From Vulcanimicrobiia bacterium (GTDB taxonomy: Bacteria; Vulcanimicrobiota; Vulcanimicrobiia; Eremiobacterales; Eremiobacteraceae): a stretch of 36,705 bases of DNA. Positions 1-36,705 of this stretch are shown here, piece after piece (position 1 is the first letter of the stretch; each line of letters opens with the position of its first letter). The notes beneath the pieces are model-generated. The model saw only the letters and a program-made list of their open reading frames with translations, was not told the origin of the DNA and made no database searches. The stretch covers positions 1 to 36,705 of the forward strand of contig JANWLL010000027.1 in assembly GCA_025450855.1 (NCBI GenBank), read 5' to 3'. Both the position numbers and the translations under genes were made by a program.

Positions 1-122
1 GCGCATCTTTAAGAACGCGTGAAGCGGTGATTAAGGCGTCGATCGCCGGCATCGCCTCGTCCGTCCCACCGCTAGTGCGTCAAAAGGGCAAGCGGCGCGG
101 CGACGTAGAACGCGCTCACGGA

Positions 123-830
123 ATGACCGATCCGCAGACTGCGCGGCCGTCGAAGGTGCTCGTCGTCGACGACGAAGTCGCCATCCTTCAGACGCTGCGT
201 TACAACCTCGAGAAGAACGGCTACGTCGTCTGCGTCGCAGGCGACGGACGCCAAGCGCTGAGCGTCGTCGAGATCGAAAAGCCCGACCTCATCCTCCTCG
301 ATGTCATGCTGCCGTCGCTCGACGGCATCGAAGTCTGCCGCGAGATCCGCCGGCGGTCGAACGTTCCGATCCTCATGCTCACGGCGAAGGGCCAGGAGAT
401 CGACAAAGTGCTCGGCCTCGAGATCGGCGCGGACGACTACATCACGAAGCCGTTCTCCATCCACGAGGTCATCGCGCGCATCCGCGCACACCTGCGACGC
501 GCGAACGCCGCGATCCATCAAGAACATCCGCCCGTCCTCTCCGGCGGCGACGTCAGGCTCGACGTCGGAAGCCAGAGCGTCACGAAGCGAGGTGCCGCGA
601 TCGATCTCGCGCCGAAAGAGTTCGGCGTCCTCCAGGTGCTGCTCGAGAACAAAGGCCGCGTCGTCACCCGGCAGGCGTTGCTCGATCGCGTCTGGGGATT
701 CGATTTCTACGGCGACCAGCAGACCGTGAACGTGCACATCCGGTGGCTGCGCGAGAAGATAGAAGACGATCCGAACGACCCGAAATGGATCCACACGATC
801 CGCAGCCGGGGGTACGTCTTCCGCGACTGA
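123..830 (+). CDS. phoB: PhoB-type DNA-binding response regulator
   Basis: OmpR/PhoB-family regulator of 235 aa. The N-terminal receiver has the acidic pair D16/D17, phosphoacceptor D60 (in LLDVMLP), T87 and K109 (ITKPF). The C-terminal winged helix has the family hallmarks RRGYVF-like RSRGYVF and TVNVHIRWLREKIE. The frame is open upstream with a possible GTG at 27 and runs to the left edge, but ATG 123 places the receiver core about 10 residues from the N terminus, as in the family. The gene is followed after 4 bases by a PhoR-like kinase, then phoU and pst genes, so a phosphate-starvation role is well supported by context. The exact start is the main uncertainty. Confidence 0.92.
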   Translation: MTDPQTARPSKVLVVDDEVAILQTLRYNLEKNGYVVCVAGDGRQALSVVEIEKPDLILLDVMLPSLDGIEVCREIRRRSNVPILMLTAKGQEIDKVLGLEIGADDYITKPFSIHEVIARIRAHLRRANAAIHQEHPPVLSGGDVRLDVGSQSVTKRGAAIDLAPKEFGVLQVLLENKGRVVTRQALLDRVWGFDFYGDQQTVNVHIRWLREKIEDDPNDPKWIHTIRSRGYVFRD

Positions 831-834
831 AGCA

Positions 835-1998
835 GTGGATTACATCATCTTGACGATCGGCGCGCTCTTGGCATCGGCGGGTTTAGCGGCGCTCGTCGTC
901 GCGCGGCGCTGGGGGCCCACAAAGCAAGAGGCCACGGCAGCGGTCGAGCTGCCGGAACCGCCGAGCGAATCGTCGCGCCGCATGGCTGCGCTGCTCGAAG
1001 CGTTGCCGGCGGGTGTGATCATCGTCGCGCCGGACGGCCGCATCGCCGGGGTCAATGCGTCTGCCGCATCGATGTTCGGCATCGCGCCCGAGCGCGCGAT
1101 CGGACGTGCGCTCATCGAAAGCGTCCGTTCGTACGAGCTCGACCGGCGCGTCACCGCGGCGCTCGCGGGCGGCGTCGAGGAGTCATCCGAGTTGACGTTC
1201 ATCGCGGCGACGGAAAGGCGACTGCACGTCGCGACGCGCGCGGTCAACCGGGGCGACGGCAAACGGGAAGCGCTCGTCGTCGCCGTCGACCGCACGCGCG
1301 TGATCGAGCTCGAGACGATGCGCCGCGATTTCGTTTCGAACGTCTCGCACGAGCTGCGTAGCCCGCTCACGGCCATCAAGATCATGACCGAAACGCTCCA
1401 AGACGGCGCGGATCCGGCCGCCGCGAAGGAGTTTCTCGAGAACATCGCGCGAGAGACCGAGCGGATGATCGCGCTCGTCGAGGACCTGCTCGATCTCGCG
1501 CGGCTCGAGAGCGGGCGGCTCGACCTGCGTTTCGATTCCGTCGACCTCTCGGCGCTCGTATGTGACGCGGTCCGAAGCCAATCGACCAGGGCCTCGAAGC
1601 TCGGCATCCGCCTCGACGCGGTGACGCCATCCGGCGGCGCGGCGATCGCGGGCGACCGCGACATGCTGACGCAAGTCGTCGTCAACCTGCTGGACAACGC
1701 GCTGCGCAATACGCCCGCGGGGGGTGCGGTCACGGCACGTGTCTCTTCGAACGGTTCGGGCGTCGCCGTCGACGTGGAGGACACCGGGATCGGCATCGCA
1801 TCGGACGCGCTCCCGCACGTGTTCGAACGCTTCTACGTCGTCGACAGGTCGCGCGCGAAGTCAAAGGGCGGCACCGGACTCGGTCTTGCGATCGTCAAGC
1901 ATATCGTCGAAGCGCACGGCGGATCCGTCGAAGCGCAAAGCGAGCTCGGCCGCGGATCGCTGTTCAGGTGCTCCTTCGGGCCTGCCGTGAGGCGCTAG
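835..1998 (+). CDS. phoR: PhoR-type sensor histidine kinase
   Basis: Membrane histidine kinase of 387 aa, partner of the upstream PhoB. One N-terminal membrane segment (about residues 3-23) is followed by a PAS-like region (about 45-150). HisKA carries the phosphoacceptor H172 in SNVSHELRSPL. The HATPase domain has N box NLLDNALRN, G1 DTGIGIA, F box FERFY and G2 GTGLGLAIV. There is no large extracytoplasmic sensor domain, as expected for PhoR proteins that receive the phosphate signal through PhoU and the Pst transporter. It starts with GTG four bases after phoB, so the two are co-transcribed. Confidence 0.92.
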   Translation: MDYIILTIGALLASAGLAALVVARRWGPTKQEATAAVELPEPPSESSRRMAALLEALPAGVIIVAPDGRIAGVNASAASMFGIAPERAIGRALIESVRSYELDRRVTAALAGGVEESSELTFIAATERRLHVATRAVNRGDGKREALVVAVDRTRVIELETMRRDFVSNVSHELRSPLTAIKIMTETLQDGADPAAAKEFLENIARETERMIALVEDLLDLARLESGRLDLRFDSVDLSALVCDAVRSQSTRASKLGIRLDAVTPSGGAAIAGDRDMLTQVVVNLLDNALRNTPAGGAVTARVSSNGSGVAVDVEDTGIGIASDALPHVFERFYVVDRSRAKSKGGTGLGLAIVKHIVEAHGGSVEAQSELGRGSLFRCSFGPAVRR

Positions 1999-1999
1999 G

Positions 2000-2028
2000 T
2001 TTACAAAGCGCGCCCGAACGCATATAAT
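2000..2028 (+). promoter_or_regulatory. sigma70-like promoter for phoU
   Basis: A TTTACA -35 box at 2000-2005 and a perfect TATAAT -10 box at 2023-2028 are separated by exactly 17 bases. It sits just after the phoR stop and upstream of phoU, whose Shine-Dalgarno GGAGG is at 2046-2050. The leader is about 28 bases and AT-rich. This would let phoU be made independently of phoBR. Confidence 0.75.
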
Positions 2029-2062
2029 GACGAAGTATTTTTGACGGAGGTCGTACGGCTTC

Positions 2063-2776
2063 GTGGGTCGTGAGAATTTTCATCGGATCTTGAACGAGAC
2101 GCACCAAGACGTGCTGCGCATGGGCAGTCTCGTGGAGGAGGCCATCAACCGCGCGGTCGACGCGCTCGGGCGGTCGGATGTCGCGTTGGCCGACGACATC
2201 CTCCGCTTCGACGATATCATCGACGACCTCAACGTCCGTATCGAGACGAACTGCCTCAACCTACTCGCACTCCAACAGCCGATGGCATCCGACTTGCGCA
2301 CGATCGCGGCGATGCTCGACATCGTCATCGACCTCGAGCGCATCGGCGACCACGCGTGCGACATCGCGCAGATAACGAAGTCGCTCGCCGAGGAGCCGCC
2401 GCTCAAGCCGCTCATCGACATCCCTCGGATGGCGGCGAAGGCTCGCGAGATGCTGCGCGAATCGCTCGACGCGTTCGCGAACCACGATGCCGCGATCGCG
2501 CACCTCGTGCCTCAAAAGGACGATGAAGTCGACCGCCTCTACCGCGCCGTCTTCAAAGAGCTCATCGAATTCATGGCGCACGATCCGAAGGCGATAAGCC
2601 GCGGGAGCAACCTCATCTTGGTCGCGCTCTACCTCGAGCGCATCGCCGACCACGCGACGAACATCTGCGAGCGCGTCGTCTACATGGTCGAGGGCGTCCC
2701 GAAAAAGTTGAAACGCTCGGTCGTCGAGATAAATCGGGCGGTCGCGCACTCGGATACTTTGCTTAATCCTTCTTAA
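2063..2776 (+). CDS. phoU: Phosphate transport regulator PhoU
   Basis: PhoU of 237 aa, all-helical with two related three-helix repeats. Each repeat has the acidic metal-binding pattern (for example DDIIDDLNVRIE in the first and DDEVDRLYRAVFKE in the second) and an ERIADHA/ERIGDHA motif, which occurs twice. PhoU links the PstSCAB transporter to PhoR and represses the regulon when phosphate is plentiful. GTG 2063 has GGAGG at 2046-2050 and its own strong promoter. Its stop codon lies inside the PHO-box-like repeats that precede pstS. Placing phoU between phoR and pstS rather than after pstB differs from enterobacteria but is common elsewhere. Confidence 0.93.
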   Translation: MGRENFHRILNETHQDVLRMGSLVEEAINRAVDALGRSDVALADDILRFDDIIDDLNVRIETNCLNLLALQQPMASDLRTIAAMLDIVIDLERIGDHACDIAQITKSLAEEPPLKPLIDIPRMAAKAREMLRESLDAFANHDAAIAHLVPQKDDEVDRLYRAVFKELIEFMAHDPKAISRGSNLILVALYLERIADHATNICERVVYMVEGVPKKLKRSVVEINRAVAHSDTLLNPS

Positions 2777-2790
2777 GTAAACCTTAATCT
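2762..2790 (+). promoter_or_regulatory. Three PHO-box-like direct repeats upstream of pstS1
   Basis: CTTAAT, CTTAAG and CTTAAT start at 2762, 2772 and 2783, a 10-11 base period matching the helical turn used by PhoB-family dimers. The CTTAA-type half site resembles cyanobacterial PHO boxes. A weak -10-like GATAGG at 2809-2814 follows. The block overlaps the phoU stop and precedes the TTG start of pstS1. I saw no comparable cluster upstream of the second pst set. Confidence 0.6.
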
Positions 2791-2879
2791 TGGGTTGATA
2801 CGGGACCGATAGGCTTGGTCTCAGTGCCGTGGTCTCGGGCCGCGCCCGCTACCGCCTGCCATCCCAACAGGAGTGAACG

Positions 2880-3917
2880 TTGAAAAGCATCCACAGGGCT
2901 GCAGCTGCCGCGCTCGCCTGCGCGGTTCTCGGGACCGGATCTCTCGCGCTGGCCGACACCCAGATCGTCGGCGCCGGGTCGACCTTCGACAACCCGTTCT
3001 TTTCGCGCGCTTTCTTCCAATATAAGAGCGACCACCCGGACGTCACGGTCAACTACCAGTCGATCGGGTCCGGCGGCGGCATCCAGCAGTTCACCGCTCG
3101 GACGGTCGACTTCGGGGCGAGCGACGTGCCGCTCAACCCGAACGAGATGAAGGCCGCCAGAGACGCGAACGGTGCGGTGGTCGAATTCCCCGTCACCCTC
3201 GGCGGGGTCGCGATCGCCTACAACGTGTCGGGCGCGCCCGGGCACTTGCAGCTCTCGTCGAGCGTGCTCGCGAACATCTTCCTCGGGAAGATCAGCGTCT
3301 GGAACGATCCTGCGATCACGTCGCTCAACCCGGGCGCGAACATCCCGAACTTGCCGATCATCGTCGTCCATCGCGCGGATTCGAGCGGAACGACCTACAT
3401 CTTCACCGACTACCTGAGTCGCATCAGCGCGCAGTGGAAGAGCCAGATCGGCACGTCGAAGTCCGTGAGCTGGCCCGCACCATCGTCGGTCGGCATGAAG
3501 GGCAACGAAGGCGTCGCCGGTCAGATCCAAAACACGCCGGGCTCGATCGGCTACATCGAGCTCGCATACGCGCTCGAGAACGACATCCCGTACGCGGCGC
3601 TGCAGAATCAGGCGGGCAAATTCGTCGTGCCGACGCTCGACAGCGTCCGCGCCGCCGCAGCGCAAAAGCCGACGGTCAGCCCGGACGACTTCTCGATCGT
3701 CGATCTGCCCGGCGCCGACAGCTATCCGATCTGCGGCTACTCGTGGGTCATGTTGTGGCGCAACCAGGCGGATCCCGACCGCGGCAAGCAGCTCGCTGAC
3801 CTCTTCAAGTGGGTCGTGACGTCGGGACAAGCGTACGCGGTGAACGTCAAGTACGTCGCGCTACCCGAAAGCGTCCAAGCGATGGCGCAGAAGGCGCTTG
3901 CGACGATCCATTCGTGA
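2880..3917 (+). CDS. pstS: Phosphate ABC transporter substrate-binding protein PstS (copy 1)
   Basis: High-affinity periplasmic phosphate-binding protein of 345 aa. A Sec signal peptide (about residues 1-25, cleavage after LALA, no lipobox) precedes the mature start DTQIVGAGSTF. Phosphate-binding signatures are visible: GAGSTF, YQSIGSGGGIQQF, DFGASDVP, HRADSSGTTYIF and SVGMKGNEGV. The start is TTG 2880 with AGGAG at 2869-2873, and no ATG fits better. It is the first gene of the first pst set and lies behind PHO-box-like repeats. It is clearly paralogous to the PstS at 6677, which is instead predicted to be a lipoprotein. Confidence 0.95.
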   Translation: MKSIHRAAAAALACAVLGTGSLALADTQIVGAGSTFDNPFFSRAFFQYKSDHPDVTVNYQSIGSGGGIQQFTARTVDFGASDVPLNPNEMKAARDANGAVVEFPVTLGGVAIAYNVSGAPGHLQLSSSVLANIFLGKISVWNDPAITSLNPGANIPNLPIIVVHRADSSGTTYIFTDYLSRISAQWKSQIGTSKSVSWPAPSSVGMKGNEGVAGQIQNTPGSIGYIELAYALENDIPYAALQNQAGKFVVPTLDSVRAAAAQKPTVSPDDFSIVDLPGADSYPICGYSWVMLWRNQADPDRGKQLADLFKWVVTSGQAYAVNVKYVALPESVQAMAQKALATIHS

Positions 3918-3976
3918 CGACTTGACGCCCGCGTCACGCACGACGGGAGCGACAACACGATGAGAGGCGGGGCGGC

Positions 3977-4050
3977 CTCAGGCGAGAAACCTGGGCTCCG
4001 CAACGCCTCGACTCTTCCGGACGAAGACGCAGTCGCCGAGCGAGCTCGGC
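3977..4050 (+). other. Hairpin-rich gap between pstS1 and pstC1
   Basis: The 143-base gap holds two hairpins. One has stem 3977-3982 with 3990-3995 (loop CGAGAAA). The other, 4035-4050, is GCCGAGC-GA-GCTCGGC. No T-run follows, so these look like mRNA-stabilising or attenuating structures rather than a full terminator. A related hairpin follows the second pstS at 7733. Confidence 0.45.
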
Positions 4051-4060
4051 AGAGAAATTG

Positions 4061-5044
4061 ATGTCGCAAGACAGCGCCGATCTCGTTTCGTTCAGGGTGG
4101 CACGCCGCGTCGAGACGGGCGAGCGAGCGCGGTCGCATTTCGCTGACCGCATCTTCTCCGGACTGCTCCTCGGCTCGGCGTGGATCATCCTGATCGTCGT
4201 CTGCGGTTTGCTCGCGGTGCTCGTCAAGGCGTCGTGGCCGGCGTTGACGACGATCGGTTTCAAAGCGGCGACGCTCGCGTGGAGCCCCAGCGACGATCGG
4301 TACGGCGTTCTGTCGTTCGCGTTCGGCACCGTCGTCACGTCGATCATCGCGTTGGCGCTCGCTGGGCCGATGGGGATCGCGGTCGCGCTCTTCCTCTCCG
4401 AGCTCGCGCCCAAACGACTGGCCGGGCCGGTGTCGATGCTCGTGGAGCTGCTCGCCGCGGTACCGAGCGTCGTCTACGGCCTATGGGGACTTTTCGTGCT
4501 CGCGCCCGTCATGCGCACCGTCGTCCAGCCGGCGCTCGGGAAATGGCTCGGCTTCCTTCCGCTGTTCCAGGGGCCGCCGCTCGGCATCGGCATGCTCACC
4601 GGCGGCGTCCTCCTCTCCATCATGATCCTGCCGACGGTCGCGGCGATCGCGCGCGACGTCTTTGCCGCTGTGCCGATCGAGCAGCGCGAAGGCATGCTCG
4701 CGCTCGGCTCGACTCGCTGGGAGATGCTGACCAAAGCGGTGCTCCCCTATGCGCGTCAGGGCGTCATCGGCGCGCTCGTGCTCGCGCTCGGCCGGGCGAT
4801 GGGCGAAGCGATGGCGGTCGTCATGGTCATCGGCAACACGCCCGCCGTGAGCGCCTCGCTCTTCAGGCCGGCATACACGATGGCGAGCGTCCTCGCGAAT
4901 GAATTCACCGAGGCGACAGGCCAGACGTACGTGGCGATGCTCATCGAGATCGGCTTGCTGCTGTTCGGCATGAGCATCGTCGTCAACGTGATCGCGCGCG
5001 CGCTCGTGTGGAGCGTGTCGCCGAAAGGCACGCGCGCCGTATGA
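4061..5044 (+). CDS. pstC: Phosphate ABC transporter permease PstC (copy 1)
   Basis: Inner-membrane permease of 327 aa with about six membrane segments after a cytoplasmic N-terminal stretch of roughly 35 residues. The family signature AAVPSVVYGLWGLFVLAP and the ABC-contacting EAA loop (REGMLALGSTRWEM...GRAMGEAMAV) are intact. ATG 4061 is chosen over the TTG directly in front of it. The stop TGA overlaps the pstA ATG in an ATGA, which indicates translational coupling. It pairs with PstA to form the channel. Confidence 0.94.
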   Translation: MSQDSADLVSFRVARRVETGERARSHFADRIFSGLLLGSAWIILIVVCGLLAVLVKASWPALTTIGFKAATLAWSPSDDRYGVLSFAFGTVVTSIIALALAGPMGIAVALFLSELAPKRLAGPVSMLVELLAAVPSVVYGLWGLFVLAPVMRTVVQPALGKWLGFLPLFQGPPLGIGMLTGGVLLSIMILPTVAAIARDVFAAVPIEQREGMLALGSTRWEMLTKAVLPYARQGVIGALVLALGRAMGEAMAVVMVIGNTPAVSASLFRPAYTMASVLANEFTEATGQTYVAMLIEIGLLLFGMSIVVNVIARALVWSVSPKGTRAV

Positions 5045-5880
5045 GCAGGCTCGCCGTCCGCAACGCGTGGAGCGCGTTCATGATCTGCGTCGCGGCGGCG
5101 TGCGCCGGCATCGCCGCGCTGCTGCTCGCGATCATCGTCCTGTACGTGCTGAGCAAAGGAGCCGGGGCGCTGCGTCCGACCTTCTTCACGCAGATCCCGC
5201 GACCCGTCGGCATCCCCGGCGGCGGCGTCGCGAACGCGATCCTCGGCTCGGCGGAGATCATCGCGCTCGCGTCCATCGCGGCCGTGCCGATCGGGACCGC
5301 GGCCGGCGTTTACCTCGCGCTCTTCGGTCGCGGTCGCGTCGCCGCGAGCGTGCGCTTCCTCAGCGACGTGCTCACCGGCGTTCCATCGATCGCCATCGGC
5401 GTCTTCGCGTACGCGCTCGTCGTACTGCCGGCGCGCCAGTTCTCCGCCGTCTCCGCATCGGTCGCGCTCGGCATCATCATGCTGCCGATCATCGTGCGGA
5501 CGACGGAAGAAGCGGTCCGGCTCGTGCCGCATACGATCCGCGAAGGCGCGCTCGCGCTCGGCATCCCCGCATGGAAAGCCACGCTGCTCGTCACCGTTCC
5601 GGTCGCGCGTCCTGGCATCACCACCGGCGTGCTGCTCGCGATCGCTCGCGTGGCCGGCGAATCGGCGCCGCTGCTCTTCACGGCGTTCGGCAACCCGCAA
5701 TGGAGCGTCGGCCTGACGCACCCGATCGCCGCCCTCCCGCTCGTCATCTTCCAATACGCGATCTCGCCGTACAAGGATTGGCAGCAGACCGCTTGGGGCG
5801 GGGCGCTCGTCCTCATCGCGCTCGTCTTCGCGCTCAACCTCGCCGCGCGCGTCGCGCTCCGGAGCCGCTTTGCTCGATAG
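5041..5880 (+). CDS. pstA: Phosphate ABC transporter permease PstA (copy 1)
   Basis: Permease of 279 aa with about six membrane segments. It carries the PstA signatures GIPGGGVANAILGS near the N terminus, TGVPSIAIGVFAYA, and an intact EAA loop (REGALALGIPAWKAT...VAGESAPLLFTAFGN). ATG 5041 forms an ATGA overlap with pstC. The nearest downstream gene is pstB after 9 bases. It is typical in length and motifs, so this first set should be a working importer. Confidence 0.94.
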   Translation: MSRLAVRNAWSAFMICVAAACAGIAALLLAIIVLYVLSKGAGALRPTFFTQIPRPVGIPGGGVANAILGSAEIIALASIAAVPIGTAAGVYLALFGRGRVAASVRFLSDVLTGVPSIAIGVFAYALVVLPARQFSAVSASVALGIIMLPIIVRTTEEAVRLVPHTIREGALALGIPAWKATLLVTVPVARPGITTGVLLAIARVAGESAPLLFTAFGNPQWSVGLTHPIAALPLVIFQYAISPYKDWQQTAWGGALVLIALVFALNLAARVALRSRFAR

Positions 5881-5889
5881 AATCGGCGC

Positions 5890-6666
5890 ATGAAGCAAGA
5901 GCTGCGGACCGATCGTCTCAGCGCGTTCTACGGTGCCCACTGCGCGATCCGCGATATCACGATGACGTTCCGCCCGAAGTCGATCACCGCGCTCATCGGC
6001 CCGTCGGGCTGCGGCAAGTCGACGCTGTTGCGTTGCCTGAACCGCATGCACGAAGTCATCGCCAACACGACGGTGAAGGGCCAAGTGATGCTCGACGGGT
6101 CGAACGTCTACGATTCGGGCATCGACACGACGAGCCTGCGGCGGCGAGTCGGCATGGTCTTCCAACGGCCGAACCCGTTCCCGACGATGTCGATCTCCGA
6201 CAACGTGCTTGCGGGCGTGCGGTTGGCGGGCGACGTCTCCGACCGAAGCACGCTCGCCGAGATCGCCGAGCGCAGCCTCCGCCGTGCGGCGCTGTGGGAT
6301 GAGGTGAAGGACATCCTCAACCGCCCCGGCACGTCGCTTTCGGGCGGCCAGCAGCAGCGCCTCTGCATCGCGCGTGCGCTCGCCATCGAACCGGAAGTAT
6401 TGCTCATGGACGAGCCGGCGTCGTCGCTCGACCCGATCTCGACGATGAAGATCGAGGACCTCATGCGCGAGATCAAGACCGATTTCACCATCATCATCGT
6501 CACGCACAACATGCAGCAGGCGGCGCGTGTCTCCGATTTCACCGGCTTCATGCTCGCCGGCGAGGCCGCTCCCGGCGAGCTCATCGAGTTCGATGAGTCG
6601 TCGAAGATCTTCACGACGCCGCAGGACAAACGAACGGAAGACTACATCACCGGCCGTTTCGGCTAG
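5890..6666 (+). CDS. pstB: Phosphate ABC transporter ATPase PstB (copy 1)
   Basis: ABC ATPase of 258 aa that powers phosphate import. All motifs are intact: Walker [11 protein letters not shown]-loop in VFQRPNPFP, signature LSGGQQQR, Walker [12 protein letters not shown] and H-loop [10 protein letters not shown]. The C terminus shows the PstB ending [10 protein letters not shown]. It lies 9 bases after pstA and 10 bases before pstS2. Its intact motifs contrast with the degenerate second copy at 9603. Confidence 0.96.
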
Positions 6667-6676
6667 GAGATACGTC

Positions 6677-7729
6677 ATGAAAGCAGCTCGAATCGCCACC
6701 CTCGGGATCGTCGCGGCTCTCGCGGCATGCAGCGGCCAGAGCGACTCGCCGGCGACCGCCGGATCCTCCATGACGCTCGTCGGTGCGGGGTCGACCTTCG
6801 TGTATCCGTTCTTCTCGCGCGCATTCGACGCATATCAAAAAGCGAACCCCGGTGTGACCATCAACTATCAGTCGATCGGGTCGGGCGGCGGCATACAGCA
6901 GTTCACCGCACACACCGTCGACTTCGGCGCGACCGATGTGCCGATGAGCGCGAAGGATCTGTCGGCCATCGAAGGCGGTCGCAACTCGATCGTCGAGTTC
7001 CCGGTCGCACTCGGCGGCGTCGCCATCGCGTACGACGTCCCCGGCGCCGCGTCAGGTCTCGTCCTCTCGCCGGACGTGCTCGCGTCGATCTATCTCGGCA
7101 CGGTGAAGACTTGGAGCGACCCACGCATCGCGAGGCTCAACCGGTCCACCAAGCTCCCCGACCTCGCGATCGTCGTCGTCCATCGTGCTGACGCGAGCGG
7201 CACGACATTCATCTTCACCGACTACTTGAGCGCGGTGAGCGCCGGATGGAAAGCGCGCGTCGGCAAGTCGAAGACGGTCTCGTGGCCCGCACCGTCGTCG
7301 GTCGGCATGAAAGGCAACGAAGGCGTCGCGGGGCAGATCAAAAACACGCCCGGCGCGATCGGCTATGTCGAGCTCGCATACGCGCTCGAGACGGAGATGA
7401 CGTACGCTTCGATCGTCAACGCGAGCGGCGCGGTGGTCGCGCCGTCGATCGCGTCGGTGCGCGCCGCCGCCGCGACGAAGCCTGGGGTCGACCCGGTTGA
7501 CTTCTCGATCGTCAACGCGTCGGGAAAAGCCGCGTACCCGATCGCCGGCTACACGTGGGCGCTGCTGTACAAGCACTATCCCGACACGCCGAAGCAAGCC
7601 GCGCTTTGCGATCTCTTCCATTGGGTCGAGGCGGACGGACAAAAACTCGCAGTCGGCCTCGACTACGTCGATATACCGTCGGCGGTGAGCGCGCGCTCCG
7701 CGGCGGCTCTCGGCCCCTGCACGTTGTAA
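6677..7729 (+). CDS. pstS: Phosphate-binding lipoprotein PstS (copy 2)
   Basis: Second PstS paralogue, 350 aa. It starts at ATG 6677 with AGGAGA at 6665-6670. The N terminus ends in a lipobox (LAAC at about residues 15-18), so the mature protein is probably lipid-anchored, unlike copy 1. The phosphate-site motifs are retained: GAGSTF, YQSIGSGGGIQQF, DFGATDVP, HRADASGTTFIF and SVGMKGNEGV. The close match to copy 1 over the binding core suggests a tandem duplication of the whole pst set. Retained binding residues imply it still binds phosphate or a close analogue. Confidence 0.94.
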   Translation: MKAARIATLGIVAALAACSGQSDSPATAGSSMTLVGAGSTFVYPFFSRAFDAYQKANPGVTINYQSIGSGGGIQQFTAHTVDFGATDVPMSAKDLSAIEGGRNSIVEFPVALGGVAIAYDVPGAASGLVLSPDVLASIYLGTVKTWSDPRIARLNRSTKLPDLAIVVVHRADASGTTFIFTDYLSAVSAGWKARVGKSKTVSWPAPSSVGMKGNEGVAGQIKNTPGAIGYVELAYALETEMTYASIVNASGAVVAPSIASVRAAAATKPGVDPVDFSIVNASGKAAYPIAGYTWALLYKHYPDTPKQAALCDLFHWVEADGQKLAVGLDYVDIPSAVSARSAAALGPCTL

Positions 7730-7732
7730 TAG

Positions 7733-7749
7733 GCCGAGCGAAGCTCGGC
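7733..7749 (+). other. Hairpin directly after pstS2
   Basis: GCCGAGC-GAA-GCTCGGC forms a perfect 7-bp stem three bases after the pstS2 stop. It is nearly the same sequence as the 4035-4050 hairpin after pstS1. No T-run follows, so a role in mRNA 3'-end protection or partial attenuation is more likely than full termination. Confidence 0.5.
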
Positions 7750-7774
7750 AACGGATTTCGCGCATTGCGTCATT

Positions 7775-7897
7775 GCCGACGCGAGGGAGTCGCTCTTAGC
7801 GGGCGTTCTGAGGGCGCGAGAGCGCCCGAAGACAGCGGCGGAAGGCAAGTATTTCCCGATTCGCCGCGTGCCCGCGAGAGCGACTCCTCGCGTCGGC
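7775..7897 (+). repeat. Structured palindromic repeat, copy A
   Basis: A 123-bp element bounded by a 21-22-base inverted repeat (GCCGACGCGAGGGAGTCG... and its complement, one extra G). Nested inside are GCGGGC (7799-7804) with GCCCGC (7870-7875), a hairpin GGGCGC-GAGA-GCGCCC (7812-7827) flanked by GA on both sides, and a second hairpin GCGGCG (7835-7840) with CGCCGC (7862-7867). A near-identical core occurs inverted at 13013-13138 with compensatory stem changes. GNRA-like loops lie on the + strand here, so + is the likely RNA strand. It lies between pstS2 and pstC2. Confidence 0.85.
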
Positions 7898-7948
7898 GAT
7901 TCAATACACGCAAAGGGGCGGCGCTGGAACGGGGCAAAGCCGCTCTCG

Positions 7949-8761
7949 ATGCCATCCGTCTCGGAGCGTCTGTTCGCCGCGTGCTGCAAGCTTTGCGCCG
8001 CGATCGTCGCTCTGATGCCAATAGTCGTCCTCACCTTGCTGGTGTGGGCGGCCATCACGCTGACGTTCGAGTCGAACGGACGGGGCGAGTTCTCCGGCTG
8101 GATCGCGGTGGCGGCGTCGACGATCGTCGTGAGCATCGTCGCCGCATCGTTCGGCAGCGCGCTCGGAGCCGGTGCGGCGTTCGCCGCTGAAGAGCTCGCC
8201 TCAACACCGGTCCGTCGGTCGATAGAAGGCGCGGTCGGCTTCTTCGGCGCCATCCCGTCGGTCGCGTTCGGCTGGCTCGCCGCGACCATCATCGTGCCGG
8301 CGGCTGCGGCGAATCCCTTGGGGTTCGTGACTCCCTACGCCGTGGCGGCGACCATCCTCGCGGTGATGACCGCGCCGACCGCATGCGCGCTCGTGATGCG
8401 AGGGCTTCGACGGGTGCCCGACTCCGTCCGACTCGCTTCAGCCGCAGCCGGTGCGACGAAGCTGCAGACGGCGACGCTCGTCGTCGTCCCGGCGCTGCGC
8501 CGCCGGATCGCAATCGCCGGACTGGCGGCGTTCGCTCGCTCGATCGGAGAAGCGACGGCGATGCAGGTTCTCTTCGTCGCGCTGGCACACGCGGGTGTTC
8601 GAGCGGTGCCGACGGCGGCCGCGATGGTCTTCTCGCGGCTCGCGCTCGGTCCGCCCGCTGCGGATCCATCCTATTATATAGCTGCGCTCGTGCTGCTTTG
8701 CGTCGCCGCGGCATGCGTCCTCGCCGTCGGACGCGAGGTAGGGGGACCCCAATGGGCATGA
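7949..8761 (+). CDS. pstC: Diverged PstC-like permease (copy 2)
   Basis: ABC permease of 270 aa in the second pst set, shorter than copy 1 (327 aa). About six membrane segments are visible, and the PstC-like GAIPSVAFGWLAA replaces AAVPSVVYGLWG. The EAA loop is altered (PDSVRLASAAAGATKLQ...FARSIGEATAM) but recognisable. ATG 7949 is chosen because the open frame upstream runs into repeat element A and is rich in Arg and Gly. Identity as PstC rests on synteny and the permease pattern. The weak motifs suggest relaxed or altered function. Confidence 0.8.
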   Translation: MPSVSERLFAACCKLCAAIVALMPIVVLTLLVWAAITLTFESNGRGEFSGWIAVAASTIVVSIVAASFGSALGAGAAFAAEELASTPVRRSIEGAVGFFGAIPSVAFGWLAATIIVPAAAANPLGFVTPYAVAATILAVMTAPTACALVMRGLRRVPDSVRLASAAAGATKLQTATLVVVPALRRRIAIAGLAAFARSIGEATAMQVLFVALAHAGVRAVPTAAAMVFSRLALGPPAADPSYYIAALVLLCVAAACVLAVGREVGGPQWA

Positions 8762-9606
8762 GCGCCGCGCGCGCCAGGCGCGACAGGAGCGGACGCGCAT
8801 TCGCATCGCTCGTCCAAGGCGTAGCGATCTGGGTGAGCGGCACGCTCGTCGTCGCATTCGCCGCCGCGTTCATCGCCGTCCTCGCGGTCGAAGGCTGGCA
8901 AGGACTGAAAGCCGCATCGTCCTCGCCCGTCGGGTTCGACCTCACACGCTCGCTCATCGGAAGCGGCTACATCCTCGGTATCGCGCTGCCGCTCGTCATC
9001 ATTCCCGCATTTCTCGCTGCCGCTGCCGGCTACGACGTGGAGCTCGGCGGCCCGACGACGCGCTGGCTGACGACATCGCTGCGCGTCGGACCGATGACCC
9101 CCGCTATCGCGATCGGTGCTGCAGCGCTTTGGTTCGGCGTACGCGGCGGCCAGATGCCGACGTTCTCCGGGCAAGGCCTCATCATCGCGGGCATCGCGCT
9201 CGCCGCGCTCAACCTGCCCATGCTGACACGGCGTATTCTCGCAGGCGTGCGCGAGGTTCCGGACCGCTTCAGGCTTGCGGCGATCGCCGCAGGCGCAGCT
9301 CCGCACACCGCGTTCCTCAACGTCATCATGCCGCGAGCGCTGCCGGCGATCACGGGAGCACTGCTCGCGACGGCGGGCAGGATGTTCGGCGAGACCGCGA
9401 TCGTCGCGACCGTCCTCAACTATGCGGGGACGTCGCTGACTCCCGTGACGCTCGATCTGTGGCGCCGCTTGACGGCGCCGGAAACAGGCCCGGGTGCCGG
9501 CGCACCCATTGCGACGGAGACATTGCTCCTCGTGACGATCATCGTCGCGTTCCGTTTTGCCGCACGGTTGCTGCAGGGCCGGCGTAGAAGCGGAGCGGTG
9601 AGATGA
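8752..9606 (+). CDS. pstA: Diverged PstA-like permease (copy 2)
   Basis: ABC permease of 284 aa following copy-2 PstC. ATG 8752 lies 5 bases after AGGGGGA (8740-8746). A second ATG at 8758 makes an ATGA overlap with the pstC2 stop and is a possible alternative. Membrane segments and a PstA-like EAA region (PDRFRLAAIAAGAAPHT...GRMFGETAIVATVLNYAG) are present. The usual GIPGGGVANAI signature near the N terminus is not recognisable. The stop overlaps pstB2 in an ATGA, so the genes are translationally coupled. Confidence 0.8.
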   Translation: MGMSAARARRDRSGRAFASLVQGVAIWVSGTLVVAFAAAFIAVLAVEGWQGLKAASSSPVGFDLTRSLIGSGYILGIALPLVIIPAFLAAAAGYDVELGGPTTRWLTTSLRVGPMTPAIAIGAAALWFGVRGGQMPTFSGQGLIIAGIALAALNLPMLTRRILAGVREVPDRFRLAAIAAGAAPHTAFLNVIMPRALPAITGALLATAGRMFGETAIVATVLNYAGTSLTPVTLDLWRRLTAPETGPGAGAPIATETLLLVTIIVAFRFAARLLQGRRRSGAVR

Positions 9607-10385
9607 CGCCCGACCACCCGACAAGCGTCGAGACCAAGCTCGAAGTCCGCGATCTGCACGTCTGGTTCGACAAGCGCCACGCGGTTCGCGGCATCAGCCT
9701 CGACGTCGCGGATCGAAAGACCGTCGCCCTCATCGGCGCGACCGGATCCGGGCGCTCGGCGGTTTTGCGCGCGCTCAACCGCCTTCACGATCTCGATCCG
9801 TCCGCCCGTGTCGAAGGCAGCGTGAAGATCGACGGCGCGGAAGTCCTCGGGTCGACGACCGACGTACCGGCGCTCCGCCGCCGGATGGGGATGATCTTCG
9901 GCGAGCCCGCGACGCTGCCGATGACCGCGTACGAGAACGTCATATTCGGGCTGCGCGCCAAAGGCGTCACCGATGAACGCACGCTCGACGGTGCGTCCGA
10001 ACGCGCGCTCCGACAAGTGATGCTGTGGGACTCGCTTCAAAAGCAGCTCCACGAGAACGCGCTCTCGCTGCCGCTCGATTGGCAGCAGCGGATCTGCATC
10101 GCACGCGCGCTCGCGGTCGGACCCGAAGTGCTCCTCTTCGACGATCCCGCCGCCAAACTCGACCCGGTCGCTTCGCAGCAGCTCGACGACGTCATCTTCC
10201 GGCTGCGTCGGGACTTCACGATCCTCATCGCGACGAATGACTTGCACCAAGCGGCGCGCTTGTCGGACCTCACTTTCTACATGGTGAACGGCGAGATCGC
10301 GGAATCCGGCGAAACGCTCGCCATCTTCAACCGGCCGACGGATTCGCGGACGGAAGATTTTCTCGCAGGGAGGGCTTGGTCGTGA
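9603..10385 (+). CDS. pstB: PstB-like ATPase with degenerate active site (copy 2)
   Basis: PstB homologue of 260 aa that aligns end to end with copy 1 and keeps the PstB-type ending (TEDFLAGRAWS). Every catalytic motif is altered: the Walker A lysine is R51 (GATGSGRS), the Q-loop glutamine is G100 (MIFGEP), the signature LSGGQ is LSLPLDWQQR (154-163), the Walker B catalytic glutamate is D181 (LLFDDP), and the H-loop histidine is N212 (ATNDLHQAAR). The frame is clean and coupled on both sides by 4-base overlaps. It is therefore likely expressed but poor at ATP hydrolysis. It may act as a non-catalytic partner of PstB copy 1 or as a regulator. Confidence 0.88.
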   Translation: MTPDHPTSVETKLEVRDLHVWFDKRHAVRGISLDVADRKTVALIGATGSGRSAVLRALNRLHDLDPSARVEGSVKIDGAEVLGSTTDVPALRRRMGMIFGEPATLPMTAYENVIFGLRAKGVTDERTLDGASERALRQVMLWDSLQKQLHENALSLPLDWQQRICIARALAVGPEVLLFDDPAAKLDPVASQQLDDVIFRLRRDFTILIATNDLHQAARLSDLTFYMVNGEIAESGETLAIFNRPTDSRTEDFLAGRAWS

Positions 10386-11782
10386 AGACGGAGCCGGCAC
10401 CGTCGCGGCTCGGACCGATGCGCGACGACGGGATGCGCTATTACGATTCAGCGCTCGACGTCGTCGGCAACACGCCGCTCGTGAAGCTGCGCCGCGTCAC
10501 GGACGGCGCGAGCTGTCTCGTGCTCGCGAAGGTCGAGTACGTCAATCCCGCCGGCTCGGTGAAAGACCGGCCCGCGCTCGAGATGATCCGCGAGGCCGAA
10601 GAACGCGGTCAGCTCAAACCGGGCGGCACGATCGTCGAGGCGACGTCGGGCAATACGGGCACAGGCCTTGCGATGGTGGCGGCGATCAAAGGTTATCGCT
10701 GCATTCTCGTCATGCCCGACAAGGTGAGCGAGGAGAAGATCCGCTTGCTGCGCGCGTACGGGGCCGAAGTCGTCATCACACCGACGAAGGTTCCGGCGAG
10801 CAGTCCCGAGTCGTACTACGGCGTCTCCGCGAAGCTCGCAAGCGAGATCCCCGGCGCCTTTCAGCCGAATCAATTCGCGAATCCCATGAACCCGGCAGCG
10901 CACGAGAAGACGACCGGCCCGGAGATATGGGAGCAGACGGCCGGCAAGATCACGCACTACGTGAGCGGCATCGGAACCGGCGGCACGATCTCGGGCGTCG
11001 CGCATTACCTGCGAAAGCGTAAGCCGGACATCGTCGTCGTCGGCGCCGATCCCGAGGGCTCGATCTACTCGGGTGACACGGCGAAATCGTACAAGGTCGA
11101 AGGTATCGGCGAAGATTTCTTGCCCGCGACCGTCGACCTGAAGGCCATCGATCGGATCGAGCGCGTTTCGGACAAGGACTCGTTTCTGATGGCGCGCCGC
11201 ATCTGCCGCGAAGAGGGGTTGCTCGTCGGCGGGTCCTCGGGCACCGCCTGCGTCGCGGCGATGCGCGTCGCGCGCGAGTTGCCGCCCGACGCCGTCATGG
11301 TGGTGCTGCTGCCCGACAACGGCCGCGGCTACATGTCGAAGATCTTCAACGACGAGTGGATGCGCGCGAACGGTTTCCTCGGAGAAGGCGGCCACCGCGC
11401 GACCGTCGGCCAAGTGCTGCGGACCAAAGGTGCCGTGCCGACGATGATCACCGTCGCGCCGACCGACGCCGTCAAACGAGCGGTCGAGCTCATGCGCGAG
11501 TTCCAGATCTCGCAGATCCCCGTCGTCGACGGCGGGGAGCTCGTCGGAAGCGTCAACGAAGTCGCGGTCATGCAGCTCATCTACGACCGCTCCGATATCG
11601 TCCACGCCGAGGTCCGGGAAGTCATGGGCCAGCCGTTTCCGGTCCTCGGCGACGACGCCGAGGTCGAGCAGGCGTACAAGGCGCTGTCTCTCGGACACGC
11701 GGCCATCGTCGTCGCATCGGGCGGCACGCCCGTCGGCGTCCTGACGAAGATGGACATAATCACCTACCTCTCCGGAAATTAG
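10382..11782 (+). CDS. cbs: Cystathionine beta-synthase with C-terminal CBS domains
   Basis: PLP-dependent fold-type II enzyme of 466 aa that joins homocysteine and serine to cystathionine. The PLP lysine is K61 in NPAGSVKDRP. The phosphate-binding loop SGNTGTGLA and the GIGTGGTISG motif are present. Two C-terminal CBS domains (about residues 345-466) distinguish it from plain cysteine synthase and suggest nucleotide or S-adenosylmethionine regulation. GTG 10382 overlaps the pstB2 stop (GTGA) and has GGGAGGG at 10368-10374. With the following gene it forms a reverse transsulfuration pair (homocysteine to cysteine). Cysteine synthase activity remains possible. Confidence 0.9.
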   Translation: MKTEPAPSRLGPMRDDGMRYYDSALDVVGNTPLVKLRRVTDGASCLVLAKVEYVNPAGSVKDRPALEMIREAEERGQLKPGGTIVEATSGNTGTGLAMVAAIKGYRCILVMPDKVSEEKIRLLRAYGAEVVITPTKVPASSPESYYGVSAKLASEIPGAFQPNQFANPMNPAAHEKTTGPEIWEQTAGKITHYVSGIGTGGTISGVAHYLRKRKPDIVVVGADPEGSIYSGDTAKSYKVEGIGEDFLPATVDLKAIDRIERVSDKDSFLMARRICREEGLLVGGSSGTACVAAMRVARELPPDAVMVVLLPDNGRGYMSKIFNDEWMRANGFLGEGGHRATVGQVLRTKGAVPTMITVAPTDAVKRAVELMREFQISQIPVVDGGELVGSVNEVAVMQLIYDRSDIVHAEVREVMGQPFPVLGDDAEVEQAYKALSLGHAAIVVASGGTPVGVLTKMDIITYLSGN

Positions 11783-11790
11783 GCTGCGCA

Positions 11791-12951
11791 ATGGATTTCG
11801 CGACCAAGGCTATCCACGTCGGACAAGAAGCCGAGCCCGTCACGGGCGCGACGATCGTGCCGATCTTCCAGACCTCGACGTATACGCAGGCGTCGCCGGG
11901 CGTGCACAAGGGCTTCGACTACTCGCGCACGATCAACCCGACGCGCGTCGCGCTCGAGGCGTGCCTGGCATCGCTCGAGAACGCGCGCTTCGGCTCGGGC
12001 TTCGCGAGCGGTATGGCCGCGACGTCCGCCGTCATGAACCTGTTGTCGTCGGGCGACCATGCGGTCGTCACCGACGATCTCTACGGAGGCACCTTCAGGC
12101 TCTTCGACAAGGTCTTCGCGCGCTACGGCCTGACGTTCACGTACGTCGACGCGACCGATCCTCGCAACATCGAGCGCGCGATGAAGCCGTCGACCCGGAT
12201 GGTCTGGCTCGAGTCGCCGACGAACCCGCTGCTCAAGCTCGCCGACATCGGCGCGATCGCGGCGATCGCGCGCTCGCGCGGTGCGCTCACAGCGGTCGAC
12301 AACACCTTCGCGACGCCGTATCTGCAAAATCCGCTCGACCTCGGCGCCGACATCGTCGTCCACTCGACGACGAAGTACGTCGGCGGCCATTCCGACGCCG
12401 TCGGCGGATTCGCCGCGTGCAACGACAAGGCGATCCACGACGTCATCAAGTTCCACCAGAACGCGGTCGGCGGCGTGCCGGGTCCGTTCGACTGCTTCCT
12501 GACGCTGCGCGGGGTCAAGACGTTGGCGATCCGGATGCGCGAGCACGAGCACAACGCGCGTGCGCTCGTCGCGTTCCTCGATGGCCACGAAGGCGTCGAG
12601 CGGCTATACTATCCGGGGCTTCCGTCGCACCCGCAGCACGACCTCGCCAAGCGACAGATGCGCGGCTTCGGCGGCATGGTGTCGTTCGTGCTGCGCGGCG
12701 GATCTCAGCGCGCGCATGCATTCGCTTCGAAGACGAAGGTGTTCTCGCTCGCGGAAAGCCTCGGCGGCGTCGAGTCGCTCATCTGCCATCCGGCGAGCAT
12801 GACGCACGGATCGATTCCGAAAGAGGTCCGTGACGAGCGCGGCGTCACCGACGGGCTGTTGCGGTTATCGGTCGGCATCGAATCGCAGGCCGATATCATC
12901 GGCGACGTCGAGCAGGCCATCAACGCGACGCGAACGCTCGCCGTTATCTGA
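11791..12951 (+). CDS. Cystathionine gamma-lyase / gamma-synthase family enzyme
   Basis: Cys/Met-metabolism PLP enzyme of 386 aa (fold type I). The PLP lysine is K195 in HSTTKYVGGH. DNTFATPYLQ, YSRTINPTR and the C-terminal SLGGVESL...PASMTH motifs are family hallmarks. It starts 8 bases after cbs. Adjacent to a cystathionine beta-synthase, the lyase role (cystathionine to cysteine) is the best reading, but sequence alone does not separate lyase from gamma-synthase. A hairpin repeat follows the stop. Confidence 0.9.
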   Translation: MDFATKAIHVGQEAEPVTGATIVPIFQTSTYTQASPGVHKGFDYSRTINPTRVALEACLASLENARFGSGFASGMAATSAVMNLLSSGDHAVVTDDLYGGTFRLFDKVFARYGLTFTYVDATDPRNIERAMKPSTRMVWLESPTNPLLKLADIGAIAAIARSRGALTAVDNTFATPYLQNPLDLGADIVVHSTTKYVGGHSDAVGGFAACNDKAIHDVIKFHQNAVGGVPGPFDCFLTLRGVKTLAIRMREHEHNARALVAFLDGHEGVERLYYPGLPSHPQHDLAKRQMRGFGGMVSFVLRGGSQRAHAFASKTKVFSLAESLGGVESLICHPASMTHGSIPKEVRDERGVTDGLLRLSVGIESQADIIGDVEQAINATRTLAVI

Positions 12952-12961
12952 GGCGGATCTT

Positions 12962-12988
12962 AGGGAGCGGTCGAGATTTACCTCGACC
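12962..12988 (+). repeat. 27-bp hairpin repeat, copy 1
   Basis: AGGGAGC followed by GGTCGAGAT-TT-ACCTCGACC lies 10 bases after the preceding stop. The same 27 bases, with one change, recur at 32799-32825, also just after a + strand gene and facing a convergent - strand gene. One stem position is A-C here. It is a possible bidirectional terminator-like or dispersed palindromic repeat. Confidence 0.7.
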
Positions 12989-13012
12989 CCCGCGACCTTT
13001 CCGCTCTCTTGC

Positions 13013-13138
13013 CCGAGCTGCGAGGGTGTCGCTCCCGCGGGCACGCGGCGATTCGGGAAATACTTGCCTTCCGCCGCTGTCTTCAGCTGCTTTCGCCGCT
13101 TCAGAACGCCCGCTTAGAGCGACACCCTCGCAGCTCGG
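13013..13138 (-). repeat. Structured palindromic repeat, copy B
   Basis: A 126-bp element in inverted orientation to copy A. The outer inverted repeat is perfect over 22 bp (CCGAGCTGCGAGGGTGTCGC... and its complement). Read on the - strand, the core matches copy A almost base for base. GCGGGC/GCCCGC and GCGGCG/CGCCGC stems are unchanged, while the small hairpin is AGCGGC-GAAA-GCAGCT instead of GGGCGC-GAGA-GCGCCC. The outer arms also differ from copy A yet still pair. It lies between cystathionine lyase and a small unknown gene in a visibly less GC-rich stretch. Confidence 0.85.
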
Positions 13139-13174
13139 CCCGAACAAAATAAGCGGTCGACTGTTGCGAAAAGG

Positions 13175-13501
13175 CTAGCTTGATCTGCGCCGCAACCGGT
13201 TCTCATGATACTCCTTAGGCCACTTCCGCCACGAAAGTATCTCGCGATTAGGCGATCTAAGCCTGACGATTTCGAACTGCGCACCGCGCTCGCGCATCAA
13301 TCGTCGAAAACGAGGGCCCTTCTTCTTGCCCCAAAGTCCGACGTAGTGATGGTCCTCGCCGTGGTCATAGAGAAGTACGTATCCGCCGAATTCCGCTGCC
13401 AGCTCGGCATAGCTGAAGAAGCGCTGGACGAACGGTTCAAGGCCATCGCAGAAGGTCTTACCATCCAATGTATATTCGTAGAGTGTGTTCGAAACCGTCA
13501 C
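13175..13501 (-). CDS. Small protein of unknown function coupled to IclR regulator
   Basis: Protein of 108 aa that I do not recognise. The N half is mildly hydrophobic and aromatic (YVLLYDHGEDHHYVGLWG), and the C half is strongly basic (KKKGPRFRRLMRERG and a terminal RLRRRSS). There is no signal peptide or membrane segment. The GTG start overlaps the stop of the upstream iclR gene in a GTGA, which supports real translation. The stretch is visibly less GC-rich than its neighbours, which fits recent acquisition. A nucleic-acid-binding role is only a guess from the basic tail. Confidence 0.6.
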   Translation of the reverse strand: MTVSNTLYEYTLDGKTFCDGLEPFVQRFFSYAELAAEFGGYVLLYDHGEDHHYVGLWGKKKGPRFRRLMRERGAQFEIVRLRSPNREILSWRKWPKEYHENRLRRRSS

Positions 13502-14280
13502 AAGGATCGAGCGATCGCGCGCGCTTCGCGGGCGACCGCGTCCGCGATCCTTTCAAGGTTCGCGTCGTCGATGTGGCGCGCGAAGCCGGCGACCCAGACG
13601 ACGGCGGCTAACCTGCCGTCTTGTGCGACGACCGCCGCGGCCGCCGCGCGCATGCCATCGACGTACTCGTCGACGTCGAGCGCCACGCCGCGCCGCTCTG
13701 TTTCGTCCACGGCACGCGTGTATGCGCTCCGGTCGGTTACGGACTGTGGCGTGAATCGAGGAAGCTCGGTGTGCGCGATGAAGCGAGCGCGCCGGCGCGG
13801 TTCCCAAGCCGCCAAAACCGCCTTGCCGACGGCACCGGCGAGCAGTGGGATCGAGGATCCGACCGGTGCGGAGACAGCCATCGCCGGCCGGCCGTGCACC
13901 AGGTCGAGGATCGTCACGCTGTCCGTGCCGACAAGCCCGAGAAATGTGGTCTGCTCCGTCTCGGCGGCAAGTCGCTCGAGGTGCGGCCGCGCCGCCGATC
14001 GCACGTCTTGACGCGCGACCGAGCGCATCGCAAGAGCGGTCAAACCGCGTCCGATCCGGTAGCGCTTCGCGCCGTCCGCTGCCTCGATGGCGCCGACATC
14101 GTGGAGCGTCGTCACGAGTCCGTAGACGGTGCTCTTGCCCATCTCGAGGCGGCGCGCAAGCTCGGAAACGCCGAGCGGCTCCTGCGACTCGCTCAGGATA
14201 TCGAGCAACCGGAATGCCTTGAGCACGGCAGGCACTGAAGCGTTCGCCCGAGTGCGCCGGCCGTTCTCCAGCGTGAACAT
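13498..14280 (-). CDS. IclR-family transcriptional regulator
   Basis: Regulator of 260 aa. An N-terminal winged helix-turn-helix (about residues 15-75; LGVSELARRLEMGKSTVYGLV) precedes the IclR effector-binding domain (about 85-255), which has typical DLVHGRPAM, PLLAGAVGKAVLA and DVDEYVDGMRAAAA segments. The family binds small organic acids or aromatic intermediates, but the ligand cannot be read here. It is divergent from tldD across about 210 bases and is followed, with a 4-base overlap, by the small unknown gene. Autoregulation is usual in the family. Confidence 0.88.
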   Translation of the reverse strand: MFTLENGRRTRANASVPAVLKAFRLLDILSESQEPLGVSELARRLEMGKSTVYGLVTTLHDVGAIEAADGAKRYRIGRGLTALAMRSVARQDVRSAARPHLERLAAETEQTTFLGLVGTDSVTILDLVHGRPAMAVSAPVGSSIPLLAGAVGKAVLAAWEPRRRARFIAHTELPRFTPQSVTDRSAYTRAVDETERRGVALDVDEYVDGMRAAAAAVVAQDGRLAAVVWVAGFARHIDDANLERIADAVAREARAIARSL

Positions 14281-14492
14281 GCCGCAAGCCTTGGAGGGCG
14301 CGGAAAAGGTAGCCTGCTTGCCCGGCCCGGCACGTGGAATAGCCGGCTGCTCATATGCTTTGCCGGAGCCCAGCGCCGCGTGATGACTGTCGTGCAGAAT
14401 TGTGGCAAGGGCGGTCTCGGCGCCGTCGCCAATGTGAGGCCGCTGGCCGGCGATCGCGCCGGCTGTCGCGTATGACGGAGGGTCTTTTACGA
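14281..14492. other. Divergent intergenic region iclR / tldD
   Basis: About 210 bases hold no gene I can support. A palindrome GCCGGC-GATCGC-GCCGGC is at 14446-14463 and could be an operator. GGAGGG at 14477-14482 is the Shine-Dalgarno site that decides the tldD start. No clear -35/-10 pair was found. Confidence 0.5.
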
Positions 14493-15944
14493 GTGCGATT
14501 CGAGGCTGAGGCGAAGCGGGCGCTCGACACGGCGACCGCGCGAGGCGCGGACTACGCGGACGTCCGATTCGGGGCGGTCCACGACGAGCACGTCGAAGTG
14601 CGCAACGGCGTCGTGTCCGGCTTTGCTGACAGTGAGAGCTTCGGCTTCTCCGTCAGAGTATTGCGCGGCGGCGCGTGGGGCTTCGCATCGAGCGCCGACA
14701 TCAGCGATGCCGAGATCGACCGCGTCGCGGCGAAAGCCGTCGAAGTGGCCGATGCGAGCGCCAAAGTGAAGGGCCGCGGCATCTCGCTCGCGCCCGCCGG
14801 GAAGTTCGTCGACACCTACCGCACGCCGTTCGAGATCGATCCGGCGACGGTGCCGCTCGAGGACCGGGTCCGCTACCTCTTGGACGTCGAGAAGGAAGTG
14901 CGCGCCGCGAAGGGCGTGACCGTCGGCAAAGCCTCGATCGACGTGTGGCGGAATGACAAGACGTTCGCGAGCACCGAGGGCAGTCTGATCGAGCAGACCA
15001 TTCTCCAGTGCGGAAGTGCCATCCATGCGCTCGCCGTCGGCAACGGTGATGCGCAAGACCGCACATTCCCAGGCACGTGCGGCCTCTTTCAGACCGGCGG
15101 CTACGAGATCGTCCGCAAAGCAAAGCTGCTCGAGAACGCGCGCCGGATCGGCGAAGAGGCGGTCGCCCTGCTCACCGCAGACCAATGTCCGACGGGCGAT
15201 ATGGACGTCGTGCTCTCCAGCGACCAAGTATCGCTCCAGATCCACGAGTCGATCGGCCACGCGCTCGAGCTCGACCGCGTCATGGGGTGGGAGGCGAACT
15301 TCTCCGGAACGTCGTTCGCGACGCTCGACAAGCTCGGCACGTTCCGCTACGGCAACGACCTCGTCAACGTCGTCTGCGATATGACATGTCCGCTCGCGCT
15401 CGCGACGCACGGCTACGACGATGAAGGCACGCCGGCGCGCTCGGTCGATCTCATCCGTCACGGCATACTCGTCGGATATATGGCGGGTCGCGACACCGCG
15501 CACGTCGCGAACGTACCCGTCGGCGGCGTCGTTCGATCCGAGTATTGGGGCCGCTTGCCGATGATCCGCATCGGGAACGTCAACCTCGAGCCCGGAGACG
15601 TTTCGGAAGAGCAGCTGATAGGCGACCTCCGCAGCGGCATCTATATGGAAAGCAACCGCTCGTGGTCGATCGACGACAAGCGGCTCAACTTCCAGTTCGG
15701 TTGCGAGATCGGCTACGAGATAAAGGACGGCAAGAAGACGCGTATGCTCAAGAACCCGACGTATGCGGGGATGACGCCCGCCTTTTGGGGTGCCTGCGAC
15801 GCGATCGGTGACGCGAAGAGCTGGGTCGCCTGGGGCACGCCGAACTGCGGCAAAGGCGAGCCGATGCAGACGGCCCGATCGTCGCAGGGCTCATCGCCGG
15901 CTCGTTTCCGCGGCATCCAAGTCGGAGTCGGATATGGCGATTGA
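14493..15944 (+). CDS. tldD: TldD-type metalloprotease subunit
   Basis: TldD/PmbA-family protease of 483 aa. It has the metal-binding HExxxH motif H251-E252-H256 within HESIGHALELDR, and the C terminus ends in the family pattern SSPARFRGIQVGVG. GTG 14493 is preferred because GGAGGG lies 10 bases upstream, while ATG 14472 has no ribosome site. With TldE it forms a heterodimer that degrades unfolded peptides and matures ribosomally made peptides such as microcins in other bacteria. No precursor-peptide gene is recognisable nearby. Confidence 0.92.
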   Translation: MRFEAEAKRALDTATARGADYADVRFGAVHDEHVEVRNGVVSGFADSESFGFSVRVLRGGAWGFASSADISDAEIDRVAAKAVEVADASAKVKGRGISLAPAGKFVDTYRTPFEIDPATVPLEDRVRYLLDVEKEVRAAKGVTVGKASIDVWRNDKTFASTEGSLIEQTILQCGSAIHALAVGNGDAQDRTFPGTCGLFQTGGYEIVRKAKLLENARRIGEEAVALLTADQCPTGDMDVVLSSDQVSLQIHESIGHALELDRVMGWEANFSGTSFATLDKLGTFRYGNDLVNVVCDMTCPLALATHGYDDEGTPARSVDLIRHGILVGYMAGRDTAHVANVPVGGVVRSEYWGRLPMIRIGNVNLEPGDVSEEQLIGDLRSGIYMESNRSWSIDDKRLNFQFGCEIGYEIKDGKKTRMLKNPTYAGMTPAFWGACDAIGDAKSWVAWGTPNCGKGEPMQTARSSQGSSPARFRGIQVGVGYGD

Positions 15945-17277
15945 CACGACGTCCGGTCCGGACGCGATCGAAAGCGTATTGTCCGGCGTCATCGCAGCGT
16001 CGACCGTCGACGAGACCGAAGTCCTCTTCGGCCGCTCCGAGGCGGCGCTGACCCGCTATACGCGGAACGAGATCCACGAGAACGTCATCGAAGGCGATGC
16101 GTCGCTCAGCATCCGAGCGGTGGTGGGCAAACGCGTCGGCGTCGCATCGACGAGCCGCCTGGACGACCGCGCGATCGCCGATACGCTCGCGCGCGCCGCC
16201 TCGATCGCGCGCCTGTCGCCCGAGGATCCGCTGTTCCCCGGCCTTCCGGAAACTGGCCCCGACCCTCGAGCGCTGGCCGGCGCCTACGATGCCCCCACGG
16301 CCGCGGCTTCACCGGACGCCCGCGCGGCTGCGGTCGCCCGGATCGCGGAGAAGATGCAGCATCATCAGCTCCACGCCGCCGGGTTTGTCGCCACTCGCTG
16401 CGACGCCGTCGCGATCGCGAACTCGAAAGGAACGCGCCGCTATTTCGAGTCGACCGACGCATCTGTGAACATCAAGGCGATCGGCGACGATTCATCAGGT
16501 TATGCCGAGGGCTTCGCGCGCTCGCTCGGACAGCTCGACTTCGACGCGCTCGCGGCGGTCGCGGCGAAGAAAGCGCTCGACGGTCACGATCCCGAACCGC
16601 TCCGTCCAGGCGCCTACACGGTCATTCTCGAGCCGCCGGCGTTTCGCGAGTTCCTCGGCTACCTATCGTGGGCCGGCTTCGGCGCGCAATCGCTCGACGA
16701 CGGCTCGTCTTTCCTCGCCGGCCGCATCGGCGACCAGGTGATGGGTACGAACGTCACCATCCGCGACGACTTCGCGCATCGGCTCAGCCCGGGCATTCCG
16801 ATCGACTTCGAAGGCGTCGCCCGGACGAGCGTGCCGATCATCGAGTCGGGCATCGCAAAAGGCGTCGTCTACGACTCGTACTACGCGCACAAGCTCGGAC
16901 ACGCGAACACCGGGCACGCGCTGCCTGCGCCCAACTCGGCAGGGCCGCTGCCGCTCAACATCGTCGTCGAACCGGGCTCCCGGAGCACCGCCGATCTCGT
17001 CCGCAGCGTCGAACACGGCGTGCTCGTGTCGCGCACGTGGTACATCAGGCTCGTCGATCAGAAGAAGATGCTCATAACGGGCATGACGCGCGACGGTGTG
17101 TTCCTCATCGAGCGCGGCGTCGTCACCCGCGGCCTGAAGAACATGCGCTTCAACGAATCGATCGTCGAAGCGCTCGGGCGATGCGAGCTCGCCGACGAGC
17201 AGGTCCGATCCGAGAACATGGTATTGCCGGCCGTTCGCATCAACGGCTTCCGCTTCACGAGCGCGACGACGTTCTGA
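15934..17277 (+). CDS. tldE: TldE/PmbA-type protease partner
   Basis: Non-metal-binding partner of TldD, 447 aa. It lacks HExxxH, as expected for TldE. Family features include an N-terminal LFGRSEAALTRYTRNEIHENV segment, a central VILEPPAFREFLGYLSW region, and the C-terminal TWYIRLVDQKKMLITGMTRDGVFLIERG region. ATG 15934 overlaps the tldD stop by 11 bases, so the two are coupled. Length and order match the usual tldD-tldE pair. Confidence 0.9.
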   Translation: MAIDTTSGPDAIESVLSGVIAASTVDETEVLFGRSEAALTRYTRNEIHENVIEGDASLSIRAVVGKRVGVASTSRLDDRAIADTLARAASIARLSPEDPLFPGLPETGPDPRALAGAYDAPTAAASPDARAAAVARIAEKMQHHQLHAAGFVATRCDAVAIANSKGTRRYFESTDASVNIKAIGDDSSGYAEGFARSLGQLDFDALAAVAAKKALDGHDPEPLRPGAYTVILEPPAFREFLGYLSWAGFGAQSLDDGSSFLAGRIGDQVMGTNVTIRDDFAHRLSPGIPIDFEGVARTSVPIIESGIAKGVVYDSYYAHKLGHANTGHALPAPNSAGPLPLNIVVEPGSRSTADLVRSVEHGVLVSRTWYIRLVDQKKMLITGMTRDGVFLIERGVVTRGLKNMRFNESIVEALGRCELADEQVRSENMVLPAVRINGFRFTSATTF

Positions 17278-17330
17278 ACGACATCATATGGCGTCGCGAA
17301 ATCCATCCGGAATCGTTTAACCTCTAGATA

Positions 17331-17385
17331 TCTGGGTACCCAGACTCTGATCGTCCCAGGTGAATCGTTAGGGAAGCAAACGATT
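17331..17385 (+). promoter_or_regulatory. Palindromes in the leader of the 17390 gene
   Basis: TCTGGGTACCCAGA (17331-17344) is a perfect 14-bp palindrome. AATCGTT (17363-17369) and AACGATT (17379-17385) can pair around a loop that contains the only Shine-Dalgarno-like AGGGA (17370-17374). AATCGTT also occurs at 17311. The second hairpin could gate ribosome access, and the first could be an operator. No function is established. Confidence 0.4.
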
Positions 17386-17389
17386 TCTG

Positions 17390-18667
17390 ATGCGTATTTC
17401 TGCGCTGTTCGCGTACTCATTCGTCGTTCTCGGCATGGTGACGAGCGGCTGCTCGCAAGGCACCGCGGTGGCTCCGGCGTCGACCCTGCAAGGTCTGACG
17501 GAGCTGCACGCGCGGCGCGGCGGGCCTGCCCCGAATCACGTCCTCACCTGGCTCATCCTCGACGCACCGGGCGGCCCGAATATCGATCCGTCGAAAGTGG
17601 TCCAGTGGGTGGACTACACGATGACGAAACAACCGACGTCGCAGATCGCCCATAGCCTCGGTATGAAGACGATAATGTACACCGATCCTAACCGGACGGG
17701 TCCCGGCGATCTTATGCACACGAACGACGAGTCGACGTACGCGCACGACTGCAGCAACAATCGCATCCAGGTGATCGGCAAAGACAAGCAGCTCATGAAC
17801 GTCTACTCCTCGCACTTGTGGAAGCTGTGGCCGAAAGCCGTCCAAGAGATGATCAGCTGGGATGGCGGCGGCGTGTACGACTACATCTTCGAGGACACGG
17901 CCGATTCGGTCGTGGGTGTGAAGTTGAGCGCCATCCCGTGCAACTTCGATCAGACGCGCTGGACGAACGAGACGAACGACCTCGACAGCACGCTCGGGTA
18001 TCCGATCATCTACAACGGTCTCGCCCACGTGCCGCCCGGAACCGCGAGCCCAGCGCCGGCTATCGGGTTGAATCCGACGAGCAGCGGCGGGATGGGCGAG
18101 GACTGCTACGTCGGCCGGACGCCGACGGGATACCATTACGTGCCGAACTGGCTGGCGATGGAGAACACCGAGCTGACGATGCTGGCCGAAGGCCGGACGT
18201 TCATCTGTCACGGCGACGCTCACGTGCAAGCATCGTCGAACGACGCGCTTCGCACGTACTTCTTCGCGTCGTTCCTGCTGACGTACGACGTCGCGAGTTC
18301 GGTCGTGAACACGGAGTTCTTGACGCCGTCACAAGTGACGATCATGCCGGAGACGCAGCTCGTGGCCGAACAGCCGCTCGTGCCGACGCCGTCGAGCATT
18401 GACGCGCTGGCGCAGCCCGGCGGCGTATACGGCAGGGAATATGCGACGTGCTATCTCGCGGGAGCATCGATCGGCCCGTGCGCCGTGGCTGTGAATCCGA
18501 ACAATCCGAAGGCGGTTCCGCCTCTGCCGTTCCCTTGGCCCGGCAAATACACGCACACGATGACGATGAACGGTGCGGGCGCCTACGACGGTGGAACGGT
18601 CAGGACGAACGGACCCGCGCCGCCCGCGAACATGAAGGGCGGAACGGCGGTCATCGCGTTTCCCTAG
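17390..18667 (+). CDS. Putative lipoprotein, possible glycoside-hydrolase-like TIM barrel
   Basis: Exported protein of 425 aa. A signal segment ends in TSGC (about residues 18-21), an acceptable lipobox. The body has several features of hypothetical glycosyl-hydrolase-like barrels: LGMKTIMYTDPN, an acidic strand end YDYIFEDTADS, YPIIYNG, and AMENTE followed by an aromatic, Phe-rich helix. I could not place it firmly in a family, so substrate and activity are unknown. It starts at ATG 17390. Its stop TAG shares the palindrome CTAG with the stop of the convergent gene. Confidence 0.7.
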   Translation: MRISALFAYSFVVLGMVTSGCSQGTAVAPASTLQGLTELHARRGGPAPNHVLTWLILDAPGGPNIDPSKVVQWVDYTMTKQPTSQIAHSLGMKTIMYTDPNRTGPGDLMHTNDESTYAHDCSNNRIQVIGKDKQLMNVYSSHLWKLWPKAVQEMISWDGGGVYDYIFEDTADSVVGVKLSAIPCNFDQTRWTNETNDLDSTLGYPIIYNGLAHVPPGTASPAPAIGLNPTSSGGMGEDCYVGRTPTGYHYVPNWLAMENTELTMLAEGRTFICHGDAHVQASSNDALRTYFFASFLLTYDVASSVVNTEFLTPSQVTIMPETQLVAEQPLVPTPSSIDALAQPGGVYGREYATCYLAGASIGPCAVAVNPNNPKAVPPLPFPWPGKYTHTMTMNGAGAYDGGTVRTNGPAPPANMKGGTAVIAFP

Positions 18668-19158
18668 GGAGACGGGGTGGGCATCGGTTTGCGCGGCTCG
18701 CTTGTCGGCAGGTAGACGGGTTCGCCACCGCCGATCCCGAGCGCTTTCGCGACGGCGAGCGCGTCATCGTCGAGTTGCGATGATCTCGTGCCGGTGGGGC
18801 AGCTGAGGTCGGGGCTGCGCTGCCCGCGCCACCACACGAACGCAGACGTGCCGAAGGAAGCGCTCTTCATGCACGGCGCGACTTGAAGCTTCGAGAGCGG
18901 CATGCCGCTCGCCGCATCGGCGAAGAATTTCGTCGCCAAGGATCTGTCGATCGTCGCCGTTGCGCGGCGTGCGCCCCAGAAGAACTCTACGTTGCCGGAG
19001 CGTTGCACGACGATCCGATAGCCCGCCGCGTTCGTCGAGCCGGTGTTGAGGATGACAGCCGCATCCTTCGGAACCGGGAGGTACGGCACGGGTGCGGCCG
19101 CCGAGGCCGCAGATGCCGCCGCGATCAACGCGGTCGCCGCGAGTAATGCCGTCTTCAT
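18664..19158 (-). CDS. Secreted protein of unknown function
   Basis: Protein of 164 aa with a clear Sec signal peptide (about residues 1-22, cleavage near ASA-AAPV). The mature part has two cysteines (in VAPCMK and LSCPTG) that could form a disulfide, and a Pro/Ser-rich C terminus. I recognise no domain. ATG 19158 is chosen because it opens the signal peptide and has GAGGAG upstream. The longer open frame runs back into the tRNA gene. It is convergent with, and overlaps by 4 bases, the lipoprotein gene. Confidence 0.75.
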   Translation of the reverse strand: MKTALLAATALIAAASAASAAAPVPYLPVPKDAAVILNTGSTNAAGYRIVVQRSGNVEFFWGARRATATIDRSLATKFFADAASGMPLSKLQVAPCMKSASFGTSAFVWWRGQRSPDLSCPTGTRSSQLDDDALAVAKALGIGGGEPVYLPTSEPRKPMPTPSP

Positions 19159-19192
19159 ATAGGTGAGAACGCTCCTCGCCCACGCGTTCGTT

Positions 19193-19222
19193 GCGCTTGC
19201 GAGAGGCGTTTTTCGCAAGCGC
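19193..19222. repeat. Inverted repeat upstream of tRNA-Leu
   Basis: GCGCTTGCGA (19193-19202) and TCGCAAGCGC (19213-19222) are perfect 10-bp arms around GAGGCGTTTT. It lies 20 bases before the tRNA and 35 bases before the start of the opposite-strand secreted protein. It could be a regulator site for either gene. Confidence 0.55.
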
Positions 19223-19242
19223 GGGAAAACCTCGCGTCCCTG

Positions 19243-19326
19243 GCCGAAGTGGCGAAACTGGCAGACGCGCAAGTTTCAGGTATTTGTGTCCGAAAGGACG
19301 TGCAGGTTCGAGTCCTGTCTTCGGCA
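19243..19326 (+). tRNA. tRNA-Leu (anticodon CAG)
   Basis: The acceptor stem GCCGAAG (19243-19249) pairs with CTTCGGC, with discriminator A at 19326. The D-arm is GCG...CGC. The anticodon stem CAAGT/ATTTG encloses loop TTCAGGT with anticodon CAG. A long class II variable arm (TCC-GAAA-GGA) and a T-arm with GGTTCGAGTCC follow. CCA is not encoded. It reads the CUG codon. The glutamate dehydrogenase gene starts 52 bases downstream with no terminator visible between them. Confidence 0.95.
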
Positions 19327-19378
19327 AGAAACGCGTCCCTTTCACCATGCCCCGCGCTGAAAATCACGAGGAGTTCGA

Positions 19379-20656
19379 ATGTCTTCCACCCTTGACCGGT
19401 CGGCAGTCCAGTCCGAGAAGAACGTCTGGCAGATGGCTCAGGCGCAGCTCGACGACGTCGCGAAGCTCATCGGCCTCGACGCGTCCGTCCATGCGTATCT
19501 ACGCGTTCCGAAGCGCGTGCTCACCGTGTCGGTCCCCTGCGAGATGGACGATCGCACGCTGCGCGTATTCGAGGGCTATCGCGTTCAGCACAATATGTCG
19601 CGCGGACCGGCGAAAGGCGGCATCCGGTTCCATCCGGACGTGTCGCTCGACGAAGTGAAGGCGCTCGCGATGTGGATGACGTGGAAGTGCTCGCTCGTCA
19701 ACATCCCGTTCGGCGGCGCGAAGGGCGGCGTTATCTGCGATCCCAAGTCGATGTCGATGCGCGAGCTCGAGAACATGACGCGCCGTTACACGACCGAGAT
19801 CTCGATCATCATAGGGCCAGAGAAAGACATCCCCGCACCGGACGTCTATACGACCCCGCAGATCATGGCATGGATCATGGACACGTACTCCATGCAGAAG
19901 GGCTACTCGATACCCGGCGTCGTCACCGGCAAACCGATCGCGATCGGCGGTTCGCTCGGCCGCGACAAAGCGACGGCGAGAGGATGCCTCGTCGTGGCCA
20001 ACGAGGCGATGGCGGAGATCGGGCGCAACATCAACGGTGCGACGGCCTCTATCCAGGGCTTCGGGAACGCCGGCATGCACTCGGCCGAGCTCTTCGCGGA
20101 GGCGGGCTACAAGATCGTCGCCGTCTCGGACAGCCGCGGCGGCGTGGGCAATCCGAAGGGGCTCGACGTCGGCAAGCTCATCGCGTTCAAGCAAGAGACC
20201 GGCAGCGTATCCGGTTTCTCCGGCGGCGACACGATGTCGAACAAAGAGATCCTCGAGTGCGAGTGCGACGTGCTCGTGCCCGCGGCGCTCGAAAAAGTCA
20301 TCACCGCGGAGAACGCGCCGCGAATCCGCGCGAAGATCATCGCCGAAGCGGCGAACGGGCCGACTCTGCCCGAAGCCGACGACATCCTCTTCGACCGCGG
20401 CATCATGGTGCTGCCCGACATCCTCGCGAACGCCGGCGGCGTGACGGTCTCGTACTTCGAGTGGGTGCAAGACCTGCAAGAGGACTTCTGGGATGAAGAC
20501 AAAGTCAACGAGCGGCTCAAGCGCAAGATGACGAAGGCCTTTAGCGAGACGCTCGAGCAGTCGAAGAAGCTCAAGGTCCACATGCGGCGCGCGGCCTACG
20601 TCGTCGCGGTCAGCCGGGTCGCGGAAGCGACGAAGCTGCGCGGCGTCTATCCGTAA
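19379..20656 (+). CDS. gdhA: Glutamate dehydrogenase (Glu/Leu/Phe/Val family)
   Basis: Dehydrogenase of 425 aa that interconverts glutamate and 2-oxoglutarate plus ammonia. Substrate and catalytic lysines lie in RGPAKGG (K79), TWKCSL (K103) and FGGAKGG (K115). The nucleotide-binding Rossmann motif is QGFGNAG. The length matches the hexameric catabolic-type enzymes (RocG/GudB-like). The D and S pattern near the coenzyme ribose (VSDSRGG) does not settle NAD versus NADP. ATG 19379 has GAGGAG upstream. It may be co-transcribed with the preceding tRNA. Confidence 0.93.
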   Translation: MSSTLDRSAVQSEKNVWQMAQAQLDDVAKLIGLDASVHAYLRVPKRVLTVSVPCEMDDRTLRVFEGYRVQHNMSRGPAKGGIRFHPDVSLDEVKALAMWMTWKCSLVNIPFGGAKGGVICDPKSMSMRELENMTRRYTTEISIIIGPEKDIPAPDVYTTPQIMAWIMDTYSMQKGYSIPGVVTGKPIAIGGSLGRDKATARGCLVVANEAMAEIGRNINGATASIQGFGNAGMHSAELFAEAGYKIVAVSDSRGGVGNPKGLDVGKLIAFKQETGSVSGFSGGDTMSNKEILECECDVLVPAALEKVITAENAPRIRAKIIAEAANGPTLPEADDILFDRGIMVLPDILANAGGVTVSYFEWVQDLQEDFWDEDKVNERLKRKMTKAFSETLEQSKKLKVHMRRAAYVVAVSRVAEATKLRGVYP

Positions 20657-20719
20657 CGGGTAGGGAAACACATCGGGCGGCGGCAAACTCTCACGCCCCC
20701 TGAGACGGAGGACCTGATC

Positions 20720-21628
20720 TTGGCCAGCAATCCAAGCATCGGCGTCGTCGGCGTGGGCCGGATGGGCGCGAATATCGCCCGCCGGTTGAAAGACGTCGGC
20801 TACCCGATCGCAGCGGTCCACGACATCCAGCCGGACTTGGCACGTTCGATCGCGGCCGAGTTCGGCGCGCAGGCATCGCCGACGCTCGCCGGCGTCACGT
20901 CGGCGTCCGATGTCGTCATCACGGTCGTGACCGACGACGCCGCGATGCGCCGCATCTACGCGCAAAGCGGCGACAGCCTTCTGCAGGGCGCGAACGGAAA
21001 GCTCTTCATCAACTGCGCGACGATATCGCCCGACGTTCACGTCGAGGTCGAGAGGCTCGTCGAAGCCGCCGACGGCCGGAGCCTCGAGGCGTGCATGGCG
21101 AGCTCGATCCCTCAGGCCCGTGACGGCTCGCTCTACCTCATGATCGGCGGTCGCAAGGATGCGTTCGAAAAGGCGCGTCCGATGCTCGAGCGCATGAGCA
21201 AGTCGCTCCGCTACGTCGGCGCGAGCGGTGAAGCGGCCAAGGTGAAAGCGCTCGTCAACATGGTCATGAACATCAACACCGCAGGTCTCGCCGAAGGCCT
21301 CGGCCTCGGTGATGCGCTCGGGCTCGATCTCGACATGCTGCGCGAGATATTCGCGCAGACCGGTGCGAACTCGCGCGTGCTCGAGACAGACGGCGCCGAC
21401 ATGCAGAACCGAGAACACGATTGCTATTTCTCGGCGGCGCACGCCGCGAAGGACTCGGGCATCGCGCTCGAGCTCGCGCGGTCGGCGGGTCTCGACCTGC
21501 CGCTCGCCGCCGCCACGAAGGGCCAGTTCGACGCGATGATCGGCCAAGGGCTGGGCGAACTCGACAAGTCCGGCGTCGCAGAATTGACGTTCAAATCCAG
21601 GCACGCTCCGACGCTCGCGCGCGCCTGA
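20720..21628 (+). CDS. NAD(P)-dependent beta-hydroxyacid dehydrogenase
   Basis: Oxidoreductase of 302 aa in the 3-hydroxyisobutyrate / 6-phosphogluconate dehydrogenase family. The N-terminal Rossmann motif is GVVGVGRMGANIARRL. The catalytic lysine region is GEAAKVKALVNMVMN, followed by the all-helical C-terminal domain with DSGIALELA. TTG 20720 has GGAGGA at 20707-20712. Substrate is not clear: tartronate semialdehyde, succinic semialdehyde (glyoxylate reductase type) and hydroxyisobutyrate are all possible. It probably shares a transcript with the DUF5069-like gene after it. Confidence 0.88.
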   Translation: MASNPSIGVVGVGRMGANIARRLKDVGYPIAAVHDIQPDLARSIAAEFGAQASPTLAGVTSASDVVITVVTDDAAMRRIYAQSGDSLLQGANGKLFINCATISPDVHVEVERLVEAADGRSLEACMASSIPQARDGSLYLMIGGRKDAFEKARPMLERMSKSLRYVGASGEAAKVKALVNMVMNINTAGLAEGLGLGDALGLDLDMLREIFAQTGANSRVLETDGADMQNREHDCYFSAAHAAKDSGIALELARSAGLDLPLAAATKGQFDAMIGQGLGELDKSGVAELTFKSRHAPTLARA

Positions 21629-21666
21629 TCGTACTCCGCTGCTCGCTAACCGAAAGGATCCACCCA

Positions 21667-22113
21667 ATGGCAACCGCAACCGAAAAACAAGTCGTCCCGT
21701 TCATCCCGTCGAGCGCGATGGGCCCGCTCGGCGTCGCCCACCTCCCGCGACTGTGGACGAAGCTGTCGCTCGGCAACGCCGGGGTTCTCGCCGAAGGGTG
21801 GGATTATTGCGGCCAGGGCTTCGACGACATGACGATCGGCGACCTCGGACTCGACAAGTCCAAGCTGCTCGACTTCGTCAAGAACAGCAAGCCGACGTAC
21901 GTGCAATTCGAAGAGTACGTCAAGGCGAACGGTAACACCGACGCCGCTACAGTCAAGAAGCACAACGACGCGGTGTTCGGATACAACCATGGCGACGACA
22001 CGTGCAAAGGGATCCGGGGAGCGACCGGATTGAAGGGTGACAGCGTCAAGGATGCCGTCACGCTCAACATGCTCGAGGATCTGCACGAGCTGCACACGCA
22101 GCTCGGCCGCTAG
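21667..22113 (+). CDS. DUF5069-like protein
   Basis: Protein of 148 aa that resembles the DUF5069 family in its AHLPRLWTKLSLG start, the acidic FDDMTIGDLGLDKSKLLDFVK middle and the conserved aromatic YVQFEEYV region. No catalytic motif is visible and no function is established for the family. ATG 21667 follows AAAGGA at 21653. The open frame extending upstream overlaps the dehydrogenase gene and is not supported. It ends 4 bases before the stop of the convergent hydrolase. Confidence 0.75.
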   Translation: MATATEKQVVPFIPSSAMGPLGVAHLPRLWTKLSLGNAGVLAEGWDYCGQGFDDMTIGDLGLDKSKLLDFVKNSKPTYVQFEEYVKANGNTDAATVKKHNDAVFGYNHGDDTCKGIRGATGLKGDSVKDAVTLNMLEDLHELHTQLGR

Positions 22114-22117
22114 GCGC

Positions 22118-22912
22118 TCACACTCCCAAGAAGGCCGCCACCTCCGTCGCGAACGCGTCGAACGCGGTGCGATGGAGGTTGTGGCCCTCGTCGGGAAACT
22201 CAGCGATGCGTACGTTCGCGCCGCCGCGCGCCTTCAGGTGCGCGACGTCATTTGTCGACATGACCGAGTCATCGGGTCCGGCTGCGAAGACGAGCAGCGG
22301 CTTCGGGTAATCGACGACCGCTTCGAGCAGGTTCCAACCACCTTCGTCGACGCGATTCTCCGATCCGAGACGTGCGATCGGCTCGGCCGCCATGTGCTCG
22401 ACCGCATGCAGCTTGCCTTCGACGTCGGTCGGATGCCAGGCGGCGAGCGCCGAGCGGATCGAGAGTTCACGCGCGGGTTTCGGGAGCGCGAACAGCGCCT
22501 GCGCATCGTCGAGGTAGTCGGCGTTCCACGTTCCCGGCAGCACGCGCAACACCGGGTCGATAGCGACGACGCGTTGAGCATCGTCGCGTTTGCCGGCGAG
22601 GATGACGACTGCTCCGCCCCACGAATGCCCGACGAGCGCGAACAAGTCCGACCCGAGCGATCGCGCGACGGCGTCGATATCCGCGACATGCGTTTCGAGC
22701 GTCATCGGGCCACGCGTGCCTGAAGCGTCACCATGCCCGCGCTGATCGTACGCCGCTATCCGGCAGCGCCCGTCGAGGCGCTGTCCTAGCCTGACCCACG
22801 CTTTGCGAGAACTCGTCATGCCGTGGACGCAGAGCACGATGGGTCCGCCCTCTCCCCATACCTCCAGGATAGTGCGGGCGCCGTCGTCGAGATCGATTTC
22901 AGTCGTGGCCAT
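22118..22912 (-). CDS. Alpha/beta hydrolase
   Basis: Hydrolase of 264 aa with a complete fold signature. The oxyanion motif HGMTSS (H30-G31), the nucleophile elbow GHSWGG (S97), an acid in the AGPDDSVM region and the catalytic histidine in DEGHNLH are all visible. RGHGDASG after strand 4 is typical of the esterase and C-C hydrolase groups. Substrate cannot be read. It is convergent with the DUF5069-like gene. Confidence 0.88.
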   Translation of the reverse strand: MATTEIDLDDGARTILEVWGEGGPIVLCVHGMTSSRKAWVRLGQRLDGRCRIAAYDQRGHGDASGTRGPMTLETHVADIDAVARSLGSDLFALVGHSWGGAVVILAGKRDDAQRVVAIDPVLRVLPGTWNADYLDDAQALFALPKPARELSIRSALAAWHPTDVEGKLHAVEHMAAEPIARLGSENRVDEGGWNLLEAVVDYPKPLLVFAAGPDDSVMSTNDVAHLKARGGANVRIAEFPDEGHNLHRTAFDAFATEVAAFLGV

Positions 22913-23003
22913 AGCCGCGGCGATTCTCGTGGCGGCGGTCTCTGTCCCGCGTCGCAGCGAAGGTTTGGCGGGTTGCGTCTTAAGGCAGTCCGAATGAGCC
23001 GCG

Positions 23004-23939
23004 ATGGATTTTGCCGACGACGTAAGGTCGGGCTTGAGCGCGCCGCAAAAGCGCCTTTTGCCGAAGTACCTCTACGACGACCTCGGGTCGGCGCTTTTCG
23101 ACGCGATCACGGCGCTTCCGGAATACTATCTGACGAACGCCGAGGCGGAGATCCTCCGTGACCACGCCGGTGAGATCATCGACGCGGTCGGCTACCCTGT
23201 CGAGCTCATCGAGCTCGGCAGCGGCAGTGCGGTGAAGACGCGTCACCTCATCGACGCCGCGTTCGTGCGCCAGCAGACGTTGCGTTTCTGCCCGATCGAC
23301 ATCTCCAGCGCCGCACTCGACGCGAGCGCGAAGGCATTGCGCCGGGAATATCCGCGCATCGTCGTCGACGGCATCAACGCCGAATATCTCAGCGGCATCG
23401 CGCGGCTCTCGCGCAACGGCGCGCGCTGCCGGCTCGCGCTCTTCCTCGGGTCGAATATCGGCAACTTCGAGCCCGACGAGGCACGCTCGACGCTCTCCGC
23501 CCTGCGGTCGGTGCTCGACCCCGGCGACGGGTTTCTCCTCGGCGCCGACCTGAAGAAAGACGCGCGAACGCTCGAAGCCGCGTACGACGACCCGACCGGC
23601 GTCACCGCGGCGTTCAGCCGCAACCTGCTCGGCAGGATCAATCGCGAGCTCGGCGGCCGGTTCGACTTGTCGACGTTCCAGCACACGGCGCGTTACAATG
23701 CGGCTGCGTCGAGGATCGAGATCCGCCTGGTCAGCACGATCGAACAAGATGTGGCGATCGACCATGTCGGCATCGTCGCGCACTTCGACGCGGGCGAGCC
23801 GATCTACACCGAGTCGTCATATAAGTTCGACGACGCATCGATCTCGTCGCTGGCAGTGGCTGCGGGATTCGCGGTGACAGGCCGCTGGACCGACGCATCC
23901 GAGCGCTTCGCGGACTATCTGCTGACGGCTCAGAGCTGA
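23004..23939 (+). CDS. egtD: L-histidine N-alpha-methyltransferase EgtD
   Basis: SAM-dependent methyltransferase of 311 aa that trimethylates histidine to hercynine, the first step of ergothioneine synthesis. Motifs seen are LPKYLYDDLGSALFDAI, PEYYLTNAEAEIL, the SAM site ELGSGSAVKTRHLI, FLGSNIGNFEP, and a C-terminal HTESSYKF-like YTESSYKF segment. No egtB is in the window, so it is a lone egtD here. The next gene upstream is on the opposite strand. EgtD is the best-supported member of this methyltransferase family, although dimethylhistidine-type relatives exist. Confidence 0.9.
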   Translation: MDFADDVRSGLSAPQKRLLPKYLYDDLGSALFDAITALPEYYLTNAEAEILRDHAGEIIDAVGYPVELIELGSGSAVKTRHLIDAAFVRQQTLRFCPIDISSAALDASAKALRREYPRIVVDGINAEYLSGIARLSRNGARCRLALFLGSNIGNFEPDEARSTLSALRSVLDPGDGFLLGADLKKDARTLEAAYDDPTGVTAAFSRNLLGRINRELGGRFDLSTFQHTARYNAAASRIEIRLVSTIEQDVAIDHVGIVAHFDAGEPIYTESSYKFDDASISSLAVAAGFAVTGRWTDASERFADYLLTAQS

Positions 23940-24004
23940 AAAAGTCGAGGTGGCTTAGGGCGCCTTCGCGAAAACGTCCTGACTCTTGAGGGGGGACGTT
24001 TCAT

Positions 24005-25273
24005 ATGCGGAACCACGGGCTTCGAATTCTTGCGAGCGCCGGCGCGTTGAGCATCGCGGCGCTTTCGCTTTTCTGCAGCGCATCCGCGTCGACGACGCAA
24101 GGGATCGTGTACGACTTCACCGGCGGCAACGACGGCGGCAACGCGGCGACGTCGGTCGCGTTCGACCTTCAAGGCCGCGCGTATGTCACCACCGTTCAAG
24201 GCGGCGTCGACGGGTGTGGCACCCTCGACCGCCTGACCCCGAAGCAGGGCTCATGGATGGAGCAGACGGTGTGGACGTTCACGTGCGGCGCCGATGGGAA
24301 AAATCCGCACGGGGGCGTGACGTTCGATTCCGCAGGCAACCTCTTCGGAACGACCGTCGCGGGCGGCTCGGGCGGGATATGCGTGGGCGACGGCTGCGGC
24401 GTCATCTTCAGGAAGGGCGCGCATGACGGGTTTCGCGTGATCTACAACTTCACCGGCAACAAAGACGGCTTTGGCCCCGGCAATCCGGTGGCGATCGATT
24501 CGCACGAGAATCTCTACGGCGACGCTCCGGACGGCGGTGCCCACGGGGTTGGCGTCGTCTATCAGCTGTCGTTCCACCGCGCGCAATGGCAGCTCAAGGT
24601 GCTGCACGCGTTCACCGGCGGCAACGACGGCGGGATCGGATCGCTCGGCCCGCTGCTCGTCGACTCCGCCGGCGACATCTTCGGCGTCACCGAGATCGGC
24701 GGTCTCCACCAAGCGGGCACTGCTTTCAAGCTCGTGCCCGGGCCGAACAACACCTTCAGCTTCAGCGTCATCTACCAGTTCAAAGGCTTGCCCGATGCCG
24801 GCTCTCCGTACGGCGGCCTCATCGCCGATGCGCAAGGCGACCTTTTCGGCACGACGTACTTCGGCGGAACCTCGGGTAACGGCGCGGTCTACGAATTGAT
24901 GCCGAGATCGACCGGGAGATACGCCGAGCGCGTGCTCTACAGCTTCACCGGCGGCAGCGACGGCGGCAATCCGACGTCGACGCTCGTGTTCGACGCAGCC
25001 GGCGATCTCTTCGGCACGACCGACGTGGGCGGCGGCTCGTGCGGCTGCGGCGTCGTCTTCAAGATCGACCACATGACCGGCATGGAGAGCGTCGTCCACG
25101 CGTTCGGCTCGACCGGCAGCGACGGACAATCGCCGCTGTACGGGCTGACGCCTGACGCGAACGGGAACCTCTTCACTTCGACTGTCGGCGGCGGCTCGTT
25201 CGGCCAAGGCGTCGTCTTCGGGATGACGCCCTCGGCGCGGCGCACTATGAAGGATGCGATCCGGGCGCACTAG
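24005..25273 (+). CDS. Secreted GloVer-type tandem-repeat protein
   Basis: Protein of 422 aa with a signal peptide (about residues 1-29) and about seven tandem repeats of 50-60 residues. Each repeat follows the pattern aromatic-F-TGG-DGG, then G-aliphatic-D-G(D/N)LFGTT-GG and a GVVF/GAVYEL end. This is the Gloeo/Verruco (GloVer) choice-of-anchor repeat type, a probable extracellular beta-propeller. Function is unknown. GGGGGG lies just upstream of ATG 24005. No enzyme motif or sorting signal is visible. Confidence 0.85.
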   Translation: MRNHGLRILASAGALSIAALSLFCSASASTTQGIVYDFTGGNDGGNAATSVAFDLQGRAYVTTVQGGVDGCGTLDRLTPKQGSWMEQTVWTFTCGADGKNPHGGVTFDSAGNLFGTTVAGGSGGICVGDGCGVIFRKGAHDGFRVIYNFTGNKDGFGPGNPVAIDSHENLYGDAPDGGAHGVGVVYQLSFHRAQWQLKVLHAFTGGNDGGIGSLGPLLVDSAGDIFGVTEIGGLHQAGTAFKLVPGPNNTFSFSVIYQFKGLPDAGSPYGGLIADAQGDLFGTTYFGGTSGNGAVYELMPRSTGRYAERVLYSFTGGSDGGNPTSTLVFDAAGDLFGTTDVGGGSCGCGVVFKIDHMTGMESVVHAFGSTGSDGQSPLYGLTPDANGNLFTSTVGGGSFGQGVVFGMTPSARRTMKDAIRAH

Positions 25274-25274
25274 C

Positions 25275-25730
25275 GTGAAGGCCAACTACGCGCTCGTCCT
25301 CCTCCGCTTGTTCCTCGGGGTTACGTTCGCGATCGCGGTGTACCCCAAACTCGCGGCGGGCGCGCAGTATCCTGAGATACTGAGCGCTTTCCTCGAACGC
25401 TTCGCACTGGCGAATGCGCACTCGTTCTACGCCGCGTTTCTCTCGAGTACCGTCCTGCCGCACGTGGCCACGTTCGGCGTCCTCGTCGAAATCGCCGAGA
25501 CGTTCGTCGCGCTCGCGCTCATCACGGGTACCGCGACGAGGCTCGCGGCCGCCATAGGGATGTTCCTCGTCACGAACTACATGTTCGCCAAGGGTCTATG
25601 GTGGTGGTATCCGTCGAGCAACGATGCGGCGGACTTCATGATAGCACTAGCGCTCATCATCGGCAGTGCTGGGCGGACGTTCGGCGTCGACGCGCTCCTC
25701 GCGGCGCGATTCCCTAAGATCCCATGGTAG
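25275..25730 (+). CDS. DoxX-family membrane protein
   Basis: Membrane protein of 151 aa with four hydrophobic segments and the DoxX pattern LLRLFLGVTFAIAVYPKL. Conserved acidic and aromatic residues lie in VEIAETFVALAL and GLWWWYPS. GTG 25275 is just after the preceding stop. ATG 25254, overlapping that gene, is an alternative start. DoxX proteins are linked to quinone or sulfur redox chemistry, but no partner is present to fix the role. Confidence 0.8.
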   Translation: MKANYALVLLRLFLGVTFAIAVYPKLAAGAQYPEILSAFLERFALANAHSFYAAFLSSTVLPHVATFGVLVEIAETFVALALITGTATRLAAAIGMFLVTNYMFAKGLWWWYPSSNDAADFMIALALIIGSAGRTFGVDALLAARFPKIPW

Positions 25731-25742
25731 GTCGACGATCCG

Positions 25743-26156
25743 ATGGTGGGCCCGGTGGGCGCGCGAACGACCTTTCTCGGTAAGCTGCTCGGTATCTATC
25801 TCGTCCTCGTCTCGATCGCGATGGCGGCGAACAAGGCTGCGACGATCCAGACGGTGACGGCGCTCATCCACGACGCGCCGGTGATCTTCGTCTTAGGCCT
25901 GATCTTGGTGGCGGCGGGGCTTGCCATGATCCTCAGCGTCGGCGGGTGGTCGCGGGGCGCACTCCCGCTCGTGGTCAGCCTCGTGAGCTGGCTGACGCTG
26001 ATCAAGGGCCTCGCTTTTCTCCTCTGGCCGCCCAGCGCAGCGCCGGGTATCGTGCTCTGGGGCTCGCTGTACGAGCAGTTCTTCTATGTGGACGTGGCGA
26101 TCGTGTTCGTTCTCGGCGCTTACCTGACGATCGCGAGCTTCAAGGCGCGCGCTTAA
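25743..26156 (+). CDS. Small integral membrane protein
   Basis: Protein of 137 aa with about four hydrophobic segments and short charged ends. I do not recognise a family. It starts 12 bases after the DoxX-like gene and is probably in the same transcript. Its stop TAA overlaps the stop of the convergent ABC permease through the palindrome TTAA. Confidence 0.75.
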   Translation: MVGPVGARTTFLGKLLGIYLVLVSIAMAANKAATIQTVTALIHDAPVIFVLGLILVAAGLAMILSVGGWSRGALPLVVSLVSWLTLIKGLAFLLWPPSAAPGIVLWGSLYEQFFYVDVAIVFVLGAYLTIASFKARA

Positions 26157-26770
26157 CGCGATGCCACGAAGCGGCGTTCGAGCGCGCGTAGCGACCCGTC
26201 CGCCGCGAGCGCGAGCAGCATCGCGGCGATCGCGCCGGTGACGGCTTTCGCATCGTTGCCCTGATCGATGCCGGCGAAGATGAGCGTACCGAGACCGCCC
26301 GCGCCGACCCATGCCGCGACGCTCGCGATGCCGACGATCGATACCGTCGCGACGCGCACGCCCGCGATGAAAACGGGGGTCGCGAGCGGACGCTCGATGC
26401 GCCAGAACACCTGCCACGCCCCCATGCCGAGACCGCGCGCCGCCTCGACGACGCCGCGATCGACGCCCGCGATGCCGGCGGCGACGTTTCGCACGAGGAT
26501 CATCTGCGCATACGCCGCGAGCGCCGTGACGGCAGTCCAAAAACCGAGACCCTCGACGAGGACGAGCACGCCGAGCAGCGCCATGCTCGGGATCGTGTAG
26601 ATCGCGCCGAGGAGCCCGAGGATAGGAGCGCCGACGGCAGGTGCCCGCGCGGCGAGAACGCCGAGGGGTATCGCGATCGCGAGCGCGATGAGCAGCGACA
26701 CGAGGGATATGAGCGCGTGCTGGCCGACCGCCAGCCAAACGTCCGATTGATGTCCGAGGAAGTACGTCAT
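26153..26770 (-). CDS. Opu-type ABC permease
   Basis: Permease of 205 aa with about five membrane segments and a good binding-protein-dependent EAA loop (VEAARGLGMGAWQVFWRIERPLATP...GIASVAAWVGAGGLG). It is the last gene of a four-gene importer for quaternary amines. The start ATG overlaps the ATPase stop (ATGA). The second permease is at 28686-29318. Confidence 0.9.
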   Translation of the reverse strand: MTYFLGHQSDVWLAVGQHALISLVSLLIALAIAIPLGVLAARAPAVGAPILGLLGAIYTIPSMALLGVLVLVEGLGFWTAVTALAAYAQMILVRNVAAGIAGVDRGVVEAARGLGMGAWQVFWRIERPLATPVFIAGVRVATVSIVGIASVAAWVGAGGLGTLIFAGIDQGNDAKAVTGAIAAMLLALAADGSLRALERRFVASR

Positions 26771-27759
26771 CTGCCGCGACCCCCGGTGAGGCGCCGCAAA
26801 GCCGCGAGCATGTCGTCGACGCTGATGACTCCGACCCGCGCGCCGTCGCGCTCCACGGCGACGCTCGCGTCGCCGCTCTGGGCCAGCACCGAAAGCGCGT
26901 CGCGAAGGGTCGCATCGGATCGAACGGCGGCGCGCGCCGGCGTGCTGTTGGCACCGGGCGCCGCGCCATCAAGGGCATCCGCGACCCTGACGACCGCGAG
27001 CAGACGAAGCGCATCGTGCGAGCCGACGAGATCGGCGACGAACGGTGTCGCCGGCCGGGCGAGGATCTCCAGCGGCGAACCAGACTGCTCGACACGCCCA
27101 TCGCGCATGACCGCGATCGTGTCCGCGAGCCGCAGCGCTTCCTCGACGTCGTGCGTCACGAACAACACGGTCTTGCCCAAACGCCGATGGAGCGACGCGA
27201 GTTCGTCCTGCAGATGCGCGCGCTCGATCGCGTCGACGGCGCCGAAAGGTTCGTCCATCAAGAGGATGGCCGGGTCGCCGGCGAGCGCTCGCGCGAGGCC
27301 GACGCGTTGCTGCTGCCCGCCCGACAGCTCGCGGGGGAACCGGCCTCGATATTCCGCGGGCGGCAGGTGGACGAGGTCGAGGAGTTCGTCGACGCGCGCC
27401 GCGATGCGCGCCCGATCCCACCCGAGGAGCTCGGGGACGACCGCGATGTTCTCGCGCACGCGCATGTGCGGGAAGAGGCCGACCGCTTGGATCGCATAGC
27501 CGATGCGGCGACGCAAGAGCACGGGCGGGATCGACATGACGTCGACGCCTTCGACGAACACGTGCCCGCTCGTGGGTTCGAGCAGCCGGTTAGCGGTCTT
27601 GAGCAGTGTCGTCTTGCCGCAACCCGACTGGCCGAGCAGTACGCAAAACGAACCCGCGGGGACGTCGAGCGTGACGCCGTCGACACCGCGTCGTCCGCCG
27701 TACGAGTGGACGACCGCGTCGAAGCGGAGCGCAGGCGGCTTGTGGGGCTCGCCCGTCAC
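26767..27759 (-). CDS. Opu-type ABC ATPase with C-terminal CBS region
   Basis: ATPase of 330 aa that drives quaternary-amine import. Walker A GQSGCGKTT, signature LSGGQQQR, Walker B LLMDEPFGAVD and H-loop VTHDVEEAL are intact. A C-terminal part (about 250-330) contains a CBS-like unit (SGDASVAVERDGARVGVISVDDM), which in OpuA proteins senses ionic strength. GTG 27759 overlaps the stop of the binding-protein gene (GTGA) and is preferred to the longer Arg-rich upstream frame. Confidence 0.92.
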   Translation of the reverse strand: MTGEPHKPPALRFDAVVHSYGGRRGVDGVTLDVPAGSFCVLLGQSGCGKTTLLKTANRLLEPTSGHVFVEGVDVMSIPPVLLRRRIGYAIQAVGLFPHMRVRENIAVVPELLGWDRARIAARVDELLDLVHLPPAEYRGRFPRELSGGQQQRVGLARALAGDPAILLMDEPFGAVDAIERAHLQDELASLHRRLGKTVLFVTHDVEEALRLADTIAVMRDGRVEQSGSPLEILARPATPFVADLVGSHDALRLLAVVRVADALDGAAPGANSTPARAAVRSDATLRDALSVLAQSGDASVAVERDGARVGVISVDDMLAALRRLTGGRGR

Positions 27760-28658
27760 GCGGTCAGTCCGGCCGAGCGGAGGAAATCGCGCGCGACGTC
27801 GGCGGGTTCTTGGTGACCGCCGTCGACGCGCCAATTCAAGTCGCGCATCGCCGAATCCGTGATGTGCGGGGCGAGCGCATCGAGCGCCGGCTCGATCGAA
27901 GGGAAGCGCGAGAGCATGTCATCGCGCACGACCGGTGCGACCTGGTACGGCGGCCAGAAGCGCTTGTCGTCTTCGAGCACGACGAGATGATCGGCGCCGA
28001 TCTGGCCGTCGGTGCCGAAGGCGACGGCGACGTCGACGTCGCCGTCGAGCAGCGCCTTATACTTGAGCCCGATGGCGATGTAGCGGATGCTCGCGAACGC
28101 GAAGCCCCCGTACGCTTTGCGCAGTCCGGCAAGCCCGTCCGGGCGATCCGTGAATTCCGGCACCGATGCGAGCCGGAGCTTCGGCGCTTGACGCGATAAG
28201 TCGGATAACGTCCGCAGTCCGTACTTCGCCGCCACGGCTTTCGTCGTCGCAAGCGCTTGGCTGTCGTTCATCGGCGCCGGTTTCAGCCACCTCAAATGAA
28301 AGCGCCGTTCGTATTCGCGCTTGACGGTCTCGAAGGTGCGATCGCGATCGGTCATCGGCGGCAGCTTAAGCACGACGAGCAGCGCCGTGCCGGTATACTC
28401 CGGATAGAGATCGATGTCGCCTCGCGCGAGCGCCGCCATCGCGACCTCGACGCTGCCGAGGTTCAACCGGCGATCGACGCGCAGCCCGGCGTGCTCGAGC
28501 GATTGCGCATACAGCTCGCCGAGGATGAGCTCCTCGGTGAAGTTTTTCGACCCGATCTTGATCGCCACACCCGCCGGATGCGCGCAGGCAGCCGGGGCGA
28601 GCGCCAAGCCGGCGATCGCGGTGAGCGCGCTGCGCCGGCCGATCCGAAGTGGGGTCAT
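27756..28658 (-). CDS. Osmoprotectant/quaternary-amine binding protein
   Basis: Substrate-binding protein of 300 aa, OpuBC/OsmX type. The N terminus has twin arginines (RIGRRSA) and a lipobox-like APAAC, so it may be a Tat- or Sec-exported lipoprotein. Family motifs include IGSKNFTEELILGELYAQ, DLYPEYTGT and VAFGTDGQIGAD. Ligands of such proteins are betaines, choline, carnitine and, in some, ergothioneine. The ligand here is not determined. An egtD gene that makes the betaine hercynine lies 3.8 kb away. Confidence 0.92.
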   Translation of the reverse strand: MTPLRIGRRSALTAIAGLALAPAACAHPAGVAIKIGSKNFTEELILGELYAQSLEHAGLRVDRRLNLGSVEVAMAALARGDIDLYPEYTGTALLVVLKLPPMTDRDRTFETVKREYERRFHLRWLKPAPMNDSQALATTKAVAAKYGLRTLSDLSRQAPKLRLASVPEFTDRPDGLAGLRKAYGGFAFASIRYIAIGLKYKALLDGDVDVAVAFGTDGQIGADHLVVLEDDKRFWPPYQVAPVVRDDMLSRFPSIEPALDALAPHITDSAMRDLNWRVDGGHQEPADVARDFLRSAGLTA

Positions 28659-28685
28659 GTGATCACAGTCCTTTCGATCGCCCGC

Positions 28686-29318
28686 TCATGCGGCACGCGC
28701 AAGACGCGCGATGCTTCCGAGCACGATCTCGGCGACGAGCGCCATGAGTGCGACGAGAGCGGCGCCCGTCAAGAGCATCGCGCTGTCGTCGAGCTGCAAG
28801 CCGTTGTTGATGAGGTCGCCGAGCCCGCCGCCGCCGATGAACGTCGCGAGCGTCGCCGACGCGATGACCTCGACGGCGGCGATGCGGATTCCGGTCATGG
28901 CGACGGGAAAGGCGAGCGGCGACTCGACGCGGCGGACGATCGTCGCGCCGCTCATGCCCATCGCTTTCGCCGCTTCGGTGATGGACGGTTCGACGTCGCG
29001 GAACCCGACGTACGTGTTGATGATGATCGGCGGCAGTGCGAGCAGCGTCAGGGCGACGAGCGCCGGACGAAAGCCGAGGCCGAGGATCGGAAGCATGAGC
29101 GTGAGGACGGCGAGACTCGGCACGACGCGAGCCGCGCTGGCGAAGGTCACGACCGCCGACGCGGCGCGTTTGTCATGCGCGCACCACAGGCCGAGCGGCA
29201 CGCCGGCGAGCACTGCTATAGCGAGTGCCGCGCCGCTCAGGCCTGCATGCGCCTGTATCGCCGCGATGATGTCCGCGCGGTGGGCAGAGATGAACGTCGC
29301 GAACGAGGCGTACGGCAT
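28686..29318 (-). CDS. Opu-type ABC permease, first gene of the importer operon
   Basis: Permease of 210 aa with about five membrane segments and an EAA loop (TEAAKAMGMSGATIVRRVESPLAFP...TLATFIGGGGLG). It precedes the binding protein by 27 bases. Gene order is permease, binding protein, ATPase, permease. The phosphoribosyltransferase gene ends 29 bases upstream and may share the transcript. Confidence 0.9.
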   Translation of the reverse strand: MPYASFATFISAHRADIIAAIQAHAGLSGAALAIAVLAGVPLGLWCAHDKRAASAVVTFASAARVVPSLAVLTLMLPILGLGFRPALVALTLLALPPIIINTYVGFRDVEPSITEAAKAMGMSGATIVRRVESPLAFPVAMTGIRIAAVEVIASATLATFIGGGGLGDLINNGLQLDDSAMLLTGAALVALMALVAEIVLGSIARLARAA

Positions 29319-29347
29319 GAGACGACCGCTTCATGGAGGGGCCGGAC

Positions 29348-29974
29348 TCACCCTCGTCCGATCGAGCTGCGCAGCGCCTCGATGACCTGCCGATCGTCGA
29401 CTTCGCGGAAGTCGCGATAGTATCGTCCGACGGCGAAGTCGCGTTCGCGCGCGGCGATGACGACGGCGACGTCGTCGCACCGTCGACGTATGAGCTCGAT
29501 CGATTCCGCCGGCGCGACGGGAGCGGCACAGACGACGCGAGCGGCGCGGGCGCGCCGGGCGTGCGCGACGGCGCACTCCATCGTCGCGGAAGTCGCAATG
29601 CCGTCATCGACGATCACGACGTTTCGCCCTTCGATCGGCACGCGAGGTCCGTCGCCGCGCACGCGCAGCTCGAGATCGCGCGCCCTCTGCGTCTGTTCCT
29701 CGAATAGCGGCGCGACCGGACCGCTGTAATATTCTTCCGCGTACGGCGCGACGACCGACTCACCGGACGCCGACACGGCGCCGAGCGCGAGCTCGGGCTG
29801 TCGCGGGTGTCCGACCTTCCGGATGACGACGACGTCGAGATCGGCATCGAGCGCGAACGCAACCGCGTGCGCGACGACGACGCCGCCACGCGCGATGCCG
29901 AGGATGAGTGGATCGCGCTCGGACGTGAGTAGTGATGCTAGTGAACGGCCGGCTTCGCGGCGGTCAGCGAACAA
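29348..29974 (-). CDS. Phosphoribosyltransferase-family protein
   Basis: Type I phosphoribosyltransferase of 208 aa. The PRPP-binding loop VVIVDDGIATSATM is intact. An N-terminal ILGIARGGVVVA segment and a YYRDF C-terminal motif are typical of the uncharacterised PRTases often fused to dienelactone-hydrolase-like domains. It starts with TTG at 29972-29974, with GGAGAGG upstream. The nucleobase or other acceptor is unknown. Confidence 0.85.
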   Translation of the reverse strand: MFADRREAGRSLASLLTSERDPLILGIARGGVVVAHAVAFALDADLDVVVIRKVGHPRQPELALGAVSASGESVVAPYAEEYYSGPVAPLFEEQTQRARDLELRVRGDGPRVPIEGRNVVIVDDGIATSATMECAVAHARRARAARVVCAAPVAPAESIELIRRRCDDVAVVIAARERDFAVGRYYRDFREVDDRQVIEALRSSIGRG

Positions 29975-30001
29975 GAGGCGGCCTGCCTCTCCAAGCGGAG
30001 A

Positions 30002-30430
30002 CTAGGCGGGTTCGGACTCCGACGAGAACGGTCGCACGCCGAACTGACGCCCGTACTTCTGGTCGTTGATGTACGTAGCGATGCGGTTCTGATCGTCCTG
30101 CGACAACGCGGTAAAGCGCAAGCCGTAACGGCACTGGAAGCCGTGCGCATCGGGCCGCGCGTAGACGACGCGGCCATGGACGTCGAACTTATAGCCGATG
30201 CCGAGGTTCATCGCGAGATCGATCTGGTCGCCGCCGCGCATGCGGGTGTGGCTGCGGATGCAAGCACCGCCGGTCGAAAGATCCTCGAGGATAGCAGGCT
30301 GATCGCCGTCGCCGATGGCGCGGAGCCGCGCGGGAACACTCACCATGAGGCGGGGAGACGAGCGCGGACTGCGCACGGCACGTGACGGCGCCCCGCGGAA
30401 CACATTCAGGATCGAATCGAAGATCGACAT
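30002..30430 (-). CDS. PilZ-domain c-di-GMP binding protein
   Basis: Cytoplasmic protein of 142 aa. An RxxxR motif (RSSPR, about residues 23-27) and a D-x-S-x-x-G motif (DLSTGG) form the c-di-GMP site, followed by a beta-barrel with FQCRYGLRFTALS. The site looks intact, so binding is likely. It sits divergent to a sensor kinase and 2.4 kb from an EAL protein, which makes a local c-di-GMP signalling group. The output is unknown. Confidence 0.85.
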   Translation of the reverse strand: MSIFDSILNVFRGAPSRAVRSPRSSPRLMVSVPARLRAIGDGDQPAILEDLSTGGACIRSHTRMRGGDQIDLAMNLGIGYKFDVHGRVVYARPDAHGFQCRYGLRFTALSQDDQNRIATYINDQKYGRQFGVRPFSSESEPA

Positions 30431-30630
30431 GCGCGGCTTGTGTCTTCCCTCTCTGTCGGTCGGGTGTCCGTTGTTTTTCGCGGTCCGAGGCCGATCGGGT
30501 TCGGGCGAACGGCTGATTGTTGATGGGACCTTATGCCCATCGTGATTTCAATCATACTTTGCGGTGGTCGTAGTGTCAAGCAAAGCCGGGAGCGCTGTCC
30601 CCTTCCACAGTCTTTGCTGCCGATATATCT
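30431..30630. promoter_or_regulatory. Divergent intergenic region pilZ / histidine kinase
   Basis: 200 bases contain no gene. GATGGG (30522-30527) and CCCATC (30536-30541) form an inverted repeat around an AT-rich centre, a plausible operator. AT-rich TATAT precedes ATG 30631. I found no convincing -35/-10 pair. Confidence 0.4.
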
Positions 30631-32787
30631 ATGGATGAACCACCGCACATCATACACCGTGCGCGATCCGCGTTGAGCGCGTCCGCGAGCCGCCAACGGC
30701 ACAGCCAAAGACACGGCATAACGATCGCAGCCGTTGCACGCGCCGCGAGCGCCGCGTCGTCCGCCGCAGCGCCCATCGCGCGCTTGCAATCACTGCTCGA
30801 AGAAGCGCTCTCCGCCTCGGGAGCGCGCCGCGGCTGCGTCTTCGCCCACGACCGCGTCACCGGCACGTACGGGATCGTCGCGCACTGCGGACTACGCGAG
30901 GACACGGCGTCCGGGTGGAAGCTCGCTCCGCCGACGATCAGCGATCCGGCCTTCTTCGCGCCCGAGCGCTTGCTCGCGGATCAATTCGCACAGTCGGAGC
31001 GAATCGGCAGCGCGGTCGCCTCGCCTATCACTGCCCGCGGCACGGTCGCCGGCGCGATCTGCTTGTTCGACCGCCCGCTCGGCGGTTTTGACATCGACGA
31101 CGAAGACTTCGTAGTCGCGCTCGCCGCGGTCGCTGCCGGCGTCGTCGCCGAGCTATCGGAACGCCGGGAGATCGAGGCGGTTGCGGCTCGTTACGACGAG
31201 CAGCTGACGGCGGTCAACGATCTCAGCGCCGCGCTCGTCGGTGGCACCGATCTCGCGACCGTGCTCCCGGCTGCGCTCCAGACTCTGCTCGAGACGCTCG
31301 GCGCTGATGGCGGGCTCGTCTTCGAGAGGTCGGCCGCGAGCGGTGAGGCCGCCCTCGTCTGTTCGATCGGCATGCCGTCGACCGACGCCGCATCGCTCGC
31401 GCAGCGGGCGAACGATTCGCGCGCCGACAGCATCCTGCGGCGCACGATATCGTCGGGGAGCGCCATCTTCGCAGATGACCTGACGACGGACGAGCTGCCC
31501 GAATCATCGCGTCGGCTCGCGCAGCGTCTGGGCATCAGACAGATCGCATCGCTGCCGCTGCGTGACAGCGGAAGCGTCATCGGCGTTCTCCAGATATTCA
31601 ACCGCTTCTCACGACCCTTCTCGCCGACCGAACGCGAGACGCTGCGGCTCGCGCAAGGCCAATTCGCGATCGCGCTCGGGCGCGCGCGCCTCGTCGACGA
31701 GATCTGCGATCAGAAGAACACGCTCGAGCGGGTGCTCGCGGGGACCGCAGACGGCGTCTACGTCATCGATGCAAAAGGCAGGTTCTTGCTGTGGAACGCG
31801 GCGGCCGCGCGGATGACGGGAGTCGGGCCCGAGGAAGCGCTCGCGATCGGCTACGAAGCGATCGGCGGCGCCGACCGCCAGGGCCGCTCGCTCGCAGACC
31901 TCGACCGGCGTGCGTTCGAGTCCGCCATCGCCGATCCGACCAAACGCCACAACTCGTTCTCGTACGAGGTCTACTTCGACGCGACCTCGCGCTGGGTCGC
32001 CGTCTCCGCGTCGCCTTTGCGCGATCACGCGGGTTCGATCGGTGCGATGGTCCACGCGTTCCGCGACGTGACCGCGGCGCGCGAAGTCGAACAGATGAAG
32101 TCCGAGTTCATCAGCACGGTGAGCCACGAGCTGCGGACACCGCTGACCTCGATCAAAGGCGCGACCGCACTGCTCTTCGATCAGATCGGCAACGACGCGG
32201 GGACGACCGGCGAGCTGCTCGAAATGGTGCGCAACAACTCGGAGCGCCTGTTGCGCCTGATCAACGATCTGCTCGACGCGACGAAGCTCGAAGCCGGTAA
32301 GCTCGCGATCCGGCGCCGCGCGGTCGAGCCCAAGCCGCTCCTCGAACGGGCGGTCGCGAGCATGGCCGGCTATGCGGAGGAATACGGGGTGATCGTGCGG
32401 GCAGACGTCGCGTCAGGTCTCGCACCGATAGTCGCCGACCCGGATCGCGTCGAACAGATCGTGACGAATCTCGTCTCGAACGCGGTGAAGTTCTCGCATC
32501 GCGGTGACGAGGTCGTCGTGCGTGGGTGCGTCGACGGCGACTTCCTTAAGGTTGACGTCGCCGATTGCGGCGTCGGCATCGCCGAAGACGACCTCCCGCG
32601 GCTGTTCGAGCGCTTCACGCAGCTCGAGCATGGACGACGCACGGGGCCAGGAACCGGTCTCGGACTTGCGATCTCGAAGGGTCTTGTCGAAGCGCACGGC
32701 GGCTCGATATCCGTGTCGAGCAGGCTCGGAGCAGGCTCGACGTTCACGTTCGCGCTGCCGTTCGCGAAACGCGCCGAAGACAAATAG
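30631..32787 (+). CDS. Soluble GAF-GAF-PAS sensor histidine kinase
   Basis: Kinase of 718 aa with no membrane segment. Two GAF-like domains (about residues 50-190 and 195-350) are followed by a PAS domain (about 360-480). HisKA has H499 in STVSHELRTPL. HATPase carries N box NLVSNAVKFS, G1 as DCGVGIA (usual DTG), F box FERFTQLE and G2 GTGLGLAIS. No response regulator is adjacent, so it is an orphan kinase. The GAF domains probably sense a cytoplasmic ligand, light or redox state. It is flanked by c-di-GMP genes. Confidence 0.9.
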   Translation: MDEPPHIIHRARSALSASASRQRHSQRHGITIAAVARAASAASSAAAPIARLQSLLEEALSASGARRGCVFAHDRVTGTYGIVAHCGLREDTASGWKLAPPTISDPAFFAPERLLADQFAQSERIGSAVASPITARGTVAGAICLFDRPLGGFDIDDEDFVVALAAVAAGVVAELSERREIEAVAARYDEQLTAVNDLSAALVGGTDLATVLPAALQTLLETLGADGGLVFERSAASGEAALVCSIGMPSTDAASLAQRANDSRADSILRRTISSGSAIFADDLTTDELPESSRRLAQRLGIRQIASLPLRDSGSVIGVLQIFNRFSRPFSPTERETLRLAQGQFAIALGRARLVDEICDQKNTLERVLAGTADGVYVIDAKGRFLLWNAAAARMTGVGPEEALAIGYEAIGGADRQGRSLADLDRRAFESAIADPTKRHNSFSYEVYFDATSRWVAVSASPLRDHAGSIGAMVHAFRDVTAAREVEQMKSEFISTVSHELRTPLTSIKGATALLFDQIGNDAGTTGELLEMVRNNSERLLRLINDLLDATKLEAGKLAIRRRAVEPKPLLERAVASMAGYAEEYGVIVRADVASGLAPIVADPDRVEQIVTNLVSNAVKFSHRGDEVVVRGCVDGDFLKVDVADCGVGIAEDDLPRLFERFTQLEHGRRTGPGTGLGLAISKGLVEAHGGSISVSSRLGAGSTFTFALPFAKRAEDK

Positions 32788-32798
32788 GACTGAAGGTC

Positions 32799-32825
32799 AG
32801 GGAGCGGTCGAGATTTATCTCGACC
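32799..32825 (+). repeat. 27-bp hairpin repeat, copy 2
   Basis: AGGGAGC followed by the perfect 9-bp stem GGTCGAGAT-TT-ATCTCGACC, 12 bases after the kinase stop. It matches copy 1 at 12962 with one base change that restores full pairing. A further GATCTCGACC lies at 32832. It sits between two convergent genes. Confidence 0.7.
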
Positions 32826-32844
32826 GAGCTTGATCTCGACCGGA

Positions 32845-34803
32845 TCACGCGCGCCGGAAAGCGCCGCCTTCTCTGTTGCCGACGATGACGCGGCCGTCTA
32901 AGACGAACCCGCTGCCGCGCATCGTCCGTGCCATCCGCTTATACTGCGCCGCACGTGCCGCAAGCCCGCCCCCACCGCTTCCCTGAGCAGCGGTCGCCGT
33001 GACGCCCGCGGCCGCGAGCTCGATCTCCGGCGGCGCCGAACGGACGTCCGCCCCGAGCAGCGACACTTCACGCTGGATGTAGAGGGCGGCGGCGCGGCGT
33101 TCGAACCGCTCGATGATCGCGATGCCCATCGCCTCGACGGTCCGCTCGCTCCCGACGACGACGAAGTTGACGCCCCCGAGATGGCCGACGAGCCCTTGGG
33201 GACCCTCGATCTCTTTCGTCACCGTGACGAGGCACTCGGCGAGCGCTTTGATGACCTCGTCGCCGCGGCCGTATCCGTGGCGCTCGTTGTACGCCCGGAA
33301 GTGGTTGATGTCGACGTGGAGCAGCGCGTACGGCGCTCCGGAATTCGCGCGACGTTCGATCTCTTGCTGGACGAGGGTTCTGCCGGGCAGGCCTGTCAGC
33401 GGGTTCGAGTAGCGGTTGACCGACGCTTGGAACTCGGTCATCGTGTGAAGCAGATCGCGCACGGAGACGACGCCCGAATAGACGCCGTTCTCCAAGACGA
33501 TGACCTCGTCGTAGATCTCGGTCCGGCGGCGATGGACGACCTTGCGCGCGACCTCGTCGATCGAATCCTTCGAGTCGACGGAAAGATACGCGTCGTCCAT
33601 GACGAGCCGAACCGGCCGCTTCGCGTAGATCGAGTAGCCGAATTGCCGCGACAGCCGTTCGTACAGTTTCGTGCGGCTGACGAGTCCGACGGGTGCCCCG
33701 TATTCGGTGAGCACGACGCTGTCGAGGTCGGGGTTGCGCTCGAAGATCTCGAGCACCTCACCGGTGTACGCCGTCGGCATGAGCGCGGGCGCACGACGCG
33801 TGATCGTGTTGACCGCCATGCGCGTCGGCGCGGCGACGACGCGGCTCGCCGACGCTCGCTCGCGGATGAACGCTGCGACTTCCGCCTTCGGCTCGACGAA
33901 CGCGGGCGCCGGCCTCGCGAGCACGTGGCCTTGACCGTAGTCGACGCCGATCTCGATGAGCGTCGCGAGCTCTTCGACGGTCTCGACGCCTTCCGCGAGG
34001 ACGCGGGCGTCGATCCGGCGGGCGAACATGATGATCGCGGCGACGAGCGCGTTCTTCGCGCGGTCTCTGTCGATGTCGCGGACGAGCGCCATATCGAGCT
34101 TGATGTAGTGCGGCCGGATCTCGGTGACCGCATGCAAACTGTTGTGCCCGGCGCCGGCGTCGTCGATCGCGATCTTGAAGCCTTGGCGGCTATAGTGGAG
34201 CAGCGTGCGCTTGAAGAAGTCGAAGTCCGCGATCGCTTCTTTCTCGGTGATCTCGAGTACGATGCGCTCGGCCGGGAGGTGGTGCTGCTCGAGGACGTCG
34301 TGCGTGAGACCGCCGTGGCGCTCTTCGAGCACGTTCGGGCTGATGTTCAAGAATAGGGAACAGCCAGGCGGCAAGCTCGAGGCACCGCTCAGTGCGCGGA
34401 ACCGGCAGAGCCGCTCGAGGACCGGGCCGACGCCGCGCCGCCGCGCTGCTTCGAAGAGCGCGTTCGCGGTCTCGAGGCGCGTGCCGATCGGGCCGCGCGA
34501 CAGCGCTTCGTATCCGATGACGCTGCCGTCAGCGAGCGACACGATCGGTTGATACTCGGTGCGGATGCGGCCTTCGCGCAGGAGCGTATCGAAATCGTCG
34601 TCGGAGAGCTCGCCGTCGGCAGCGGCGTCGGCTCCAGGAAACCGAGGCGGCCGCAAGACATGCGGCAGGACGTCCTCCGGGCGCTGAGAGAGACCGCTGC
34701 TCTCGCCGGTGACGTAGCCGAGCAGACGGCGCAGCCGTGCGCGCACCCGATCTGCTAGCGATTCTTTCACTCGGTCGTTCACCCGTCGATGAAAAAGCCG
34801 CAC
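32845..34803 (-). CDS. EAL-CBS-GGDEF protein, likely c-di-GMP phosphodiesterase
   Basis: Protein of 652 aa. The EAL domain (about residues 75-315) has all expected catalytic residues: E99 (EAL), N153, E184/E187, D214-D215, K235, E271 and Q291. Two CBS-like units (about 325-460) follow, then a GGDEF domain (about 465-630) whose signature is GGVNF (543-547), so cyclase activity is unlikely. It may bind GTP to tune the EAL domain. The N terminus is basic and has no membrane segment. It faces the orphan kinase convergently. Confidence 0.9.
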   Translation of the reverse strand: MRLFHRRVNDRVKESLADRVRARLRRLLGYVTGESSGLSQRPEDVLPHVLRPPRFPGADAAADGELSDDDFDTLLREGRIRTEYQPIVSLADGSVIGYEALSRGPIGTRLETANALFEAARRRGVGPVLERLCRFRALSGASSLPPGCSLFLNISPNVLEERHGGLTHDVLEQHHLPAERIVLEITEKEAIADFDFFKRTLLHYSRQGFKIAIDDAGAGHNSLHAVTEIRPHYIKLDMALVRDIDRDRAKNALVAAIIMFARRIDARVLAEGVETVEELATLIEIGVDYGQGHVLARPAPAFVEPKAEVAAFIRERASASRVVAAPTRMAVNTITRRAPALMPTAYTGEVLEIFERNPDLDSVVLTEYGAPVGLVSRTKLYERLSRQFGYSIYAKRPVRLVMDDAYLSVDSKDSIDEVARKVVHRRRTEIYDEVIVLENGVYSGVVSVRDLLHTMTEFQASVNRYSNPLTGLPGRTLVQQEIERRANSGAPYALLHVDINHFRAYNERHGYGRGDEVIKALAECLVTVTKEIEGPQGLVGHLGGVNFVVVGSERTVEAMGIAIIERFERRAAALYIQREVSLLGADVRSAPPEIELAAAGVTATAAQGSGGGGLAARAAQYKRMARTMRGSGFVLDGRVIVGNREGGAFRRA

Positions 34804-35011
34804 CGTCTAGCGGGCGGCGGGGCATCGTTCGCGCGGCCGGAGCGCGCGGATAAGATGGCCCTTATTCGTGTTGCTTCTAAGGAAGACATCGGCAAACGTG
34901 AGGCCTCGCATGAGGCGGACATGGCCGCCGAACCGCGGAACAGGTCGGCGATTTCGGGCGCCTTTGGGGTCATTCCTGACGTCCGGAAAGGCCATTCCGA
35001 GGTTGGCATCT
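34804..35011. other. Gap upstream of formate dehydrogenase
   Basis: About 208 bases with no gene I can support. It contains no Cys codons that would encode the usual N-terminal [4Fe-4S] motif of formate dehydrogenases in the + frame of the next gene. GAGG at 35000 is a modest ribosome site for ATG 35012. No clear promoter or operator was seen. Confidence 0.5.
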
Positions 35012-36705
35012 ATGAGGGAAACGTTCGAAAGGCTGCTCGAGCCGCTCGTCCGCGAGGACGGCCGACTGCGACCCGCGAGCTGGGACGAGGCGCTCGATCG
35101 CGCCGCCCAGGGGTTCCGCGAGACCGTGGCGGCGCACGGACCGGATTCGTTCGGTCTATTCAGCTGCTCGAAGGCGACGAACGAACTCAACTTCCTCACC
35201 GAGAAATTCGCCCGCGCGGTCGTCGGCTGCAATAACGTCGACAGCTGCAACCGGACGTGACACGCTCCTAGCGTCGTCGGTCTGGCGGCGGTTTTCGGTG
35301 CCGGCGGCGGCACCAGCTCGTATGAGGAAGTCGAGGAAACCGACTTCATCTTCTTGTGGGGGAGCAACGCGCGCGAGACGCACCCCATCTTCTTCCATCA
35401 CGTCTTGAAGGCGGTGCGCCGCGGTGCGAAGCTCGTCGTCGTCGACCCGCGCCGGACGTTCAGCGCGCAGTGGGCCGACACGTGGCTCGGGCTCAACGTC
35501 GGCACGGACATCGCGCTTTCGAACGCGATGGCGAACGAGATCCTCGCTCTCGGCCTCGAGCATCGCGAGTTCATCGCGAACGCGACGTCGGGCTTCGACG
35601 CGTATCGCGCGAGCGTCGCCGGCACGACGCCTGATGATGCAGAGAGGATCACCGGCGTTCCGGCCGACGCGATCCGACGTGTTGCCGTCGAGTACGCGAG
35701 CGCGAAGCGCGCGATGATCTGCTGGACGCTTGGCATCACCGAACATCACAATGCGGTCGACAACGTCTTCGCGCTCATCAATCTCGGCTTGCTCACCGGG
35801 CACGTCGGCCGTTACGGTTCCGGGTTGAACCCATTGCGCGGCCAGAACAACGTGCAGGGCGGCGGCGACATGGGCGCGATCCCGGATCGCTTACCGGGTT
35901 TTCAAGACATCGGAGACGACGCGGCGCGCGGCAAGTTCGAAAAGGCATGGGGCGTCAAGATCCCGCCGGCGCGCGGCAAGCGGCTCAACGAGATGTTCGA
36001 CGCGGTCGAGCAGGGCGAGATGCACGCGCTGTACGTCGTCGGCGAGAACCCGCTGGTGTCGGAAGCAGATCGCCACCGAACCGAAGGCTTGCTGAAACGG
36101 CTCGATTGCCTCGTCGTCCAAGACGTCACGTTGACGCACACGGCCAAGCTCGCGCACGTCGTGCTGCCGGCCGCTGCCGGATGGTGCGAGAGCGAAGGCA
36201 CGGTGACGAACAGCGAGCGCCGAGTGCAACGCGTCCGCAAGATCGTCGAGCCGCCGGGTCAGGCGCGCGACGACATCGACATCGTGTGGTCGATCGCCGC
36301 GCGGATGGGCGCGAGGTGGCCGCGACCGACAGCTCAGTCTTTATGGGATGAGCTGCGCTCGCTGAGCCCGATGCACGCCGGCATGTCGTATCCGCGGCTC
36401 GAGGGGCTTAAGGGGATCCGGTGGCCGTGCTACGACGAGCAGCATCCGGGCGAGCAGTTCCTCCACGCGCGTTTGTGGGAGAAGCCCGCTCGCGGCCGGC
36501 TCGCTGCATTCAACGTGGTAGTACAGGAACCGCCGGTCGATGCCATCACGCCGGAGTTCCCGATCATGCTGACGACCGGACGGCGTCTCGACTCGTTCAA
36601 CTCGGGCGTACAGAGCGGCGAGTTCGAGTCGCCGCTGCGGACGCGCGGCGACTGGATCGACGTCTCGCCGGAGGACGCAGCGGCGCTAGGCGTGGAGGAA
36701 GGCGA
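35012..36705 (+). CDS. fdhA: Selenocysteine-containing formate dehydrogenase alpha subunit (partial)
   Basis: Molybdopterin oxidoreductase that oxidises formate to CO2, running off the right edge. The frame is open from ATG 35012 except for TGA at 35258-35260 (residue 83). That TGA sits in NNVDSCNRT-U-HAPSVVGL, exactly where formate dehydrogenases carry Sec or Cys before a conserved His. The FDH motifs RGQNNVQGGGDMGAIPD, VVGENPLVSEAD, AHVVLPAA, CESEGTVTNSERRVQ and LTTGRRLDSFNSG follow with no frame break. A SECIS-like hairpin is at 35273-35289. Oddly, the N-terminal cysteine motif for [4Fe-4S] is missing upstream of the SWDEAL region. Other subunits would lie beyond the window. Confidence 0.85.
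35273..35289 (+). promoter_or_regulatory. SECIS-like hairpin after the in-frame TGA
   Basis: GTCGTC pairs with GGCGGC (two G-U pairs) around loop GGTCT. The loop is 19-23 bases after the TGA at 35258-35260, the same distance and sequence as the SelB-binding loop of E. coli fdhF as I remember it. The Gly-Leu codons also constrain these bases, so conservation is partly coding. Confidence 0.65.

Follow-up and report, generated by a model that had tools for sequence, protein, structure and literature searches.

The fdhA locus at the end of the contig

The window, by which we mean the whole stretch of 36,705 nucleotides that was analysed, is one complete contig (C27) of a 2.34 Mb assembly that consists of 178 contigs and is 81% complete. 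At its right-hand end lies fdhA, which encodes the Mo/W-bisPGD catalytic subunit of a formate dehydrogenase (Table 1). The gene starts with an ATG and is cut by the contig end, leaving residues 1-564 of about 636, with about 72 codons missing. The product matches PF00384 (E 1.3e-72), and its score against the NCBIfam model TIGR01591, 613.6 bits, stays below the cut-off because the gene is truncated by the contig end. The full-length counterpart in a sister species carries both PF00384 and PF01568, the molybdopterin and dinucleotide-binding domains found for this subunit type. The best solved relatives of the product are HDCR FdhF, methanogen FdhA, and E. coli FdhH.

Translation from the ATG gives MRETFERLLEPLVRE...DSCNRT-U-HAPSVVGL, with a TGA codon in frame. 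In a fuller reading, the gene runs MRETFERLLEPLVREDGRLRPASWDEALDR...NNVDSCNRT-TGA-HAPSVVGLAAVFGAGG and is open up to the contig end. Residue 83, encoded by the UGA within a UHxP motif, corresponds in the alignment to Sec140 of E. coli FdhH (PDB 1aa6). An earlier note on this DNA had placed the TGA at the active-site Sec/Cys position and had the frame open for at least 1.4 kb past it; both points are borne out, the open stretch measuring 1,445 bases. The frame beyond the TGA is also conserved as open in the 22-row alignment. A standard gene caller is expected to report here a TTG-started fragment. Annotation programs are said to truncate selenoprotein genes of this kind nearly always (PMC10100899).

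Table 1. Features in and next to fdhA, in positions of the window.
Feature	Position	Strand	Basis
GAF/PAS sensor histidine kinase, adjoining the EAL/CBS/GGDEF gene	30631-32787	+	
Divergent neighbour of fdhA with EAL, CBS and GGDEF domains	32845-34803	-	
fdhA, Mo/W-bisPGD catalytic subunit of formate dehydrogenase (start ATG 35012, cut at 36705)	35012-36705	+	Pfam, NCBIfam, 22-row alignment
UGA, almost certainly read as selenocysteine, residue 83, predicted metal ligand	35258-35260	+	Conservation and alignment to Sec140 of FdhH
Predicted bacterial SECIS hairpin: stem 35273-35278/35284-35289, loop GGUCU 35279-35283	35273-35289	+	Comparison, fdhF offset
TTG-started fragment, expected artefact of a standard gene caller, not a gene start	35354-36703	+	ORF list; inference

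Conservation of the codon and of a hairpin behind it

Among the 117 genomes of the class, TGA stands at this codon in all 35 orthologues that cover it (62-94% identity; 30 codons read directly, 5 scored by stop count). The TGC or TGT in other strains by which the earlier note would have recognized a nonsense mutation occurs in none of them. Of 80 copies in named genomes from a wide range of phyla, including Acidobacteriota, Chloroflexota, Actinomycetota, Planctomycetota, and Gemmatimonadota, 78 likewise have TGA and the other two TGC; this set comprises 80 loci, a few of them from the class of the source organism, with the codon found in 79 loci, one of which (L205) has two copies. That locus, from Actinoallomurus iriomotensis, holds a Cys copy and a Sec copy of the split subunit within 13 kb. 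Many genomes of the class have, in addition, a second, longer FDH-like gene with one TGA in a frame of ~1,000-1,200 codons (e.g., G002:C18:137799), which was not found in the source genome. A genome-wide reassignment of UGA to Trp or Gly would also have the in-frame UGA translated and would be supported by many TGA-interrupted conserved genes, but none was seen, homologues have Sec or Cys at the position, and TGA is the ordinary stop of 13 of the 24 long ORFs in the window, which leaves this explanation with a negligible probability.

The earlier note had also described a stem with the loop GGTCT 19-23 bases downstream of the TGA, as in fdhF. The offset is indeed identical to that of E. coli K-12 fdhF, the loop GGUCU starting at base 22 if the U of the UGA is taken as base 1. 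The proposed folding check fared less well: the single sequence has a z-score of ~0 and a longer stretch folds otherwise, so that single-sequence folding was dropped as evidence, the hairpin not being unusually stable alone, and the support comes from comparison across sequences. The six stem pairs form in 97 of 97 distinct Sec sequences, and the loop is GGUCU in 95 of these and GGGCU in 2. Under synonymous recoding with the codon usage of the family, the loop and the six pairs together arise in 1.9% of trials. The Gly codon at +7 is GGT in 95 of the 97 sequences, as against 11.7% of Gly codons in class genes, whereas at Gly +13 all four codons are in use.

The individual pairs follow the same pattern. 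At pair 18/30, two sequences have replaced C-G by G-C, each with a double synonymous substitution; the loci concerned (L168 and L177) have GTC -> GTG and GCG -> GCC, and the SECIS stem is kept. Pair 20/28 is C-G, U-G, or U-A and never C-A, despite Val/Ala and Ala/Thr exchanges. The two Cys copies read GGC CTG GCC, with pair 18/30 broken; one of them is that of A. iriomotensis, where the adjoining TGA copy retains GGT CTG GCG. Constraint at the RNA level, compensatory as well as synonymous, is directly visible in this comparison, and through it the predicted hairpin is maintained.

Selenocysteine machinery

SelA is encoded by a 480-aa frame on contig C155 (E 3.8e-138); SelB comes next there, with its first 355 residues present and the rest lost at the contig end. 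SelD (G000:C79:2551-3477, L122) has a UGA of its own (...VVDCAG-U-ASKMDAG) and is itself a selenoprotein candidate (DCAG-U-ASK). Sec-containing SelD is known as a second selenoprotein and, although it likewise has a UGA in the source genome, is not part of the formate dehydrogenase. No tRNA-Sec is present in the 81%-complete assembly, the Rfam matches being to tRNA-Ser, Leu, Tyr, and Thr, but the genome of a sister species of the same genus (G012) has one, with anticodon TCA. Since the 5.3 kb around the G012 tRNA-Sec also lack a counterpart in the source assembly, except for a dispersed repeat, the missing tRNA-Sec is best explained, as far as the sequences tell, by an assembly gap. A dispersed palindromic repeat of ~44 bp with the core CGGTCGACCGTAACGGTCGACCG (L124:5598-5642) was noted at 42 places on many contigs of the source genome, none of them in the window. 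Across the class, tRNA-Sec scores above 63 bits in 78 of 117 genomes, well separated from the next score, 50. In one genus (g45, 8 genomes), neither SelB nor SelD passes the cut-off, tRNA-Sec does not exceed 50 bits, and the formate dehydrogenase in question is missing.

The sel genes to which the earlier note had pointed were thus recovered for SelA, SelD, and the N-terminal part of SelB, and for tRNA-Sec in the same genus rather than in the assembly. The latter absence, together with the fact that standard translation terminates at the TGA, is what would speak for a real stop, arisen by nonsense mutation or sequencing error, and for fdhA being a pseudogene. That all covered orthologues of the class, at 62-94% protein identity, and copies from across phyla share this TGA, that the RNA is under constraint, and that the frame past the TGA is conserved as open make such a stop highly improbable. 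With sel genes found and close relatives free of TGC and TGT at this position, the suggestion that the TGA is very likely selenocysteine is well supported, and we consider that the in-frame UGA of fdhA is almost certainly read in this way.

The detached [4Fe-4S] domain and the split enzyme

Enzymes of the FdhF type start with an N-terminal [4Fe-4S] domain. The fdhA product has no such domain, and its start, like that of all 30 class orthologues that were read, falls right behind the place where the domain would be. No conserved cysteine motif lies upstream of the fdhA start in these orthologues. We have also considered an N-terminal domain missed through an upstream frameshift; this was ruled out, the orthologues being without conserved upstream sequence and the domain lying on a separate gene. 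The Molybdop_Fe4S4 domain (PF04879) forms the C-terminus of a separate downstream protein that also has NuoG-type 2Fe-2S and 4Fe-4S domains and, as a whole, is closest to the N-terminal 300 residues of FdsA.

The gene order observed in relatives is fdhA, a fused NuoE-NuoF gene, and the Fe-S protein gene. The three separate subunits are seen in the sister species (L112) and in others, and two of the three in the source genome, where the Fe-S gene (95% identity to G012) lies at the start of contig C150; the operon of the source genome is therefore broken by an assembly gap. The NuoEF gene was not seen in the source assembly; its place is presumably the gap between C27 and C150. With a simple pattern, 69 of the 77 loci that have enough room show the Fe4S4 signature on the same strand, downstream, a few of these loci being the same genome entered twice. 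In 66 of the 69, its distance from the region of the UGA codon is 4.0-5.0 kb. In a tree, the split subunits form one clade apart from the fused, FdsA-type enzymes that the class also has (100/100), with long branches that leave the exact position of the split clade unsure.

The closest precedent in composition is FDH3 of Actinomycetospora chiangmaiensis DSM 45062 (FdhA3-FdhB3-FdhC3), an organism of another phylum, with a Sec-containing α subunit of 640 aa, a β subunit of 614 aa, and a γ subunit of 316 aa (PMC7176365). The subunits found here, at 636, about 600, and about 300 aa, agree with these sizes, the likeness being one of sizes and description only. All three proteins were detected by proteomics and were induced, formate removal needed selenite, and the enzyme is cytoplasmic and described as NAD+-dependent (PMC7176365). 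E. coli K-12 FdhF likewise has a Sec metal ligand with His as the next residue, and a GGUCU-loop SECIS at the same offset, but it has its own N-terminal [4Fe-4S] domain and partners with a hydrogenase, whereas here the domain is on another protein. The NAD+-dependent enzymes of the FdsABG/FDH1 type (PDB 6tg9 and 7vw6) have the same set of domains, i.e., NuoG-type Fe-S, Molybdop_Fe4S4, catalytic, NuoE, and NuoF; in these, however, the Fe-S and catalytic domains constitute a single α chain with Cys, while here they are encoded by two genes, the catalytic one first and with Sec. In a Chloroflexi genome from Lost City, nuoG, hoxF, and hoxE lie next to fdhA, accompanied by selenocysteine genes (PMC7117926), and this locus is perhaps of the same split type.

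The operon of fdhA, NuoEF, and Fe-S protein genes suggests a cytoplasmic, NAD+-linked enzyme. The sister species has a ferredoxin-like gene near the operon, which would fit an alternative in which the UGA is Sec and the catalytic subunit, independent of the Fe-S protein and NuoEF, uses another acceptor such as ferredoxin. We regard this as unlikely, given that NuoEF and the Fe-S protein are encoded directly 3' of fdhA, that the Fe4S4 signature recurs downstream in most loci, and that three proteins of matching sizes are co-induced in A. chiangmaiensis (PMC7176365).

The best explanation as a whole, to which we give a probability of roughly 0.95, is a UGA decoded as selenocysteine through a SECIS element in a split, cytoplasmic, probably NAD+-linked formate dehydrogenase. 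SelA, SelB, SelD, and tRNA-Sec would decode the in-frame UGA, directed by the fdhF-type hairpin just downstream, a reading of the codon that the comparative evidence strongly supports. The resulting selenocysteine would ligate Mo/W-bisPGD, the separate Fe-S protein, equivalent to the N-terminal half of NuoG ending in Molybdop_Fe4S4, would supply the [4Fe-4S] domain to the catalytic subunit, and the fused NuoE-NuoF subunit would hand the electrons to NAD+. What the sequences show is the codon with its conservation, the constraint on the RNA, the sel genes, and the split gene order of relatives; the insertion of Sec itself, the assembly of the subunits, and NAD+ as the acceptor we infer, the last two from the domains and from the A. 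chiangmaiensis precedent.

According to a 2026 review (PMC13188914), FdhA is the most widely distributed bacterial selenoprotein. Sec recoding in formate dehydrogenases is well known; the form with a separate Fe-S protein is widespread and little described. Within the literature covered, which is incomplete, we found no paper that names Eremiobacterota along with both selenocysteine and formate dehydrogenase, and none on the detached [4Fe-4S] domain as such. The odds seem to us about even that the split enzymes represent a monophyletic clade of Sec formate dehydrogenases spanning phyla, the metal-adjacent [4Fe-4S] cluster being given in trans by a separate NuoG-like subunit; this would be a structurally uncharacterised α architecture that has spread together with its SECIS.

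The present analysis restores a gene that would be broken in annotation, and it adds to the Eremiobacterota a formate oxidation that depends on selenium and is probably NAD+-linked. The most interesting aspect of the finding is the split catalytic subunit, which is common in uncultured phyla: such a formate dehydrogenase would be a simple system in which to learn how a [4Fe-4S] cluster can serve a molybdenum site from another chain.
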